Below are positions 1-64,000 of a DNA stretch of 64,000 nt, piece by piece (the first letter of the stretch is position 1; each line of letters begins with the position of its first letter). Both the position numbers and the translations under genes were made by a program. Origin of the DNA: Halorubrum salipaludis (GTDB taxonomy: Archaea; Halobacteriota; Halobacteria; Halobacteriales; Haloferacaceae). The notes beneath the pieces were generated by a model. That model was not told the DNA's origin. It ran no database searches and worked only from the letters and a program-made list of their open reading frames with translations. Where the stretch lies: the NCBI RefSeq assembly GCF_002286985.1, contig NZ_NSKC01000003.1:372001-436000 (forward strand). Reading direction: 5' to 3'.

Positions 1-660
1 CGGGCGACCTTCACCGGCTCGTCGTACGTGGGCGTGTTCGCCCGCGCGATCGACGACACCCTGTTGGTCCGGCCGGACGTCGACGAGGACCTCGCCGAGG
101 CGCTCGGCGAGGAACTGGGCGCCGAGCCCCTCCTCACGACGGTCGGCGGCTCCAACACCGTCGGCTCCCTCGCGACGGGTAACGAGAACGGGATTCTCGT
201 CTCCGCGCGGGTCAGAGAGCGCGAGAAGTCGCGGATCGCCGAGGCCGCCGACCGCGAGGTGGGCGAGCTTCCCGGCGAGATCAACGCGGCCGGGAACGTC
301 GTCCTCGCGAACGACTACGGCGCCTACGTCCATCCGGACCTCCCGCGCGAGTCGATCGTGACGATCAGAGAGGCCCTCGACGTCCCCGTGGTCCGCGGCG
401 ACCTCGGCGACGTGCGGACGGTCGGCACCGCCGCGGTGGCCAACAACACGGGCGTGCTCTGTCACCCCCAGTCGACCGAGTCGGAGCTGCAGGCCGTCGA
501 GGAGGCGCTCGACGTGCGCGCCGACCTCGGCACGATCAACTACGGCGCCCCGCTCGTCGGCTCGGGGCTCGTCGCCACCGACGAGGGGTACGTCGTCGGC
601 GAGGACACCACCGGCCCCGAGCTGGGCCGGATCGAGGAGACGCTCGGCTTCATCGACTGA
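1..660 (+). CDS. tif6: Translation initiation factor 6 (aIF6), 5' end cut by the window
   Basis: aIF6 binds the large ribosomal subunit and prevents premature joining of the small subunit. The frame is open from base 1: the residues before the first in-window GTG (base 28) read [16 protein letters not shown], matching the family N-terminus, so only about two codons are missing. The pentein repeats are visible as recurring segments such as [32 protein letters not shown] and [15 protein letters not shown]. The visible length (219 codons) fits the usual size of about 220 residues. In haloarchaea the gene normally sits directly upstream of rpl20e, pfdA and ftsY; here an ABC exporter lies between. 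Confidence 0.96.
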
Positions 661-749
661 GCGGGCGTTCGGTACTCTCGCAGTTCGATCCGCGCTTCGT
701 ACCGCGATCTTCCCTCCATTTTAAGGCTCGACGCCGAGTTGCGGGCGGT

Positions 750-1730
750 ATGCCCGCCATCGAGTGCCGGAGTCTGACCAAGTACTACGGCGACGTCCGC
801 GGGATCGAAGACGTGTCGTTCACCGTCGCGGACGGCGAGGTGTTCGGCTTCCTCGGGCCGAACGGCGCCGGGAAGACGACCGCGATCCGCACCCTCCTCG
901 GGTTCCTGTCGCCGACGAGCGGCGGAGCGACGCTCCTGGGTCACGACGCGACGAACCCGGGAGAGTCCCGCGCCGCCCGCGAACGGATCGGTTACCTCCC
1001 GGGCGATCCGGGGCTCGACGAGGACCGAACCGCCGAGGCGTTCCTCGACCATCAGGCCGCGCTCCGCGGGTCGGGGAGCCGCGAGGCGCTGGTCGAGCGG
1101 TTCGGGCTCGACGAGTCGCGGCGGATCGGCGACCTCTCGCGGGGGAACCGCCAGAAGGTCGCCTTGGTCGCCGCGTTCATGCACGACCCCGATCTGCTCC
1201 TCCTCGACGAGCCGACCTCCGGGCTCGATCCCCTCTTACAGGAGGAGTTCGCCGCGCTGGTGCGCGAGCGCGTCGACGACGGCGCGAGCGTGCTTCTCTC
1301 CTCGCACGTGCTCGGCGAGGTGGCCGCCCTCTGCGACCGCGTCGGCGTGCTCCGGGAGGGTCGCCTCGCCGCGGTCGAGACGGTCGAAGATCTCCGGTCG
1401 CGCGGCGGCAAGCAGGTCCGCGTCCGGGTCGCCGAGGACGCCGCCCGCGACGCCTTCGAGGTCCGCGGCGCGATGAACCTCCGGGTCGGCGACACCGTCT
1501 CGTTCACGTGGACCGGCGAGTACGACGCGCTGATCGATCTGCTCGACCGGTTCACCGTCCGCGACCTGGAGGTCGTCGACGCCCCGCTCGAAGAGGCGTT
1601 CATGACCTTCTACGACGGGGACGTGCCGGGACCGGGGCGGCGGCATCAGGGGCGGACCGGAGGAGGGGACCGCGGCGCCGAGCAGGCGGCGCCAGCCGCC
1701 GACGCGGACGCCGACGGGGGCGAGCGATGA
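750..1730 (+). CDS. ABC transporter ATP-binding protein
   Basis: This is the ATPase subunit of an ABC exporter, predicted to power the membrane protein encoded next. Visible motifs are Walker A GPNGAGKTT (residues 36-44), the signature LSRGN (129-133), Walker B LLLLDEPTSGLD (149-160) and the H-loop SSHVL. A C-terminal extension of about 100 residues, typical of DrrA/CcmA-like exporters, ends in a low-complexity acidic tail. TTTTAAGG at 719-726 lies about 27 bases before the ATG, suggesting its own leaderless promoter. The stop overlaps the permease start (ATGA), indicating translational coupling. The substrate cannot be read from sequence. Confidence 0.93.
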   Translation: MPAIECRSLTKYYGDVRGIEDVSFTVADGEVFGFLGPNGAGKTTAIRTLLGFLSPTSGGATLLGHDATNPGESRAARERIGYLPGDPGLDEDRTAEAFLDHQAALRGSGSREALVERFGLDESRRIGDLSRGNRQKVALVAAFMHDPDLLLLDEPTSGLDPLLQEEFAALVRERVDDGASVLLSSHVLGEVAALCDRVGVLREGRLAAVETVEDLRSRGGKQVRVRVAEDAARDAFEVRGAMNLRVGDTVSFTWTGEYDALIDLLDRFTVRDLEVVDAPLEEAFMTFYDGDVPGPGRRHQGRTGGGDRGAEQAAPAADADADGGER

Positions 1731-2542
1731 GCGATCGCTCCGCCCCGTGGCTAGCGATCGCGCGGTACGAGGCGGCGGGGAGGGCCCGCGGCTCGGTCGT
1801 CCTGACCGGGTTGCTGTCGGGGTTCCTCCTGCTGTTTCTGGCCTTCTTCCCGTCGATGTCGAGCGCCGGGATCGACCTCGACGCCTACGTCGAGTCGTTC
1901 CCGCCGGCGTTTCAGGAGGCGTTCGGGATCATCTCCATCTCCACGATCGAGGGGTTCCTCGCGGTGGAGTTCTACCAGTTCGCGTGGCTGCTCTTGGTCG
2001 GGCTCTACCTCGCGTACCTGAGCGGCGGAACGATCGCGGGCGACGTCGCCTCCGGTCGGATGGACCTCACGCTGTCCGCGCCCGTGGCGCGCCGCGACGT
2101 GGTGTTCGGGCGGTTCCTCGGGCTCGTGCCCCTCGTCGTCCTGTTGAACGCCGTCCTCCCGATCGTCGCGTACGTCGGCGTGCTCGCGGTTGGCGAGACG
2201 ATCGCGGTCGAACGGCTCGTCGCCGTCCACGCGCTCGCGGTGCCGTACCACCTGTGTTGCGTCGCGATCGGGATCGCCGTCTCGACGCTCGTCTCGCGAG
2301 CGGGAATCGCCCAGCGGGTCGCGCTCGGCGGCCTGTTCGCGCTGTTCATGTTCGAGTCGCTCGCGGCCAGCAGCGAGTACGACCGGGCCGGCTCGATCAG
2401 CCCCACCGCCCACTACGACCCCTCCGCGATCCTCGTGAACGCCGAGTACGATGTCGTCGGCGCGGCCGTCCTGCTCGCGGCGACCGCGGCCCTCGTCCTC
2501 CTCGCCGTCCTTCGGTTCCGGCGGGCCGACCTCGCCGGGTGA
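1727..2542 (+). CDS. ABC transporter permease (ABC-2 type)
   Basis: A 271-residue polytopic membrane protein with about six hydrophobic segments, for example VVLTGLLSGFLLLFLAFF near residue 24, LLLVGLYLAYL, and a last one near AAVLLAATAALVLLAVL. It has the ABC-2/NosY-like pattern: an N-terminal cytoplasmic IARYEA segment, a first membrane span, an external loop, then five spans. I chose the ATG at 1727 because it overlaps the ATPase stop by four bases; the longer open frame upstream is only the antiphase reading of the ATPase gene. With the ATPase it would form a two-gene exporter. No substrate clue is visible. Confidence 0.9.
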   Translation: MSDRSAPWLAIARYEAAGRARGSVVLTGLLSGFLLLFLAFFPSMSSAGIDLDAYVESFPPAFQEAFGIISISTIEGFLAVEFYQFAWLLLVGLYLAYLSGGTIAGDVASGRMDLTLSAPVARRDVVFGRFLGLVPLVVLLNAVLPIVAYVGVLAVGETIAVERLVAVHALAVPYHLCCVAIGIAVSTLVSRAGIAQRVALGGLFALFMFESLAASSEYDRAGSISPTAHYDPSAILVNAEYDVVGAAVLLAATAALVLLAVLRFRRADLAG

Positions 2543-2605
2543 CCGGGCGCCCGACCGTCTCGCTTTTTAGGAAGATACTTCCCTGTCCCTGCCGGATCGG
2601 TGAAC

Positions 2606-2782
2606 ATGAGTACCTACACGGTGAGTGGACGGTTCCAGAGTCGAGACGGCTTCCAGCCGTTCACCAAGGACGTCGAGGCGGAGAACGAGGACCTCGCCCG
2701 CGAGCGCATCTACACCACGGTCGGGAGCCAGCACAACCGGAAGCGCACCCAGATCGAGATCGAGGAGGTGTCCGCGGCATGA
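2606..2782 (+). CDS. rpl20e: Ribosomal protein L20e / L18Ae (LX)
   Basis: A 58-residue archaeal large-subunit protein of the LX family, starting MSTYTVSGRFQSRDGFQPF and containing the conserved RERIYTTVGSQHNRKRTQI. An in-frame GTG at 2600 could add two residues, but the ATG at 2606 gives the family N-terminus. TTTTTAG at 2564-2570 indicates its own promoter downstream of the ABC genes, so ribosomal expression need not depend on the exporter. The stop overlaps the next ATG, coupling it to prefoldin alpha. Confidence 0.95.
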   Translation: MSTYTVSGRFQSRDGFQPFTKDVEAENEDLARERIYTTVGSQHNRKRTQIEIEEVSAA

Positions 2783-3237
2783 TGGGCGGCGGGCAACAGC
2801 AGCTCCAGCAGCTCTCCCAGGAGCTGCAGGCGCTCGACGAGGAGATCGAGGCGCTCGAGGCCGAGATCGCCGACTACCGCGAGGAGCAGACCGACATCGA
2901 CGACGCCATCGAGGCGATCGAGACCCTCGACACGGGCTCGACGGTGCAGGTCCCGCTCGGCGGCGGCGCCTACGTGCGCGCCGAGGTCCAGGACATCGAC
3001 GAGATCATCGTCTCGCTCGGCGGCAACTACTCCGCGGAGCAGAGCGAGGAGGACGCCATCGACGTGCTCGGTCGCAAGCGCGACGCGCTCGACGACCGCA
3101 TCGAGGAGACGCAGGAGGAGGTCGACGAGCTCGAGAGCGAGAGCGAGGAGCTCGAACAGCAGGCCCAGCAGATGCAACAGCAGATGCAGCAGCAGCAGAT
3201 GCAGCAGATGCAGCAACAGCAGGGCGACGAGGAGTAA
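2779..3237 (+). CDS. pfdA: Prefoldin subunit alpha
   Basis: Prefoldin alpha forms an alpha2-beta4 jellyfish-shaped chaperone that holds unfolded proteins for the thermosome. The 152 residues show the family plan: an N-terminal coiled coil (about 5-45, LQALDEEIEALEAEI), a central beta-hairpin region (STVQVPLGGGAYVRAEV, IIVSLGGNYSAE) and a C-terminal coiled coil (about 100-135). The extreme C-terminus is an unusual run of about 20 Gln and Met residues ending GDEE. Two adjacent ATGs (2779 and 2782) are possible starts; either overlaps the L20e stop region. FtsY follows after nine bases. Confidence 0.95.
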   Translation: MMGGGQQQLQQLSQELQALDEEIEALEAEIADYREEQTDIDDAIEAIETLDTGSTVQVPLGGGAYVRAEVQDIDEIIVSLGGNYSAEQSEEDAIDVLGRKRDALDDRIEETQEEVDELESESEELEQQAQQMQQQMQQQQMQQMQQQQGDEE

Positions 3238-3246
3238 CGACGGACC

Positions 3247-4338
3247 GTGTTCGACGGACTGAAGGACAAGCTCTCGGGCTTCCGAGAGGACGTCGAGGAG
3301 AATGCCGAGGTCGAGGAGCCCGCGGAGCAGGACGGCCCCGAGGCGACAGAGAGCGACGCCTCCGCCTCCTCCGAGACCGATCAGGCCCCCGACAGCGCCA
3401 CTGCCGACGCCGCCGCGGATACTGAGGACGAGGGCGACGACGACAACGAGCCCAGTACCTTCCAGCGCGCGAAGGCGTTCGCGACCGGGCGGATCATCAT
3501 CGAGGAGGAGGACTTAGAGGAGCCGCTGTGGGACCTCGAGATGGCCCTCTTGGAGAGCGACGTGGAGATGAGCGTCGCCGAGCAGATCCTCGAGTCGGTC
3601 CGCGAGAGCATGCTCGGCGAGTCCCGGAAACAGGTCGAGACGACCGGCGAACTCGTCGAGTCGGCGCTTCACGACGCGCTCCTCGACGTGATCGCCGTCG
3701 GGCAGTTCGACTTCGAAGAGCGGATCGCGGAGGCCGAGAAACCCGTCACCATCGTCTTCACCGGCGTCAACGGCGTCGGGAAGACGACGAGCATCGCGAA
3801 GCTCTCGGAATGGCTCGCCGACCGCGGCTACTCGTCCGTGATGGCGAACGGCGACACCTACCGGGCGGGCGCCAACGAACAGATCCAGGAGCACGCTGAC
3901 CGGCTCGACCGCGACCTGATCAGCCACGATCAGGGCGGCGACCCCGCCGCCGTCATCTACGACGGCGTCGAGTACGCCGAGGCGAACGACATCGACGTGG
4001 TCCTCGGCGACACCGCGGGCCGGCTCCACACGAGCGACGACCTGATGGCGCAACTGGAGAAGATCGACCGCGTCGTCGACCCGGACATGACCATCTTCGT
4101 CGACGAGGCCGTGGCGGGCCAGGACGCCGTGAACCGCGCGAAGGAGTTCAACGACGCCGCCGAGATCGACGGCGCAATCCTGACGAAGGCCGACGCCGAC
4201 TCCTCGGGCGGCGCCGCGATCTCCGTCGCGTACGTCACCGGGAAGCCGATCCTCTTCCTCGGCACCGGACAGGGGTACGACGACCTCACCCTGTTCGAGC
4301 CCGAGGAGCTCGTCCAGAGCCTGCTCGGCGAGGACTGA
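3247..4338 (+). CDS. ftsY: Signal recognition particle receptor FtsY
   Basis: SRP-receptor GTPase that docks ribosome-SRP complexes at the membrane. The start is GTG at 3247, nine bases after pfdA. Residues 15-75 form a highly acidic A domain rich in Asp, Glu, Ser and Ala, followed by the helical N domain (about 75-160) and the G domain: G1 GVNGVGKTT (173-181), the DTYRAGA segment, DTAGRLH (G3) and TKAD (G4), with the closing GTGQGYDDL. Length (363 residues) fits haloarchaeal FtsY. Last gene of the aIF6/L20e/prefoldin/FtsY string; the next gene is convergent. Confidence 0.97.
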   Translation: MFDGLKDKLSGFREDVEENAEVEEPAEQDGPEATESDASASSETDQAPDSATADAAADTEDEGDDDNEPSTFQRAKAFATGRIIIEEEDLEEPLWDLEMALLESDVEMSVAEQILESVRESMLGESRKQVETTGELVESALHDALLDVIAVGQFDFEERIAEAEKPVTIVFTGVNGVGKTTSIAKLSEWLADRGYSSVMANGDTYRAGANEQIQEHADRLDRDLISHDQGGDPAAVIYDGVEYAEANDIDVVLGDTAGRLHTSDDLMAQLEKIDRVVDPDMTIFVDEAVAGQDAVNRAKEFNDAAEIDGAILTKADADSSGGAAISVAYVTGKPILFLGTGQGYDDLTLFEPEELVQSLLGED

Positions 4339-4371
4339 GACGGCGGCCGTCGATCCTTCTGCGTTTTTCGG

Positions 4372-5988
4372 CTACCCCTCCCCGACCATCCGGTCTTCCT
4401 CGTCCCACTCGCGCTCGCGCAGCTCGTACTTCTGGATCTTCCCGGTCGCCGTGGTCGGGAGCTCGGCGACGAACTCCACCTCGCCGGGCGTCTTGTAGTC
4501 GGCGACGCGTTCTCGGACGAAGGACTTGAGCTCCTCGCGGGTCGCGCCCGGATCGTCCGGGTCGCCGCTCGCCGGGACGACGAACGCCTTCGGGGTCTCG
4601 CCCCACCGCTCGTCCGGAGCGGGGATGACCGCGGCGTCGGAGACGGCGTCGTGCTCGAAGAGGGTGTCCTCTAACTCGATCGAGGAGATGTTCTCGCCGC
4701 CGGAGATGATGATATCTTTCTTCCGGTCTTGGATCGAGACGAAGCCGTCCTCGTCGACGACGGCCAGGTCGCCCATGTGGTAGTACCCCTCCAGCCGCTC
4801 CGAGAACGCCTGCTCGGTCGCCTCGGGCTTGTTCCAGTAGCGGTCCATCACCTGATTGCCGCGGACGACGATCTCGCCGATCGTCTCGCCGTCGGCGGCC
4901 ACGTCCTCGCCGTGCTCGTCGACGACGCGCACGTCGGTGCCGAGGTAGCCGATCCCCTGGGTCTTCTTGACCGCGAACCGGTCGTCGGCGCCGGCGTCGT
5001 AGTGGCGCTTGGCGTCCGAGGTCGTCACGAGGGGGCCCGTCTCGGTCGCGCCGTACACGTGCTTGAGATCCCAGCCGAACTCCTCCTCGACGGTCCGGAT
5101 CGTCGCCTCCGGGGGCGCCGCGCCCGCGGTGGCGACCCGCACGTCGTTGGCGCCGGTCGTCGCGCCGCCGTGCTCGGCGTGGTGATCGCCGAGCATGTTG
5201 AGCACGGTCGGCGCCGCACAGAAGTACGACACGTCCTCCTCGCGGATCCGGTCGAACGTCTCCGCGACGTCGACGCCGCGGGTGCAGATGTGCCGGGCGC
5301 CCATCCCCGTGATCGCGTAGATGTGTCCCCACCCGTTGACGTGGAACATCGGGAGCGTCCAGAGGTACACGTCGTCGTCGGTGATCTCCTGATGGATCGC
5401 GATGAGGTAGGCGTGGAGCGTCTCGGCGCGGTGGGTGCGACAGACCCCCTTCGGGTCGCCCGTGGTCCCGGAGGTGTAGTTGATCGTGATCACGTCGTCC
5501 TCGTCCATCTCCGGGCGCTCGTAGGCGTCGGGGTCCGCGTCGTCGAGCGCGGCCTCGACCGACTCCCAGTCGCCCTCGACCGCGTCGGTGTCGTCCGTGA
5601 GGAACGTCTCGGTGGGGACCTCCTCGCGGATCGCCTCGATGTTGCCGGCGTACTCGGCGTCGGCGTAGACGGCGTCGACCCCGGCGTCGGAGAGCATGTA
5701 CGAGAAGTCGTCGGGCGTCAGCCGGTAGTTCAGCGGCGTGTGGATCGCGCCGACCTGCATCGCGCCGTAGGCGGCCTCCAGGTGGTAGTGCGTGTTCGGG
5801 TCCAACACCGCCACGCGGTCGCCCTTCTCGATCCCCCGCGCTTGGAGGGCGGCGGAGAACCGGTCCGCGCGGTCGCCCAGCTCGGCGTAGGTGTACCGCG
5901 TCCCGTCCGTGGCGAGGACGGCCTCCTCGTCGGCGTAGTGCCGTCGCGCCCGGTCTAAGAAGTCCGTCGTCAGTAGCGGTTTTCGCAT
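4372..5988 (-). CDS. AMP-forming acyl-CoA synthetase (fatty-acid CoA ligase)
   Basis: A 538-residue member of the acyl-adenylate-forming superfamily, activating a carboxylic (probably fatty) acid to acyl-AMP and then acyl-CoA. Motifs in order: P-loop YTSGTTGDPKGV, YGATETGP, the hinge region MGDLAVVDEDGFVSIQDRKK, and the C-terminal catalytic lysine region PTTATGKIQKYELRE. The open frame extends further upstream, but the start MRKPLLTTDFLDRA at 5988 is supported by TTTTATGC on the minus strand at 6017-6010, about 26 bases away, suggesting a leaderless transcript. Acyl chain length cannot be read from sequence. Convergent with ftsY. Confidence 0.93.
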   Translation of the reverse strand: MRKPLLTTDFLDRARRHYADEEAVLATDGTRYTYAELGDRADRFSAALQARGIEKGDRVAVLDPNTHYHLEAAYGAMQVGAIHTPLNYRLTPDDFSYMLSDAGVDAVYADAEYAGNIEAIREEVPTETFLTDDTDAVEGDWESVEAALDDADPDAYERPEMDEDDVITINYTSGTTGDPKGVCRTHRAETLHAYLIAIHQEITDDDVYLWTLPMFHVNGWGHIYAITGMGARHICTRGVDVAETFDRIREEDVSYFCAAPTVLNMLGDHHAEHGGATTGANDVRVATAGAAPPEATIRTVEEEFGWDLKHVYGATETGPLVTTSDAKRHYDAGADDRFAVKKTQGIGYLGTDVRVVDEHGEDVAADGETIGEIVVRGNQVMDRYWNKPEATEQAFSERLEGYYHMGDLAVVDEDGFVSIQDRKKDIIISGGENISSIELEDTLFEHDAVSDAAVIPAPDERWGETPKAFVVPASGDPDDPGATREELKSFVRERVADYKTPGEVEFVAELPTTATGKIQKYELREREWDEEDRMVGEG

Positions 5989-6082
5989 CGGTTTATCACT
6001 ATCTATGATGCATAAAAGCGTTTGCGGCCGATGCAAGCCGGACGCGACCGGGCGAACATGTCCGACCGATCGGGTCGACCCC

Positions 6083-6128
6083 CGATCGCGTTCGCCTCCA
6101 TCACGCCCGCCTCGATCGCGTTCGCCTC
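6083..6128. repeat. Short direct repeat, two 16-bp copies
   Basis: The 16-base CGATCGCGTTCGCCTC occurs at 6083-6098 and again at 6113-6128, 30 bases apart. It sits between the divergent promoters of the acyl-CoA ligase and the small membrane protein, just upstream of the latter's TATA-like box (GTTTTTAAC near 6131-6139). It may be a duplicated regulator site or a chance slippage product. Confidence 0.6.
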
Positions 6129-6161
6129 GGGTTTTTAACCCGTCCTCCCTCAGTTTTCCAC

Positions 6162-6413
6162 ATGAGCGAGGGATCCGACCGGACGCCGGCCACCGACGGC
6201 TACGTGACCCCGATCGCCGGGCTGATGGCGCTGCTCTTCGCCCTGATGGCGGGGCTGACCGCACAGCGCGCGCTCTCGGGCGACCCAGCCGACGCCGTCT
6301 TGCCGGTCGCGTTCGCGATCGGTGCGCTCGGCGCGCTCCGACTCAGACAGCGGTACGCGGCGGCTGCGAGCGCCGATCCGGACGCCGACACCACCGACGA
6401 CGAGACCGCCTGA
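6162..6413 (+). CDS. Small membrane protein, function unknown
   Basis: An 83-residue protein with two predicted membrane spans (about residues 16-34, IAGLMALLFALMAGLTA, and 45-61, VLPVAFAIGALGALRL), a basic loop after span two and an acidic tail ending TTDDETA. TTTTTAAC lies about 26 bases before the ATG, which supports a real leaderless gene. Its last codons and stop are the first unit of a five-copy tandem repeat. I do not recognise the family. Confidence 0.7.
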   Translation: MSEGSDRTPATDGYVTPIAGLMALLFALMAGLTAQRALSGDPADAVLPVAFAIGALGALRLRQRYAAAASADPDADTTDDETA

Positions 6414-6507
6414 CCCTCGACGACGAGACCGCCTGACCCTCGACGACGAGACCGCCTGACCCTCGACGACGAGACCGCCTGACCCTCGACGACGAGACCG
6501 CCTGACC
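6395..6507. repeat. Tandem array, five 23-bp units starting in the 3' end of the preceding gene
   Basis: Units begin at 6395, 6418, 6441, 6464 and 6487. The first four are identical and the fifth diverges at its last two bases. Unit one encodes the last residues and stop (GACGACGAGACCGCCTGA) of the small membrane protein, so each copy repeats a DDETA-stop module. 23 is not a multiple of three, so the copies lie in different frames relative to the gene. Confidence 0.95.
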
Positions 6508-6590
6508 GCCGACGGCGATCCGGCGGAACCGCTCCGGTCGGTATTTAAACTGTTCGTGGACGAATCGCACACGGGCGACGGGATCAGAAC

Positions 6591-6599
6591 CCTTAACAG
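6591..6599 (+). promoter_or_regulatory. TATA-like box for initiator tRNA
   Basis: CCTTAAC lies about 27 bases before the mature 5' end of the initiator tRNA, the expected archaeal TATA-to-start distance. A second AT-rich box, GGTATTTAAAC near 6540-6550, lies further upstream and could be an additional promoter. Confidence 0.5.
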
Positions 6600-6621
6600 T
6601 CGCACGCGGTTTTGATACGAT

Positions 6622-6696
6622 AGCGGGATGGGATAGCCAGGAGATTCCGCCGGGCTCATAACCCGGAGATCGGTAGTTCAAATCTACCTCCCGCTA
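6622..6696 (+). tRNA. Initiator tRNA-Met (CAT)
   Basis: A 75-nt cloverleaf. Acceptor AGCGGGA (6622-6628) pairs with TCCCGCT (6689-6695), giving the A1:U72 pair, with discriminator A at 6696. The anticodon arm is CCGGG-CTCATAA-CCCGG, which includes the three consecutive G:C pairs diagnostic of initiator tRNAs. The T-arm contains GTTCAAATC. No CCA is encoded. The next gene is aIF2-beta, a subunit of the factor that delivers this tRNA to the ribosome. Confidence 0.97.
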
Positions 6697-6841
6697 CTTC
6701 TGGACGAACGCCACACGCCGAGTCGTGGGTTCGCGTCTCCCTCTCGTTTTCCGCCTGACGTCTCTCCAGCCCGTAGTCGCGTCGTCGTCGCTCGATCCGG
6801 AACCCGGAAGCGATTTCCGTCGCGCCGCCGTTCCGTCGCGT

Positions 6842-7453
6842 ATGGACTACGAATCGAGCCTCGACCGCGCGATGGAGGAGGTTCCGGACCTCGGCGGCTC
6901 CGACGAGCGGCTGTCGGTCCCGGACCCGGAGGCGCAGAAGGACGGCGCGTTCACCCGGCTGACGAACCTCTCTTCGATCGCAGACGCGTTGAGCCGCGAC
7001 CCCGAACACGTCCACTCGAAGATCCAGCAGGAGCTCGGTACCGCCGGCCAGTACGAGGACGGACGCGCCCGCTACAGCGGGAACTTCCGCGAACGAGACT
7101 TCCAGGCCGCGATCGACTCGTACATCGAGTCGTTCGTCACCTGTTCGGAATGCGGCCTGCCGGACACCCGCCTCGAGACCGAGAACCGCACGCCCATGCT
7201 CCGCTGTGAGGCCTGCGGGGCGTTCCGACCCGTCGCCAAACAGAACACCTCGAACACCCAGCGGCAGGAGGAGGCCATCGAGTCGGGCAACACGTACGAA
7301 CTCGAGATCGTCGGCACCGGCCGCAAGGGCGACGGCGTCGCCGAGCGCGGCGAGTACACGATCTTCGTCCCCGGCGCACAGGAGGGCGAGACGGTCAAAG
7401 CGTACATCAAGAACGTCTCCGGCAACCTCGCGTTCGCCCGCCGCGAGAACTGA
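6842..7453 (+). CDS. Translation initiation factor 2 subunit beta with C-terminal TRAM domain
   Basis: aIF2-beta is part of the alpha-beta-gamma complex that carries initiator Met-tRNA to the small ribosomal subunit. The 203 residues show the alpha-beta domain (SSIADALSRDPEHVHSKIQQELG), a C4 zinc ribbon (CSECGLPDTRL and LRCEACGAF) and, from about residue 145, a TRAM domain (ESGNTYELEIVGTGRKGDGVA, GAQEGETVKAYI), which is usual for haloarchaeal homologues. The start at 6842 (MDYESSLDRA) is preceded by GCGATTTCC about 27 bases upstream. The frame opens earlier but has no family similarity there. Confidence 0.95.
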   Translation: MDYESSLDRAMEEVPDLGGSDERLSVPDPEAQKDGAFTRLTNLSSIADALSRDPEHVHSKIQQELGTAGQYEDGRARYSGNFRERDFQAAIDSYIESFVTCSECGLPDTRLETENRTPMLRCEACGAFRPVAKQNTSNTQRQEEAIESGNTYELEIVGTGRKGDGVAERGEYTIFVPGAQEGETVKAYIKNVSGNLAFARREN

Positions 7454-7576
7454 CGCGACGCTGAGGGCGGCCGGCCGCTCCCGGATCGACCCCAGCGCTG
7501 CCGGCCGCGAAAACACCGATGTCCGTCGTCTCGTTCGCTCGAACGCGGCACTAGCCGGCGAATCCGCGCAGTACGG

Positions 7577-7729
7577 CTAGCGGATCCGCCCGACCGTCAC
7601 CCGATGGCCGGTCTCCGAAGCGTGGTCTCGTTCGAGCCGGGTCGCGTCGCCGACGGCGCTGAACAGCCGTTCGAGGGTGCACTCCCTGCAGACGACGTGG
7701 TACCGGTCACCCGGTGTCTGTTGCTCCAT
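7577..7729 (-). CDS. Small C2H2-like zinc-finger protein (50 residues)
   Basis: Translation begins MEQQTPGDRYHVVCRECT and ends HRVTVGRIR. It has one CxxC pair (VCREC) and an HxxxxxH pair (DHASETGH) about 24 residues later, the spacing of small haloarchaeal C2H2-like micro zinc fingers. Such proteins usually act in regulation or protein interaction; the role here is unknown. CGTAACTAC about 27 bases upstream is a weak promoter candidate. It is too short for standard ORF cut-offs. Confidence 0.75.
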   Translation of the reverse strand: MEQQTPGDRYHVVCRECTLERLFSAVGDATRLERDHASETGHRVTVGRIR

Positions 7730-7859
7730 GGACGGGACAGACGCCGCGAAGCCGTAGTTACGCGCCTCATACCGGCGTCGAACGCGACATTGGGCCGTCG
7801 GAATCCGGCGAACCGTTCCCGCGTTCCTTCTCCTCTGATCCCCCTCCGCGGCCGTCCCC

Positions 7860-10223
7860 TCAGTCGCCGCTGGACCGCCGCTCGAACCGGTCGAGCGCCA
7901 GCCCGAGCATGTCCGGGCTCACCGGCTGGTACTCCTCGCGCTCGTGCTCCGGGAGGTACTCGCGGACGCTGTTCCACGACTCGCGCGCGTACCGGGCGTC
8001 GAGCAGGACGCGGACCCCGCGCTCGTCCGGTCCGCGAATCACTCGACCGACGGCCTGTCGCGCCTTCCGGACCGCCGGGACGGTGAGCGCGGTCTCGAAC
8101 CCCGACTCGAACCGCCTGTCGTAGGCGGTGATCACCGCCCGCGTCCGGGGCCGAGCCGTGTTGATGATCGGGACCCCACAGACCACGGCGGCCGACAGCC
8201 GGTCGCCGCGGTAGTCGACGCCCTCGGTGAGGGTCCCCCGGAGGCTCGTCACGAGCACCTTCCCGTCGCCCGCGAAGAAGTCGTCCTTCAGCGACTCCGT
8301 GGCGCGGTCGCCGGACGACTCGTCGAGTAAGACGGGCTTGTCGAGCCGGTCCGCGAGCGACTCCGCCATCCACGTCGCCTCCGCGTAGCTCGGCGTCCCG
8401 ACGAGGACGTTCCCCTCGCGGCCCGCCACCGCGGCGGTCGCGTCGAGGTGCGCCAGCCGGGTGTCGTTCTCCTCGCCGGGCGCGCCGCGGTTCTGGTACG
8501 TAAACTTCGGCGCGTCGACCGCGAAGCTCTCGCGGTTCTCCTCGGGGAAGGAGAGCCCGTACGTCCGCTCGACGACCGGGCGTCCCCGCTCCTCGAGGTG
8601 GTCGAGCCCAGTCACCTCGCGGAACACGTCCATCGGCTCCAGCGTCGCGCTCATCAACACCCCGCCGCCGAACTCCGCGAGCCGGTCGCCGATCGGTTCG
8701 CTCGGCAGGCAGTTGTACAGCGCGAGGCTCGCGTTGTACGCGCGCCGCCACGAGTCCGGCGGCGCCGTCTCGTCCCACGTCCGCTCCAAGTCGATCGCGC
8801 GGAAGAACTCCTCGTGGTCCTCGCGGTACCACGCGTTGAGGGTCCGGCCGACGCCCGGCGAGGCGCGCTTCTTGTCCTCGTCTTCGAGCGAGTCGAGCAC
8901 GCGCTTGACGACCGCGCCGACCTGCTCCGCGCGGGCCCAGACCCGATCGCCGTATCCCTCGCGCTTCGCCCACGCCGTGATCTCGTCTTCGGCGGGCTCC
9001 TCCGGGTCGCGGAGCGCGACCTCGTCGTCGTCGAGTTCGCGCATCGACGCCCGCCAGTCGGGGCGCTCGCGGTCCAGCCGCTCGGTCACCCGCCTGTCGA
9101 GCTCGCCGCGGAGGTCGGCGTAGAACTCCCGGACGGACTCGATCTCCTCGACGCTCACGTCGGCGTCCTCCAGCTCGCCGCGCACGAGCGCCGCGTCGTC
9201 GGACTCCGCGCCCGCGGTCTCGAAGGAGAGCGGCTGGACGACGCGGGTGAGCTCGTTCTCGGCGTCGCGGAGGCTGGCGTCGGCGACCCGGTCGCTCACG
9301 AGGTCCCGAACGCGCGGTTCGAGCATGTGGGCCTCGTCGCAGACGACGAACGTCGAGTCGTCCAGCAGCGCGCCCGTGAACGTCCCGGTCGTCACGGGGT
9401 CGAACGCGTGATAGTAGTTGCCGATGACGACCTCGACCTCGGGCACGAGCGCGCCCATGATCGAGTGGGGGCACGTGCCGTGACCCGCGGCGAGCCGTAC
9501 CAGCTCCGTCGGCCCGACGTGGCCGAGTTCGGTCACGTCGAACGGGACCGCCTCGGCCGGGTCCCCGTCCTCCGGGAGGTCGTCGAGGAAGCCGGCGTAG
9601 AAGGGACAGAACTCGGTCCCCTCGAACTCCTCGGTGTCGGGGCGGTACGGAGTGGGCTCGCCGTCGACGGCGAGGTAGTCGGCGGCGGGCGCGTCGCTCG
9701 CCCCGGCGTCGGCCATGGACCCCGAGTCCATCAGCCCGACCTGCTGGCTCTGGGCCTCGCTCACGAGGTTCGAGGTCGTCGTCGCGCCGCCGTCGCCGAC
9801 GAGGTTCCGAGTGCGCTCCCGGAGCCCCTCGCAGCGCTCGTACACGTTCTCGCGGTCGATCCCGCCGCGGTTCTCGCGGGCGTACGGGCACACGTCGGCC
9901 TTGCCGACGAGGGTGAGCCCGGAGACGGGGTCGTATCCGTCGGGGAGGTCTCCGTTGATCGTCTCCAGGTCCGTCTCGAACTGGCGCAGCTGCTGTTTGA
10001 CGCTCGTGAGGACGAACACGCGCTCGAACTCCGAGTCGGGGTCGCGGACGCGGTCGAGCCCGGCGGTGAGCGCGAGCATCGTCTTGCCCGTCCCGCACGC
10101 GCCCTCCAGAGCGAGGAAGCCGCCGTCGTCGGCGGCGTCGATCGCGGCGTCGATCCCGTCGGCCTGCTCGGGGTACGGCTCTGCGTGGCCGAAGATGTCG
10201 GTCCACGGCGGGGCGTCTGTCAC
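7860..10223 (-). CDS. ATP-dependent DNA helicase, XPD/Rad3/DinG family
   Basis: A 787-residue superfamily 2 helicase, probably 5'-to-3', used in DNA repair. Visible motifs: Walker A GACGTGKT (41-48), four cysteines positioned to hold an iron-sulfur cluster (C112, C131, C206, C251), DEAH box (296-299), and the late helicase motifs SLRGTLTEGVDYRG and QAVGRVIRGPDERG. An inserted low-complexity stretch (about 165-200) lies within the Fe-S region. The start at 10223 (MTDAPPWTDIFGHAEPYPEQ) has GGTTTAAC about 28 bases upstream on the minus strand. It corresponds to the Rad3-type helicases annotated in haloarchaea. Confidence 0.93.
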   Translation of the reverse strand: MTDAPPWTDIFGHAEPYPEQADGIDAAIDAADDGGFLALEGACGTGKTMLALTAGLDRVRDPDSEFERVFVLTSVKQQLRQFETDLETINGDLPDGYDPVSGLTLVGKADVCPYARENRGGIDRENVYERCEGLRERTRNLVGDGGATTTSNLVSEAQSQQVGLMDSGSMADAGASDAPAADYLAVDGEPTPYRPDTEEFEGTEFCPFYAGFLDDLPEDGDPAEAVPFDVTELGHVGPTELVRLAAGHGTCPHSIMGALVPEVEVVIGNYYHAFDPVTTGTFTGALLDDSTFVVCDEAHMLEPRVRDLVSDRVADASLRDAENELTRVVQPLSFETAGAESDDAALVRGELEDADVSVEEIESVREFYADLRGELDRRVTERLDRERPDWRASMRELDDDEVALRDPEEPAEDEITAWAKREGYGDRVWARAEQVGAVVKRVLDSLEDEDKKRASPGVGRTLNAWYREDHEEFFRAIDLERTWDETAPPDSWRRAYNASLALYNCLPSEPIGDRLAEFGGGVLMSATLEPMDVFREVTGLDHLEERGRPVVERTYGLSFPEENRESFAVDAPKFTYQNRGAPGEENDTRLAHLDATAAVAGREGNVLVGTPSYAEATWMAESLADRLDKPVLLDESSGDRATESLKDDFFAGDGKVLVTSLRGTLTEGVDYRGDRLSAAVVCGVPIINTARPRTRAVITAYDRRFESGFETALTVPAVRKARQAVGRVIRGPDERGVRVLLDARYARESWNSVREYLPEHEREEYQPVSPDMLGLALDRFERRSSGD

Positions 10224-10334
10224 TGTGGCGGCGTAGCTCCCGATCGGAGTTAAACCTTGAGAGACCGGCGTCGGCGGGGCGGCCTCCCGCGGCCCCGCCC
10301 GGCGACCGATCGGGTCGCGGCCGGCGGCCGTGGC

Positions 10335-10991
10335 CTACCCGACGATGTCGTGGAGGTCGGAGAGTCGATCGATCTCCCACGTCGGCCAGACGTTCAGCTC
10401 CCAGTCGCGGCGGTGGGGCCGCCGGATGAACGCGGAGTCGATGCCGGCGTTCTCGGCGGCGCGCACGTCGGACTCGTTGTCGCCGACGAACAGCGCGTTG
10501 CCGGCGTCGAGGTCGCCGAGCGCCTGCTCGATGTAGTGGGGGTTCGGCTTGCGGAGCTGGAGCGAGTGGATCGTGGGCTCGCGGCCGTAGGCGGCGCCGA
10601 ACCGCTCGAAGCCGTCGAAGTGATCGACGAGGAAATCGACCGTGGCCTGCTGGTTCGAGGAGACGATCCCCATCTCCACGTCGAGGCTCTGCAGCTCGTC
10701 GAGGTCGTCGTAAGGAGTTTTACGTCCCTCGCGTGCCTCCTGCTGTTGGGCCTTCGAGACCACGTCGTCCCGGGTCCGCCAGAACGACCCCGGATCGAGG
10801 TCGTACGTCTGGCAGACGGTCCCCACGCTGCCGGGGGTCGCACCGATGGTCATGCGCTCTACGTCGTCCGGATCGGGCTCCTCGACGCCGCACTCCTCGA
10901 ACGCGTTCCGGGTCGCATCCCGGAGCACGTCGAAGCGCGTGCGGCCCACGAGGACACCGTCGTTGTCGAACACGACGGTATCGTACGTCAT
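10335..10991 (-). CDS. HAD-superfamily hydrolase (phosphoglycolate-phosphatase-like)
   Basis: A 218-residue HAD phosphatase. Motif I is VVFDNDGVLV near the N-terminus (nucleophile and acid/base Asp in DxD), motif II is VSSNQQ, and the motif III/IV region contains RKPNPHYIEQAL and FVGDNESDVRAAENAG. The helical cap after motif I is the subclass I type. The substrate is unknown. CTTTTAAG on the minus strand at 11020-11013 lies about 26 bases before the ATG, forming a divergent promoter region with the LOG-like gene. Confidence 0.88.
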   Translation of the reverse strand: MTYDTVVFDNDGVLVGRTRFDVLRDATRNAFEECGVEEPDPDDVERMTIGATPGSVGTVCQTYDLDPGSFWRTRDDVVSKAQQQEAREGRKTPYDDLDELQSLDVEMGIVSSNQQATVDFLVDHFDGFERFGAAYGREPTIHSLQLRKPNPHYIEQALGDLDAGNALFVGDNESDVRAAENAGIDSAFIRRPHRRDWELNVWPTWEIDRLSDLHDIVG

Positions 10992-11012
10992 AGGGAGTGT
11001 CGACGCTCAGCA

Positions 11013-11063
11013 CTTAAAAGAGTTTCACCAACACCGCGACACGGACGACCGTCCTTTATATAC
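11013..11063. promoter_or_regulatory. Divergent leaderless promoters
   Basis: CTTTTAAG on the minus strand (11020-11013) serves the HAD gene starting at 10991. CTTTATATAC on the plus strand (about 11054-11063) serves the LOG-like gene starting at 11085. Each is 25-28 bases from its start codon, so both transcripts are expected to be leaderless. Confidence 0.65.
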
Positions 11064-11084
11064 GTTCGGCTCGGGTCCCGCGGT

Positions 11085-11537
11085 ATGCGCGTCAGCGTCA
11101 TCGGCGGAAGCTCGGTCCCGCCCGAGACGGCGGCGGTCGCCGAAGAGCTGGGAAAACGACTCGCCGACCGCGGTCACACCGTGGTCTGTGGCGGCCTCGG
11201 CGGCGTGATGGAAGCGGTCTGTCGCGGCGCGGCGAGCGCGGGCGGCGAGACGATCGGTATCCTGCCGACCGACCGTCGCGCGGACGCGAACCCGCACGTC
11301 ACCGTGCCGATCGCGACCGGCATGGGCCACGCCCGCAACGCGCTCGTCGTGATGAACGGCGACGCCGCGGTCGCGATCGACGGCGGGCCGGGGACGCTCT
11401 CGGAGATCGGGATGGCGCTCGCGCACGGTCGGGCCGTCGCCGGGCTGGACACGCACGCCGTTTCGGGCGTCGAGGCGGTGAAATCGCCCGCTGACGCAGT
11501 CGACTACGTGGAACGCGAGAGCGAGTCGACGACATAA
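11085..11537 (+). CDS. LOG-like nucleotide-binding protein (TIGR00725-type)
   Basis: A 150-residue Rossmann-like protein of the lysine-decarboxylase-like/LOG superfamily. It starts MRVSVIGGSSVPPE; GHTVVCGGLGGVMEAVCRGA and IDGGPGTLSEIGMALAHGR are the characteristic nucleotide-binding segments (the PGGxGTxxE motif reads GGPGTLSE). Family members either hydrolyse cytokinin riboside monophosphate or bind Moco-related ligands; the archaeal role is unknown. The start at 11085 is set by the TATA box TTTATATA about 26 bases upstream. Confidence 0.85.
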   Translation: MRVSVIGGSSVPPETAAVAEELGKRLADRGHTVVCGGLGGVMEAVCRGAASAGGETIGILPTDRRADANPHVTVPIATGMGHARNALVVMNGDAAVAIDGGPGTLSEIGMALAHGRAVAGLDTHAVSGVEAVKSPADAVDYVERESESTT

Positions 11538-11552
11538 TCTCGCCCTCCGGAG

Positions 11553-12347
11553 CTATCGATCGCGATCGGTCGTCTCATCCGAATCAATCGAATCGTCCGA
11601 ATCGGCCGCGCTACCGGCCTCGGTTCGCTCGTTTTCGGCCGCCTCGCGTTCGGCGTCCACCGCCGCGATGTTGCGGAAGCGGTCAGGGTCGTCGAAACTC
11701 TCGCCGCTCGTGCTCTCGCGATCGGGACCGTTCGAACCCCGGGTCGGTCGGTCCGGTCCGTCGTTCCCGTCGTCCCCGACGGAGCCGTAGTCTCGATCGA
11801 ACTGCCCGTTCGCGAGCCAGAGCACGAGGTAGCCGAACCCCATCGTGCTGACGACGAACGTCGCGAGGCCGCCGAGAACGGGGACGATCCCGAGTCCAGC
11901 CCAGGCGATCGCTCCGACGACGAGAGCGGTCCCCCGATCGCTCGCGGTTCCGTCTCCGAGCGCCGCCCCCACCCACGTTCCGAGAGCGATAACGGAGACG
12001 GCCGTTCCGCCGAGGCCGAGGATCGCGAGGACGATCGCCGCGGGGACGACGACGACGAGACCGATGATGGTGATGGCGAGCAGAAACATCGCGACGGCGG
12101 TCGCCACGTACGCCACCAGGCCGTACACGAACGCCTCAGCGGGCTCCGCACGGAGGTACCCAACTCCGTCGGCGGTGAAATCCGGAGCGGTCGCCGACAC
12201 GACCGCGCCGATGAAGGCGATGAAGATGGCGGTCAGAACGAACTCGATAAGCGCCGATCCGACGAGTTCGAGACCGGTCCACTGCGGTGGCCGATCGATC
12301 GCGGTGACAACATCTGTGAGGAGGGGCGCAACCAGAGTCGGGACCAT
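11553..12347 (-). CDS. Polytopic membrane protein with disordered acidic tail
   Basis: The protein has about five membrane spans, including LIEFVLTAIFIAFIGAVV, FVYGLVAYVATAVAMFLLAI, TIIGLVVVVPAAIVLAIL and VPVLGGLATFVVSTMGFGYL. A long charged C-terminus rich in Asp, Ser, Glu and Arg follows, presumably cytoplasmic. I place the start at MVPTLVAPLLTD (12347); an upstream in-frame ATG at 12386 is possible. It resembles the haloarchaeal membrane proteins described as bactofilin-like or polymer-forming companions, but I see no diagnostic motif. Function unknown. Confidence 0.75.
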   Translation of the reverse strand: MVPTLVAPLLTDVVTAIDRPPQWTGLELVGSALIEFVLTAIFIAFIGAVVSATAPDFTADGVGYLRAEPAEAFVYGLVAYVATAVAMFLLAITIIGLVVVVPAAIVLAILGLGGTAVSVIALGTWVGAALGDGTASDRGTALVVGAIAWAGLGIVPVLGGLATFVVSTMGFGYLVLWLANGQFDRDYGSVGDDGNDGPDRPTRGSNGPDRESTSGESFDDPDRFRNIAAVDAEREAAENERTEAGSAADSDDSIDSDETTDRDR

Positions 12348-12460
12348 GCGGGGCGATCGATCTCGCGTGTGAAACGCCTTCCCCATTGGGAGCGCGTCGC
12401 CCCCGGTAAACCGAGTCTCCAGAAATCCGTCCGGCGTCGCGGTCGTCTCGGGAGGTGTCA

Positions 12461-12590
12461 ACTACCGAGAGTCGCGAAAAACGCCGACTACCGGGTGTTA
12501 CGAATGGCGCCGACTACCGAGTGTTACGAATGGCGCCGACTACCGGGTGTTACGAATGACGTCGACTACCAAGTGTCGTGGAACGTGTCG
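12461..12590. repeat. Tandem array, five degenerate 26-bp units at the 3' end of dph2
   Basis: An ACTACC-initiated unit recurs exactly every 26 bases at 12461, 12487, 12513, 12539 and 12565. Units two to four are nearly identical (each contains GTGTTACGAATG), unit one is diverged, and unit five is the genuine 3' end and stop of dph2. The array therefore lies just downstream of dph2 on the minus strand and looks as if it grew from the gene's terminal codons. Confidence 0.9.
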
Positions 12591-13609
12591 AACTCGATCG
12601 AGTCGAGGGGTTTCTCGCCGATCGCGGCCTCGTACTCGCCCGGCGTCAGCATCGGCTTGTGGAACCGCGGGCCGTCGTCGGTCGTGATCCGGGGACAGCC
12701 CGTGTTGACGAACGCGTCCATGTCGAAGTTCCGCAGGCGGTCCGGCGTCACCTCGTCCATTGTGATCAGGTAGGCGTTCTCGTTGTTCTCGACGATCTCC
12801 TGGGCCTTCTCCCAACGGCCCTGCCCGATCTTCGTACAGAAGATGACACCCCACTTCTCGGCGCCCATCGCCTTGTGGACCGAGGCGTAGCGCTGCTTGA
12901 GGAACTGGTCGTGTTCCGCGACCGAGACCGCGTTGTTGACGGGGTCGGCGATGACGACGCGCTTGTCCGGATGCTCCATCGCGAGGCCGACCGGGTGGAA
13001 CTTCCCGCCGCCGACGTACAGCACCTGCTCGGCGTCGATGTCCGCGGAGGCGTAGTTGCAGCCGAGCACCTGCCCCTCCTTCGTGAGCCGGTCGTCGCCC
13101 CGGCGGGTGTGGACCTCGTAGCCGCGCTCCTCCAACCAGTCGGTCATCTCCTCGAACCGGTTCATGTGCTGGGCGGTCGTGACGAGCCCCACGTCGGCGT
13201 CCTCCTCCGGGGACGCGAGCTCTTCCTCCAGCGCGTCCTCCATGATCGGGAAGGGATCGACGTTCGAGAACAGGGGGACGTAGACGATGCTGTCGGACTC
13301 CTTCATCGGCGTGTGGCCGAAGTGGACGAACACGTCCGTCCGGCGCATCAGGTACGTGTCGAGGTCGCAGGCGCCGTAACAGGGCTGTCCGGACAGCATG
13401 AACGTCACGTCGTCGGGCGCCACCTCGCGGAGGTCGTCGGCGACCTTCGGGCCGCGGCGCTTGAGCCCCTCGGGGAACTGGAGGCCGACCTTGGAGGCGT
13501 CGCGCTCCTCGATCGCCTCTAAGATCCGATCGAGTTCGTAGTCCCACTCGCGGTCGTGTTTCAGGGCCATCCCCGTCTTCGTGAGGTCGCCCTCCGTGGA
13601 GCCGCTCAT
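12566..13609 (-). CDS. dph2: Diphthamide biosynthesis enzyme Dph2
   Basis: Dph2 is the radical-SAM-like 4Fe-4S enzyme that transfers the 3-amino-3-carboxypropyl group from S-adenosylmethionine to a histidine of elongation factor 2, the first step of diphthamide synthesis. The 347 residues include QFPEGLKRRGP and the three widely spaced cysteine sites PCYGACD, GCNYAS and TGCPRIT, as expected for the three cluster ligands. The start at 13609 (MSGSTEGDLTKTG) is preceded by GTTTAACC about 27 bases upstream. Dph6, the amidation enzyme, is about 9 kb away on the same strand. Confidence 0.95.
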   Translation of the reverse strand: MSGSTEGDLTKTGMALKHDREWDYELDRILEAIEERDASKVGLQFPEGLKRRGPKVADDLREVAPDDVTFMLSGQPCYGACDLDTYLMRRTDVFVHFGHTPMKESDSIVYVPLFSNVDPFPIMEDALEEELASPEEDADVGLVTTAQHMNRFEEMTDWLEERGYEVHTRRGDDRLTKEGQVLGCNYASADIDAEQVLYVGGGKFHPVGLAMEHPDKRVVIADPVNNAVSVAEHDQFLKQRYASVHKAMGAEKWGVIFCTKIGQGRWEKAQEIVENNENAYLITMDEVTPDRLRNFDMDAFVNTGCPRITTDDGPRFHKPMLTPGEYEAAIGEKPLDSIEFDTFHDTW

Positions 13610-13720
13610 GTCGAACGAATTGTGCGGCTGGACGGTTAAACGGCGCGTTCGACCGCGAGTTCCGTCCGCGACGTTCGTGACGTTCGTAACATTCGTGTTC
13701 GTTTCGGCGACTCCACACCC

Positions 13721-14422
13721 TCAGAGGGTGTCGCTCGTGAGCAGCCGAGCGATCCAGGCGCGCTGTGCGGGCAGTATTCCGTCCTCCTCGACGGCGACTG
13801 GGTCTCGGTCGACGTCGACGAAGACCCGTCCCTCGTCGTCGGGATCGGCGCCGTCGCGGGTCCAGACGAGTCGGCCGTCGGAACCGCCCGCGCCCGCGTC
13901 GCCGCGGACCTTCCATCCCGACGCCCCGCGGACCGTCAACCGATCGGCGCCGAGGTACCGCGCCCCCTCGCCGCCGATGGCGAAGGGGACCGAGGGAGCG
14001 GCGGGCGTCAGCTCCGTGAACACCACGACGCCGAGGTGTCGCTCCGTGGCGTTCGGATCCCGGTACTCGACGATCAGGGTGTCTCCGTCGATCCGGGACT
14101 CGACGTCTCTCGGGTCAGAGATTCCGTCGCGAGCCGCCTCGGAAGCGACCGCGCGCCGAAGCGACTCGTTCGCCGCGAGCGCGTCGCCGCCGGCCGCGAG
14201 GTCGACCTCAGCTACCCACGTCGTCGACCCGTTCCCGTGGAGCGTGATGGTCTGGGCGCTCTCACCGGCGACCACGGAGGTGCCGTCCGGTGCGGTTCGA
14301 TCGAGGTCACAGACGCCGCAGATCGGCGTCGGCGGTGCGCGCGCGTCGGCCACTGGCGCGGCGGCGATTCCGACCGCGAGGAGGAGGACCGCCGCTGCCG
14401 CGGCGATGGTGCGGGGACGCAT
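13721..14422 (-). CDS. Secreted protein, function unknown
   Basis: A 233-residue protein beginning MRPRTIAAAAAVLLLAVGI, a typical Sec signal peptide ending near APVADARA. The mature part has a CxxC (ICGVCD) followed by a beta-rich body (TITLHGNGSTTWVAEV, DTLIVEYRDPN, HLGVVVFTELTP). TTATTTG about 26 bases upstream on the minus strand supports the ATG at 14422 rather than longer readings. There is no transmembrane anchor near the C-terminus. I do not recognise the family. Confidence 0.78.
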   Translation of the reverse strand: MRPRTIAAAAAVLLLAVGIAAAPVADARAPPTPICGVCDLDRTAPDGTSVVAGESAQTITLHGNGSTTWVAEVDLAAGGDALAANESLRRAVASEAARDGISDPRDVESRIDGDTLIVEYRDPNATERHLGVVVFTELTPAAPSVPFAIGGEGARYLGADRLTVRGASGWKVRGDAGAGGSDGRLVWTRDGADPDDEGRVFVDVDRDPVAVEEDGILPAQRAWIARLLTSDTL

Positions 14423-14567
14423 GGTCCGACATCTCGCCGCGATCGTCAAATAATTGATGCGCGAACGAGCCCGGATCGGGGTTCGCCGACCGATCGCGCT
14501 CGCACGCCTGAGCCGATCGCTGCCGCGGCCGACGGATACAACCCCCGAGCCGACGAACGCGGGACAC

Positions 14568-15221
14568 ATGACTGACCTTCCGCTCGAACACGTCCACGTC
14601 GCGCCCGACGACGACACCGAGAACGCCCCCGCCGTCTTCGTGCTGCACGGCCGCGGCGCCGACGAGGAGGACCTGCTGCCGGTGGCCCAGCGCCTGCCAG
14701 ACGAGCTCCACGTCGTGAGCCTGCGCGCGCCCGACCCGCTGCAGGGCGGGTACACGTGGTACGAGCTCGACCTGTCCGCCGGCGGCCTCGAGTCGAGCCA
14801 GCCCGACGCCGAGGACTTCCGGCGGAGCCTCGACCTGGTGGCCGAGAGCGTCGACGCCGCGGTCGACGCCTACGGCCTCGACCCCGACCGGCTCGGCCTG
14901 CTCGGGTTCAGTCAGGGGGCGATCACGAGCCTCTCGCTCGTGTTGGAGGAACCGGACCGCTACGCGTGGGTCGTCGCGCTGCACGGCTACCTCGCGGACG
15001 CGCACGCGGACCTCGACCCCGACGGGATCGAGGGCAAGCCGGTCTTCGTCGGCGCGGGCGCCGGCGACCGCGTGATCCCGGAGTCGCGGTCGGCGGCGGC
15101 GGCCGACCGGTTCGAGGAGATCGGTGCCGCCGTCACCCGCGGGAGCTACCCGGGCGGCCACGGCATCGGCCAGCAGGAGCTGGGCGACGTCGTCACGTTC
15201 GTGGAGTCGCAGGCGGAGTGA
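14568..15221 (+). CDS. Alpha/beta hydrolase (phospholipase/carboxylesterase family)
   Basis: A 217-residue serine esterase fold. LHGRGADEEDL near residue 25 forms the oxyanion region, GFSQGAITS is the GxSxG nucleophile elbow, GAGDRVIP carries the catalytic Asp, and GGHGIGQQEL the catalytic His. It matches the small carboxylesterase/lysophospholipase family (YpfH-like). The ATG at 14568 gives the natural N-terminus MTDLPLEHVHVAPDDD. Substrate unknown. It is divergent from the secreted-protein gene. Confidence 0.9.
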   Translation: MTDLPLEHVHVAPDDDTENAPAVFVLHGRGADEEDLLPVAQRLPDELHVVSLRAPDPLQGGYTWYELDLSAGGLESSQPDAEDFRRSLDLVAESVDAAVDAYGLDPDRLGLLGFSQGAITSLSLVLEEPDRYAWVVALHGYLADAHADLDPDGIEGKPVFVGAGAGDRVIPESRSAAAADRFEEIGAAVTRGSYPGGHGIGQQELGDVVTFVESQAE

Positions 15222-15302
15222 GCGACGGCTCCCGGCCGATCGTTCCCCGAGGGACACCCCCGGCTCCGGCAGGTTGAAACCGATCCGTCCCGAGGATCGG
15301 GT

Positions 15303-15695
15303 ATGAGCGTCGAACAGGCCGCTCCCGACGAGCAGGCCACCATCGAGGACCTCGGTCGCGAGCTCGGCGAACGCATCGCCCGAACGCAGGAGTACGAGCG
15401 CTTCGAGTCGGCCCGCGAAGCGGTCCAGCGCGACGAGGAAGTCCAGGCCAAGATCGACGAGTTCGAGCAGCTCCGCGCGGAGTTCATGCAGGCCCGGGAG
15501 ACCGGACAGGCGACGAACTCCGGGCTTCAGAAGGTGCAGGCGGCCCAAAACGAGCTGCACTCGATGCCCGTCATGCGCGAGTTCCTCGACGCACAGGAGG
15601 AGCTGAACGACACCCTCGAAGCCGTCAACGAGGCCATCTCGGAGCCGCTCGCGGTCGACTTCGGCGGCGAGGCCGGCGGCTGCTGTCAGGACTAA
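15303..15695 (+). CDS. YlbF/YmcA-like protein (DUF964)
   Basis: A 130-residue, almost entirely alpha-helical protein. The central part (about 15-110: LGRELGERIARTQEYERFESA, then MPVMREFLDAQEELNDTL) matches the YlbF family, which in Bacillus forms a complex affecting RNase Y. The C-terminus GGEAGGCCQD carries a Cys pair that resembles the cysteine-rich tails of YlbF/YmcA relatives that bind an Fe-S cluster. The archaeal role is unknown. It stands alone between the esterase and the MinD-like gene. Confidence 0.8.
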   Translation: MSVEQAAPDEQATIEDLGRELGERIARTQEYERFESAREAVQRDEEVQAKIDEFEQLRAEFMQARETGQATNSGLQKVQAAQNELHSMPVMREFLDAQEELNDTLEAVNEAISEPLAVDFGGEAGGCCQD

Positions 15696-15758
15696 CCCGT
15701 ACCGTCGCACTTCGTTTCGCTCCCGACTTTTATCAGCGATAGCGACGCACCCATCCCC

Positions 15759-16433
15759 GTGATAGCCGTGGCCGGCGGAAAGGGCGGAAGCGGGAAGACG
15801 ACCACCACGCTGGGGCTCGCGCGGGCGCTGTCGCGGCGGGGTGCTCCCGTCGTCGCCGCCGACGCCGACTGGGACCTCCCGAACCTCGCGCGACTGGCGA
15901 GCGCCGCCGACGGAGACGGCGGCTCCGTTCCGGACGCGCCGACGGTGCTCGACGCGGTTCGGGCCGACGGAGCGATCCGCCCGGATCGGCGGGCGCCGAC
16001 GGTGCTCGCGGCGCCGAACGACCCGGGTGACGCCGACGCCGGGCGCGCGCTCGGCGCACTCGCGGAGGCGGTCCCGGACGATTCGCCGACCCTCCTCGAC
16101 TGTCCGGCGGGGGCGTCGCCCGACGCCGCGGCGCCGCTCCGGGCCGCCGACCGGTGCCTCCTCGTGACGCCGCTCCGGCGGGCGGCGCTCCGCGACGCCG
16201 CGAAGACCGCGGCGCTCGCGCGCCGACTGGGGTGTCCGCCGGTCGGCACCGTGGCCGTGCGCGCCGAGTCGGTTCCGGCCGGAGTGGGGGAGCTCCTCGG
16301 CTGTCCGGTGCTGGGGCGGATCCCGGCTGTCGCCCCCGAGCCGCTGTCAGACCCGTCGGTGCGGGCGGCGTACGACGACCTGGCGCGTCGGCTCGTCGAC
16401 GAGCACGGGGCGGACCGGTGGCGGGTCGCGTGA
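15759..16433 (+). CDS. MinD/ParA-type P-loop ATPase
   Basis: A 224-residue deviant Walker A ATPase: GGKGGSGKTTTTLGLARAL at the N-terminus, VVAADADWDLPNL (the ParA/MinD DxDxxxxN motif) and a switch segment LLDCPAGASPDAA. It starts with GTG at 15759; CTTTTATC about 27 bases upstream fits a leaderless transcript. MinD-like proteins in haloarchaea organise cell-surface machines or division, but this one lacks an obvious amphipathic C-terminal helix. The next gene encodes a RecA-like protein lacking a P-loop. Confidence 0.88.
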   Translation: MIAVAGGKGGSGKTTTTLGLARALSRRGAPVVAADADWDLPNLARLASAADGDGGSVPDAPTVLDAVRADGAIRPDRRAPTVLAAPNDPGDADAGRALGALAEAVPDDSPTLLDCPAGASPDAAAPLRAADRCLLVTPLRRAALRDAAKTAALARRLGCPPVGTVAVRAESVPAGVGELLGCPVLGRIPAVAPEPLSDPSVRAAYDDLARRLVDEHGADRWRVA

Positions 16434-16507
16434 CCGCCGCCCCGGGGTCGCGTCCGGCGCTCGTCCCCCATCGACAGAGCCAAACCTCCGGAGCCGGCAG
16501 CGCACAT

Positions 16508-17179
16508 ATGGAGACGCTACCGACCGGGATCTCCGTGCTGGACAGGGAGTTCGGCGGCGGACTCCCGAGCGGCAGCGTCGTCGTGTTGAAGGCGGACCCC
16601 GCGAGCCAGTCAGAGCTGATCGTGGACCGGTTCTCGCGCCCGCGGGAGTGCCGCTACCTCACGACGGTGCGTTCGGCCGACGCGGTCGAAGCGAGCCTCG
16701 CGCTCGGCGGAGCGGAGGCGGGAGACGACGGCGAAAGCGACGGCGAGCGGGGCGATAGTGAGGGCGGAGCCGGAGAGACCGTCGTCGAGGAGACGGACCG
16801 CGAGGCCCCGCTCGACGACGTGTTGGCGACCGCCGCGGAGCTCTCGGACGGCGCCACGCTCGTCGTCGACTCCGTCGAACCGCTGGAGGCTTCCGACCGG
16901 TCGCGGTACGGATCGTTCCTCACCGACCTGCGCCGGCACGTCGCGGACGCCGGCGGGATCGCGGTGTTACACGCGTTCAAGGGGGAGACGGGGCGGAACC
17001 GCGTCGTCACCGAACAGGTCGCGGACGTGGTCTTCGACCTCCGGACGACCGTGACCGGCACGGAGATCGCGAACCGGCTGATCGTGCCGAAATTCCGCGG
17101 CGGCGCGGCGCTCGAAGAGCCCCTCAAGCTGAAACTCACCGACACGGTGTCGGTTGACACGAGCCGCGACATCGCCTGA
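16508..17179 (+). CDS. RecA/KaiC-like protein without a P-loop (HTR-like)
   Basis: A 223-residue RecA-superfamily protein beginning METLPTGISVLDREFGGGLP, the standard KaiC/RAD55 entry. Where GxPGxGKT should follow, the sequence is LKADPASQSELIV, so the nucleotide-binding loop is lost. Walker B-like TLVVDSVEP and the core strand IAVLHAFKGE remain. A disordered acidic insert (about 70-95) interrupts the middle. Haloarchaeal genomes often label such proteins HTR-like. It lies 74 bases after the MinD-like gene on the same strand, suggesting co-expression and perhaps a regulatory role without ATPase activity. Confidence 0.8.
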   Translation: METLPTGISVLDREFGGGLPSGSVVVLKADPASQSELIVDRFSRPRECRYLTTVRSADAVEASLALGGAEAGDDGESDGERGDSEGGAGETVVEETDREAPLDDVLATAAELSDGATLVVDSVEPLEASDRSRYGSFLTDLRRHVADAGGIAVLHAFKGETGRNRVVTEQVADVVFDLRTTVTGTEIANRLIVPKFRGGAALEEPLKLKLTDTVSVDTSRDIA

Positions 17180-17201
17180 CCCGGCGGGCGACCTGCTTTA
17201 T

Positions 17202-17462
17202 TTAAACCACCGCCGACGCCGCGACGACGACGACGCCGACGAGCACCGCGACCGCCGCCCAGTTCCGCGGTCGGTCGAGCGAGCCGTACGGGCCGCCCTT
17301 CCGCGAAAAGAGATAGCCCGCGTAGACGACCAGCGGCGCCAGCGTCGGCAGGGTCGACACCTCGACCACGCCCGCGACGCCGGACAGCAGGGCGAGCGCG
17401 ATCGTCGTCCCCCCGGCGCTGGCGGCGACGACGAGGTCGCTGCGCGCACGTTCGATTTTCAT
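17202..17462 (-). CDS. Small membrane protein, function unknown
   Basis: An 86-residue protein with three hydrophobic segments (DLVVAASAGGTTIALALLSG, PTLAPLVVYAGYLF and WAAVAVLVGVVVVAASAVV). A basic loop, SRKGGPYGSLDRPRNW, lies between segments two and three. It starts at ATG 17462 and ends just past the convergent RecA-like gene. There is no family signature I can name. Confidence 0.7.
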   Translation of the reverse strand: MKIERARSDLVVAASAGGTTIALALLSGVAGVVEVSTLPTLAPLVVYAGYLFSRKGGPYGSLDRPRNWAAVAVLVGVVVVAASAVV

Positions 17463-17548
17463 GTCTCTCTGTGGGTCGACCGCGCTTCAAAAGGGATCGG
17501 TTCGGGGCCGAAGACCGACCGGGTCGGTCGGTCAAACGGCGCGTCGGG

Positions 17549-18466
17549 TTACTCCTCGTCGATCTCGTCGACGATCTCGTCGGCGTCGACGTCGACGTCT
17601 TCGAGCGCCTCCTCGATGTCGCCCGCGCCGGCGCCGCCCATGCCGCCCATCATGCCGCCGAGACCGCCCATGCCGCCGCCCTCGATGACCTCCTCGACGA
17701 CGACGCGGTCGAGGTCGAGCCGGCTCATGAGGTCCTGCGCGATCTGCTGTTTCTGGAACATCCACTGCTGGTTCATCTGCATCGCCTGCGTCGCGGTGAC
17801 GTAGAGCACGTCCTTCTCGACCTCCTCGGTCTCGACGACTTCCTCGCCGTCGTCGTCCTCGGTGACGGTCTCCTCCTCCTCGGTGACCGTCTCGATCCGG
17901 ACCTCGGGCGCCTCCTGGAGGTACATCCCGAGCATGCCCGACGCCTGCTCTTCGCGGTCGTCGATGGCTTCGAGGATCTCGTACTCGTACTCGAGGTCCT
18001 CGCCGGCCAGCGGGTGGTTGAAGTCGACGCGGGCGCGACCGCCGATGATCGTCTCGAGGTACCCCTGCCGGTTGTCGATCTGGACCTGCGCGCCGGGGTA
18101 GCGGCTGTCCTCGGGGATCTTGTCGGCCTTGACGGTCTCGACCTCGTCGGGGTCGTACTCGCCGAAGGCGTCCTCGGCGGGCACGTCGACGACGCCCTCG
18201 TCACCGACCTCGGCGCCGATGAAGGCCTCCTCGACGGACGGGAACACGTGCCCGGCGCCCAGCGCGATGATACGCGGCTCGAACTCGTGCTCCTCGGTGT
18301 CGATCTCCGCCTCCTCGGCGGTCTCCTCGTCCGTGGTGTCGATGACGCGGCCGTCATCGGCGGTTCGAATCGTGTACGCGACTCGCACGAAGTCGCCGTC
18401 GGCGAGTCCCTCGGTCTCGGCCTCGTCTGCGTCCTCGGCCGCGTCCGCTTGCTCCTGATCGCTCAT
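17549..18466 (-). CDS. FKBP-type peptidyl-prolyl cis-trans isomerase (SlyD-like)
   Basis: Catalyses proline isomerisation and acts as a folding chaperone. After a disordered acidic N-terminus, the FKBP fold runs from about residue 25 (DFVRVAYTIRTADDGRVIDTT) through ALGAGHVFPSVEEAFIGAEVG, with an inserted-in-flap domain (YPGAQVQIDNRQGYLETI) and FNHPLAGEDLEYEYEI. About 130 extra residues follow: an acidic beta segment, a helical segment (QAMQMNQQWMFQKQQIAQDL), a Gly-Met-rich run (GGGMGGLGGMMGGMGG) and an acidic tail. CTTAAGGG about 24 bases upstream supports the ATG at 18466. Length (305) is typical of the long haloarchaeal form. Confidence 0.93.
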   Translation of the reverse strand: MSDQEQADAAEDADEAETEGLADGDFVRVAYTIRTADDGRVIDTTDEETAEEAEIDTEEHEFEPRIIALGAGHVFPSVEEAFIGAEVGDEGVVDVPAEDAFGEYDPDEVETVKADKIPEDSRYPGAQVQIDNRQGYLETIIGGRARVDFNHPLAGEDLEYEYEILEAIDDREEQASGMLGMYLQEAPEVRIETVTEEEETVTEDDDGEEVVETEEVEKDVLYVTATQAMQMNQQWMFQKQQIAQDLMSRLDLDRVVVEEVIEGGGMGGLGGMMGGMGGAGAGDIEEALEDVDVDADEIVDEIDEE

Positions 18467-18580
18467 ACCCTGAAGGTCTCCTGTTACACCCTTAAGGCGC
18501 ACGGTTCGACGCGGCGACGACCGCGTTGCGCCGGAGTCCACTCCCGCGGCGCTTAAGAACGCGCCTGGCGGAACCCGGGT

Positions 18581-19177
18581 ATGTTCGAGGTCGAGATCAA
18601 AGTGCCGGCCGACGCCGATGCGGTCCGGGAGCGACTGCGCGAGGTCGGCGCCGAGCGCGTCGACGCCCGCCGCCAGCGCGACGCGTACTACGACGCCCCG
18701 CACCGCGACTTCGCCGAGACGGACGAGGCGCTTCGGGTCCGACGGGAGTCTCCGCTCTCGGGGGGGATCGGCGGGGAGTCCGAGGCGGGGCCGGCGGACC
18801 CGGACCCGGCCGCTGAAACGACGAAGCTCACGTACAAGGGGCCGCTCCTCGACGAGGGGTCGAAGACCCGAGCGGAACACGAGACCGCCGTCGACGACGG
18901 CGAGGCGATGGCCGGCGTGCTCTCGGGGCTCGGGTTCGAACCGGCCGCGGTCGTCGAGAAGCGCCGGGAGTTCTGGTCGTTCGCGGGGTTCACCGTCACT
19001 CTCGACGCCGTCGACGGCCTCGGCGAGTTCGTCGAGATCGAACGCGAGGTCGACGACCAGGACGCGATCGAGGCCGCCCGCGACGAGGCGCTGGACGCGC
19101 TCGACCGGCTCGGACTCGACGGCGACGAACAGGTCCGAACCTCGTACCTCGGGCTGTTGCTGGCCGAGGAGTCCTGA
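18581..19177 (+). CDS. CYTH-domain protein (class IV adenylate cyclase / triphosphatase type)
   Basis: A 198-residue CYTH fold. The N-terminal ExExK metal and phosphate motif reads EVEIK (residues 3-7), followed by YYDAPHRDF, ALRVRRE, TKLTYKGPLL, VVEKRREFWSF and LGEFVEIERE, the standard alternating basic and acidic tunnel strands. Family members make cyclic AMP or hydrolyse thiamine or inorganic triphosphates; the archaeal substrate is unresolved. CTTAAG about 28 bases upstream gives a leaderless promoter divergent from the FKBP gene. A short acidic insert (about 60-80) separates two strands. Confidence 0.9.
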   Translation: MFEVEIKVPADADAVRERLREVGAERVDARRQRDAYYDAPHRDFAETDEALRVRRESPLSGGIGGESEAGPADPDPAAETTKLTYKGPLLDEGSKTRAEHETAVDDGEAMAGVLSGLGFEPAAVVEKRREFWSFAGFTVTLDAVDGLGEFVEIEREVDDQDAIEAARDEALDALDRLGLDGDEQVRTSYLGLLLAEES

Positions 19178-19188
19178 CGGGGCGGCGT

Positions 19189-19665
19189 TCAGCCGTCCCC
19201 TTCACCCTCCGGCCGCTTCTCCGAGAGCACGGTCCGGTCGAACTCGCAGACGAGCACGTCGTCGTCGCCCTCGACGACTTTGAACGCCTCCACGTGCATC
19301 GTGACCACGCCCCGCTCACCGTCGCTCGTCTCTCGCTTGTCCGTGACGGTCGACCGCGCGCGGATCGTGTCGCCGTGGAACACCGGGTTCGGGTGTTCGA
19401 CCGCGTCGTACGAGAGGTTCGCGACGATGGTGCCGTCCGTGGTCTCCGGGATCGACACGCCGACCGCGAGCGACATGGTGTAGAGGCCGTTGACCAGCCG
19501 CTCGCCGAACTGCGTCTCCGCCGCGAAGTCGGCGTCGAGGTGGAGCGGCTGCTGGTTCATCGTCATGTCGCAGAAGCGCTGGTTGTCGGCCTCGCTTATC
19601 GTGCGCCGCTTCGCGTGCTCGATCGTCTCGCCGACCGCGAACTCCTCGTAGTAGCGTCCGGGCAT
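19189..19665 (-). CDS. MaoC-family hydratase (hotdog fold)
   Basis: A 158-residue single-hotdog enoyl-CoA hydratase-like protein. The active-site motif is NQQPLHLDADFAAETQFGERLVNG (catalytic Asp and His), followed by YTMSLAVGVSIPETTDGTIV and NPVFHGDTIRARSTV. Start MPGRYYEEFAVGETI at 19665. Divergent from a CitE-like lyase gene, and the next plus-strand gene is glutamate dehydrogenase. This grouping resembles the mesaconyl-CoA hydratase, beta-methylmalyl-CoA lyase and glutamate dehydrogenase steps of the methylaspartate cycle, but the substrate is inferred from context only. Confidence 0.88.
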   Translation of the reverse strand: MPGRYYEEFAVGETIEHAKRRTISEADNQRFCDMTMNQQPLHLDADFAAETQFGERLVNGLYTMSLAVGVSIPETTDGTIVANLSYDAVEHPNPVFHGDTIRARSTVTDKRETSDGERGVVTMHVEAFKVVEGDDDVLVCEFDRTVLSEKRPEGEGDG

Positions 19666-19791
19666 GGGGCCACCGTCGGCGGGCGGCGTCAAAGCGGTAC
19701 CGCTCTCGCGGACGGCGGCTCGTCGCCCCTCCGCGAAGGCCGCTGTGCGAACGCCGGGACGATTTATGTCGATGCGCGCGGACTGCCCGAC

Positions 19792-20700
19792 ATGGCCCGA
19801 CGAAGCCTCCTGTTCTCCCCCGGCGACCGGCCGGAGCTCATGCGCAAGGCCCCCGGCGCCGGCGCCGACGTGATCTGCTTCGACCTCGAAGACGCGGTCG
19901 CGCCCGACCGGAAGGCCGAGGCCCGCGAATCGGTCCGCGCGGTGCTCACCGATCCCGACTTTGCCCCCGACGCGGAGGTGTGCGTCCGGCTCACGGCCGC
20001 CGAGCCGGCGGCCGACCTCGACGCGCTGGTGGGCGCCGGTAAGGACGCGGACTCCGACGCCGACCTCCGGCTCGACGCGGTCATGCTCCCGAAGGTGGGG
20101 TCGGCCGATCGCGTCGAGGAGGCGGCGGCGCTCTGCGCGGACCGCGGGCTCGACCCGGCCGTGTTCGCCCTGGTCGAGACGGCGGCGGGGGTCCTCTCGG
20201 CCGAGTCGATCGCGGCCGCCGCCGCGACCGACGCGCTCGTCTTCGGCGCCGAGGACCTCGCGGCCGACGTGGGCGCGACACGGACCGACGAGGGGACCGA
20301 GGTGCTGTACGCCCGCGAGCACGTCGTCCTCGCGGCCGGCGCGGCCGGCGTCGACGCGATCGACACGGTGTTCACCGACTTCTCCGACGCGGACGGCCTC
20401 CGTGAAGAGGCCGGGTTCGCGCTCACGCTCGGCTACGACGGGAAGCTGGCGATCCACCCGGCACAGGTCGACCCGATCAACGCGGCGTTCACGCCGGACC
20501 CGGAAGAGGTCGAGTGGGCCGAACGAGTGCTCGACGCCCGCGACGCCGCGGAGCGAGAGGGCCGAGCGGTCTTCCAGGTGGACGGCGAGATGATCGACGC
20601 GCCCCTGATCGCGCAGGCGGAGCGGATCGTCGAGCGCGCCCCCGCGGGCGATCGGCCCGGCACCGATCGAGACAAGAACCGAAGCGGTCGTCACAGTTAA
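19792..20700 (+). CDS. CoA-ester lyase, CitE/HpcH family (malyl-CoA or beta-methylmalyl-CoA lyase type)
   Basis: A 302-residue TIM-barrel aldolase-like lyase of the HpcH/HpaI/CitE family. It starts [20 protein letters not shown]; the Mg-binding sites lie in [27 protein letters not shown] and [12 protein letters not shown], and [17 protein letters not shown] is the C-terminal substrate motif. The last 20 residues are a polar tail. GATTTATG about 27 bases before the ATG supports the start. Glutamate dehydrogenase follows after 25 bases on the same strand. Confidence 0.92.
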
Positions 20701-20725
20701 CCTCGGCCCCCCGGGAGAATCAGTC

Positions 20726-21979
20726 ATGACCGGCCAAGCCAATCCCTTCGAGAGCCTTCAAGAGCAGGTCGACGACGCCGCGGCGTTCCTCGACGCGCCG
20801 CCGGGCGTGCTCACCCGCCTGAAGAACCCCGAGCGAGTGTTGGAGACGAACCTGACGTTCGAGCGCGACGACGGCACGCTGGAGACGGTCCGTGCGTACC
20901 GCTCGCAGTTCAACGGCGACCGCGGCCCGTACAAGGGTGGCATCCGGTATCACCCGGGCGTCACTCGCGACGAGGTGAAGGCGCTGTCCGGGTGGATGGC
21001 GTACAAGTGCGCCGTCGTCGATGTCCCGTACGGCGGCGGGAAAGGCGGCATCGCGATCGACCCCGCAGACTACTCGGAGGCCGAACTGGAGCGGCTCACC
21101 CGCGCGTTCGCGACGGAGCTCCGCCCGCTGATCGGCGAGGACCGGGACATCCCCGCCCCCGACGTCAACACCGGCCAGCGGGAGATGAACTGGATCAAAG
21201 ACACCTACGAGACCCTCGAAAACACGACCGCCCCCGGCGTCATCACGGGGAAGGCGCTCGACTCGGGCGGCAGCGAGGGGCGCGTCGAGGCGACCGGGCG
21301 CTCCGTCGCCCTCGCCGCGCGAGAGGCGTTCGACTGGCTCGACCGCGACATTGCAGACGCGACGGTCGCCGTGCAGGGGTACGGGAACGCGGGGTCGATC
21401 GCCGCCGCGCTGCTCGACGACCTCGGCGCCGACGTGGTCGCGGTCTCCGACTCTGCCGGGGGGATCCACGCGCCCGACGGGGTCGACCCGCGGGCGGTGA
21501 AAGCCCACAAGGCGGAGACCGGCACCGTCGGCGGGTTCTCGGGGACCGAGGCGGTCACCAACGAGGAGCTGCTGACGCTCGACGTCGACCTCCTCGTGCC
21601 GGCCGCGCTGGAGAACGCGATCGACGGCGACCTCGCCGTCGACGTGCGCGCCGACGTGATCGTCGAGGCCGCGAACGGGCCGCTCACCCCGGACGCCGAC
21701 GACGTGCTCGCCGAGAAGGACGTGTACGTCGTCCCCGATATCCTCGCGAACGCGGGCGGCGTCACCGTCTCGTACTTCGAGTGGGTCCAGAACCGACAGC
21801 GGTTCCACTGGACGGAAGAGCGGGTGAACGAGGAGTTAGAGCGCGTGATCACTGAGGCGTTCGATCGGCTGGTCGACAGCTACGAGGCGAACGACGCGCC
21901 GAACCTCCGGACTGCGGCGTACGTCGTCGCCATCGAGCGGATCGTAAACGCCGCCGATCAGGCCGGAAACTGGCCGTAG
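20726..21979 (+). CDS. Glutamate dehydrogenase (Glu/Leu/Phe/Val family)
   Basis: A 417-residue enzyme interconverting glutamate with 2-oxoglutarate and ammonia. Seen motifs: [20 protein letters not shown], the catalytic lysine segment [13 protein letters not shown], the Rossmann loop [15 protein letters not shown], and [15 protein letters not shown]. It closely follows the CitE-like lyase (25 bases, same strand), so the two are likely co-transcribed. NAD or NADP preference is not obvious. Convergent with dph6. Confidence 0.95.
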
Positions 21980-22000
21980 CGCCGTCCGCGAAACGATCCG

Positions 22001-22717
22001 TCACTCCAGCCGCGCGTCCCGGATCTCGACGTGGCCGCGGTCGCCCTCCCACACCGCGTCGTACTCGATGTCGATCCGCCGGTCCATGTGCGGCCCGTCG
22101 ACGACGTACGTCTCGAACTCGCCGCCCTCGCCCAGCGGGTGGACCCCGTACTCCTCGCGAAGGTCGACGAGCTCCGCGAGCGCGTCGGCGTCGTAGCGCC
22201 GGCCGAGCCACGACTCGTCGAGGCCGTAGGCGGCCACCTGCACGATCCGGATCTCGAAGCCGGCGTCGAACATCGCCTCGGCGAGTGCGACCGGGTCCTC
22301 GCGCCACAGGGGCGCGAACAGATCGATCCCGAGCCGGTCGCACATCCCCTGAATGCGGTTCGTCTGGAACTCGCTCTCGACCGCGCCCGCGGTGACGCCC
22401 GCGAGGTCGACGCCGTCACCCGCGGCGATCTCGCGGAGCGCGGCCTCCATCGGCTCCAGCTCCGCGTCGCCCTGCGCGCCGGCGTCGTCGACGTCGTCGG
22501 CGCCGAAATCGTCGGGCGACACCTCGACGAGGTCGATGCCCACGCTCTCGGCCGCGAGTTCGGCGAGGTGGGTCGCCGGCGTGTGGTACATGTACGAGTC
22601 GCCCGCGGGGTGGACCGTCAGGAGCCGCGAGACGTCGAGGCCCTCCTCCAGCGCGCGGTACAGCGCCCACGAGGAGTCCTTCCCGCCCGAAAAGAGGCTC
22701 ACCCAGTCGTCGGTCAT
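22001..22717 (-). CDS. dph6: Diphthine--ammonia ligase (Dph6)
   Basis: An ATP pyrophosphatase that amidates diphthine to diphthamide on elongation factor 2. The PP-loop SGGKDSSWALYRAL is at residues 9-22; GVTAGAVESEFQTNRI, LFAPLWREDP and GEGGEFETYVVDGP are the family hallmarks. The 238-residue length matches archaeal homologues. ATTTAGGC about 26 bases upstream suggests its own promoter, although the cassette 22767-25075 lies just upstream on the same strand with a 49-base gap. The first-step enzyme Dph2 is also in this window. Confidence 0.93.
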   Translation of the reverse strand: MTDDWVSLFSGGKDSSWALYRALEEGLDVSRLLTVHPAGDSYMYHTPATHLAELAAESVGIDLVEVSPDDFGADDVDDAGAQGDAELEPMEAALREIAAGDGVDLAGVTAGAVESEFQTNRIQGMCDRLGIDLFAPLWREDPVALAEAMFDAGFEIRIVQVAAYGLDESWLGRRYDADALAELVDLREEYGVHPLGEGGEFETYVVDGPHMDRRIDIEYDAVWEGDRGHVEIRDARLE

Positions 22718-22766
22718 ACCACCGGTAGTGGCCGAGACGCCTAAATGGGCGCCGGTTCCCGACCGC

Positions 22767-23594
22767 CTACGACTCCCGCTCGGCCGCCGCGGCGACGATC
22801 CGCGAGAGCTCCCGAACGTCGGGAACGGGCGCCGACGAACGTTCGGCTCCCGCCGTAGCCGTCCCGTCGTCTTCGTCTCGAAGCGCCTCCTCGAGCGACG
22901 CCCGCAGCTCGTGTACCCCGGCCGACGCGACCTCCTCCACCGGGGGGCCGTGCCGCGCCAGGAGTCGCGCCGTGCGCGGCCGGGCGCCGAGCCCGATCAG
23001 CTCCTCGACCGCCGACCTCTCCCCGCCCTCCGTCCCGTCTCCTGTGGCCGCTCGGCCGTCCTCGGCGGTCGCTCGGCCGTCCCCGGGAGTCGCGTCGGTC
23101 TCTGCTGACTCGGGGGTTTCGGCGGTCTCGACGGCCTCGCCGGCAGTCGCGCCGCTCGAAGCCGACCCGACCCGTCCGAGCGTTCCGACGCGTCGGGCGG
23201 CGTCCGAGCGACCCCGTTCGGAGTGCGGGCGCCGCGGCCGGCCGCGACCGCCGTCGGAGCCGCTCGGGCCGTCGGCGCGGGCGTCGTCTCCCGTCCCTCG
23301 ACCGCCGCCGGCGGGCTCCTCTGCGTCGCCGGTGCCCGGCGGCGGTCGGAGGCGGAACGACAGCGAGATGCACCCGTCTCCCTCCTCGAACGTCACGAGG
23401 AGCTCGGGCGGACTCTCCTCGACGCTCGCCGGGTCGACGGGCTCCGCGAGGAAGCCGACGGGGACCTCCAGGTCGACCTCGGTCAGCGCCATCGACCGCC
23501 CCGGAACGGCCTCTCGTTCCTCGTCGATGTCGACGGACGCGGCCAGGAGCTGCGCGTGGGCCCGTCGCATCAGGTCGTCGAGCGGGAGCGTCAC
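22767..23594 (-). CDS. Unknown protein: N-terminal beta domain, disordered linker, C-terminal HhH-like domain
   Basis: A 275-residue protein with three parts. Residues 1-90 start with a helix (LPLDDLMRRAHAQLLAASV) followed by strands (MALTEVDLEVPVGFL, PPELLVTFEEGDGCISLSF). Residues 91-205 are low-complexity Gly, Ala, Asp, Glu, Arg and Thr, probably disordered. Residues about 205-250 (VEELIGLGARPRTARLLARH, then PVEEVASAGVHEL) have the helix-hairpin-helix pattern of DNA-binding and protein-binding HhH repeats. Its start overlaps the stop of the previous gene by four bases. Last gene of a three-gene cassette of unknown function. Confidence 0.78.
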   Translation of the reverse strand: MTLPLDDLMRRAHAQLLAASVDIDEEREAVPGRSMALTEVDLEVPVGFLAEPVDPASVEESPPELLVTFEEGDGCISLSFRLRPPPGTGDAEEPAGGGRGTGDDARADGPSGSDGGRGRPRRPHSERGRSDAARRVGTLGRVGSASSGATAGEAVETAETPESAETDATPGDGRATAEDGRAATGDGTEGGERSAVEELIGLGARPRTARLLARHGPPVEEVASAGVHELRASLEEALRDEDDGTATAGAERSSAPVPDVRELSRIVAAAAERES

Positions 23595-24259
23595 GGTCCG
23601 CTCTCGTCCTCGAAGTGGAGTTCTGTCCTGACCGTTCCGATCCCGCCCGCGACCGCGTGCTCGGCGTAGCGCGCGTCGAACGGCGTCGCGTCGATCTCGC
23701 CGCCGAACGTCACCTTCGTCTCGACGTCGATCCCCTCCACGACGGGGCGGGGGTACCCCTGTTCGGCGACGCTCCGACGGGCGGCGAGCTCGCGGCGACC
23801 GATGCGCTCGGCGGCCGCGTCGCGGACCCGCCTGACCGCCGATCGGGTGAACAGCGCGAGGTCCCCGACGACCTCCAGCTCCCGCTCGGTGAGCTCCACG
23901 CCGAGGACGCGCTCCACGGGCGGCGTCTCGGAGAGCGGGCCCGCGGGAAACCGATCCGGGTGCACGTAGGGGCTGCCGGGTCGGACGGCGGTCTCACCCG
24001 GCTCCCACCGCGAGAGCGCCTTCCGGAGCAGATCCGGATCGACGTACGGTTCGAGCACCGTCCGGGGGTCGCGCCCGAACGGGGGGAACCGCTCGCGGAG
24101 GAACGCCTCGATCGCCTCCCGGTCGGCGAAGGCGGTCGGGTCGCGGTCGAGCGACTCGCGGAACGACGCGCGCTCGGCGGCCGCCTCCACCTCGGCGGCC
24201 GCGACGCCCTTCGTGCTCTCGAGGACGACGCCCGTCACCAGCGTCGAGAGGTCGGCCAT
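23591..24259 (-). CDS. Unknown protein, middle gene of the three-gene cassette
   Basis: A 222-residue soluble protein. The N-terminus (MADLSTLVTGVVLESTKGVA) is a hydrophobic helix, the middle is largely helical (about 35-175), and the C-terminus is beta-rich (GIDVETKVTFGGEIDATPF, GIGTVRTELHFEDES). It follows the first cassette gene by nine bases and overlaps the next by four, so the three proteins are likely made together. I do not recognise a family. The helix-then-strands plan resembles parts of the other two cassette proteins, which may mean shared ancestry. Confidence 0.78.
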   Translation of the reverse strand: MADLSTLVTGVVLESTKGVAAAEVEAAAERASFRESLDRDPTAFADREAIEAFLRERFPPFGRDPRTVLEPYVDPDLLRKALSRWEPGETAVRPGSPYVHPDRFPAGPLSETPPVERVLGVELTERELEVVGDLALFTRSAVRRVRDAAAERIGRRELAARRSVAEQGYPRPVVEGIDVETKVTFGGEIDATPFDARYAEHAVAGGIGTVRTELHFEDESGP

Positions 24260-24268
24260 CGCGACGGG

Positions 24269-25075
24269 TCACCGCGGCGGCGGGACTTCCGTCTCCCCTT
24301 CCTCGGGCCGGGTCTCCGGGACCCGAAGCGGCTGGTAGTCGCCGCGCAGGTTGAGCTCGACGCGGCCGAAGATCTCGCCTTCGACCTCCACGTCGCGCTC
24401 GCGCCGCTCCCGCTGGGTCGACACGTCGATCGACTGGTAGCCGCCGCCGATCCCCACGCCGACGATCGAGGTGAGCAGCCGGCCCGAGCCGCTGAACCCC
24501 GACCGGGTGCGCTCGCGCTGGCTCTCGGTCTCAGTGTCGCTCTCCCGGCCCCGCGCCTCGAACTTCAGTCGGGTCTCGATCGTCCCGTCGTCGAGGACGA
24601 CCCGGACGATCCCCTGTTCGACGAGCTCCTCCAGGGCCTCCTGTCGCGGCCGGGAGATCTTCCGCCGCACGAGCCGCCGGATCTGCCGGACGTCGCCCGG
24701 CTCTAGGCTCCCCGTCGGCAGCGACGACACCTCCAGGTCCTCCATCGGGTCCCGGAGCTTGGGCTCCATCCGCGAGGCGGCCTCCTCGTCGAGTTCACCG
24801 GGTTCCTCCGGGGTTCCGATGGTCGATTCGCCATCCTCCATGGGGCCGTTGGCTTGGATCCAGTGGTCGACCTCCTCCTCCGAGACGTTGTCCGCCTCGA
24901 ACTGCTCGATGCTGGCCGAGACCTGTTCGAGCAGGTCCGCGTACGCCTCCTGTTGGCGGATCATCGACGACACGGTCGCGTCGAACGTGTCGCTGATGAG
25001 CTTGTGGGTGAACTCCGGGAACGCGATCTCGTCCACTCTACTCAGCTCGTCGACGACGTCTGACGCTTGTGGCAT
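24269..25075 (-). CDS. Unknown protein, first gene of the three-gene cassette
   Basis: A 268-residue protein. The N-terminal half is helical (FPEFTHKLISDTFDATVSSM, then a coiled segment to about residue 60), followed by an acidic linker, a possible helix-turn segment (GDVRQIRRLVRRKISRPRQE, LVEQGIVRVVLDDGTIETRL) and a beta-rich C-terminus with a Gly run (SIVGVGIGGGYQSIDVS, GEIFGRVELNLRGDYQPL). I start it at ATG 25075 because the TATA box TTTATAAT is 26-27 bases upstream; an in-frame ATG at 25084 is only about 18 bases from that box. Family unknown. Confidence 0.78.
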   Translation of the reverse strand: MPQASDVVDELSRVDEIAFPEFTHKLISDTFDATVSSMIRQQEAYADLLEQVSASIEQFEADNVSEEEVDHWIQANGPMEDGESTIGTPEEPGELDEEAASRMEPKLRDPMEDLEVSSLPTGSLEPGDVRQIRRLVRRKISRPRQEALEELVEQGIVRVVLDDGTIETRLKFEARGRESDTETESQRERTRSGFSGSGRLLTSIVGVGIGGGYQSIDVSTQRERRERDVEVEGEIFGRVELNLRGDYQPLRVPETRPEEGETEVPPPR

Positions 25076-25097
25076 ATCTGACATTCAATCAAGAATC

Positions 25098-25105
25098 ATT
25101 ATAAA
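25098..25105 (-). promoter_or_regulatory. TATA box of the three-gene cassette
   Basis: TTTATAAT on the minus strand (25105-25098) lies in an AT-rich stretch (about 25085-25140) that contrasts with the surrounding GC-rich DNA. Its centre is about 27 bases from ATG 25075, favouring that start and a leaderless transcript. Beyond it, 25106-25230 contains no gene that I can support. Confidence 0.65.
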
Positions 25106-25230
25106 TACACGTGATAACAATAAACAATCTACTTTCAGTTGACACGAAATGAGAGCGGGACTGACGTGCGGCGCGCTGTCGGGTCGCGGCGAACGCGAGA
25201 AGATCGGTCGATCCGAGTCGGACCGTCGCG

Positions 25231-25800
25231 TCAGTCCGAGATGAACTCGTTGTCGCGCCAGTTGACGCCGCCGTCGCCGTCGCCCGCCCCTTGCGGGCTC
25301 TCGACGACCTCGATGCTCGCCGGGCGCGGTTCGCCCTCGACGATCCGAGTGGCCTCTAGCTCGCCGTCCTCCTCGGTGATCGCGGTCAGGGTCCCCTTCT
25401 CCGAGCGGGTCGCGATCTCGCGGAGGACCAGGAACATCGGGTACTGGAGCGCGGAGTTCTGGAGGACCGTCTCGCGGTCGCCCTTGAAGCAGGCGAACTC
25501 GACGAGTTCGGAGGGGATCTCCTCCTCTTCGTCGTCCATCCACTGCGGGCCGCCGGCGCGCGGGGGCTCTTCCTCCCACACGCGCGTCTCAGTGACCGAC
25601 GCCTTCAGCTGGGCGGTCGGCGTGTACTTGCTGATCGACTCGTCGTCGGACAGGGCCTTGATGATGAGTGTGTTGTTTCGACGCGTGATGTCGATGTCGT
25701 CGATCTCCGGGGGGAGGTCGGGATCTTCTTCGAAGTACGTCTCCACGTCTTCGAGTGGCAGTTCGAGCGTCGAATGAAGTCGGAACACGCGGCCTGTCAT
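25231..25800 (-). CDS. Conserved haloarchaeal protein, function unknown
   Basis: A 189-residue acidic protein starting MTGRVFRLHSTLELPLEDVE. It has an N-terminal alternating strand-helix region (FEEDPDLPPEIDDIDITRRN, NTLIIKALSDDESISKYTPT), a central acidic segment EEEPPRAGGPQWMDDEEEEI, and a helical region (ELVEFACFKGDRETVLQNSA). I recall it as a haloarchaea-restricted DUF of about this length but cannot name the domain confidently. A TATA-like GATATAAA on the minus strand (25887-25880) lies about 80 bases upstream, implying a leader of about 50 bases. The 25801-26011 gap holds only this box. Confidence 0.75.
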   Translation of the reverse strand: MTGRVFRLHSTLELPLEDVETYFEEDPDLPPEIDDIDITRRNNTLIIKALSDDESISKYTPTAQLKASVTETRVWEEEPPRAGGPQWMDDEEEEIPSELVEFACFKGDRETVLQNSALQYPMFLVLREIATRSEKGTLTAITEEDGELEATRIVEGEPRPASIEVVESPQGAGDGDGGVNWRDNEFISD

Positions 25801-26011
25801 TGTTGGTTGGGTGAAGTGGGTCGAACCGATCGGCGCGGCGGCAGCGGCGACTGCTGCACCTGCCCCGTCTACGGTCCGTGGGTTTATATCGCCTGCCCTT
25901 CGACATCCGAGGATCGGGTGCGAAGCGCATCGGGACGACGCGGCGCCGAACGCCCATGGAACGCCCCTTCGGCGGACCGAGACGGGTGTCGGGGCGCGCG
26001 GAGGGCGCCGA

Positions 26012-26356
26012 CTACTCGGCGCCCAGTTCGGCGGCCAGCTCGCCGCGCTCGTCGAGCTCGGCGAGCACGTCGCTCCCGCCGACGAACTCGCCGTCGACGA
26101 ACGTCTGCGGGATCGTCTCCCAGCCACTGTGCGACTCCAGCGCCTCGCGGTAGTGCGGAAGCGCCGGCAGCACGTCGACAGTCTCGAACTCGTCGACGTG
26201 CTGGCCGATCAGCTCGACGGCGCGCTTCGAGTAGCCGCACTGCGGCATCAGGCGGTTCCCCTTCATGAAAAGCACCACGTCGTTGTCGGCGATCGTCTCC
26301 TCGACGCGGGACGCGATCTCGTCCGGGTCGGCGTCGGTCTCGGGTTGGAACGTCAT
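26012..26356 (-). CDS. Monothiol glutaredoxin
   Basis: A 114-residue thioredoxin-fold protein. The active site reads MPQCGYSKRA, a CGYS variant of the monothiol CGFS motif; VVLFMKGN precedes it, ETIPQTFVDGEFVGGSD is the cis-Pro and thiol-binding region, and the N-terminal helix is acidic. Monothiol glutaredoxins bind and transfer 2Fe-2S clusters with a low-molecular-weight thiol, which in haloarchaea is probably gamma-glutamylcysteine; the gene for its synthesis is at 60.1-61.2 kb. Start MTFQPETDADP at 26356; a longer frame begins at 26383. Confidence 0.92.
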   Translation of the reverse strand: MTFQPETDADPDEIASRVEETIADNDVVLFMKGNRLMPQCGYSKRAVELIGQHVDEFETVDVLPALPHYREALESHSGWETIPQTFVDGEFVGGSDVLAELDERGELAAELGAE

Positions 26357-26473
26357 GTACCCCGGTACGCGCCCGCGACGCAAATGGGTTCCGCACGGGA
26401 TCGGCGCGACGGCGGTGGATTCCGTGCGGGATCGAGCGACGACGCGCCGGGTCCCCGGGCGTTTCGCCGGGCC

Positions 26474-27109
26474 TCACTCCTCGCGGTCGACGCGGACCAC
26501 GTCGACGAGCGAGTACACCGGGACCCCGTCGATCTCGTCGTACCCGCGTTTGTCGACCAAGACGACGCAGGCGACGGGCTCGCCGCCCTGCTCGCGGATC
26601 GCCTCGATCGACTCGCGCATCGTCGTCCCCGAGGTGATGATGTCGTCGACGACGTAGCAGTCGCGGTCGCGGATCGCGGCGAAGTTCCGGGAGAAGCCGC
26701 CGCCCTGCTCGTCGATGTCCCCCTCGTCCCACTGGTGTTTCGCGGGCGCGTACGTGCCCAGGTCCGTGTCGAGCTGGTTCGCGACCGCGGTCGCGAGGGG
26801 CGCGCCGGCCTTCTCGACGCCGACGGTCAGGTCGACCTCCTCGCCCTGCTTGGCCAGCAGGTCGGCCATCGCGCTTGCCGCGTACCGGAGCCGTGTCGAG
26901 TCTCGACCGAGGGCCGACCAGTCGACGTGGATGTCGGCGGTCGACGCCGACGCCGCGGCCTCGGCCGCCGCGTCGTTGCCGCCGCCGCGCTCGACGAGCC
27001 AGCTCGCGGTCTCCCGGGAAACGTTCAGCTCGTCGGCGATTTCGCCCTTCGAGAGGCCGTGTTCCGCGAGCTCGGCCGCGCTGTCTATCAGGTCGTCAAC
27101 GTTCTTCAT
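26474..27109 (-). CDS. gfcR: Transcriptional regulator GfcR (PRTase-fold)
   Basis: GfcR is the haloarchaeal activator of glucose and fructose catabolism, built from an N-terminal HTH (GLSKGEIADELNVSRETASW, about 18-38) and a phosphoribosyltransferase fold. The PRPP loop VVDDIITSGTT lies at 153-163 and the strand TVGVEKAGAPLATAV at 95-110. Earlier annotations call it orotate phosphoribosyltransferase-like (pyrE2). Its start overlaps the end of glucose dehydrogenase by 14 bases, so the two are co-transcribed. The 211-residue length fits the family. Confidence 0.92.
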   Translation of the reverse strand: MKNVDDLIDSAAELAEHGLSKGEIADELNVSRETASWLVERGGGNDAAAEAAASASTADIHVDWSALGRDSTRLRYAASAMADLLAKQGEEVDLTVGVEKAGAPLATAVANQLDTDLGTYAPAKHQWDEGDIDEQGGGFSRNFAAIRDRDCYVVDDIITSGTTMRESIEAIREQGGEPVACVVLVDKRGYDEIDGVPVYSLVDVVRVDREE

Positions 27110-28166
27110 ATGCGCCGAATTCGACCGCCGTTTTAATAGTCGTGTCGTCATCCGCGAACGCGGCCTCGAAGTCGTCGAGCCCGTGCACGCCCGTGACGAG
27201 ATCGTCGAGGAACGCGTCGGAAAGCCGGGACAGCGAGTCGACGGCGGCCTCGAAGTGCTCGTAGCCGGAGTTGACGCTCCCGACGAGCGCCTTGTTGTGG
27301 AGGACGAACTCGCGGTGGAGCCGCCCGCCGTCGACCTCGAACTCCCAGTCGCCGGGGACGCCGAGCAGCGCGCCGACCCCGTTCGGCGCCAGCGCCTCGA
27401 TGGTCTCGAAGGCGTGGGGCGCGTAGCCGGTCGCCTCGAAGACGAAGTCCATCGGCTCGTGGGCCGCCGAAACCGCCGGCACCGGCGTCTCGTTGGAGTT
27501 GACGTACGTCGCGCCGAGCGACTCGATGATATCGATCGTCGGGTCGGGTCGCTCGCGGCGCCCGAGACAGTAGATCCGGTCGAACTCCTTGTCGAGGGTC
27601 GCCACCGTCAACAGCCCGAGCGAGCCGTTGCCCAGGATTAGCGCCGACTCCGGCTCCCAGTGGAATGCCGACCGGCTGGCGTAGGCGTGCTCGATCGCCT
27701 TCTCCGCGATCGAGACGGGCTCGACGAGGAACCCCCACTCGGCCAGCGCCGGCGGGATCTCGACGAGGAACTCCGCGGGGCTGGTGAAGTACTCCGCCAT
27801 GAACCCGTGGGCGCCGACGATGCCGCGCTCGTGGTATCGCCCCTCCGGCGCCATGTCCGGTTCGCCGCGCGCGAAATACTCGTTGGCCCCGTTGGGCGGT
27901 CGCCGGACCGTCGGCACGACGACGTCACCGACCTCGAACGGGGTGTCGTTCGGCTCCTCGATCACGCCGACCGCCTCGTGGCCCAACACGAGGTGGTCCT
28001 CCCCCTCCGGGGAGCCGCCGTGTCCCCCGGAGATGACCTCGTGGTCGGTCCCGTCGACGCCGACCCGAAGGGTCCGCACCAGCGCCTCTCCGGGCGCCGG
28101 CTCCGGTCGCGGCTTCTCTGTCACGACCGGTTCGTCCGTCCCGTCGTACACGGCGATGGCCTTCAT
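27096..28166 (-). CDS. gdh: Glucose 1-dehydrogenase (zinc MDR family)
   Basis: The first enzyme of the semi-phosphorylative Entner-Doudoroff pathway of haloarchaea, oxidising glucose to gluconolactone. The 356 residues match the Haloferax enzyme, including Asp38 in place of the usual catalytic-site Cys (VGVDGTDHEV) and His63 (VLGHEAVGVI). The Rossmann loop is ILGNGSLGLLTVATL; CLGRRERPD follows as the likely NADP-selecting segment. The gene is followed, with overlap, by the pathway activator GfcR. AT-rich sequence with a candidate promoter lies immediately upstream. Confidence 0.95.
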   Translation of the reverse strand: MKAIAVYDGTDEPVVTEKPRPEPAPGEALVRTLRVGVDGTDHEVISGGHGGSPEGEDHLVLGHEAVGVIEEPNDTPFEVGDVVVPTVRRPPNGANEYFARGEPDMAPEGRYHERGIVGAHGFMAEYFTSPAEFLVEIPPALAEWGFLVEPVSIAEKAIEHAYASRSAFHWEPESALILGNGSLGLLTVATLDKEFDRIYCLGRRERPDPTIDIIESLGATYVNSNETPVPAVSAAHEPMDFVFEATGYAPHAFETIEALAPNGVGALLGVPGDWEFEVDGGRLHREFVLHNKALVGSVNSGYEHFEAAVDSLSRLSDAFLDDLVTGVHGLDDFEAAFADDDTTIKTAVEFGAYEER

Positions 28167-28189
28167 GTAACGGCCTTGGCGGCCAGCCA

Positions 28190-28231
28190 CCAAAAGATTT
28201 CTTTTATTCTGAGTAAAGACTGTTCGCTCAG
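28190..28231 (-). promoter_or_regulatory. Promoter and candidate operator of the gdh-gfcR operon
   Basis: Reading the minus strand, GAATAAAAGAAATCTTTTGG spans about 28209-28190 and supplies the basal promoter. Immediately upstream is a small inverted repeat CTGAG-N13-CTCAG (28209-28231), where an archaeal activator would bind next to BRE/TATA. GfcR is the obvious candidate because it is encoded in the same operon, but the motif assignment is only inference. Confidence 0.35.
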
Positions 28232-28272
28232 TCGACCGCGGGTTTTTCGTCGTCGGCCGCCGGATCGCCGCC

Positions 28273-29124
28273 GTGTGCACGCTCACGCTCGCCTGGCGGA
28301 CGTTCGGTGACGCGCCGATCGCGCTCGCGGCGAACCGGGACGAGGCGCTGGACCGCCCCTCGGAACCGCCGGCCCTCCGTGGGAGCGATGGCGGGGACGG
28401 CGGCACCGCGGGCAGCGACGACGCCAGCTACGTCGCCCCTCGGGACGCCGAGGCCGGAGGGACGTGGATCGGGCTCTCGGCGTCCGGGGTCGTCGCCGCG
28501 GTCACGAACCGCTGGCTCGACGCCGACCGCGAGGGAGACCGGTCCCGCGGGCTGCTCGTCCGGGACTGCCTGGAGGCCGACTCCGCGGAGGACGCCGTTC
28601 GCGCCGTCGAACGCGACCTCGAAACCCGGTCGTACGACGGCTTCAACCTCGTGCTTGCCGACGCCGCCGCGGCGTTCTGCCTCTCGTACGACGGCGGACT
28701 GGCGATCACCCGCCTCGATCCGGGCGTCCACGTCGTCGGCAACGTCGGCGGCGTGGTCAACGGCACCGAGCGCTTCGCGATCCCTGACCGGCGACGGGAG
28801 TTCGGCGCGGAGCGCGCCGACAGCGCGCGGGCGGTGGCGGCCGAGACGGCGCCCCGACCAGGAGAGTCGGGCGCGGCGTGGCTCGACCGTGCGAGCGCGA
28901 CGCTCGCGGACCACGAGTACGGCGCCTGCCTCCACGGCGACGGCTTCGGCACGCGGTCGTTCACACGGATCCGGACCGCACCCGACCCGGAGGCGACCGC
29001 CGAGTTCGCGTACGCGGACGGTCCGCCCTGCGAGACGCCCGCGGATCCGGTGTCGCTGCCGGCGGGGTTCGGATCGGGTGCGGCGGGTGACTCTCAGTCC
29101 ACCGAACGAGATGGATCGGCGTAG
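28273..29124 (+). CDS. NRDE-family protein (TANGO2-like)
   Basis: A 283-residue N-terminal-nucleophile-type protein. It begins MCTLTLAWRTFGDAPIALAA followed by NRDE, the family name motif; Cys2 would be the N-terminal nucleophile after Met removal. Later conserved segments are GGTWIGLSASGVVAAVTN and SRGLLVRDCL. The start is GTG at 28273; GGGTTTTTCG about 27 bases upstream supports a leaderless start. The C-terminal 40 residues are low-complexity. Function is not established; relatives affect haem or lipid handling. Confidence 0.88.
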   Translation: MCTLTLAWRTFGDAPIALAANRDEALDRPSEPPALRGSDGGDGGTAGSDDASYVAPRDAEAGGTWIGLSASGVVAAVTNRWLDADREGDRSRGLLVRDCLEADSAEDAVRAVERDLETRSYDGFNLVLADAAAAFCLSYDGGLAITRLDPGVHVVGNVGGVVNGTERFAIPDRRREFGAERADSARAVAAETAPRPGESGAAWLDRASATLADHEYGACLHGDGFGTRSFTRIRTAPDPEATAEFAYADGPPCETPADPVSLPAGFGSGAAGDSQSTERDGSA

Positions 29125-29180
29125 CGGCGACGACGGCGCGGAAAGCCAGTTTTAAGCGACTCGCGGGCGCCCGATACGGT

Positions 29181-29534
29181 ATGAGCGTGTCCGAACTCGA
29201 GGCCGACCTCTCGGAGGACGAACACGCCGGCCTCGAACTCATCCGCGAGACCGGTGGCATCCACCAGAGCGACTTCTGGAAGGAACTCGACGTCTCCTCG
29301 CGGAAGGGGAGCCGCATCGCGGAGGCGCTAGAAGAGTCCGGGCTCATCCAGCGCTCGGACACCGTCTACGACGGCCACAACACGTTCTACCTCGAACCCG
29401 CGCCCCGCGATCTGGACTTCTCGCTTCTCATGGCCGGCGACATGCTCTCGCCGTTCATCGGCGAGGAGGAGGTCGACGCGCAGGCCGACGCCTTCTCGCA
29501 GTGGATGATGAACCTCGCGTACGAGGAATACTGA
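29181..29534 (+). CDS. Winged-helix transcriptional regulator
   Basis: A 117-residue single-domain winged helix. Residues 10-70 (EHAGLELIRETGGIHQSDFW, KELDVSSRKGSRIAEALEES, GLIQRSDTVYDGHNTFYL) form a MarR-like HTH and wing; residues 75-117 form a helical, probably dimerising tail (FSQWMMNLAYEEY). TTTTAAGC about 28 bases upstream marks a leaderless start. Small regulators of this form are widely conserved in haloarchaea; the target is unknown. Confidence 0.85.
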   Translation: MSVSELEADLSEDEHAGLELIRETGGIHQSDFWKELDVSSRKGSRIAEALEESGLIQRSDTVYDGHNTFYLEPAPRDLDFSLLMAGDMLSPFIGEEEVDAQADAFSQWMMNLAYEEY

Positions 29535-29607
29535 ACCGCCCGCCGACTCGCGTACTCGACTGCTGACTCGCGTTCTCGCCCGCTTTACACCCCCGTTCTC
29601 TCCCGCT

Positions 29608-30207
29608 TTACACCCCGTTCTCGGATTCGATCACGTCGTCGTCGACCCGTCGGATGCTCTCCGCCAGCCGTGAGCCGTCGGGCACGGCACGCAGAAAGGC
29701 CTCGGAGCCGAACGGCGCGTCCCCGTTGACCGACACCATCCCGAGGTCGGCGGGGTCGCCGTCGAGCCCGGTGAGGAACGCGACGGTCCGCACCGCGGGC
29801 ACGTCTTCGACCCGCGCCGCCGGGTCCACGGAGCCGTACAGCGACCGGTGGGTCGCGACGTGGTAGACGCAGGTCGGGGTCGGCGCGAAACAGAGCAGGA
29901 ACCGCGCGCCCGGCTCCGTGCGCCCGAGCTTCGGACGGAGCGCGTGGCTCTCGTCGGCGTGGAAGTACCGCTCCATCCGGCGGTACTGGCGGAGGACTTC
30001 GTTGGCACCCGTCGCGCGTCGCACGGCCGCGTCGCCCTTGAGCTCGATGACGTGGTCGACGCGCTCCGGCGTGCGCACGCGGACGTACACGTCGACGACC
30101 CCGCGGCGCTCCGCCGCGTCGTACGGCTCTTCCAGCCGGATATCGGGGTCGTCGTGGACGGCCGAGTAGTGGTCGACCACGCGCGTCGCCAGCTCGTCCT
30201 CCCGCAT
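29608..30207 (-). CDS. PD-(D/E)XK nuclease-like protein, function unknown
   Basis: A 199-residue protein whose first half reads as a restriction-endonuclease-like core: an N-terminal helix (ELATRVVDHYSAVHDDPD), strand VVDVYVRVRTPE with an Asp, strand DHVIELKGDAA with an E-x-K motif, then a helix with Gln and Arg (ANEVLRQYRRMERYF). ARFLLCFAPTPTCVYHVATH is a further core strand. This order matches the PD-(D/E)XK superfamily. CCTTTATTC about 26 bases upstream supports ATG 30207. Partners and targets are unknown; it could also be a degenerate nuclease used for binding. Confidence 0.7.
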   Translation of the reverse strand: MREDELATRVVDHYSAVHDDPDIRLEEPYDAAERRGVVDVYVRVRTPERVDHVIELKGDAAVRRATGANEVLRQYRRMERYFHADESHALRPKLGRTEPGARFLLCFAPTPTCVYHVATHRSLYGSVDPAARVEDVPAVRTVAFLTGLDGDPADLGMVSVNGDAPFGSEAFLRAVPDGSRLAESIRRVDDDVIESENGV

Positions 30208-30340
30208 GGGTCGACCACGGAGGTGGCCGCGAATAAAGGCGCCGACGGCGAGGCGGCTCCCCGGTCGGTCCCCGCGGACGGTTCCCGCCTCCCGGGATTC
30301 GTCAAGGGGTTTGTAAGGCTCGAACCCGTAACGGAGAACG

Positions 30341-30883
30341 ATGTCTGATAGACTGTCTAGGCGGCGGTACGTCGCCGGAACCGGAGCCGCGCTGACCCTT
30401 GGAACGCTCGCCGGCTGTTCCGGCGGCGGGGACGGCGGCGACGGGTCGGACGGATCCGATGGATCGGACGGTTCGGACGGGTCTGACGGCGGCTCCGGCG
30501 GGTCGGGCTCCGACGACGTTCCGAGCGAGATCGACGACTACCTCTCCGACGCCCGGCTGTACGAGGGGACGATCATGGACTACACCGGGGAGGACGAGGT
30601 CACCGTCGAGGTCGGCGGCGGCAGCGACGGGCTGGCGTTCGACCCGCCGGCGATCCGGATCGACTCCAGCACGACCGTCGTCTGGGAGTGGACCGGCCAG
30701 GGCGGCGCGCACAACGTGGTCTCCGCCGAGGAGTCCGAGTCCGACTTCGAGAGCGGAAACGCGGTCGACGAGGAGGGCAATACCTTCGAGCAGTCCTTCG
30801 ACAACACCGGGATTCAGCTCTACTACTGCACCCCTCACGAGACGGTCGGGATGCTCGGCGCCATCGAAGTCGTCGAGGCCTGA
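30341..30883 (+). CDS. Halocyanin-like blue copper lipoprotein
   Basis: A 180-residue membrane-anchored type I copper protein that shuttles electrons outside the membrane. RRRYVAGTGAALTLGTLAGC has a twin-arginine motif and a lipobox with Cys26, so it is a Tat-exported lipoprotein. A Gly-Ser-Asp linker (about 27-60, GSDGSDGSDGS) follows. Copper ligands are His124 (GGAHNVV), Cys163, His166 (YYCTPHETVGM) and Met171. TTTGTAAG about 27 bases upstream marks the promoter. With cytochrome oxidase genes nearby, it is a plausible electron donor to the terminal oxidase. Confidence 0.94.
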   Translation: MSDRLSRRRYVAGTGAALTLGTLAGCSGGGDGGDGSDGSDGSDGSDGSDGGSGGSGSDDVPSEIDDYLSDARLYEGTIMDYTGEDEVTVEVGGGSDGLAFDPPAIRIDSSTTVVWEWTGQGGAHNVVSAEESESDFESGNAVDEEGNTFEQSFDNTGIQLYYCTPHETVGMLGAIEVVEA

Positions 30884-31003
30884 CTCGGCCAGCAACCGCG
30901 GTTCGATTTTTGGCGGACGCCGGTCCGGCAGCGACGAGGACACCGCTCCGGCAGCGACGCGGTCAGCCGTCTCGGTCGAGCTCTCGTCGCGCCGATCCGA
31001 GGG

Positions 31004-31522
31004 CTACGGGAGGAACGACCACCGCACGTCGACGATCCGGTCGTGCTCGCTCGTGACGGTCGGGCGCGCGAGGTGGTCGTTCGCGTTGACGCCGGCGTCG
31101 GCCAGCCGCGAGAGGGAGTCCTCCAACGTGCGGTCCGAGCGCTCGACGGCCGAGTCGCGGACGTACGGCGCGTCGAGCGGGTCCGACCGGGAGTTCGAGA
31201 TGTCGATCGCGTCCGTGAGCTCGGCGCCGATCGCGTACGCCGGCTGGTGAAACTTCCACCCGTCCACGTCGAGGAAGAGCCACACGTCGCCGTTGATCGC
31301 GTGGTACTCCCCGGAGACGCGGGACGGGTCGTGGGCGACGACGCGGGAGAGGACGGCCGTCTTCGTTCGGTAGAGGGCGTCCTTCCGGGCCGAACGGACG
31401 TTGCTCTCGGTGAGGTCGCCGCGCTCGTAGGCGGCGGTCGCCTCGTCGGCGAACTGCTTCGCGACCTTGTTGACGACGTACAGCGATTCGAGCAGATCGT
31501 CCGTCGGTTCGAGGGGGTCCAC
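31004..31522 (-). CDS. Conserved-looking protein, function unknown
   Basis: A 172-residue acidic protein, GTG start at 31522. The N-terminal half is helical (LLESLYVVNKVAKQFADEAT, SNVRSARKDALYRTKTAVLS), followed by a strand-rich region (GDVWLFLDVDGWKFHQPAYA) and a C-terminal helix plus strand (RIVDVRWSFLP). No membrane segment, metal motif or recognised domain is visible. It lies between halocyanin and oxidase subunit IV on the opposite strand, with no promoter box that I could place clearly. Confidence 0.68.
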   Translation of the reverse strand: MDPLEPTDDLLESLYVVNKVAKQFADEATAAYERGDLTESNVRSARKDALYRTKTAVLSRVVAHDPSRVSGEYHAINGDVWLFLDVDGWKFHQPAYAIGAELTDAIDISNSRSDPLDAPYVRDSAVERSDRTLEDSLSRLADAGVNANDHLARPTVTSEHDRIVDVRWSFLP

Positions 31523-31730
31523 GGTGATTCCGGTCGGCGGCTGCGACCGGTGTCAGGTGGGTCCGTCCCGCGGATAGGCGTTTCGGGATCTCCGGGGTCC
31601 GCGGTCGGCGTCGCCGTCGATCGACCCCCCGACGCGCTCGGCGTCGCCCGGATCGGCGGCCCGCCGAGCCGCGGACTCGTCCCCCGGATGGTTAATTCTT
31701 TAAGCACACGGACGAAGGTGGGAGCAAGCA

Positions 31731-32006
31731 ATGTCGGACGATTCGCTCAAACTGTACACGGCGATCTACGTCGCGCTCCTGATTGCCGCGGCCCTCAACT
31801 TCGTCCTCTTCGAGGCCGAGTTCCTCAACTTCACCTACGCGCAGGCGTTCGGCGGCACGATGGTGATCGCGACGGTCAAGACCCTGCTCATCGTCGGGTA
31901 CTTCCAGCACCTCCGGTGGGAGAACCGGTCGCTCAGCTACGTGATGGCGCTCGCGCTCGCGCTCACGATGCTGCTGATGGCCGCCGCGACGTACTCCATC
32001 TCGTAG
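31731..32006 (+). CDS. Cytochrome c oxidase subunit IV family protein
   Basis: A 91-residue inner-membrane protein with three predicted spans (LYTAIYVALLIAAALNFVLF, MVIATVKTLLIVGYF, YVMALALALTMLLMAAATYS) and the family segment VKTLLIVGYFQHLRWENRS between spans two and three. It helps assemble or stabilise haem-copper oxidase. CTTTAAGC lies about 28 bases upstream. Its main partners CoxAC and CoxB are 2.7 kb further on and transcribed the opposite way. Confidence 0.9.
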   Translation: MSDDSLKLYTAIYVALLIAAALNFVLFEAEFLNFTYAQAFGGTMVIATVKTLLIVGYFQHLRWENRSLSYVMALALALTMLLMAAATYSIS

Positions 32007-32107
32007 ACCGCTCGGCCTCCGTTTTTTTTTCCTCGTCCGCACGCCGTTCCCCGCTTCCGACCCGTCCCGCCTGTGTGTTTTTTGTAGCCGGGCGCGAATG
32101 AGCCGGT

Positions 32108-32857
32108 ATGGATCTCCGACCCGCGACCCTCGACGATATCGACGCGATCCGGACGATCGCGCGCGAATCGCTGATCGCTTCCTACGGCCACGCCGTCGAC
32201 GAGTCCCTGCTGGCGGAGGCGGTCGACGAGTGGTACGACCCCGACGACCTCGGCGCGGACATCGGCGACGACGACACGGTGTTCCCCGTCGCGGTCGTCG
32301 ACGAGACGGTCGTCGGCTTCGCCGAGAGCTACGTCGTCGGTCGGCGCGAACGCGTCGGCGAGATCGACTGGCTCCACGTCCACCCTGACCACCGCGAGTC
32401 GGGGATCGGGTCCGCGCTCTTGGAACGGGTGGAGTCGGAGCTGCGCGCGGCGGACGTCGACCGCATCGAGGCGCGCGTGCTCGTCGACAACGAGGCCGGC
32501 ACGGCGTTCTACGAGCGCGAGGGGTACGACCTCGACGGCGAGCGCCCGGTTGAGATAGGCGACGAGCGGTTCGACGAACGGGAGTACCGCAAACAGATCG
32601 GACGGCTGACCGGCATCTCCGAGGGCACGTACGAGACGGACGACGGCGAGATCGTCCACGTCGCCTTCGACGAGAGCGACCGCGGCTCTCACGCCCCGTT
32701 TTACGTCGCGTACGCCGACGCCGACCTCTCGCAGCGCTACGGCTACCTCTGCGGGAACTGCGAGGGGACGAACGTCGCCATCGACACGATGGATCGGATG
32801 GAGTGCCGCGACTGCGGTAACCGCCGCAAGCCGTCCCGGTGGGACGCGGCGTACTGA
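32108..32857 (+). CDS. GNAT N-acetyltransferase fused to a C-terminal zinc-ribbon domain
   Basis: A 249-residue two-domain protein. Residues 1-145 are a GNAT acetyltransferase: motif A DWLHVHPDHRESGIGSALLE (acetyl-CoA pyrophosphate loop) and motif B DNEAGTAFYEREGYDLDGE. Residues 170-249 (YLCGNCEGTNVAIDTM, MECRDCGNRRKPSRWDAAY) form a C4 zinc ribbon of the haloarchaeal DUF5816 type. TTTTTTGTAG about 26 bases upstream marks the promoter. Acceptor unknown. It interrupts the respiratory gene cluster. Confidence 0.88.
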   Translation: MDLRPATLDDIDAIRTIARESLIASYGHAVDESLLAEAVDEWYDPDDLGADIGDDDTVFPVAVVDETVVGFAESYVVGRRERVGEIDWLHVHPDHRESGIGSALLERVESELRAADVDRIEARVLVDNEAGTAFYEREGYDLDGERPVEIGDERFDEREYRKQIGRLTGISEGTYETDDGEIVHVAFDESDRGSHAPFYVAYADADLSQRYGYLCGNCEGTNVAIDTMDRMECRDCGNRRKPSRWDAAY

Positions 32858-32879
32858 ATCGCCCGCTCGCCGTGCCGAC

Positions 32880-33872
32880 TCACAGCGTCTCTTTCACGCC
32901 CAGCACCCGCTCTTCCGCCTCCCGTCCCGGGTCCCACTCGGCGCCGTCGCGGTCGGCCTCCCGATGCTCGGCGACGGTCCGCGCCATCGCCTCGTCGACG
33001 GGCGTCGACTCCCATCCGAGATCGGCGAGCGCACACGTGTCGAGCAGGTGCGGGTACTCCCGGTACAAGGCGAAGTCGTCCGGTTCGAGCCCGCCGGCCG
33101 CCAGCGCGTCGGCGCTCGCCGCGACGACCTCGCAGTCGGCGCCGGCGGCGTCGGCGATCGCCTCCAGCGTCTCTTCGAGCGTGAGCGCTCGGCGGTCCCC
33201 CACGTTGTACGCCCGCCCCGCCTCGCCGCGCTCGGCGACGATCCGGAGCGCGCTCGCCACGTCCTCGACGTACGCCCGGTGCCAGAGGTTCTGCCCGTCG
33301 CCCGGGACGACGACGCGGTCGTGGGAGAGCACGCGGTCGATCCAGTAGTCGAGCCGCTCCGTGTAGTCGTACGGGCCGTAGACGATACAGGGACGCACCG
33401 CCATCGCGCGGACGCCCTCCTCGGCGGCCGCGAAGACGGCCCGATCGCCCTCTGCCTTCCGGTTCCCGTAGGTCTCCGACGTGTCGTCGGTCGCCTGCTC
33501 GGGCGTGCACGGGCGGAGCGCCGTTTCCCCTTCGCGTTTGGGGATCTCCTCGTCGGCGTAGCTCGATCCGGACGAGACGTACACGTACCCGCCGACGTCG
33601 GCGAACACCTCCGTGGCCGTCTCCACGTCGGCCGGCTCATAGGCGACGCAGTCGATCACGACGTCGGGTTCGACCGAGAGCTTCGCGGTCCGGAGGTCCC
33701 GCTCGTTCGTGCGGTCCCCCTCGATGTGAGTCACTCTGTCGTCGTCGGAAAACGGATTCTCGTGGGTGCCCCGGTTCAACATCCCGACCTCGTAGCCGTT
33801 CGCGAGCAGGTCCGAGACGGTGTGTCGGCCGATAAAGCGAGTCCCGCCGATGACGAGCGCCGTGTCGGTCAT
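32880..33872 (-). CDS. NAD-dependent epimerase/dehydratase (extended SDR)
   Basis: A 330-residue extended short-chain dehydrogenase. The NAD loop is VIGGTRFIGRHTVSDLL, DCVAYEP and VYVSSGSSY carry core positions, and the catalytic Tyr and Lys are in ETYGNRKAEGD (YxxxK). IVYGPYDYTERLDYWI is the substrate-binding region. Homologues act on nucleotide sugars or polyketide-like substrates; the substrate is not inferable. I prefer ATG 33872 (MTDTALVIGG) over 33881 because it gives the tighter N-terminus. Convergent with the GNAT gene. Confidence 0.88.
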   Translation of the reverse strand: MTDTALVIGGTRFIGRHTVSDLLANGYEVGMLNRGTHENPFSDDDRVTHIEGDRTNERDLRTAKLSVEPDVVIDCVAYEPADVETATEVFADVGGYVYVSSGSSYADEEIPKREGETALRPCTPEQATDDTSETYGNRKAEGDRAVFAAAEEGVRAMAVRPCIVYGPYDYTERLDYWIDRVLSHDRVVVPGDGQNLWHRAYVEDVASALRIVAERGEAGRAYNVGDRRALTLEETLEAIADAAGADCEVVAASADALAAGGLEPDDFALYREYPHLLDTCALADLGWESTPVDEAMARTVAEHREADRDGAEWDPGREAEERVLGVKETL

Positions 33873-33947
33873 ACCGGTCATCCGGGCAGCGGACTCAAAA
33901 GCGTGGCCGAACCGGAACGGGGCGAGGGAAACGGACGGGACACCGCC

Positions 33948-34094
33948 TCAGTCGTCGTGCTTCGCGCGCGGCCCGTCCCCGCGCCACCGACGGTACAGCA
34001 GGTACGCGACGCCGAGTCCGACGACCCAGCTCCCGACCCCCGCGATCGCGAATCCGATTCCGATCAGGAACTCTCCGGTCGGCACGCCGAACAT
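33948..34094 (-). CDS. Small single-span membrane protein
   Basis: A 48-residue protein: MFGVPTGEFLIGIGFAIAG begins the single membrane span, which runs to about VAYLLYRRW, followed by a basic-acidic tail RGDGPRAKHDD. GTTTATGT on the minus strand (about 34125-34118) is 26 bases from ATG 34094, which favours this start over an upstream ATG at 34175 that would overlap the divergent gene. Its place beside cox genes suggests an accessory respiratory subunit, but this is inference. Confidence 0.65.
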   Translation of the reverse strand: MFGVPTGEFLIGIGFAIAGVGSWVVGLGVAYLLYRRWRGDGPRAKHDD

Positions 34095-34173
34095 ACCCTC
34101 GTTCGGCGTCTCGGCCACATAAACGCTCCGAGGGAGGGGTAGTTTCTCGGCGCTGGCGCCCGTTCCGAACGCC

Positions 34174-34659
34174 ATGAGCGATCCCGAACCGAACCGGCGA
34201 CGGCCGTGGCTCGCCGCAGCGCTGGCGCTTCTTGTGTCCGGTCTCGGTCACGCCTACCTCAGGCGATGGGCGCGCGCGTTCGGCTGGTACGCGGCGGTCA
34301 CGGCGACGCTCGTGTTCGTCGTCCCCGACGCGGCGGTCGATCGGGTCGCCGCCGGCGACCGGCCACCGGTCGCCGACATCGCCCCGGCGCTCGTCGTCGT
34401 CGCCGCTAGCGTCGTCGACGCGTACGTCCTCGCCCTCCGGAACAACCGCGAGTACGACCGGCACTCGTCGTCGTCGAGCGACGACGCGGCGGACGCGTCC
34501 GCCGACCGGAATGCGGAGCGGACGAGCGACGATGAACTCGAACCGCGCGGAGCGGTACCGGACTCGACCACCGACACCGTCTCGTGTCCTCACTGCGGCC
34601 GCGACACGGACGCGACGCTCGATTTCTGTCAGTGGTGCGCCGATCCGCTGGAGGAGTAA
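34174..34659 (+). CDS. Membrane protein with C-terminal zinc ribbon
   Basis: A 161-residue protein with two or three membrane spans (PWLAAALALLVSGLGHAYL, WYAAVTATLVFVVPDA, IAPALVVVAASVVDAYVLA), a disordered Ser-Asp linker, and a C-terminal C4 zinc ribbon (SCPHCGRDTDATLDFCQWC). The first span carries the GLGHAYLRRW motif shared with TM2-type small proteins. Convergent with CoxAC; cytochrome oxidase loci of haloarchaea often contain such a protein. Confidence 0.8.
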   Translation: MSDPEPNRRRPWLAAALALLVSGLGHAYLRRWARAFGWYAAVTATLVFVVPDAAVDRVAAGDRPPVADIAPALVVVAASVVDAYVLALRNNREYDRHSSSSSDDAADASADRNAERTSDDELEPRGAVPDSTTDTVSCPHCGRDTDATLDFCQWCADPLEE

Positions 34660-34699
34660 GCCGCGTCCGAAAAAGGGAACCGAGGCGTCCGCCGCTACC

Positions 34700-37198
34700 T
34701 CAGAAGAGGTAGAACAGCGGGAAGATGAACACCCAGACGATGTCCACGAAGTGCCAGTAGAGGCCGAAGTACTCGATCGGCCGTTCGTCATCGAGGTAGT
34801 GGCCCTGATACACCCGGACGAACAGGAAGATGGCGATCAGGAGCCCGATGACGACGTGGATCCCGTGGAGCCCAGTCGTCACGTAGTAGATCGACGCCTG
34901 AATCGGGTCGCCGTGGGCGTTGGCGTTGATCGTCACGCCGCGGTCGAAGATCTCGTGGTTCCACTCCCACATCTTGATCGCCAGGAACACGAAGCCGAAC
35001 CCGATCGTCGCGCCGAGCGAGGCCAGCAGCCCCTGCCGGCTCTTGCGGTGGGCGGCCACCAGCGCGAGGATCACCGTGAACGAGGAGGTGATCAGCACGA
35101 ACGTGTTGATGAGCCCGGGCAGCGACTCCGTCAGCGGCTCCCACGTCATCCAGCCGGCGTTGTACCGGACGAAGATGGCCGCGGAGAGGAACGCGCCGAA
35201 GACGATCACGTCGGAGGCGAGGAAGAACCACATCCCCAGCTTCACCTTCTCGACGCCCTCGAAGGGCCACCGCTCGGCGAACTCGCTGGGCGGCGCGTAG
35301 AAGTCCTCCAGCCCCCACTTCACGCCGGACCAGATCATACCGATCAGTCCGACGACGATGAGCACCGGGTACACGGGGTTCGAGATTTCGACTCCCGTCT
35401 GGGCCACCGACTCACCCAGGATGAACGTGACCGACTCGCTGAAGCCGGAGAGCCCGAGCAGCAGGATACCGAGCGCCAGCGAGATCGCGAACGGCCAGAT
35501 GCTCGCGTGGCTCGGGTGTTTGTCCCAGTACGGGTACTCCGTGATGTGCTCTTCGTGGCTGTCGCCGCCGTCGGTCGCGGCGTCGCCGTCGGCGTCGGCC
35601 TTCACGGCCGGCCCGCCGTCGGGCACGTAGTCCTTCACGAACTCCAGCTTACCGGAGGCGTACGAGGGGCGGTTGGGCCAGTTCTCGAGCGGCGGGGGCG
35701 AGGAGATCGCCCACTCCGCCGTCCGCGAGTAATCCCACGGGTTGTCGCCGGCGGGCTCGCCGGAGACGTAGGACTTCGCGAAGTTGTAGAACATGATGAA
35801 GAACGACAGCCCGAGGACGAACGCCCCGATCGTCCCGAACTGGTGGTAGATCTGGAACTCGGGGTTGTACTCGAACACCCGGCGGGGGGTCTCCCAGCCG
35901 AGGAACATCGAGAAGTAGACGGCGTTAAAGCCGATGAAGAAGACGACGAAGTGGATCTTCCCGAGGAGCTCGTCGTACATCTTCCCGGTCACCTTCGGGA
36001 ACCAGTAGTAGGCCCCGCCGAACAGCGCCGTCGCACCGCCGAACATCACGTAGTGGAAGTGCGCGACCACCCAGTAGGTGCCGCGGAACTCGTAGTCGAG
36101 CACGATCGCGCCGAGGAACACCCCGGTGATGCCGCCGAGGATGAACAGCAACAGCGCCCCGAACGCGAAGAGGAACGGCGTCGTGAACTGGATGCGGCCC
36201 TTGATGAGGGTGTAGATCAGCGAGAACACCACGAGGTCGAAGGGCAGCGAGATCCCGATGGTGGTCGCCATCATCAGCGTCTTGATCTCCAGGTTGATCG
36301 TCGTCAGGAACATGTGGTGCATCCACACGAGGAACGACTGGACCGAGATCAGACAGATGGCGATGATCACCCACTTCCGGCCGACGAGGCGCCGCCCGGA
36401 GAAGGTCTGGAACAGCTCCAACATGACCCCAAGCGCCGGGAAGAAGACGATGTACACCTCCGGATGGCCGAAGAACCAGAAGAGGTGCCCCCACAGCAGG
36501 GAGCCGCCTTCGGTTGCGGAGAAGTAGACACTCCCGAGCACGCGGTCGGACGCGAGGATGAGGCCCACGGCGAGCAGCGCCGCGAACGCGAACAGCATCA
36601 TCCACACCGTGGCGAGGATGGACCAGGTGAACATCGGCATATCCATGATCCCCATCCCCTCGGCGCGCGAGTGGTGGATGGACGTGAGGAAGTTCACCGT
36701 CGACGCCGTGATGCCGACGACGAACATGAACAGCGCGAGCACCGCCCCGGTCGACCCGATGCTCGGCGTGTACATCGGGATGTTGAGCGGGGCGTACATC
36801 GTCCACCCGGCGTCGAGCGTCCCGCCCTGGAAGAAGCTGATCCCCAGCAGGATGCCGGAGAACAGGTACATCCAGTAGGAGAGCGCGTTCAGGCGCGGGA
36901 ACGCGAGGTCGTCGGCGCCGATCTGCAGCGGCACGAAGTAGTTCGCGAAGCCGAACCCGAACGGCGAGAGGAACCAGAACACCATGATCAGTCCGTGCGC
37001 GGTGACGGCCTCGTTGTACGCCAGCCCGGAGAGGATCTGGCTCGTCGGGTCCCACAGCTGCATGCGGATCAGCAGCGCGAGGACGCCGCCGAACAGCAGG
37101 AAGAACAGCGCGGTGATCGTGTACAGGATGCCGATGTCCTTGTGGTTCGTCGTGACGAACCAGCGCTTGACGGAGGTCGTCGGGGGAAGTTCGCTCAT
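34700..37198 (-). CDS. coxAC: Cytochrome c oxidase subunits I and III, fused (CoxAC)
   Basis: An 832-residue fusion. The N-terminal two-thirds is haem-copper oxidase subunit I: low-spin haem His68 ([11 protein letters not shown]), CuB and Tyr cross-link region HPEVY (His245, Tyr249) with Glu247, HH at 294-295, and haem ligands His380 and His382 ([11 protein letters not shown]). This pattern marks a type A oxidase. An acidic linker (about 530-565) joins a C-terminal subunit III part of about seven spans (ending [18 protein letters not shown]). It reduces oxygen and pumps protons at the membrane. The start overlaps the coxB stop (ATGA). Confidence 0.97.
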
Positions 37199-37983
37199 GC
37201 GCTCACACCTCCGATGGCGGCGGCGTTAACGCTCGCGGCGCCGTCGACGCTCGCGCCGCCCTCGACGTTGGAGGAGTCGCCGTCGGTCCCCTCGTACCAC
37301 GTCTCCCACTCGTCCTGCGGGATGACGGTGATCTGGCCCTCCATCGCGGAGTGGCCGGGACCGCAGAGCTCGAAGCACTCGACCGTGAACGTCGCCTCGC
37401 CGCCCTGCGCCTGGACTTCCTCGGAACTGACGGAGAACCAGTTGGTGTTGGTGTCTCCGGGGATGGCGTCGGACTTTATCCGCAGCTCCGACGAGCCGAA
37501 GTTGTGCCACACGTCCCGTGATGTCACCGAGATGTCGATCCGCGTATCGGCGGGCACGACCAGCTCACCCGTCTCGGTGTGGCCGTTCGGGTACTCGTAG
37601 TCCCAGCCGTACTGGTACCCTTCGACGACGATCTCGATGTTGTCCTCGTCGGCGTCCGGTCCGTCCTCGACGTAGAGGAGGATCCCGTACGCGTACACGA
37701 CGAGGCTGATGACGACGATCGCGCTCAACCCGAACGACAGGAAGAGCTTCTTGGCTTTCGGACCGCCCTGTCCCGTCGGGAGCTCGCCGACCTCCGGCGC
37801 GTCGAAGCCCTCCTTCGGCTCGCCGCCGTCGTCGCGGTACTTGTACACGTTCCACAGCGTGTACGCGACGACGATGGTTCCGATGAGGGTCCCTAACGCG
37901 AGGAAGACGAAGAAGATCTCGTCGAAGACCTCCGCCTGCGCGCGCCAGTCGCTCCCCTGTTGCAGGATAAGTGAATCTATCAT
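37195..37983 (-). CDS. coxB: Cytochrome c oxidase subunit II (CoxB)
   Basis: A 262-residue subunit II carrying the CuA electron-entry site. Two membrane spans ([40 protein letters not shown]) precede the external cupredoxin domain. CuA ligands: His160 (DVWHNF), Cys203, Glu205, Cys207, His211 and Met214 in [12 protein letters not shown]. The C-terminus is a Ser-Ala-Gly tail. I use ATG 37983 ([13 protein letters not shown]); an in-frame GTG at 37992 would add three residues. CTAAGGTG about 28 bases upstream is the likely promoter. It is the first gene of a coxB-coxAC operon. Confidence 0.97.
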
Positions 37984-38222
37984 GTTCGTCACTCTGCTCT
38001 TGTACCCACCTTAGCGAAGGCGCACTTAGCTCTTGTGTAGCGGAGCGAGAAGCGCCCCACGTGGCGACCCGCAGAGTCACCTTCAGCGGGGCGTGTCGAC
38101 CGGTCGCCCCGAGCTGCGACGGAGCGATGGGGAGCCGATCGACGGAACACCCGGAAGTCGATCGGCCGAACATACGAAGGCTATTTGTACGCGGGAACGG
38201 ACCGCCTAACAACGAACTCACC

Positions 38223-38675
38223 ATGGTCTCACTCACGCTCTTGAGCACGGCACTGATGGGGCTGCTCGTCGTGGCCACCTTCGTCGCCGTCGCGCAGATC
38301 GGAGGACAGCGAACCGCTCCCGGCGCCGGATCGACCAGCAGATACGACGCGGTGGTCGCGACCCTCGGCGACGTCGCCCGGACGCCGGCGGTCTGGGCGG
38401 TCGCGTTCGTCGCCGTCACGGTCGGCATCGGCGCGGTCGCGGTCCTCGCGGTCGGCAACTTCGGACTGCCCGAAGGGCTCTCCGGGAGTCTCCTCACCGC
38501 CGTGTACGCCGCGGTCGGCCTCCTGTTGACCGGCTTCGTCTTCCTCGGCGCGTACTTCGGCACTCGCGGCCGCGGGCTCGGAAACGCTCACGGCGTCGCG
38601 GCCGGCTCGTTCGCGGCCGGGCTGGTGTTCCTCGTGCTCATCGCGGCCCAGCTGCTCGTCGGGATCATCGGATAG
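38223..38675 (+). CDS. Membrane protein next to cytochrome oxidase, function unknown
   Basis: A 150-residue protein with four predicted spans (LLSTALMGLLVVATFVAVAQ, VWAVAFVAVTVGIGAVAVLA, LLTAVYAAVGLLLTGFVFLG and AAGLVFLVLIAAQLLVGIIG). It starts at ATG 38223; CTATTTGTA about 38 bases upstream implies a short leader. Divergent from coxB, so the two share a control region of about 240 bases (37984-38222). Haloarchaeal oxidase loci often include a membrane protein of this size. No catalytic motif is visible. Confidence 0.78.
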   Translation: MVSLTLLSTALMGLLVVATFVAVAQIGGQRTAPGAGSTSRYDAVVATLGDVARTPAVWAVAFVAVTVGIGAVAVLAVGNFGLPEGLSGSLLTAVYAAVGLLLTGFVFLGAYFGTRGRGLGNAHGVAAGSFAAGLVFLVLIAAQLLVGIIG

Positions 38676-38865
38676 TCGTCGGATAGCGCTTCTCGGCCGA
38701 TCGGTCCTCTCCCCGCACTTCCGTCTTCTCTGGACTCCGAGCGAAAGCTGTAACTTCGGTGTGGATCGTCGTTTCGAAGGAACAGTCTCATTTTCGAACC
38801 GCCCGCTCCCGACCGCCGCCGGTGGGTCAGGCCTGATCGGTCAGACGGCGATGAGGGCTGGCCGG

Positions 38866-39066
38866 TCAGGCGACGGCGACGCCGTTCCGCGCGAGGTAGT
38901 CGCTCGCGGCCTTGATCTCGACCGGACTCCCGATGATCCGATAGTGGTCGTCGCCCTCGACCACCGTCACGGTGAACCGCTCGCGGACGCCGTCCCGAAG
39001 TCCGTCGAGCGCGCGGCGCGGGAGGACGATCTGCGTGCTGTCACGGAGGCTCGACGGATCGGGCAT
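38866..39066 (-). CDS. Conserved small haloarchaeal protein (VNG_1110C-like)
   Basis: A 66-residue soluble protein: MPDPSSLRDSTQIVLPRRAL, a strand FTVTVVEGDDHYRIIGSP, then EIKAASDYLARNGVAVA. I recognise it as the small family found upstream of the DRG GTPase in haloarchaea. GTTTACCG about 26 bases upstream marks its promoter. Function unknown. The gap before it (38676-38865) has no supportable gene. Confidence 0.78.
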   Translation of the reverse strand: MPDPSSLRDSTQIVLPRRALDGLRDGVRERFTVTVVEGDDHYRIIGSPVEIKAASDYLARNGVAVA

Positions 39067-39276
39067 TCGACGTGTCGACTCTCGCGGTAAACGGGTATAA
39101 TCGTGTCGAAAGTTTGCCGAATCGACGCCGCGGTGGGGCCGTGGATCGCGGCCGGTTCGCGTATCGAGTGCGCGCGAGCGGCGCGGCCTCCAGAAATCCG
39201 GACCACTGAGGGGAAGCGCTGAGGTCGCGAGCCGGAAGGAACACCTTTAACGAGACGACCGGCCGACTGTACGCCA

Positions 39277-40386
39277 ATGGGACTGGAGGAAGAGATCGAG
39301 GACCTCCGCGAGGAGATCGCCGAGACGCCCTACAACAAGTCCACGGAGGCACACATCGGGCGCTTGAAGGCGAAGCTCGCGGAGAAAAAGGAGAAGCTGG
39401 AGAACCAGTCCTCCGCCGGCGGCGGCCACGGCTACGCGGTCGAGAAGCACGGCGACGCCACGGTCGCCTTAGTCGGGTTCCCGAGCGTGGGCAAGTCCAC
39501 CCTCATCAACGCCCTCACCAACGCCGACAGCGAGGTGGGCTCCTACGAGTTCACCACCCTCGACGTGAATCCCGGCATGCTGCAGTACCGCGGCGCGAAC
39601 ATCCAGATCCTCGACGTGCCGGGCCTGATCGAGGGCGCCGCGGGCGGCCGCGGCGGCGGGAAGGAGGTGCTCTCCGTCGTTCGGACCGCGGACCTGGTGG
39701 TGTATGTCCTCTCGGTCTTCGAGATCGAGCAGTACGACCGCCTGAGCGAGGAGCTGTACAACACCAACATCCGCCTCGACACGGAGCCCCCGAACATCAA
39801 CATCCGGAAGACGCACAAAGACGGGATCGGGGTGACCATGAGCGATGACGTGAGCCTCGACGAGAACACCGTCAAACAGGTCCTCCGCGAGTACGGCTAC
39901 GTCAACGCCAAGGTGACGATCCCCCACGACCTCACGATCGACGAGCTGGTCGACGCCGTGATGGACAACCGGGAGTACCTCCCCTCGATGGTCACCGTCA
40001 ACAAGGCCGACCTCATCGACAGGGACTACCTCCCGACCGTCGAGGCGGAGCTCCGCGAGCGCGACCTCGACCCCGACGACGTGATCTTTATCTCCGCGGA
40101 GATGGAGCGCGGGCTCGACGGGCTCAAAGAGCGGCTCTGGGAGGAGCTCGGACTCATCCGGATCTACATGGACAAGCCGGGCCGCGGCGTCGACTACGAG
40201 GAGCCGCTGATCCTGTTCGAGGGCGACACCGTCGGCGACGCCTGCACGAAGATCGGCGGCGAGTTCGACGAGCGGTTCAAGTTCGCCCGGGTGTCGGGAC
40301 CGAGCGCGAAACACGACGATCAGCAGGTCGGCAAGGGCCACGAGCTGGCCGACGAGGACGTGCTCCGGATCGTCGCTCGGAAGTAG
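39277..40386 (+). CDS. DRG-family GTP-binding protein
   Basis: Developmentally-regulated GTP-binding (DRG/OBG) protein, a ribosome-associated GTPase. The 369 residues show an N-terminal helical hairpin (EEEIEDLREEIAETPYNKST, then AHIGRLKAKLAEKKEKLENQ), the G domain with G1 GFPSVGKST, G2 TTLDVNPGMLQY, G3 DVPGLIEGA and G4 NKAD, an inserted S5D2L segment, and a C-terminal TGS domain (about 300-369, IRIYMDKPGRGVDYEEPLIL). ACCTTTAAC about 27 bases upstream gives a leaderless start. Confidence 0.95.
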   Translation: MGLEEEIEDLREEIAETPYNKSTEAHIGRLKAKLAEKKEKLENQSSAGGGHGYAVEKHGDATVALVGFPSVGKSTLINALTNADSEVGSYEFTTLDVNPGMLQYRGANIQILDVPGLIEGAAGGRGGGKEVLSVVRTADLVVYVLSVFEIEQYDRLSEELYNTNIRLDTEPPNINIRKTHKDGIGVTMSDDVSLDENTVKQVLREYGYVNAKVTIPHDLTIDELVDAVMDNREYLPSMVTVNKADLIDRDYLPTVEAELRERDLDPDDVIFISAEMERGLDGLKERLWEELGLIRIYMDKPGRGVDYEEPLILFEGDTVGDACTKIGGEFDERFKFARVSGPSAKHDDQQVGKGHELADEDVLRIVARK

Positions 40387-40653
40387 ACTTTTAAATCCGC
40401 GTCGGGGGAGTGATCGCTTGCGATTTCCGCCGTTTGGTTATAAATAACGGATAGGAAATCAGCGAGGAACACCGCAAAGCCCCAGGTGGTCGATACAACG
40501 GGTGGGAAGGAATAATTACTCCGGAACCGGGCAATTCACACACTTACGTAGCGGCCGTGTCAGTCCCGAGCGAAGCGACGCAATAGAATTTCCTCGATCG
40601 GTGTTCGGTGGATTCGACTAAACTCTTTTATAAACTCATCCGTGCGTATTTCT
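40387..40653. other. Gap before the HtpX-like gene with orphan promoter elements
   Basis: No gene that I can support lies here. The stretch is richer in A and T than its neighbours and holds two plus-strand TATA-like boxes, CTTTTAAATC (about 40388-40397) and GGTTATAAATAAC (about 40437-40449), neither placed correctly for the protease start. A third box, CTTTTATAAAC (about 40625-40635), is 25 bases before ATG 40654 and serves that gene. Confidence 0.5.
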
Positions 40654-41655
40654 ATGGAATGGTCCCCGAACAGGCGGTTACAGTTGTGGATCGTGCTTTC
40701 GTTGTCGGTGTTACTTCTGACGACGCTCGCGGCTGCGCTTGCCGGCGGAATCGTCGTGTTCTTCGTCGCGGTCACTCTGTGGACCCTCGGCGGTAGCGGA
40801 GCCGACCTCTTTACCGGGGACATACGTACTGTGTTGGTCATCTCCGTATCAGGCATTATTTTGAGTGCCCTGTTGTGGGGTGAGCGTAACGCACCCGACC
40901 ACGCAATCGCGATTACCGGTGCACAGCGAGTGTCGGAGGGGGAGTATCCGGAGCTGCGTTCGACCGTTCGCAACATCGCACACCAGGTTTCCGTCCCGGT
41001 CCCCACGATCTACGTGGCACCGACGGAGACGCCGATCTCACTGACCACGGGTTTCACCGCCCGTACGTCTCGGTTAGTCGTCAGCGAGGGGCTGCTGGAC
41101 GCGCTTGAGGAGCCGGAGCTACGCGCAGTCGTCGCGCACGAAGTTGCTCACGTCAAGAATCACGACGCGGCGGTCATGACTTCCGCGACCCAGCCGGTAG
41201 CCGCCGCCGAACGCGTCACAGAGCTACTTCGCGGTCCGACGACTGGAATCAAACACGGCGTCGTCAGCCGTGCGGATTACACTGACGCCGTCCTCTCCGT
41301 CGGTCTCACGCTTGTCTTTCCGCTCTGGATACTCTCTCGGTTACTGTCGTCCTCTTTCGCCCGTACGCGTGAGTTTGCTGCCGACCGCGGGGCGGTTGCG
41401 ATCACCGGTGAGCCAGCAGCCCTCGCGTCGGCGCTCAAGACAATCGATAGCTCGCTCGACGAGCGCCCAACCACCGATTTCCGACGAACATCGATAGCGG
41501 CCTTCGCAATCGTTGAGCCGGATGCGGTTGATCCGGCAGGGCGTCTCGCAGGGTTTACGAGATTCAAACGTCGGCTGTTCTCGACGCATCCACCGACGAG
41601 GGCACGAATAGAACGGCTCGAAGCGGATTACGAAAGGTTCAGCAAAGCCGAGTAA
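40654..41655 (+). CDS. M48-family zinc metalloprotease (HtpX-like)
   Basis: A 333-residue membrane protease. Two N-terminal spans (LWIVLSLSVLLLTTLAAALA, and a second near IRTVLVISVSGIILSALL) lead into the catalytic domain with HEVAH (162-166, in VVAHEVAHVKNHD) and the distal Glu in SFARTREFAADRGAVA. A third membrane segment (VLSVGLTLVFPLWILSRLLS) lies between. It probably degrades misfolded membrane proteins. Base composition is lower in GC and less codon-biased than its neighbours, which may mean recent acquisition. The TATA box 25 bases upstream favours ATG 40654 over GTG 40642. Confidence 0.92.
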   Translation: MEWSPNRRLQLWIVLSLSVLLLTTLAAALAGGIVVFFVAVTLWTLGGSGADLFTGDIRTVLVISVSGIILSALLWGERNAPDHAIAITGAQRVSEGEYPELRSTVRNIAHQVSVPVPTIYVAPTETPISLTTGFTARTSRLVVSEGLLDALEEPELRAVVAHEVAHVKNHDAAVMTSATQPVAAAERVTELLRGPTTGIKHGVVSRADYTDAVLSVGLTLVFPLWILSRLLSSSFARTREFAADRGAVAITGEPAALASALKTIDSSLDERPTTDFRRTSIAAFAIVEPDAVDPAGRLAGFTRFKRRLFSTHPPTRARIERLEADYERFSKAE

Positions 41656-41758
41656 CTGACCGCAGATCGGCGGTGAACGCCTCCAAATCCCCCGGTCGCT
41701 TGGCTGTTCGTGATCGGTTTCGCCGAGAGTACCCCCGTGACTGAGATCGCCGAAGCCC

Positions 41759-41941
41759 CAGTCGCGACGGCTCGCGCGCCTTGCTGTGCTCCTCGCTCGT
41801 TCGCGTTTCTCACTCGCTGCGGTGCTTGCTGCGGCGTGCTTCGCCCTCGCGACTGCCCCTTCGAGTCCCACCCCTGCGACCGCACAGCTCCTCACACCTC
41901 CCCAGCCTCGTCAGTCGCCGTCGCTTCGCTCCGGCGACTGA
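41759..41941. repeat. GC-rich non-coding element with nested inverted repeats
   Basis: The element holds CAGTCGCGA (41759-41767) matched by TCGCGACTG (41847-41855), and a second perfect hairpin TCAGTCGCCG (41911-41920) with CGGCGACTGA (41932-41941). Between them is CTTCGAGTCCCACCCC, which looks like a tRNA T-arm and 3' end. All reading frames are low-quality shadows. I recall similar sequences dispersed in Halorubrum and related genomes, so it may be a repeat family. It separates the protease from the YchF-type gene. Confidence 0.6.
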
Positions 41942-42086
41942 CTCCCTCGCGCGGCGCTCCTCGGCCGCGATGCGGCCTCGGAGGCGCGCGCCGACTGAGG
42001 CTGGAAACGAATCCGCCGTGGCTGTTGTCGTTCACCTCACCGAGTCCGACCGAAAGGCGCTTTTCGCCCGGCCGCGACCCACCACC

Positions 42087-43274
42087 ATGATCACGGTCGC
42101 GCTCGCGGGCAAGCCGAACGCCGGCAAGTCCACCTTTTATACCGCCGCCACGATGGCCGATGTCGACGTGGCCAACTACCCGTTCACGACGATCGACGCC
42201 AACCGCGGCGTGACGCACGTCCGCACCGAGTGCCCCTGCCTCGACCGGGAGGAGCGGTGCGGCAACGAGAACTGCCGCGACGGGAAGCGGTACGTCCCCG
42301 TCGAGCTCCTCGACGTGGCCGGGCTGGTGCCGGGCGCCCACGAGGGGAAGGGCCTGGGCAACCAGTTCCTCGACGAGCTGACGAACGCAGACGTGGTGTT
42401 GAACGTCGTCGACGCCTCAGGCGCGACGAACGCGGAGGGCGAGCCGGTGGAGGTCGGCGCCCACGACCCCCTCGACGACGTGGACTTCATCGAGGAGGAG
42501 ATGGACCTGTGGCTCGCGGGGATCGTCGACCGCAACTGGGAGGGGGTCGAGCGACAATCCCGCTCGCCGGACTTCGACCTGGAGGCGGCGGTCACCGACC
42601 TGCTGACCGGGTTCGGCGCGACGGAGCACGACGTGACGGCCGTCCTCCGCGAGCTGGAGTACCCCGACGACCCGAAGGCGTGGACCGGCGAGGACCGCGA
42701 GGCGCTCGCGCGGGCGATCCGACGCCGGACCAAGCCGATCGTCGTCGTCGCCAACAAGGTCGACGCCGCGCCCGAGGGGGCGATCGACCGGCTCCGCGAG
42801 GGGACGGACAAGCCGGTGGTCCCGGCCACGGCGGACGGGGAGCTCGGCCTGCGCCGCGCCGCGGAGGCCGGCGTCGTCGACTACGACCCGGGCGACGAGG
42901 GGTTCGACGTGGTCGGCGACGTCTCCGACGGCCAGCGCGAGGGGCTGGAGGCGATCCGCGGCGCGATGACCGAACACGGCGGGACGGGGGTCCAGACCGC
43001 GCTGAACGCGGCGGTGTACGACCTGCTCGACCGGATCACCGTCTACCCCGTGCAGGACGCCTCGAAGTGGACGGACGGGACCGGGAACGTCCTCCCCGAC
43101 GCCTTTCTCCTCCCGTCGGGCGCGACCCCGCCGGACCTCGCGTACGCGGTCCACACCGACATCGGCGAGGGATACCTCCACGCGGTCGACGCGCGCTCCT
43201 CGCGCCGGATCGGCGAGGGCCACGAGCTCTCGGAGGGCGACGTGGTGAAGATCGTCTCGACCGCGGGGCCGTGA
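42087..43274 (+). CDS. Redox-regulated ATPase YchF/OLA1-like (OBG family)
   Basis: A 395-residue translation-associated P-loop protein. G1 is AGKPNAGKSTFYTAATMADV, G3 DVAGLVPGAHEGKGLGNQFL and G4 NKVDAAPE; the family insertion contains a CxC-and-CxxxxC group (CPCLDREERCGNENC), unusual metal or redox candidates. The C-terminal TGS domain ends GHELSEGDVVKIVSTAG. I start it at ATG 42087 (MITVALAGKPNAG), since the longer frame upstream runs through the inverted-repeat element. It has the same TGS ending as the DRG protein 3 kb upstream. Confidence 0.93.
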   Translation: MITVALAGKPNAGKSTFYTAATMADVDVANYPFTTIDANRGVTHVRTECPCLDREERCGNENCRDGKRYVPVELLDVAGLVPGAHEGKGLGNQFLDELTNADVVLNVVDASGATNAEGEPVEVGAHDPLDDVDFIEEEMDLWLAGIVDRNWEGVERQSRSPDFDLEAAVTDLLTGFGATEHDVTAVLRELEYPDDPKAWTGEDREALARAIRRRTKPIVVVANKVDAAPEGAIDRLREGTDKPVVPATADGELGLRRAAEAGVVDYDPGDEGFDVVGDVSDGQREGLEAIRGAMTEHGGTGVQTALNAAVYDLLDRITVYPVQDASKWTDGTGNVLPDAFLLPSGATPPDLAYAVHTDIGEGYLHAVDARSSRRIGEGHELSEGDVVKIVSTAGP

Positions 43275-43392
43275 GGGGGGAGGAGGGAGACCGCGACGCC
43301 GGGGGCGGCGCCGCGAACGGGGGCGCCGCGAACGGGGCGCGCGTCCCGTGAGACCGACAGGCACATGCGGATCCGCTGAGAGGGACCGGTAG

Positions 43393-44223
43393 ATGCTCGG
43401 GCTGGAACACGACTTCCGGATCGTCGACACCCGCGCGACGCTCGACCCCGACGAGTCGTCGGTCGCGACCCACGGGCGGGACGTCTCCCCCGAGCTGCTG
43501 GAACGCGAGATGCTCCAGGCTGGCGTCGTCCGCGCGGTCGCGAGCCCGGGCCGGCGAGCGGCGGGGCAGAGTTACCTCCGCGCGAACAACGCGGTCGCGC
43601 GGCTCTCGATCGACCGCCCGTTCGTCGCGTTCGCCCGACTCAACGGTCCCCGGGATCCGGGGAGCGGCCCCCTCTCCGCGGTCAGGAACCTCCGCGCGGA
43701 GCGCGACGACCACCACGCCCGCCCCGACGACGTCGAGCAGTACTCCTACGACGACCGGTTCCACGGGTTCACCCTCGTCCCGCACGCCGACGGCCTCCCG
43801 AACGAGGACGTGCTCGCCCGGCTGGAGGACGCCGACCTCCCCGTGATCGTCCACGCCGGCAGGGAGTTCCCGCCGGAGGCGGTCGAGCGCGAGCTGCTCG
43901 GCTACGACATGCCGGTGGTGCTCGCCAGCTTCGGCGGCTACCCCCTCGACGCCGACCTGATGAACGAGACGCTCGACCTGTTGGAGGTGCACGACCGGCT
44001 GTACGTCGAGACGAGCGCGGTGCGGTACCGCGAGGTGCTCGAGCGCGGCGTCTTAGAACACCCCGACCGCGTCCTCTTCGGCTCCGGGGCGCCGGACGTA
44101 CACCCGAACGTCGGCGTGATGGAGGTGCTCACCCTCGACGTCTCCGAGGACCTGATGCGCCGCGTGTTCGCGAAGAACCCCGCACGGCTGATCCCCGCGC
44201 TCGCCGAGGGCGCCGACGTCTGA
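43393..44223 (+). CDS. Amidohydrolase-like protein lacking metal ligands
   Basis: A 276-residue TIM-barrel protein of the TatD/amidohydrolase_2 type. The first strand reads FRIVDTRATLDPDE where an active enzyme has HxH, and the last-strand Asp is missing (VLFGSGAPDVHPN where GSDxP is usual), although VIVHAG keeps the middle His. It is therefore probably not a metal-dependent hydrolase, or uses another site. Conserved barrel helices (VERELLGYDMPVVLASFGGY, RVFAKNPARLIP) remain. It follows the YchF-type gene by 118 bases, an interval with no gene I can support. Confidence 0.8.
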   Translation: MLGLEHDFRIVDTRATLDPDESSVATHGRDVSPELLEREMLQAGVVRAVASPGRRAAGQSYLRANNAVARLSIDRPFVAFARLNGPRDPGSGPLSAVRNLRAERDDHHARPDDVEQYSYDDRFHGFTLVPHADGLPNEDVLARLEDADLPVIVHAGREFPPEAVERELLGYDMPVVLASFGGYPLDADLMNETLDLLEVHDRLYVETSAVRYREVLERGVLEHPDRVLFGSGAPDVHPNVGVMEVLTLDVSEDLMRRVFAKNPARLIPALAEGADV

Positions 44224-44286
44224 GTCGTCCCCGTCCCCTCGGCTCGAGACGGTAGTCACTTGGCGCGCCGCCGCCGACCCGGCGAC

Positions 44287-44826
44287 ATGAGCGACGCAGA
44301 CGCCGAGCGCGACGACCCGAACGACCCCGAGACCGCCGCCGGCGACCCGTCGGCCGACGGCGCCCTCATCGAGGTCGTCCGCGCGGTCGGCCACGAACAC
44401 GTCACCGCCGAGCACGCGAGCACCGTCGAGCTGACGACGGACGACTGGCTCACTCCCGCGGGCGACTGCATCGTCGGGGTCGAGGCCGACCGCACGCCGC
44501 GCGACTTCGCCGCCGCGTTCCGCGAGGCGTGTCGGGACCCGGACGCGACGATCACGGCGACGTTCGCGGTCGGCGAGCCGAGCGACGACGCGGTCGACGT
44601 GGACGACCCCGCGCACGTCGACGCGATCGTCGGTCAGGGCGACCCCGACCTCGCGCTCCTCGACGACCGGTCGATGGTCGGGCGCACGAGCGACTACACC
44701 GACGACGAGCGCACGATCTTCGTCGATGGCGACGGGGCGGCCGCCGACCTCGATCGGGACCTCGTGGCGGCGCTCGCGGCGGGCGCCCCGCTGCGGCTGC
44801 GGTTGGAAGTCGAGCCCGCGGAGTGA
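44287..44826 (+). CDS. DUF371-domain protein
   Basis: A 179-residue protein. After an acidic disordered N-terminus (about 1-30), the DUF371 fold starts with VVRAVGHEHVTAEHASTVEL and DWLTPAGDCIVGVEADRTPR, both well-conserved archaeal signatures. ATITATFAVGEPSD and HVDAIVGQGDPDL are further strands, and RTIFVDGDGAAADL closes it. The function of DUF371 is not known. The gene is convergent with 44831, with only a four-base gap. Confidence 0.88.
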   Translation: MSDADAERDDPNDPETAAGDPSADGALIEVVRAVGHEHVTAEHASTVELTTDDWLTPAGDCIVGVEADRTPRDFAAAFREACRDPDATITATFAVGEPSDDAVDVDDPAHVDAIVGQGDPDLALLDDRSMVGRTSDYTDDERTIFVDGDGAAADLDRDLVAALAAGAPLRLRLEVEPAE

Positions 44827-44830
44827 GAGG

Positions 44831-45184
44831 TCAGACGCGGTCGGAGGTGCCGGCTTCGACGAGGTCGATGACGGGGAACGGCTCGCGGCGATCGAACGAC
44901 GCGAAGACGGCCTCGTAGCGCGCGGAGGGGAAAACGAGCGCGACGACGTTCTCGAAGAACAGCGTCTGCGCTTGGAACTCCTCGCCGATGAGGTCCTTGA
45001 AGTCGTCGCCGGTGACCTGATTCGCCATCAGCAGCTGGTACGCCTCTTCGAGGTCCCGGTCGGAGTACTCGGATTCGAGGTCCTCCCGGATGTAGTCGAC
45101 AGTGAAATCGAAGGCGTCCAAGTGGGCGATCACCCGTGCGTCGGCCCCGTCGACGCCGCGGAGAGTATCGACGATCTGAGACAT
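44831..45184 (-). CDS. Conserved haloarchaeal protein, function unknown
   Basis: A 117-residue soluble protein (DUF5778-like by my recall) starting MSQIVDTLRGVDGADARVIA. It is mostly helical (YSDRDLEEAYQLLMANQVTG, DDFKDLIGEEFQAQTLFFEN) with a short strand VVALVFPSARYEAVFASF. TGTAAATAT on the plus strand, read on the minus strand as ATATTTACA (45214-45206), is 26 bases before ATG 45184, so I prefer this over the GTG at 45199. Confidence 0.72.
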   Translation of the reverse strand: MSQIVDTLRGVDGADARVIAHLDAFDFTVDYIREDLESEYSDRDLEEAYQLLMANQVTGDDFKDLIGEEFQAQTLFFENVVALVFPSARYEAVFASFDRREPFPVIDLVEAGTSDRV

Positions 45185-45310
45185 GTCGGAGAATTTCACC
45201 GGTACGGTGTAAATATGGCCATCTCGGTCGATACGGGCCGATTCGACTGGTGTCGTCGGGATCCGAGGTGAGCCGCTCGGGAGATCTCGGCGGGTCGCTC
45301 CGACGCCGGT

Positions 45311-45913
45311 TCAGATCGGGAGCTCCGCGTCCGCCCCCACCACCCGATCGACCTCCTCCGGCGCGCGCCAGTCGGTTGTCCGCTCCAGCAGCTGTACGAC
45401 CATCCGGCCGGTCGCGCCCCAGACGGTGTAGCCGTCGACGTGGAAGAAGTGGATCCGGTGGTCGCCGTACTCCGGGTGCCCGATGCGACGTTCCGTCTCG
45501 TAGTTCGCGGGGTCGGTCAGCCCGCTCACGGGGAGCACCGCCACCTCGGCGACCTCCGACTCGTCGGGGACGTACTCGCGGTCGGGCGCGACGCCGACGA
45601 ACGGTCGGATCCGGTACGCGGAGGAGGTCCGCGTGTCGTCGAGCCGACCGACCACGTCGACTTCGTCGGGCCGCATGCCGACCTCCTCGTCGGCCTCGCG
45701 GAGCGCGGTGTCGGTCAGGGTCCGGTCGATCGGCTCGCGGCCGCCGCCCGGGAAGCTCATCTGCCCCGGGTGTCTCCCGAGGTGGGCGGCGCGCTTGGTG
45801 AACAGCAGATGGGCCTCGCCGCCGCGCTCGATGACGGGCGCCAGCACGGCGGCCTCGCGGCGCGCCCGGGTCACCTCCTCGGGCGTATGCCGACGCAGCC
45901 CCGTCAGGTCCAT
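45311..45913 (-). CDS. NUDIX hydrolase (CoA pyrophosphatase type)
   Basis: A 200-residue NUDIX enzyme. The Nudix box reads GGGREPIDRTLTDTALREAD followed by EEVG, and the preceding KRAAHLGRHPGQMSFPGG is the UPF0035 signature of CoA pyrophosphatases (NudL-like), which cut CoA to phosphopantetheine and 3',5'-ADP. IHFFHVDGYTVWGATGRM is a conserved later segment. Start ATG 45913 has ACGTTAACC about 26 bases upstream. Divergent from proS. Confidence 0.92.
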   Translation of the reverse strand: MDLTGLRRHTPEEVTRARREAAVLAPVIERGGEAHLLFTKRAAHLGRHPGQMSFPGGGREPIDRTLTDTALREADEEVGMRPDEVDVVGRLDDTRTSSAYRIRPFVGVAPDREYVPDESEVAEVAVLPVSGLTDPANYETERRIGHPEYGDHRIHFFHVDGYTVWGATGRMVVQLLERTTDWRAPEEVDRVVGADAELPI

Positions 45914-46055
45914 ACCGGCCGTAGGCGCCCGGACGGGGTTAACGTTTCTCCGCGTTCCGGCGGTCTGAAACGAGCGCGGGGTCGGTCGGGGCGGCGTCCG
46001 ACCGACTCGCACGGCTTCGGACGTTTTAAGCCCGCGACCAACCCTTCACTGGACA

Positions 46056-47531
46056 ATGAGCGACGACGACCAGGAGCTCGGCATCACCGAGTCCAAGTCA
46101 CACAACACCGGCGAGTGGTACGCCGAGGTCGTACAGAAGGCGGGGCTGGCGGACTACGGTCCCGAGGGGATGAGCGGGTTCATCGTCACCCGCCCCCGCG
46201 CGTACGCGGTATGGGAGCGGCTGCAGGGGTTCCTCGACGCGAAGTTCAAGGACACCGGCGTCCAGAACGCCTACTTCCCCCTCTTCATCCCCGAGTCGTA
46301 CCTCGAACGCGAGAAGGACATCGTCGAGGGGTTCGACCCCGAGGTCGCGTGGGTGACCGAGGCGGGCAACAAGGAGCTCGAAGAGCGGCTCGCGGTCCGG
46401 CCCACCTCCGAGTCGATCATCACGCCGTACATCAGCCAGTGGGTCCGGAGCCACCGCGACCTCCCGCTGCGCGTGAACCAGTGGTGCTCGGTCGTGCGCT
46501 GGGAGGCGACGGAGACGAAGCCGTTCTTCCGCACCAAGGAGTTCCTCTGGCAGGAGGGCCACACCGCCCACGCCACCGCCGAGGGCGCGTGGGAGGAGAC
46601 GATGACGCGGCTCGACCAGTACGCCTCCGTCTACGAGGACCTGCTCGCGATGCCCGTGCTGAAGGGACAGAAGCCCGACCACGACAAGTTCCCGGGCGCG
46701 GAGACGACCACGACCGTCGAGGCGCTGATGCCCGACGGCAAGTCGGTGCAGGCGGGCACCTCCCACCATCTCGGCCAGTCGTTCGCCGAGGCGTTCGACA
46801 TCACGTTCTCCGACGAGGACGAGGAGGAGCGGCTCGCGCACACCACCTCGTGGGGCCTCTCGTGGCGCGCGCTCGGCGCGCTGATCATGACCCACTCCGA
46901 CGAGCAGGGGCTCGTGCTCCCGCCCGGCGTCGCCCCCGAGCAGGTCGTCGTCGTCCCCATCTGGCAGGAGGACACGAAAGACGAGGTGCTCGAGTACGCC
47001 GAGGGCGTCGTCGACGATCTCGACGACGCGGGGATCCGCGTCGAGCTCGACGACCGCGACGAGCGCAACCCCGGGTTCAAGTTCAACGAACACGAGCTCA
47101 ACGGCGTCCCCGTCCGGATCGAGATCGGTCCTCACGAGGTCGAGGACGGTGAGCTCACCCTCGTCCACCGGCCCGACGGCGAGAGCGTCGTCGAGGACCG
47201 CGACGGCGTCGCGGAGACGGTCCGCGACCACTTCGACGAGGTGTACGCGAAGCTGTACGCCGATGCGGAGGAGACCCTCGACGGCGAGGTCCGCGAGGCC
47301 GACGACCGCGCCGACATCCTCGGCACGCTCGGCCAGCACGGCGGCTACGTGAAGGCCCCGTGGTGCGGCGACGAGGAGTGCGAGGAGCCGATCAAGGAGC
47401 CGATGGCCGCCGAGATCGTGATGGTCCCGTTCGACGACGAGGACCCCCTCGCCGACGGGGACCACGACGAGAGCTGCGCGATCTGCGACGACGACGCCGA
47501 GCGGACCGCGTACTTCGCGAAGTCGTACTGA
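46056..47531 (+). CDS. proS: Prolyl-tRNA synthetase (archaeal/eukaryotic type)
   Basis: Charges tRNA-Pro. The 491-residue class II synthetase has motif 1 near GFIVTRPRAYAVWERLQGFL, motif 2 in VVRWEATETKPFFRTKEFLW, motif 3 in GLSWRALGALIMTHSDEQGL, an anticodon-binding domain (VVVVPIWQEDTKDEVLEYAE) and a C-terminal zinc domain (PWCGDEECEEPIKEP, ESCAICDDDAERTAYFAKSY) ending in Tyr, typical of this type. GTTTTAAGC about 29 bases upstream marks the promoter. Confidence 0.97.
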   Translation: MSDDDQELGITESKSHNTGEWYAEVVQKAGLADYGPEGMSGFIVTRPRAYAVWERLQGFLDAKFKDTGVQNAYFPLFIPESYLEREKDIVEGFDPEVAWVTEAGNKELEERLAVRPTSESIITPYISQWVRSHRDLPLRVNQWCSVVRWEATETKPFFRTKEFLWQEGHTAHATAEGAWEETMTRLDQYASVYEDLLAMPVLKGQKPDHDKFPGAETTTTVEALMPDGKSVQAGTSHHLGQSFAEAFDITFSDEDEEERLAHTTSWGLSWRALGALIMTHSDEQGLVLPPGVAPEQVVVVPIWQEDTKDEVLEYAEGVVDDLDDAGIRVELDDRDERNPGFKFNEHELNGVPVRIEIGPHEVEDGELTLVHRPDGESVVEDRDGVAETVRDHFDEVYAKLYADAEETLDGEVREADDRADILGTLGQHGGYVKAPWCGDEECEEPIKEPMAAEIVMVPFDDEDPLADGDHDESCAICDDDAERTAYFAKSY

Positions 47532-47635
47532 GCGTTCGCTTATTCTTCGCCCCGACGCCGTCCCGCGTTTAATCCGGCTTGATCCGGTTTAACGGAGATC
47601 GGTGTATATAGGGATAGGTCGCGTACCGTCAGGTG

Positions 47636-48733
47636 ATGAACCGAGGGATCGCACTCGTCGTCGTCGCGGTGGTGCTGGTCGGCGTCGCCGGGATCGCCGC
47701 GGCCGGCCCCGTCGGGACGGCCGTCGCGCAGGAGGACCCGACCGCGACGAACGAGACGGACGAGGGCAACGAGACGGCGAACGGAACCGACATCAGCCCC
47801 GGCGAGCGCCTCTCAGGCGTGATCGGGGTCCAACGGGCGGAGATATCCGGTGAGGTCGAGTCACGCTCGTTCGAGGTCGCGCTTAACCGCACGGAGACGC
47901 CCGAGGAGCGTGCCGACGTGGTCGCCGAGCGACTGAACGGGACCGAGGAACGGCTGGCCGCGATCGAGCGGCGGCAGCGGGAGCTCCGCGAGCGCCGCGA
48001 CGCCGGCGAGCTGACTCGGGGCGAGTTCGCCGCGCGCATGGCCGAGACGAGCGCCCGGGCCGAGACGGTCAAGCGCGAGGCGAACCGAAGCGCCGACGTC
48101 GCCCGCGAACTCCCGGCGGCCGCGAGGGAGAGCCGCGGGCTCGACGAGGGTCGCCTCACCGAGCTCCGCGAGCGGGCGGGCGAGGCGAGCGGCCCCGAGG
48201 TCGCGGCCATCGCCCGCGGCGTCGCGGGCAACGACGTGGGCGGGCCCCTGGCGGCCGATCGCCGCGGGCCGCCGGACGGCGCGCGTCCCGGGGACGGTCC
48301 GGGGCGCGGTGACGGAGCGGACGCCGGTGGTGGATCGGACGCCGGCGACGGGCCGGGATCAGACGGCACGCCGGGCGCGGGCGACGGACCGCCGGACCGC
48401 GGTAACGAGACGGACCGGGCGGGTAACGCGACGAACGCGACCGGCGACTCGTCGAACGCGGTCGGCACCCCGATAGACGACGAAAACGGCGCGAACGCGA
48501 GCGACGGCGCCGACCGCGGGCCCGGAGCCGGCGGCGGCAACGCGACGCCTCCGGACGACGACCCGTCTCCGCCCGTCGACGGCGGCGCCGGTGACGGATC
48601 GGACGCGGCCCCCGGTGGCGGACCCGGCAATGACGCGGCGAACGCCGTCGGCGCGCTGGCGGAGCGTCTCGCCGGACCGCTGACGGCCGGGAGCGACCTC
48701 GTTCGGCGGGTCTTCGGCGGTATCGATGGATAG
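47636..48733 (+). CDS. Secreted/envelope protein with coiled coil and disordered C-terminus
   Basis: A 365-residue exported protein. The N-terminus (NRGIALVVVAVVLVGVAGIA) is a Sec signal peptide ending near TAVAQ. Residues 50-190 are helical and charged (RLNGTEERLAAIERRQRELR, GELTRGEFAARMAETSARAE). Residues 195-340 are a Gly-Asp-Pro-Ala-rich disordered stretch with many N-glycosylation-type sequons (NAT, NET, NAS). It ends with a short amphipathic segment, VGALAERLAGPLTAGSDLVR. TATATAGG 25-28 bases upstream of ATG 47636 marks the promoter. Next to another exported protein; function unknown. Confidence 0.75.
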   Translation: MNRGIALVVVAVVLVGVAGIAAAGPVGTAVAQEDPTATNETDEGNETANGTDISPGERLSGVIGVQRAEISGEVESRSFEVALNRTETPEERADVVAERLNGTEERLAAIERRQRELRERRDAGELTRGEFAARMAETSARAETVKREANRSADVARELPAAARESRGLDEGRLTELRERAGEASGPEVAAIARGVAGNDVGGPLAADRRGPPDGARPGDGPGRGDGADAGGGSDAGDGPGSDGTPGAGDGPPDRGNETDRAGNATNATGDSSNAVGTPIDDENGANASDGADRGPGAGGGNATPPDDDPSPPVDGGAGDGSDAAPGGGPGNDAANAVGALAERLAGPLTAGSDLVRRVFGGIDG

Positions 48734-48903
48734 GACGAAGTCGGCACGATCGCGCTACGGGACGACCGCGAGCGGCCGGAACGGCGCTCGGGTGCTGGCG
48801 GCCAGGGGGTTGAGGACGGCCGGTCCGCCTCGGGGTCCGAGCGCGGCCCGTCCCCCCTCGTGAGATGGGAAGCGATTTACCGCAGCCTCGTAACAGTCCG
48901 TCC

Positions 48904-50196
48904 GTGCAGCGAAGGGTACTCCTTCTGGTCGTCGTCGCCGCGGTCGCCAGCGTCGGCCTCGCGTCGATCGGTGCCGCGCAGAGCGGTGGCGGTGTTCCGC
49001 CCGGCGGCTTCGACCAGATGGACGTCGAACCGGACGACGTCCTGATCGAGGTCTCCGTCGACGCCAAGGGCGACGCGGTCTGGGAGACGCAGTACCGCGT
49101 CCGCCTCGCGAACGACGACGAGGAGCAGGCGTTCGAGGACCTCCGCGCGGACGTGGAGTCGGACCCGGACGCGTACACGTCCCGGTTCGGCGAACGCATG
49201 CGCGCGACGGCCGACGCCGCCGAGAACGCGACGGGCCGCGAGATGACCGTCACGAACGTCACGGTGACCGCCGAGCGGCGGGAGCTCCCGCAGTCGTACG
49301 GCGTCCTCACCTACCGGTTCGAGTGGCGCAACTTCGCGGCCGTCGACGGCGACCGGCTCGTCGTCGGGGACGCGATCGACGCGCTGTTCCTCGACGACGC
49401 ATCGGCGCTCATCGTCTCGTGGGGCGACGGCTACCGGCTCGGTGACGCGTCCCCGTCGCCGACCGAGACCCGCGACAGCGCGGTCGTCTGGCAGGGGCCG
49501 GTCGACTTCACCGAGGGCGAGCCGCGCGTGACGATCGAGCCGGAGGGGCGCTCCGCCGGGCCGCTCCTGTTCGTCGCGCTCGGACTGCTCGTGGCAGTCG
49601 TCGCGGTGGTCGGCTACCGCCGCCGGCCGTGGGACCGTTCGGGCGCCGGCCGGCGCTCGGAGGAACCGGCCGCGACCGGAGACGGGTCGGCGGCCGACAC
49701 CGGCGACGCGGCGGCCTCGGAGGGGGCGGCGACCGCGTCCTCAGCGGCGGCCGCGGCCAGCGCGGACGACGGGGACGACGGTGCCGCCGGCTCCGACGAC
49801 GCCTCCGAGAGCGACGCGGACGAGACCGAAGACGGCGGTGACGGCGGTGACGCCGGCGACGCCGGCGACGCCGAGGAGGGTCCCGACTCGGCGCCGCCGA
49901 TCGACGACGACCTGTTGAGCAACGAAGAGCAGGTGCTCCGGCTGATCGAGGCCAACGGCGGCCGCATGAAACAGAAGCAGGTCGCCGAGGAGCTCGACTG
50001 GACCGCCGCCAAGACGAGCCAGGTCGTGACGGGGCTCCGCGACGAGGATGACCTCGACGGGTTCCGGCTCGGCCGCGAGAACGTCCTCTCGCTGCCGGAC
50101 TACGACGCGACGACGGACAGCGGCGAGACGGGCGACGGCGATTCGGGGGAGACGGGCGACAGCGACGGGACGGGCAAGGACGACGACGGGGCCTGA
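48904..50196 (+). CDS. Membrane-anchored winged-helix regulator with external sensor domain
   Basis: A 430-residue single-span protein. Signal sequence QRRVLLLVVVAAVASVGLAS, external beta-rich domain to about residue 215 (DDVLIEVSVDAKGDAVWETQ, YGVLTYRFEWRNFAAVDGDR), a membrane span (GPLLFVALGLLVAVVAVVGY), a long acidic linker, and a cytoplasmic winged helix near residues 345-405 (LLSNEEQVLRLIEANGGRMK, QKQVAEELDWTAAKTSQVVT). This joins outside sensing to DNA binding in one chain. GTG start at 48904; GATTTACCG about 28 bases upstream. The target is unknown. No gene is visible at 48734-48903. Confidence 0.85.
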   Translation: MQRRVLLLVVVAAVASVGLASIGAAQSGGGVPPGGFDQMDVEPDDVLIEVSVDAKGDAVWETQYRVRLANDDEEQAFEDLRADVESDPDAYTSRFGERMRATADAAENATGREMTVTNVTVTAERRELPQSYGVLTYRFEWRNFAAVDGDRLVVGDAIDALFLDDASALIVSWGDGYRLGDASPSPTETRDSAVVWQGPVDFTEGEPRVTIEPEGRSAGPLLFVALGLLVAVVAVVGYRRRPWDRSGAGRRSEEPAATGDGSAADTGDAAASEGAATASSAAAAASADDGDDGAAGSDDASESDADETEDGGDGGDAGDAGDAEEGPDSAPPIDDDLLSNEEQVLRLIEANGGRMKQKQVAEELDWTAAKTSQVVTGLRDEDDLDGFRLGRENVLSLPDYDATTDSGETGDGDSGETGDSDGTGKDDDGA

Positions 50197-50208
50197 GCCC
50201 CGCGCTCG

Positions 50209-50340
50209 CTACAGGTCCCTCGACCGCCCGAGGTGTCGGAGTTCGCCGCCGCACTCGCAGGTGCCGCCCGACTCGGCGCGCGCGCCGCATTCAAAACACT
50301 CGTACAGTTCTTGCGCGTCGGTCTCCGTTTCTGGGCGCAT
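50209..50340 (-). CDS. Small rubrerythrin-like zinc ribbon (43 residues)
   Basis: Translation begins MRPETETDAQELYECFECGA and continues ESGGTCECGGELRHLGRSRD before ending in L. Four cysteines in two CxxC/CxC pairs form a rubredoxin- or rubrerythrin-like knuckle, matching the short haloarchaeal rubrerythrin-like (DUF7129-type) proteins. It ends only 12 bases from the convergent regulator gene. The AT-rich 50341-50420 region upstream should hold its promoter. Role unknown. Confidence 0.75.
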   Translation of the reverse strand: MRPETETDAQELYECFECGARAESGGTCECGGELRHLGRSRDL

Positions 50341-50566
50341 ATACTGTGAAACGTTAGCAAGAGTGATAGCTACAGCCCTAATATTCTTTACAGTGTATTA
50401 TCGAGTCTCCGGCGTCCCGTGAACGAACGATCGGTTCGAGGGGGTGGGAGGGACATTGGGGATCGATGGGGGGTCGGGGAGCGAGAGCCTCCCGGCGATC
50501 GCTCCGCTCGCGCGGTTCCAGTCGCTGCCGTGCGGTCACCGATCCCGTTCCCGTCCGACGCCGGAG

Positions 50567-51811
50567 CTACACGATGTCGTCGCGCCGCCACGCGTCGCGG
50601 TACCGCTGCTGCAGGTCGGTGAGGGAATCGATCTCCACGCCGAGCGCGTCGAGTTTCAGCCGCGCGATGTCCTTGTCGAGCCGCTCGGGGAGCTGGTGGA
50701 CACCCGGATCGCGCTCGGCGCCGACCACCAGTTCGCGGGCCGCGAGGAACATCGCTCCGAACGTCGAGTCCATCACCGCGGCGGGGTGTCCCTGACTGTA
50801 CGGTCCGGTCAGGTTCACCAGCTTCCCCTCGGCCAGCACGTCGATCTCCCGGCCGTCCGGCAGCGTGTACCGAGTGATCCCCTCCTCGAGCTCCGCGACC
50901 TCGGCCGCCGTCTCCGCGAGCTCCGGGACGGCGATCTCGACGTCGCGGTGGCCGACGTTACACAGGGTCGCCCCGTCGCGCAGCCGCTCGAAGTGTCGCC
51001 CGCGGAGCACGCGGCAGTTCCCCGTCGCGGTGACGAACAGCTCGCCGACCTCGGCGGCCTCGTCCATCGGCAGCACGCGGTGGCCGTCCATGTGGGCCCT
51101 GATCGCCTTCCGCGGGTCGACCTCCGTGACGACCGTGTCGGCCCCGATCGCGCGCGCCTTCGTGGCGACGCCCCGGCCCACGTACCCGTACCCCGCGACG
51201 ACGACCGTGCGACCGGAGAGGATCGTGTTGGTCGAGATCATCACGTTCGTCAGCGCGCTCTCGCCGGTCCCGTGGACGTTGTCGAACCAGTGTTTCATCG
51301 GCGTGTGGTTGACCGCGAACACGGGGACATCGAGGACGCCGTCGGCCGCCATCGCCCGCGCCCGCGACACGCCCGAGGTCGTCTGTTCGGTACACCCGAT
51401 CACCCCGTCGGTAGATAGCTCCGGCTCGGCGTACAGCTTGGCGAGCAGCTCCGCGCCGTCGGTCGCGAGCACGTCCGGCCCTCGGTCCAGCAGCTCGACG
51501 TGGGCCCGGTCGAGGTCGGCCACGCTCATCCCCGGCTCGGCGAACGCGGTGATCCCCGGCTCCGCGTCGAGGTGAGCGACGACGTCGCCGTGGACGCTCC
51601 CGGGGTCGTTCGCCGTACAGAGGACCTCCGCCCCGGCGTCGCGCAGGGTTTCGATGAAGATCCCCGTCTTCGGTTCGAGGTGCGACGAGACCGCAACCGT
51701 CGTCCCCTCGAACGGCAGGTCCTCCGCGCCCGCCTCGGCCAGCGTCCGGAGGACGGGCGTCCGGTCGCGGAGGCGGGCCAGCGGGTCCTCGGCGTGGTGG
51801 CGCTCGACCAT
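50567..51811 (-). CDS. ahcY: S-adenosylhomocysteine hydrolase (adenosylhomocysteinase family)
   Basis: Cleaves S-adenosylhomocysteine (or the inosyl form known in some archaea) to homocysteine and a nucleoside, removing the product of methyltransferases. In 414 residues: SSHLEPKTGIFIETLRDAGA, GCTEQTTSGVSRARAMAADG, VFAVNHTPMKHWFDNVHGTG, and the NAD loop VVVAGYGYVGRGVATKARAI. Start MVERHHAEDPLARL at 51811; TATTTACG about 26 bases upstream. A PfkB-family kinase gene lies 48 bases upstream on the same strand. The gap 50341-50566 has no gene I can support. Confidence 0.95.
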   Translation of the reverse strand: MVERHHAEDPLARLRDRTPVLRTLAEAGAEDLPFEGTTVAVSSHLEPKTGIFIETLRDAGAEVLCTANDPGSVHGDVVAHLDAEPGITAFAEPGMSVADLDRAHVELLDRGPDVLATDGAELLAKLYAEPELSTDGVIGCTEQTTSGVSRARAMAADGVLDVPVFAVNHTPMKHWFDNVHGTGESALTNVMISTNTILSGRTVVVAGYGYVGRGVATKARAIGADTVVTEVDPRKAIRAHMDGHRVLPMDEAAEVGELFVTATGNCRVLRGRHFERLRDGATLCNVGHRDVEIAVPELAETAAEVAELEEGITRYTLPDGREIDVLAEGKLVNLTGPYSQGHPAAVMDSTFGAMFLAARELVVGAERDPGVHQLPERLDKDIARLKLDALGVEIDSLTDLQQRYRDAWRRDDIV

Positions 51812-51859
51812 ACGGTGATCCCCGACCGCCCGCGTAAATAGCTCCGGGCGACCCGGACC

Positions 51860-52882
51860 TCACCGATCGCCGCGCCGCGCGAGCAGCGACCGCACGTCCC
51901 GCCGCGTCGCCGTCTCCCCCCGTTCGACGAAGTGCGTCGCGCACGCGTTGCCGAGCGCGAGGCACTCACCCCACGGGAGGCCCGCCGCCAGCCCGGTCGC
52001 GAGCGCGCCGTCGAACCGGTCGCCCGCGCCCGTGCGCCGGGTCACGCGCTCGGCGTCGAAGTTCTCGACCGTCGTCATCTCGCCGGTCGCGGCCGCGGCG
52101 CGGCGCTCGTCGTGGAGGACCACCGCGTCGACCCCGAGCACCTCCCGGAGTTCCGGCTCCCGACCCACGCCCGTCGCGTCGACGCCGACGGCGTCCGCGA
52201 GGCGGTCGAGCTCCCCGTCGTTCGCCGACAGGACGACCTCGCACCCGTCGGCGAGCGCGCCGAGCGCCCGGCAGAGCGCCCGGAGCGGCTCGTCGGCGGA
52301 CGCGGTGACGTCGCCCGGGTCGAAGACGACCGTCGCCTTCCCGAGATCGACCTCGGCGAGGGCTCGGAGGGCGTCCGTCATCCCGGCGACCCCGACCCAG
52401 TTCTGCAGCACGACCACCTCGTCGGAGAGCCACTCGTCGGGGGGTTCGGAGACCGCCGCGAAGAGGTCCTCGACGCGCCACTCGCGGATGTCGTCGGACT
52501 CGACGGAGAGCATCAGGTCCCGCTCGTCGAACGAGAGGACGTGGACCGTCGCCGGGGACCCCATCGAGACCGTCGGGAAGGGGAACCCGTCGAGGGCGGG
52601 ATCGTCGAGGTGGCCGTACAGCGTGACGCGGGGCCCGAGGGCCGACACCTGTCGCGCCGCGTTCACCGCCTGTCCGCCCGGTCGGACGGCTTCGGGCGTC
52701 AGCTGTAGCGACCTGACCCCGTCGGCCGAGATCAGATCGACGAACGCGGAGCGCGTCGCGATTCGCTCGCCCGTGGCGTCCCTGACGCCGTAGTACCGGT
52801 CGACGCTCCCGTCCGGGAGTGCGATCACGTCGCGGTAGTCGAGCGTCCCGTCGAGCCGGGAGCGAAGGGTGTCGTACTGCAT
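51860..52882 (-). CDS. PfkB-family carbohydrate/nucleoside kinase
   Basis: A 340-residue ribokinase-like kinase. N-terminal PfkB motif PGGQAVNAARQVSALGPRVT, and the C-terminal anion-hole and catalytic-base motif RRTGAGDRFDGALATGLAAG with Asp. DLMLSVESDDIREW and VFDPGDVTASADEPLRA are family strands. Its position next to S-adenosylhomocysteine hydrolase suggests that it could phosphorylate the released nucleoside (adenosine or inosine), but sugar kinases look the same at this level. Start MQYDTLRSRLDGTLDY; ATTTACGG about 33 bases upstream. Confidence 0.85.
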   Translation of the reverse strand: MQYDTLRSRLDGTLDYRDVIALPDGSVDRYYGVRDATGERIATRSAFVDLISADGVRSLQLTPEAVRPGGQAVNAARQVSALGPRVTLYGHLDDPALDGFPFPTVSMGSPATVHVLSFDERDLMLSVESDDIREWRVEDLFAAVSEPPDEWLSDEVVVLQNWVGVAGMTDALRALAEVDLGKATVVFDPGDVTASADEPLRALCRALGALADGCEVVLSANDGELDRLADAVGVDATGVGREPELREVLGVDAVVLHDERRAAAATGEMTTVENFDAERVTRRTGAGDRFDGALATGLAAGLPWGECLALGNACATHFVERGETATRRDVRSLLARRGDR

Positions 52883-52979
52883 CGGTCGTCTGGACCCACG
52901 AGGCTCCGTGGCCGTAAATCCGGGTCACGGATCGGCCGCAATCGGCATCGCGGCTCTCCGCGTCGCGAAGTTCGACAGC

Positions 52980-53056
52980 AGAGCCGGAGGAGGCGATTGT
53001 GAACCACGGTCGTTCCGCTTCGTTCCCTGGTTCAAATCCCTCCCGCAGCTCTTCGA
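52980..53056. repeat. tRNA-Thr-derived relic with inverted T-arm copies
   Basis: AGAGCCGGAGGAGG at 52980-52993 exactly repeats the 3' end of the adjacent tRNA-Thr gene (53077-53090), followed by a diverged T-arm (GATTGTGAACC). An inverted copy, GGTTCAAATCCCTCC followed by GCAGCTCTTC (about 53030-53056), faces it, so the stretch folds as an imperfect hairpin of T-arm sequence. It looks like a tRNA-end duplication left by an integration event, or a tRNA-derived repeat. Confidence 0.7.
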
Positions 53057-53078
53057 CTCGACGGTGTTACCTCAGAAG

Positions 53079-53151
53079 AGCCGGAGGAGGGATTTGAACC
53101 CTCGACCTATTCCTTACGAAGGAATCGCTCTGCCAGCTGAGCTACTCCGGC
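53079..53151 (-). tRNA. tRNA-Thr (CGT)
   Basis: A 73-nt cloverleaf read on the minus strand: acceptor GCCGGAG with CTCCGGC, D-arm TAGCTCAGCTGGCAGAGC, anticodon arm ATTCC-TTCGTAA-GGAAT with anticodon CGT, T-arm GAGGGTTCAAATCCCTC, and discriminator U as expected for archaeal tRNA-Thr. No CCA is encoded. The 5' flank (53152-53185) contains an AT-rich stretch with CTTATTTTTCC on the minus strand near 53186-53176. Confidence 0.97.
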
Positions 53152-53381
53152 GCGCATCTTACCATTCCCGAACGGAAAAATAAGGGTTCCGAAACGGCGA
53201 CGCCGCGGGCCGCGAGATCACGCGACATCGGCGGGTCCGTTCCCTCGATCGTCGTCTTTCGATTGTGCGGGTCTGTTTCGAAATATATCTAAGATCGTCT
53301 GGATCGATGTGTAGTCTGAGCGATCGTCACAGGAATATAAGGAAAAAGCATATATAGGTGCTCGAACTTCGATTGAGATGT

Positions 53382-53465
53382 GATCGCACCGATCGTGTGC
53401 CATGATGGCGGGGATCGACTCCCCCGACGGTGCCTGCCCGGTCGGAGCCCGTACCGGGCGTCGCT
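53382..53465 (+). ncRNA. Possible structured non-coding RNA
   Basis: GCATATATAGG (about 53349-53359) is a strong TATA box whose expected start is near 53382. Just downstream lie two hairpins: CGGGG-CCCCG (about 53409-53427) and GCCCGGT with ACCGGGC (53436-53442 and 53453-53459). No ribosome-binding or leaderless ORF fits. This is inference from promoter spacing and structure only; 3' end unknown. Confidence 0.3.
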
Positions 53466-53630
53466 CGTCTCGCCGGTCGCGACCCCCACCGCGACCCGGC
53501 GCGGCTGTCACCCCTATCAGCGATCCGATACGGCCGGCGTGTGACCCACGTCTCCGACGTGCCAAGCGCGAAATCGCCTCTGGCCCCGACGGTCTCGCGG
53601 CCGTGGACTCTTGTCATGTGACGGGCCCGC

Positions 53631-53668
53631 GCCGTCCCGGCCCGCCGGCGTTCTCCGGGCGGGACGGC
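53631..53668. terminator. Strong hairpin downstream of Trm5
   Basis: GCCGTCCCG (53631-53639) and CGGGACGGC (53660-53668) are perfect 9-bp arms, with GCCCG/CGGGC able to extend the stem inward. It lies 56 bases beyond the Trm5 stop in the direction of transcription. Archaeal termination usually relies on T runs, which are absent here, so the terminator label is tentative; it might be a processing or stability element. Confidence 0.35.
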
Positions 53669-53723
53669 ACTCACGCTGTCCGACGATTCTCGGCGAAAAG
53701 CGTCGCGACCGCCCGAAGCGACC

Positions 53724-54713
53724 TCACTCCCGCGAGAGCCGAACGTCCAGGCAGACGTTGTACTCGTGTGGCGCGTACGACCGGACGACGCGCTCGGTCT
53801 CGACGGTCACGTCGTACGCGTCGCCGGCGGCCGCGCGGATCGCCCGGGTTCCCGGACCGAACGGGTCGTCCTCGTGTTGGATGTCGTAGTAGTGGATCGT
53901 GCAGTCGTCGCCCGCCAGCCGGACGGCGGTGTCGAGGAACTCGCCGGCGGAGTGCGGGAGGTTCATCACGAGCCGGTCGGCGGTCCCGGCGTGTTCGTCG
54001 GCGATCTCCCGCACGTCGCCGGCGATGGCGGTCACGCGGTCGGCGACCCCGTTGCGCTCGGCGTTCTCCCGGAGGTACTCGACCGCGCGCTCGTTGAGGT
54101 CGCAGGCGACCACGTCGGCGCCGCGGGACGCCAATGGGACGGCGTAGGGTCCGACGCCGGCGAACATGTCGATCGCGGTCTCTCCGGACTCGACCTGCTC
54201 GACCACGCGGTGGCGCTCGGTGGCGAGCCGCGGGGAGAAGTACACCTCGGCCACGTCCAACAGGAACTCGTGGCCGTACTCGCGGTGGACCGTCTCGGTG
54301 CCGTTCCCCGCCAGCACGTCCCAGCGCCGGACGCGCAGCTCGCCCTCGATCGGGGACGCGCGGTTGAGCACCGTCTCGCAGGGCACGTCGGAGGCCATCA
54401 CCGCCTCGGCGATCTCGCGGGCGCGCTCGTCGTCGTCCTCGTCGACGATGACGATGTCGCCGAGCCGCTCCAGCGAGGGCTCGTAGCCGAGGATCGCGGC
54501 GGGGGTCAGCGGGCGGTCGCGCTCGGCGGCGTCGCGCTCGACGATCGCCGCCGCGAGGTCGTCGGGGACCGCCTCGGGGGCCACGACCGGGATGTAGATC
54601 GTGTCGCCGTCGACCGCGATCTCGTGGTCGCCGTCGAGGGCGTCGGCGTCGGCGAGCCGCTTCCGGACCGCCTCGCCGCGCTCGCGCTCGACCGCGACGC
54701 AGGGGACGCTCAT
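53724..54713 (-). CDS. trm5: tRNA (guanine37-N1)-methyltransferase Trm5
   Basis: A 329-residue class I SAM methyltransferase that makes m1G37 in tRNAs, preventing frameshifting. The N-terminal D1-D2 domains (about 1-135) precede the catalytic domain: GHEFLLDVAEVYFSPRLATE, SAM loop AIDMFAGVGPYAVPLASRGA, and NLPHSAGEFLDTAVRLAG with the Asn-Leu-Pro active site. The start at ATG 54713 (MSVPCVAVERERGEAV) has GTTTATGG about 28 bases upstream. RNase P component 4 is encoded just upstream on the same strand. Confidence 0.94.
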   Translation of the reverse strand: MSVPCVAVERERGEAVRKRLADADALDGDHEIAVDGDTIYIPVVAPEAVPDDLAAAIVERDAAERDRPLTPAAILGYEPSLERLGDIVIVDEDDDERAREIAEAVMASDVPCETVLNRASPIEGELRVRRWDVLAGNGTETVHREYGHEFLLDVAEVYFSPRLATERHRVVEQVESGETAIDMFAGVGPYAVPLASRGADVVACDLNERAVEYLRENAERNGVADRVTAIAGDVREIADEHAGTADRLVMNLPHSAGEFLDTAVRLAGDDCTIHYYDIQHEDDPFGPGTRAIRAAAGDAYDVTVETERVVRSYAPHEYNVCLDVRLSRE

Positions 54714-54800
54714 TGTCGCGAGAACGCGGGGCGAGCCATAAACGCTGACGCTTCGGCGGTGCGAGCCCCGGGCGGGCACCGAGCGGGGACCGCGGCGACC

Positions 54801-55079
54801 TCAGTCGAACGGGTACCGCGCGGTCGACCCGCACTCGCGGCAGCGGACGACCACCCGTCCGGGGCGGAGCCGGACGCGGCTCGTCTTCCCGGGGCGGAGG
54901 TAGACGCCGCAGTCGTCGCAGGTCTTCCGGGAGAACTCGGCGGGGACGCCACAGCGGTTCCGCTCCGCGATCCGGCGCGCGAGCGCGACGTACTCCCGCG
55001 CGCGGTCGTACTCGTCGTCGACGACGGCCTCGCGGGCGAGCGCGAACAGCCGGTCGATCCGTTCCGACGGGATCCCCAT
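54801..55079 (-). CDS. rnp4: Ribonuclease P protein component 4 (Rpp21-like)
   Basis: A 92-residue protein subunit of archaeal RNase P, which matures tRNA 5' ends. Two N-terminal helices (RIDRLFALAREAVVDDEYDR, AREYVALARRIAERNRCGVP) and a C-terminal zinc ribbon (KTCDDCGVYLRPGKTSRVRL and VVRCRECGSTARYPFD) match Rpp21/Rpr2. ATG 55079 is preceded by ACTTTGCC about 27 bases upstream. Upstream of trm5 on the same strand with an 87-base gap. Confidence 0.93.
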   Translation of the reverse strand: MGIPSERIDRLFALAREAVVDDEYDRAREYVALARRIAERNRCGVPAEFSRKTCDDCGVYLRPGKTSRVRLRPGRVVVRCRECGSTARYPFD

Positions 55080-55224
55080 ACCACGCCGGGGGTGACGGAC
55101 CGGCAAAGTCGTTGTCATCGAGGGTGGCGCACGGATCGCCGTCCGGAGCGGCTCGCGGGAGTCGCGGGCGCTCCGCGTCCGCCAACCCGCACGCTTTTTT
55201 AGCGGTCCGCGCGAACGACGCGCC

Positions 55225-55419
55225 ATGAAGGAATCCCTGATGGACGTCGTCTGCTGTCCGCTCGACAAGGCCGACCTGGACCTCGACGTCGACGAGCGGG
55301 ACGACGAGGAGATCCTCGCGGGGACGCTCACGTGTACCGAGTGCGGCGAGACCTACCCGATCGAGGACGGCATCCCGAACCTCCTCCCGCCGGACATGCG
55401 CGAGGAGGCGACGGCGTAG
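55225..55419 (+). CDS. Trm112-like methyltransferase activator
   Basis: A 64-residue Trm112-domain protein: MKESLMDVVCCPLDKADLDL, TLTCTECGETYPIEDGIPNL. Cys pairs at CCPL and CTEC form the zinc knuckle. In archaea Trm112 binds and stabilises several RNA and protein methyltransferases. CTTTTTTAGC about 26 bases upstream gives a leaderless start, divergent from rnp4. Confidence 0.92.
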   Translation: MKESLMDVVCCPLDKADLDLDVDERDDEEILAGTLTCTECGETYPIEDGIPNLLPPDMREEATA

Positions 55420-55510
55420 GATCCGACGGCGACCGTCTCGGTCGCCCCCGTATCCGTCGCCCCCGTATCCGTACTGCATCTTTTTTTAGTGTGAGTGCGT
55501 CGACCCCAAC

Positions 55511-56092
55511 GTGTCGACACTTTCCGTCGAACTGAACGGGGACGCAGTTCACTCGATCCGGGCGCCCGCCCGGTTCGAGACGACCGGTCCGTTCGCGGTC
55601 TCGCTCGAGAACGCGGGCCGTTCCACGCACGTCCACCTGCACTTCGACGACGATCTGGACCGGGTCGCGTCGGTCGACGAGACGAACCACTTCGTCGACG
55701 ACGAGTCCACGAGACACGTTCACGTCTCCGTCGGCGACGTGGCGGAACCGGTCCGCGGAAAGCTGAAGATCGTCACCGGCTACGGCTCCGAGACGCAGTA
55801 CGTCGATCTCCGGATCGAGCCGCGCGAGGACACCGGTCCCGACGAGGTCGCCGTCGACGAGGCGCTCGCGAAGCCGCCGGAGCGTCCGCCGGAGCTCCCG
55901 CCGTCCCAGCGCGCGGCGAACGCGGTCGACCGGCTGATCGAGCGCGGCGGCGTGCCCGGAGCGATCGCCGCGTTCCTCGCGCTCGCCGCCGGGGTCTCCG
56001 TCGCGCTCGCGCTCGACAGCGCGGTCGTCACGGCCGCCGTCGTCGCCGTCCTGGCGGTGTCGCTCGGGGCGGCGCTCCTGGCGGTGTGGTGA
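55511..56092 (+). CDS. Membrane-anchored protein with external beta domain, unknown function
   Basis: A 193-residue protein, GTG start at 55511, with CTTTTTTTAG about 27 bases upstream. Residues 1-120 are strand-rich and soluble (TLSVELNGDAVHSIRAPARF, HVHLHFDDDLDRVASVDETN, HVHVSVGDVAEPVRGKLKIV), followed by a Pro-Glu linker (AKPPERPPELPPSQRA) and two C-terminal spans (AIAAFLALAAGVSVALAL, VVAVLAVSLGAALLAVW). It lacks a signal peptide, so the soluble domain may be cytoplasmic. I recall a haloarchaeal DUF of this plan but cannot name it. Confidence 0.78.
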   Translation: MSTLSVELNGDAVHSIRAPARFETTGPFAVSLENAGRSTHVHLHFDDDLDRVASVDETNHFVDDESTRHVHVSVGDVAEPVRGKLKIVTGYGSETQYVDLRIEPREDTGPDEVAVDEALAKPPERPPELPPSQRAANAVDRLIERGGVPGAIAAFLALAAGVSVALALDSAVVTAAVVAVLAVSLGAALLAVW

Positions 56093-56181
56093 GAGCGTCG
56101 GGGGGAGGGCGGCGGCGTCGCTCCCGCCGTCGATCGCCGCGAATCCGGGCGCTTTTAAGCGTGCCAGCGGAAGGTGGGCGC

Positions 56182-56370
56182 ATGAGCTTCGAGAAGGAAG
56201 ACGAGGTCGTGCTCCACGACAAGCACAGCGAGTACGACGGCGAGACGGGCACGATCACGCAGGTGATGGAGACGATGTTCGGCGACGCGACCTACACGGT
56301 CAGCTTCGAGGAGGGCCAGGAGACCGGCGTCCCCGAGGACGCCCTCGACGCCGTCGAGAGCGAGGAGTAA
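56182..56370 (+). CDS. Small SH3-like protein (DUF1918-type)
   Basis: A 62-residue acidic protein: MSFEKEDEVVLHDKHSEYDG, ETGTITQVMETMFGDATYTV, SFEEGQETGVPEDALDAVES. The alternating strand pattern with G-E-T-G-T-I is like KOW/SH3 barrels and DUF1918. CTTTTAAGC about 28 bases upstream is the promoter. The next gene follows after 21 bases, so the two are likely co-transcribed; an RNA-linked role is possible but unproven. Confidence 0.82.
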   Translation: MSFEKEDEVVLHDKHSEYDGETGTITQVMETMFGDATYTVSFEEGQETGVPEDALDAVESEE

Positions 56371-56391
56371 CCGACCCTTCTCCCGACCCGC

Positions 56392-56835
56392 ATGGCCAAA
56401 GTCCCCTTCCACTACGTCGACCTCCGGGCGTTCGCGTACGCCACCGAGGACGAGAAGCGGGTCGCAGACGCCCTCCGGACGTTCCTCCCCGAGGACGCCG
56501 ATCTGGACCGCGTCGAGAACGTCGGCCACCACGGCGACCGGATTGTCGTGCTCTCGGCCCGGATCGAGAACGCCGACGGAATGCGCCACGTCCTCGACCG
56601 GCTCTCCGGGCTCGACGAGGTCGACCGCGTGATCGACGAGCTCGACCAGCGGGTCGACGACAACTGCGCGCTGTTCCTCCGCGTGGACAAGCAGGCGGCG
56701 TTCCACGGCGAGGTCCGGCTCGGCCCCGGGATCACCGTCCGCGCGAAGGTCGAGGCGTACCCCGCGAAGAAGGAGGCCGCCGTCGAGAACGCCAGAGAGA
56801 CGCTCTCGCGGCTGCGCGACGGCGGCGAGGCGTAG
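56392..56835 (+). CDS. RNA-binding protein, exosome-associated (COG1325 type)
   Basis: A 147-residue two-domain protein of the archaeal UPF0201/COG1325-like family described as predicted exosome subunit: FHYVDLRAFAYATEDEKRVA, RIVVLSARIENADGMRHVLD and CALFLRVDKQAAFHGEVRLG. It probably assists RNA handling. Close spacing to the SH3-like gene suggests an operon. The end is followed by an independent promoter for the reductase. Confidence 0.88.
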   Translation: MAKVPFHYVDLRAFAYATEDEKRVADALRTFLPEDADLDRVENVGHHGDRIVVLSARIENADGMRHVLDRLSGLDEVDRVIDELDQRVDDNCALFLRVDKQAAFHGEVRLGPGITVRAKVEAYPAKKEAAVENARETLSRLRDGGEA

Positions 56836-56912
56836 CCGGCCGGCCTTCCGTCGACGCACACGCGTCGCACCCCCGGCGTGGCTTTTTACCGGTTCCCGCC
56901 GTCGACCCGCCC

Positions 56913-58367
56913 ATGAGCGACCCGTTCGTCGTCGTCGGTGCGGACGCGGCCGGACTGAGCGCGGCCAGCAAGTTCCGCCGCGAGGCCCCAGACCGCGAGG
57001 TCGTCGTCTTCGAGAAGGGACGTTGGATCTCGTACGCCTTCTGCGGGATGCCGTACTTCGTCGAGGGGCGCGTCGAGCGCATGTCGGACCTCCTCTCGCT
57101 GTCGCCGAGCGAGGTCGCCGAGCGCGGGATCGACCTCCGACGCGGACACGAGGTCGTCGGCGTCAATCCGGATGCAAAGACCGTCGCCGTCGAGACCGCC
57201 GCGGGCGACTCGGTCGAGCAGTCCTACGACGACCTGCTCGTCGCCACGGGCGGCCGCGCCTCGACCGGCCCCTTCGACGTGCGCGGCCTCGACGGCGCGT
57301 TCACGCTCCACGACATGGACGCCGCGGCCGCGATCGACGCGTACGTCGCCGAGCCGGACGCCTACGACCCCGACCGCGCCGACGTGAGCGCGGTCGACCG
57401 CGAGCGCGTCGAGCGCAACGCCGCGATGCCGGCCCCAGAGACGGCCGCGATCGTCGGCGGGGGCTACGTCGGCGTCGAGATGGCCGAGGCGCTCAGAGGG
57501 CGCGGCCTCGACGTGCACCTGTTCCACCGCTCCGGGCATCTCCTCCCGGACTTCGGCGAGGCCGTCGGCGAGCGCGTGGCGGACGAACTGGAGGCGGAGG
57601 GCGTGACGGTCCGCACGAACGCCCCCGTCGAGGGGCTGGTCGGCGACGACCGTATCGAGGGGATCGCGTTCGACGCCGCCGCCGGAGGTGGAGCCGGCTC
57701 CGAGACGCTTCCCGTCGATCTCGCGGTCGTCGGCGTCGGGATCCGACCGAACACCGAGCTCCTCGACGGGACCGGCGTCGAGACGGGCGAGGGCGGCGCG
57801 ATCCGCACGGACGAGTACGGCCGGACGAGCCTCCCGGACGTGTACGCCGCGGGCGACTGCGCGACCGCGACCCACGCGGTCACCGGCGAGGAGGCGTGGA
57901 TGCCGCTCGGGCTCACCGCCAACCGGGCGGGGCGGGCGATCGGCGCCACGGTCGCCGGCGACCCCTCTCCCGTGGGCGAGATCGCGGGCACCGCGGCCGT
58001 GAAGGCGTTCGACATGGAGGCCGCTCGGGTCGGACTGATCGACGAGGAAGCGGCCAGAGAGGCCGGATTCGACCCGGTCCGCGAGACGGTGACCGCCGGC
58101 TCCCGGTCCGGCTATTACCCCGGCGCGGCCGAGACCGACGTGACGCTCGTCGCCGACCGCGACACGGACCGGCTCGTCGGCGGGAGCATCGTCGGCCCCG
58201 ACCGCGCAGCCGTGCGGATCGACACGCTCGCGACCGCGCTGGAGGCGGACATGACCGTCCCGGAGGTCGAGCGGCTGGACCTCGCGTACGCGCCGCCGTT
58301 CTCGCCGGTGTGGGACCCGATCCTCGTCGCGGCGAAGGTGCTCAACGGGACGCTCGACGGGGACTGA
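56913..58367 (+). CDS. FAD-dependent pyridine nucleotide-disulfide oxidoreductase (CoA-disulfide reductase type)
   Basis: A 484-residue flavoenzyme. Fragments in order: FAD loop VVVGADAAGLSAASKFRR, single redox Cys in ISYAFCGMPYFVEG (the CoA-disulfide reductase/NADH oxidase pattern), NAD(P) loop AAIVGGGYVGVEMAEALRGR, FAD-binding VYAAGDCATATHAVTGEEAW, and the C-terminal dimer domain (AVKAFDMEAARVGLIDEEAA). It would reduce CoA-disulfide or transfer electrons to oxygen. GGCTTTTTACC about 27 bases upstream. CoaD is encoded next door on the opposite strand, a fitting neighbour. Confidence 0.9.
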   Translation: MSDPFVVVGADAAGLSAASKFRREAPDREVVVFEKGRWISYAFCGMPYFVEGRVERMSDLLSLSPSEVAERGIDLRRGHEVVGVNPDAKTVAVETAAGDSVEQSYDDLLVATGGRASTGPFDVRGLDGAFTLHDMDAAAAIDAYVAEPDAYDPDRADVSAVDRERVERNAAMPAPETAAIVGGGYVGVEMAEALRGRGLDVHLFHRSGHLLPDFGEAVGERVADELEAEGVTVRTNAPVEGLVGDDRIEGIAFDAAAGGGAGSETLPVDLAVVGVGIRPNTELLDGTGVETGEGGAIRTDEYGRTSLPDVYAAGDCATATHAVTGEEAWMPLGLTANRAGRAIGATVAGDPSPVGEIAGTAAVKAFDMEAARVGLIDEEAAREAGFDPVRETVTAGSRSGYYPGAAETDVTLVADRDTDRLVGGSIVGPDRAAVRIDTLATALEADMTVPEVERLDLAYAPPFSPVWDPILVAAKVLNGTLDGD

Positions 58368-58376
58368 GTCGCTCGG

Positions 58377-58892
58377 CTACTCGGTCGCTTCCGCGCCGGC
58401 TCCGTCATCGTTCCCGCCGCCGACGCCGGCGACGACGCGTCCAATCGCGTAGCCGGCGACGCCGACGGCGACCGCCGCGGCGAGGGCGACGCCGAGCGGT
58501 TCGGCCACCGCGACGAGGAAGGGGACGGGATCGGAAAGCGGGACCGAGTACGGTTCCGGGCCGGCCGTACGCAGAAGGACCGCCGCGAAGGGACCGTACG
58601 CGAGGAGGACCGCCGGGAGCGCGCCCCCGCCGACCGCGGCGAAGGCGACGACGCCGACCGCGGTCAGGACCGCGAGGGCCCCGGCGACGGGAGCCGCGAG
58701 GTCCTGCGGAATCCCCGTCGCTCCCAGCGAGGCCGCGGCGTCGACAGCGATCGAGGCGGCGTCGAAGGCGGCGTACGAGACCGCGAAGCCGACCGCGCTC
58801 CAGACCGCCGCGCGCTCGAACCCGGTCTCGCCGAGGGCGACGCGAGCGAGGGCGGCGGGGCGCCCGTCGTCGCCGCGGTCTCTCCCCGTCAT
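58377..58892 (-). CDS. Membrane protein, function unknown
   Basis: A 171-residue protein with about four spans (AAVWSAVGFAVSYAAFDAAS, AGALAVLTAVGVVAFAAVGG, LPAVLLAYGPFAAVLLRTAG, LGVALAAAVAVGVAGYAIGR). Its ATG overlaps the coaD stop by four bases, so translation is probably coupled to CoaD. No known transporter signature; family unknown. Confidence 0.78.
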   Translation of the reverse strand: MTGRDRGDDGRPAALARVALGETGFERAAVWSAVGFAVSYAAFDAASIAVDAAASLGATGIPQDLAAPVAGALAVLTAVGVVAFAAVGGGALPAVLLAYGPFAAVLLRTAGPEPYSVPLSDPVPFLVAVAEPLGVALAAAVAVGVAGYAIGRVVAGVGGGNDDGAGAEATE

Positions 58893-59383
58893 TCCGGGCG
58901 AGTCGCGCCCCGGCCCTCTCGGCTCGGGGTCAGGTTCCCGTGTTCGTCGATTTCGCCGGCGACAATCCGGGTCGAGGAGATGCGCTCGCCGTCCTCGGCC
59001 TCCACGTGGTCGACCACGACGAGCTCGAGGGGGTCGTGACCGCGCTCGCGCCGGATCTCGTTGATCCGCCTCCCTCCCCCCTTCGTCTCCGGGGAGACGA
59101 TCAGCGCGTCGAACTCTGGTTCGACGGCGATGCCGGTCGGGTCGGTCAGCTCGCGGATCTCGTACTCGCGGCCGTGCTCGTCGGCGAGGTCGGACAGCTC
59201 GGCCTCGAGGTCGCGCTTTCGGCGGTCGTACGGGCGGACGTACCGCTCGACGTGTCGGGTCTTCGGCGCGAGCTCGTCCGACGTGAGCCCGACGGTCACG
59301 TCACCCAGCTCGAACGCCCGTTCGAACAGCTTCCGGTGGCCGTCGTGAACGGGATCGAACGTGCCACCCAGCGCGACGTTCAT
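58889..59383 (-). CDS. coaD: Phosphopantetheine adenylyltransferase (CoaD, archaeal type)
   Basis: Converts 4'-phosphopantetheine and ATP to dephospho-CoA. The 164 residues begin NVALGGTFDPVHDGHRKLFE (nucleotidyltransferase HxGH-like motif GTFDPVHDGH) and end with the ISSTRI motif in GERISSTRIVAGEIDEHGNL. DALIVSPETKGGGRRINEIR matches the archaeal family. CGTTTTAAG about 28 bases upstream of ATG 59383. It forms an operon with the downstream membrane protein. Confidence 0.95.
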   Translation of the reverse strand: MNVALGGTFDPVHDGHRKLFERAFELGDVTVGLTSDELAPKTRHVERYVRPYDRRKRDLEAELSDLADEHGREYEIRELTDPTGIAVEPEFDALIVSPETKGGGRRINEIRRERGHDPLELVVVDHVEAEDGERISSTRIVAGEIDEHGNLTPSREGRGATRPE

Positions 59384-59441
59384 GCACGACCGTTGCGCGG
59401 ACGGAACTTAAAACGTCTCGAAGCGGGAGCGCTCCCGCGAC

Positions 59442-60056
59442 CTATCGGTCGTCGGCTTCGTCGTTCCGGTCGCCTTCCCCATCCTCGTCGGCTTCGCCGT
59501 CTCGCTCGGCGCCTTCGTTCCCGTCGTCGGTTTCGCTCCCCTCACCCTCCCCGTCCACCGAGATCTGGACCGGCTCCGCGTCGCCGTCGGGGGACTCCCC
59601 CCCGAGCCGCCGGTCGAGGTTGAACACGGCGTTGAGCTCCCGCTGCACGTCGCCGACGACGCCCTGTACCAGCTCGCTCGGCGCGATCGCCTCGTACTCG
59701 TAAGGATTGTTGCCCGCGCCGCTCGCCTCCCGCTTGTCGCGCTCGACGGTGCCCTCGTCGTGGAGCTCCGCGAGCGCCTCGCGGACCGTGCTCGGGTAGA
59801 GCCCGGTGCCGTCGGCGACCTCGTCGCTGGTGCTGTTCGGGTTGTCGCGGAGGTAGACGTAGATCCGCGCGCGGGTCTCCGTGTCGAGCAGCCACGACAG
59901 GAGGTCGACGACGTTGTCGTCGAACCCCTTGACGGCCTTGTCCGCGCCCTCGCCGAGGCGTTCCTTCGTCTTCCGGAGCTCCTCGCGGGTCCGCTCGGTG
60001 GGCGACTCGTCAGCGGCGTCGTCGTCCGCCCCGTCGACGTGATCGTCGGTAGTCAT
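59442..60056 (-). CDS. Winged-helix transcriptional regulator with acidic tail
   Basis: A 204-residue regulator. Residues 1-45 are acidic and helical, 50-120 form a winged HTH (VVDLLSWLLDTETRARIYVY, LRDNPNSTSDEVADGTGLYP, STVREALAELHDEGTVERDK), residues 120-160 are a linker and helix (NPYEYEAIAPSELVQGVVGD), and 160-204 are almost all Asp, Glu, Gly and Arg. The start ATG 60056 has CCCTTTTGG about 27 bases upstream. It stands between coaD and glutamate-cysteine ligase on the same strand and may control thiol genes, which is inference. Confidence 0.86.
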   Translation of the reverse strand: MTTDDHVDGADDDAADESPTERTREELRKTKERLGEGADKAVKGFDDNVVDLLSWLLDTETRARIYVYLRDNPNSTSDEVADGTGLYPSTVREALAELHDEGTVERDKREASGAGNNPYEYEAIAPSELVQGVVGDVQRELNAVFNLDRRLGGESPDGDAEPVQISVDGEGEGSETDDGNEGAERDGEADEDGEGDRNDEADDR

Positions 60057-60139
60057 ACCGGAAACTGGGGTCCGCGCGCCCAAAAGGGTTTCTCGTCGTT
60101 TCGGTTCCGACGGAACGGGGGTCCAGCGATTCGTCCCGC

Positions 60140-61219
60140 CTACGGCGACAACACGAGATCCGCACAGAGCGCGTCGAGGCCGTCCTTCTCACGGAGCCGG
60201 CGCTGGCGCTGCGTCCCGCTCTCTGCGTCGTACACGTCCCGGATCCCGTCGATTCCGAGGCGGTCGCACTCGTCGGCGACGACCTCGCCGAGCGAGACCG
60301 TCCCCTCGCCGTCGCGGGCGATGAAGGAGGCGTCGTGGCCGTGGCGGATCGCCCGCCACTTGTTCTCGTCCAACAGCTCCCGGCGGAGGGTCGGCGGGGA
60401 CTCGCCGTCCGCGTAGCGCTCGGCGTAGTCGACGACGAGGGCGTGGACGTACTCGACCAGCGCGAGAGTGACCGCCGGGTCGCGCTGGGCGTCGGGCGCG
60501 CGCACCTCGACCGTGCCATGGCCGGTGTGGGGGCGCACGTCGAACCAGAGCTCGCCGCGGTCGGAGATGGAGTCCGTCTCCACCATCCGGCGCTCGAAAG
60601 CGTTGAAGGCGTCGAAGTCGTCGAACGCCGACGGGACGCCGGTGTTCGGGAGGTTCTCGAAGATCTTCGCGCGGGCCGACGCGAGCCCGGTGTCGAAGCC
60701 GTTCCAGAACGGGGAGTTCGCCGAGAGCGCGAGCATGACCGGGCAGTGCCACCGGAGCCGGTTCGCGATCCAGACGGCCTTGTCCGCGTCGTCGACGCCG
60801 ACGTGGACGTGGAGCCCCGCGGTCGTGTTGCGGTGTTGCGGGTACTGGATCCGGTCTAACTGCGCCCGGTACCGCGGCTTCTCGGCGTGATCGAGCTCGC
60901 GCCACTTCGCGGCCGGGTGGAGGCCCGCGGCCGCGATCCGGTAGCCGTCGGCGGCGGCGTGGTCGACGAGCGCCTCCCGCACCGTCGAGAGGGCGTCGGC
61001 CGCGTTCGACGGGTCCTCGATCAGCTCGGTCTGCGCCTCGATCGTACACTTGAACAGCTCGTGGTCGAACCCCTCCGGGACCGCCGCCGGGGGGTCGCGG
61101 CCGTAGACGAGATCGTCGGTCCCCGAGGTCGGGCGGCCGTCGGCATCGACGATGTAGAACTCCTCTTCGATGCCGAGCGTGCCCATCCGGGCGAACGCGT
61201 CCCGCGAACCGAGTTCCAT
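60140..61219 (-). CDS. gshA: Glutamate--cysteine ligase
   Basis: Makes gamma-glutamylcysteine, the main low-molecular-weight thiol of haloarchaea. The 359-residue GCS2-type enzyme shows [20 protein letters not shown] (Mg- and substrate-binding Glu residues), [34 protein letters not shown] and [20 protein letters not shown]. The C-terminus ends with an acidic and basic helix ([20 protein letters not shown]). TATATAAG about 27 bases upstream. No glutathione synthetase gene is visible nearby, consistent with gamma-glutamylcysteine as the end product. Confidence 0.95.
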
Positions 61220-61359
61220 TACCGCTCCGTACCGGCCGCGCGGTCTTATATGGATTGGAACCCGAAACGGAGCGCCGGTGTCGACCTCGGCGAGCCGCGC
61301 CGCGGCGACGCCGTCGGCTACTGAGAAAATCTTATCACGTTCAGAGAGAACGGTGACCC

Positions 61360-61605
61360 ATGTCCCCCGTTCCGTTACAGGTCCCCGGCGGTCCCGAACT
61401 GCTGATACTCCTCCTGATTCTGCTCGTCGTCTTCGGGCTGGTCGGTCGGTGGGTCTACCGAGACGCGAAGTCCCGCGGGAGCGACTGGGCGTGGCAGTGG
61501 GGCGTCGGCGTCGCGCTGCTCTTCCTGGCGGGGCTGGTCCCCGGCCTGCTCGGGATTCTCATCTACGTCACGGTTCGGGGCGACCGCGTCGAACCGGTGT
61601 CGTGA
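61360..61605 (+). CDS. Small membrane protein, function unknown
   Basis: An 81-residue protein with two spans ([20 protein letters not shown] and [20 protein letters not shown], followed by LIYVTVRG) and a hydrophilic loop [22 protein letters not shown] about 27 bases upstream of ATG 61360 supports it. It resembles the small phospholipase D-nuclease N-terminal (PLDc_N)-like membrane proteins, but I am not sure. Confidence 0.75.
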
Positions 61606-61683
61606 GATCGAAAACGAGTCGGCGGCGCGCGTTCACGCGCCCGCTTCTCCCCGACCGATTACCCCGACCGATACCGCCCTCGT

Positions 61684-62238
61684 TCAGCCGAGGACGTACC
61701 GCAGCTTGGGGAACTTCTCGACGAGCGCCTGCCCGCCGACCTCGAACCGCTCGATGTAGGCGTCGAGGCCGAGGACGCGGCCCGCACCGAACGCGGCGAC
61801 CGTGAGGAACACGATCGCGTACACCAGCGTCGAGTCGAACAGCGCGAGCGCCTCGCCGCTCCACCCGCCGAGGTAGAACAGCGTCATCTGCATCGCGCCG
61901 CCGAGCGCCGCCAGCCGGACGAACGCCCCGGCGATGAGCGCCGCGCCGATGAGCAGCTGGGTGACCGGGACGACGACGTTGACGATCTCCATCAGCGCCG
62001 GGCTCGACGCCATCGCGGCGTACAGCCCGCTGACCGGGCTCGCGGGATCGACGTTCGCGAGGTACCCCGCGGCGTCGAACGGCCACTCCGAGACCTTCCC
62101 GAGGCCGGCGAACAGGATCATCCCGCCGATCGTCGCCCGAAGCAGGACGATGAACAGCGCCGACAGCGAGTGCGCCTTCCCCAGGAGCGTGACGCCGCCG
62201 AACTCTCCGCCGAACTCGTTTGTGGTTTTCGTGGACAT
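61684..62238 (-). CDS. DoxX-family membrane protein
   Basis: A 184-residue four-span membrane protein. LLRATIGGMILFAGLGKVSE is the family's first-span signature, followed by PVTQLLIGAALIAGAFVRLA, LGGAMQMTLFYLGGWSGEAL and YAIVFLTVAAFGAGRVLGLD. DoxX/DoxD proteins form thiosulfate:quinone oxidoreductase small subunits or other redox complexes. Start ATG 62238 (MSTKTTNEFGGEFGG). A TATA box and palindrome lie upstream. Confidence 0.9.
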   Translation of the reverse strand: MSTKTTNEFGGEFGGVTLLGKAHSLSALFIVLLRATIGGMILFAGLGKVSEWPFDAAGYLANVDPASPVSGLYAAMASSPALMEIVNVVVPVTQLLIGAALIAGAFVRLAALGGAMQMTLFYLGGWSGEALALFDSTLVYAIVFLTVAAFGAGRVLGLDAYIERFEVGGQALVEKFPKLRYVLG

Positions 62239-62259
62239 TGTGTCTCTCCTCACTTACGG

Positions 62260-62274
62260 ATACGACGACCGTAT
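62260..62274. promoter_or_regulatory. Candidate operator upstream of the DoxX gene
   Basis: A palindrome ATACG-ACGAC-CGTAT lies between the probable TATA box (GTTTATTC, minus strand, about 62284-62277) and the start codon at 62238. From that spacing the transcript would start near 62254, so a protein bound here would block the promoter. Promoter placement is plausible; the regulator is unknown. Confidence 0.4.
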
Positions 62275-62417
62275 GAATAAACCCGGAAGCGAGTTCCCTC
62301 TCGGAGGGAACGGATCGGCGATCTCCCCCGATCGGTTGGGTCTTTAACTAATCGCCCCCGAACACGTTCCTCGGATTCACGGCGACTCGCCGCTCGCCAG
62401 CGCCGCGTCGTCCCGGT

Positions 62418-63101
62418 TCACCACGCCTCGCCGCTCGCCAGGTCCACGTCGCCGTCGCCCTTCTCGGAGGGACACACGTCCGCGAGCACGCAGTCGCCGC
62501 AGTCCGGGTTGATCGCGGTACACGTCGCGCGGCCGTGGTCGATCATGAGATGCGTGAACTGCTGCCAGTCCGCCTCGGGGACCACGTCGAGGAGGTCCTG
62601 TTCGATCTTCGGCGGGCTCTCCTCCTCCGTGATCGCGAGCCGCCGAGTGAGCCGCTGGACGTGGGTGTCGACGACGATCCCCTCCACCACGTCGTGGCCG
62701 TGCTGGAGCACGACGTTGGCGGTCTTGCGGCCGACGCCCGCCAGGTCCGTCAGCTCCGACATCGTGTCGGGCACCTCGCCGTCGTGTTTCTCGGCGATGT
62801 CGGCGCAGGCCGACCGGATGTACTTCGCCTTGTTGTTGTAGTAGGTGATCGAGTTGATCGCCTCCGCGAGCTCCTCTTGGGGCGCGTTCGCGTACTCCTC
62901 GGGCGTCCGGTACGTCTCGAAGAGGTCGGCGCACACCTTGTTCACGCGCTCGTCCGTACACTGCGCGGAGAGGATCACGGCGATGAGCAGCTCCAGCCGG
63001 TTCGAGTAGTTCAGCGAGATGGTCGAATCGGGGTACTCCTCGTAGAGCCGGTCGAGGACCTCCTCGACCTGCTCCTCCCGCGGCTCCAGTGGCGTTCCCA
63101 T
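62418..63101 (-). CDS. nth: Endonuclease III (DNA glycosylase/AP lyase)
   Basis: Removes oxidised pyrimidines in base-excision repair. In 227 residues: helix-hairpin-helix with catalytic Lys (ELTDLAGVGRKTANVVLQHG), catalytic Asp in EGIVVDTHVQRLTRRL, and the 4Fe-4S loop C-x6-C-x2-C-x5-C (CTAINPDCGDCVLADVC). Start ATG 63101 (MGTPLEPREEQVEE). The C-terminus is short and acidic. Confidence 0.96.
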   Translation of the reverse strand: MGTPLEPREEQVEEVLDRLYEEYPDSTISLNYSNRLELLIAVILSAQCTDERVNKVCADLFETYRTPEEYANAPQEELAEAINSITYYNNKAKYIRSACADIAEKHDGEVPDTMSELTDLAGVGRKTANVVLQHGHDVVEGIVVDTHVQRLTRRLAITEEESPPKIEQDLLDVVPEADWQQFTHLMIDHGRATCTAINPDCGDCVLADVCPSEKGDGDVDLASGEAW

Positions 63102-63213
63102 ACAGACGCCTCCGCGCGGGCGCCATTGAACGATCCGGAAGCGGTAGGCACCCGTCGCGTGTGCCCGGACCCGAAACCGGCAGATTCACGTCGCCTCCCC
63201 GACACGTCGAGGC

Positions 63214-63579
63214 GTGTCCCGGTCCCGCGATCGACGGCGACGGCGCCCGGCGTACAGCCGGCGCCCGCAGCAGTTCTACTGGCTGTGGATCGCCGCGACG
63301 GCGACGTACGGCGTCGGCGACATCGTCTCGACGATCGCCTTCCTGGAGTACGTGCCGACGATTCAGGAGGCGAATCCGATCGTCGCGTTCGCGCTCGAGG
63401 CGTTCGGACTCGGCGGGCTGGTCGCCCTGAAGATCGCCGTGTACCTGATCATGCTCTCGATTAGCGTCCACGGCGCCCGCGAGGGCGACGGGCTCCTCTA
63501 CTACTTCCCGCCGGTCCTCCTGACGGTCGTCGGGACCTACCTCACCGCGAGCAACGTCCGGCTGCTGTTGCTCTCCTGA
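63214..63579 (+). CDS. Small membrane protein (DUF5658-like)
   Basis: A 121-residue protein, GTG start at 63214, with a basic N-terminus (SRSRDRRRRRPAYSRRPQQF) and three or four spans (YWLWIAATATYGVGDIVSTI, LGGLVALKIAVYLIMLSISV, LTVVGTYLTASNVRLLLLS). The pattern with GDIVSTI near the first span and EANPIVAFALEAFG matches the DUF5658 family of integral membrane proteins. Function unknown. Confidence 0.78.
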   Translation: MSRSRDRRRRRPAYSRRPQQFYWLWIAATATYGVGDIVSTIAFLEYVPTIQEANPIVAFALEAFGLGGLVALKIAVYLIMLSISVHGAREGDGLLYYFPPVLLTVVGTYLTASNVRLLLLS

Positions 63580-63651
63580 GACGGTCGCCGGCGGTCCCCT
63601 TCCCCCACCGCGACCGACATCGGTTTGCGGCGGCGCGACCCATGTCCGGCC

Positions 63652-64000
63652 ATGCTCTCGGACACCCCGGGTCTCCACCACGTGACGGGGATCGTCGGCG
63701 ACCCCGGCGCGAACGCCGCGTTCTACGCGGAGACCCTCGGCCTCCGGCTCCTGCGGCGGACGGTCAACTACGAGGACTCGCTCCAGTACCACCTCTACTT
63801 CGGCGACGCGACGGGGTCGCCCGGCTCCGTCTTCACCGTCTTCCCGGACCCGCGCGGCGACCCCGGCCGCGCCGGGAAGCCCGGGTACGCCGCCGTCGCC
63901 TTCGCGGTCCCGCCTGGATCGCTCGGCTTCTGGCGCGAGCGACTGACCGACCGGGGTATCGCGGTCGAGGAGATCGCCTCGGCCGACCGGTTCGGCGACC
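63652..64000 (+). CDS. VOC-family protein (glyoxalase/ring-cleaving dioxygenase type), 3' end cut by window
   Basis: Starts MLSDTPGLHHVTGIVGDPGA at 63652 and runs open to the window end (116 residues). LHHVTGIVGDPGANAAFYAE carries the first metal-ligand His, and GLRLLRRTVNYEDSLQYHLY and FGDATGSPGSVFTVFPDPRG complete the first beta-alpha-beta-beta-beta module of a vicinal-oxygen-chelate fold. A metal Glu is expected beyond the window. Homologues are annotated as ring-cleaving dioxygenases, but substrates are uncertain. Confidence 0.85.
   Translation, partial: MLSDTPGLHHVTGIVGDPGANAAFYAETLGLRLLRRTVNYEDSLQYHLYFGDATGSPGSVFTVFPDPRGDPGRAGKPGYAAVAFAVPPGSLGFWRERLTDRGIAVEEIASADRFGD

Follow-up and report, generated by a model that had tools for sequence, protein, structure and literature searches.

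A conserved three-gene operon of haloarchaea that probably encodes an undescribed accessory protein system

Do three tightly packed genes of Halorubrum salipaludis that resemble nothing in the family databases form a system of their own, and if so, of what kind? The genes, here called A, B and C, lie in a 64,000-nucleotide stretch of contig NZ_NSKC01000003.1 (the window), inside an interval (22718..25230) bounded by a DUF7110 gene upstream and by dph6 (PF01902) downstream. Gene A (24269..25084, minus strand) encodes 271 aa, or 268 aa if begun at a conserved ATG at 25075. Its stop is separated by a 9-base gap (24260..24268, minus strand) from the start of gene B (23591..24259, minus strand, 222 aa), whose stop in turn shares a 4-base overlap, GTGA (23591..23594, minus strand), with the GTG start of gene C (22767..23594, minus strand, 275 aa). 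The three minus-strand reading frames, the gap and the overlap are all as the initial annotation of the window described them. The AT-rich region that it placed upstream of A is also present, and contains a predicted TATA-like box, TTTATA (25100..25105, minus strand), recognized as a pattern match only. The box sits at -30 relative to the second ATG of A, and the start codons of A relatives align with that same ATG. Because of this spacing and the conservation of the start, a putative leaderless start at 25075 is likelier than one at 25084, and A probably starts at 25075 on a leaderless transcript.

None of the three proteins could be placed in a family when the locus was first read, and searches led to the same outcome. 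Pfam and NCBIfam gave zero matches to A, B or C of the window up to E=1, the PADLOC models gave nothing for any of them, and PHROGs returned non-significant matches only (best 0.02). Small matches to PHROGs 'tail' families (E=0.13-0.16) were judged to be chance, as were matches to Fil_haemagg_2 and to acyl-carrier families.

The genes are nonetheless genuine, as they are conserved at the protein level and in the same order in four other haloarchaeal loci, where they are packed as tightly as in the window; this makes five loci in all. The further copies are those of L007 (A 8998-9825, B 8332-8994, C 7272-8330), L018 (A 8538-9311, B 7713-8534, C 6939-7709), L021 (A 8601-9407, B 7930-8592, C 7285-7929) and the metagenome-assembled genome (MAG) A07HR67 (L010/L019), in whose assembly A and B are frameshifted. 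The frameshifts in the A07HR67 copy (L010:10004-11510) reflect either sequencing error or decay. Matches to B in two other genomes, G278 and G140, were dropped, being antisense or out of frame relative to other genes. The only feature that the surroundings of the five cassettes have in common, a displaced cox block aside, is a chemoreceptor-family match. Comparison of gene neighborhoods thus bears out a cassette that stays together independently of dph6, and since the flanks differ between loci, dph6 and DUF7110 lie outside that unit. Judged by this sequence conservation, A-B-C is a real, undescribed, conserved operon.

The initial annotation had proposed that all three proteins share one plan, of a helix followed by amphipathic strands, through duplication. 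Duplication was borne out for A and B but could not be shown for C. A begins with long helices (FPEFTxKLI...RQQEAYADL), followed by a DGTIET-type strand, a Gly/Ser-rich insert and a second strand GRVELNLRGDYQPL. AlphaFold confidence was poor for A and for C of L010 (pLDDT 38 and 42, respectively), and the low-confidence model of A was used for secondary structure alone: it has long helices at residues 22-64 and 132-156, and long strands at 168-185 and 226-243 on either side of the Gly-rich segment. Profile-profile alignment with hhalign relates B to A at E=1e-8 (probability 95.7%, 158 columns), with a score of 65.1 against a maximum of 17.2 among shuffled profiles, none of the 40 shuffles doing as well. 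In five of five carrier genomes, moreover, the second distinct match of the A profile was the adjacent B gene (E 1e-4 to 0.03). By these alignments B is a diverged, shortened paralogue of A. C gives no profile alignment with A (E=0.54), so duplication is shown for A and B only.

Gene C has a different construction, with a helix and strands at the N-terminus, a low-complexity linker of about 115 residues, and a C-terminal helix-hairpin-helix (HhH) region. The HhH-like C-terminus, first noticed by eye in the sequence, was corroborated by family matches in relatives. The C protein of L010 matches HHH_5 at 5.3e-8 with 33.7 bits (membership cut-off 27 bits), and HhH-family matches were obtained for four of the nine C-type proteins scanned, the other three being weaker than that of L010. 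Relatives of C also showed weaker matches to DUF4332 and to Rad51, L32e and DNA polymerase IV families. The C protein of the window has no direct HHH_5 match, and its HhH region was placed by alignment only. The relatives contain two HhH units, and alignment to them (best pairwise E=0.004 for the window protein) suggests that C of the window retains only the second.

The cassette is rare. A turned up in 2 of 59 relatives, in 3 of 170 genomes of the same family, in 2 of 146 genomes of another family and in 2 of 393 genomes across a sample of the phylum. Of the 52 genomes of the genus, 51 carry DUF7110. Among 29 related DUF7110-dph6 loci from same-genus genomes, 22 have dph6 directly after DUF7110, with 55-203 bases between them and no cassette; six hold about 1.45 kb at this spot, which was a cystathionine gamma-synthase-like gene in both of the two loci inspected, and one was uninformative. 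The DUF7110-dph6 intergenic spot (window 22718-25230) is thus variable within the genus.

Sequence divergence also tells of movement. The A proteins of L007 and L019 are 86-93% identical, though they come from different families, and DNA similarity between these two loci reaches 80% over 1.67 kb and stops at the A start codon. Within one genus, the A proteins of the window and L019 are merely 49-56% identical, whereas their DUF7110 proteins are 95% identical. High identity of A across families, set against about 50% within a genus where DUF7110 stands at 95%, argues for horizontal transfer. The cassette sites of the window and L018 also differ, although both belong to one genus. These comparisons support a cassette that moves horizontally among haloarchaea as a unit. 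A scan for tRNA genes in the related loci gave no support for a mobile element.

One apparent coincidence of position was considered separately. The cassette of L018 adjoins a GTPase gene, and a block of the GTPase and cytochrome oxidase genes in the window (34688-40384) is collinear with L018. Proximity to the cox genes in both was rejected as a sign of a shared insertion, since in the window the GTPase-cox block is intact at 34.7-40.4 kb and the cassette is at a different site.

Relatives of A extend beyond the archaea. A tblastn search with A of L007 recovered full-length homologues (6e-12, 91-95% coverage) in Burkholderia pyrrocinia, whose megaplasmid pBPJTT carries four A paralogues, and in Tolypothrix/Microchaete, where they are likewise on plasmids; hhalign aligns the archaeal A profile with the bacterial relatives at 2.5e-29. 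The Burkholderia and Tolypothrix clusters each include an S8 (subtilisin-type) protease, a common family of about 600 aa, and a C-like protein in which an HhH-like region comes after an N-terminal helix/strand part. Burkholderia also has, in its cluster, a protein that combines amidase, C92 and C70 domains; in that of Tolypothrix, a peptidoglycan-binding protein is encoded as well. The megaplasmid cluster (L011:439-16179), with this triple lytic-domain protein (Amidase_2, C92, C70), the S8 protease and the four A paralogues, is mostly annotated as hypothetical. The PADLOC model 'subtilase' was strongly matched by the bacterial S8 protease only. The C proteins of archaea and bacteria have matching architecture and position, but their profile similarity is not significant (E=0.03-0.29). 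Beside the archaeal cassettes no protease, hydrolase or defense gene was recognized, and the 600-aa partner family of the bacteria went unmatched in the five carrier genomes, in a search run without a positive control.

What might such an operon do? It is compact and real, patchily distributed, moves as a unit and has bacterial relatives beside proteases, and for these reasons A-B-C probably constitutes an undescribed accessory protein system. The more specific reading that we favor, tentatively, is a mobile accessory module with a role in conflict or stress, in which A and B are co-assembling paralogues and C is an HhH adaptor. A and B would co-assemble through their shared C-terminal domain, as their paralogy and fixed pairing suggest; C could be attached to this assembly by its N-terminal helix/strand domain, and its HhH region, seen in the relatives, might reach a DNA or protein partner from the flexible linker. 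The cassette would then probably be a cut-down version of the bacterial clusters, where a subtilisin-type protease and cell-wall enzymes are found alongside A- and C-type proteins, and this context may point to a conflict- or stress-response role. A further hint in that direction is the likeness, short of the Pfam cut-off, between the N-terminus of the Burkholderia C-like protein and Trypco2, a domain of conflict systems. Such a role is likelier than housekeeping given the mobile and patchy character of the cassette together with the bacterial proteases and wall enzymes. Our hesitation has three sources: no linked effector was recognized in archaea, the search of the carrier genomes gave no partner family, and there was no PADLOC match. 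We are far more confident that the operon is conserved and moves than of any functional claim. A bolder extension, which we think unlikely though worth stating, is that the co-assembling pair and the HhH adaptor form the core of a self-contained, cross-domain mobile module of a new class for inter-microbial or antiviral conflict, armed in bacteria by the protease and wall hydrolases and coupled in archaea to some trigger or effector.

The alternative that survives best takes the cassette for a DUF2589-like assembly associated with the envelope or with stress, serving ordinary physiology, with A and B as very diverged DUF2589 proteins and C as the matching linker partner. The weak likeness to DUF2589 (PF11655) remarked on in the initial annotation stood up only in part. 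Membership of A and B was rejected on the Pfam model (cut-off 23 bits), which matches 0 of 13 A/B proteins and finds nothing in the window's genome at E<=1. Profile similarity was above shuffled controls in hhalign, both for A alone (E=0.0052, probability 7%) and for A and B combined (E=0.00029, probability 41%), the combined profile scoring 34.4 where 40 shuffles reached at most 18.4 and a reversed control 17.3; a reversed control in another comparison with A, however, scored 27.4, comparable to A alone against DUF2589. At these probabilities the evidence for kinship of A and B to DUF2589 is no more than suggestive. The alternative also draws on gene organization: two same-genus genomes that lack the cassette (G019 and G098) have a strikingly similar arrangement, a tandem DUF2589 pair plus a third gene, with a 4-base overlap. 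In the parallel operon at L043:5773-7920 and L044:5066-7203, the third gene has a helix/strand N-terminus and a long, charged, disordered tail; in an archaeon of another family (L045:5071-6583), one DUF2589 gene, what is left of a second and a small helix/strand gene stand side by side. The third genes of the DUF2589 operons do not match C by profile, and the resemblance lies in layout, which does not prove kinship. A physiological role would fit the DUF2589-related genes AF0414-AF0417 of Archaeoglobus fulgidus, which respond to growth substrate, being up-regulated on lactate (PMC3949148). On balance we regard this alternative as possible but doubtful.

It is improbable that the cassette is instead what remains of a virus or plasmid, made of structural or maintenance genes. 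Patchy distribution and horizontal movement would be expected of such a remnant, and several A paralogues do reside on bacterial plasmids or megaplasmids, but no relative was found among 50,697 phage records or in two scans of viral contigs (IMG/VR), no obvious repeats mark the insertion in the window, and the PHROGs matches are not significant. That these are fast-evolving housekeeping genes lost from most lineages, with neither transfer nor a dedicated system, would suit a chromosomal cassette with ordinary neighbors at each locus, but is very hard to square with A proteins closer between families than within a genus, beside a DUF7110 that is 95% identical there, and with differing cassette sites in that genus.

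The mobile accessory module thus remains our preferred, if provisional, reading of the cassette. A and B fall outside described families and yet belong to a conserved, mobile haloarchaeal operon with full-length bacterial relatives of A that sit beside proteases and cell-wall enzymes. Working out the cassette would name a new protein family and connect archaeal and bacterial accessory modules. It would also clarify the DUF2589 operons of the same layout, which are equally unexplained.

Four known groups of proteins or systems invite comparison. The uncharacterized S8-protease clusters on pBPJTT of Burkholderia pyrrocinia and on Tolypothrix plasmids resemble the cassette in their full-length homologues of A and their C-like protein; they differ in having the protease, amidase or peptidoglycan-binding proteins and the 600-aa family, and no B orthologue was recognized in them. 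Archaeal DUF2589 operons similarly combine a tandem pair of paralogues with a third gene whose product starts with helix and strands and has a long disordered linker, and the DUF2589 pattern of strand, Gly-rich insert and strand resembles A; the N-terminal helices of A and B differ, however, and the DUF2589 third gene has no HhH match. Proteins of the HHH_5/DUF4332 group, such as the Rad51 N-domain, archaeal L32e and DNA polymerase IV, match the HhH units of C by profile, but C is without a recognized catalytic or ribosomal domain and carries its HhH region on a long linker beside a separate N-terminal domain. In the Trypco2 domain (PF19631) of NTP-dependent conflict systems, finally, a short helix and strands recall the N-terminus of the Burkholderia C-like protein, which matches it at E=0.0098 and 16.6 bits, below the Pfam cut-off of 24.2 bits. 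No archaeal C has a Trypco2 match, and reading the genes around the archaeal cassettes by eye revealed no recognizable trypsin/VMAP, MoxR or vWA genes. In conflict systems Trypco2 is reported to occur next to trypsin-like proteases (PMC7159879), and PMC10907252 treats it as an adaptor.
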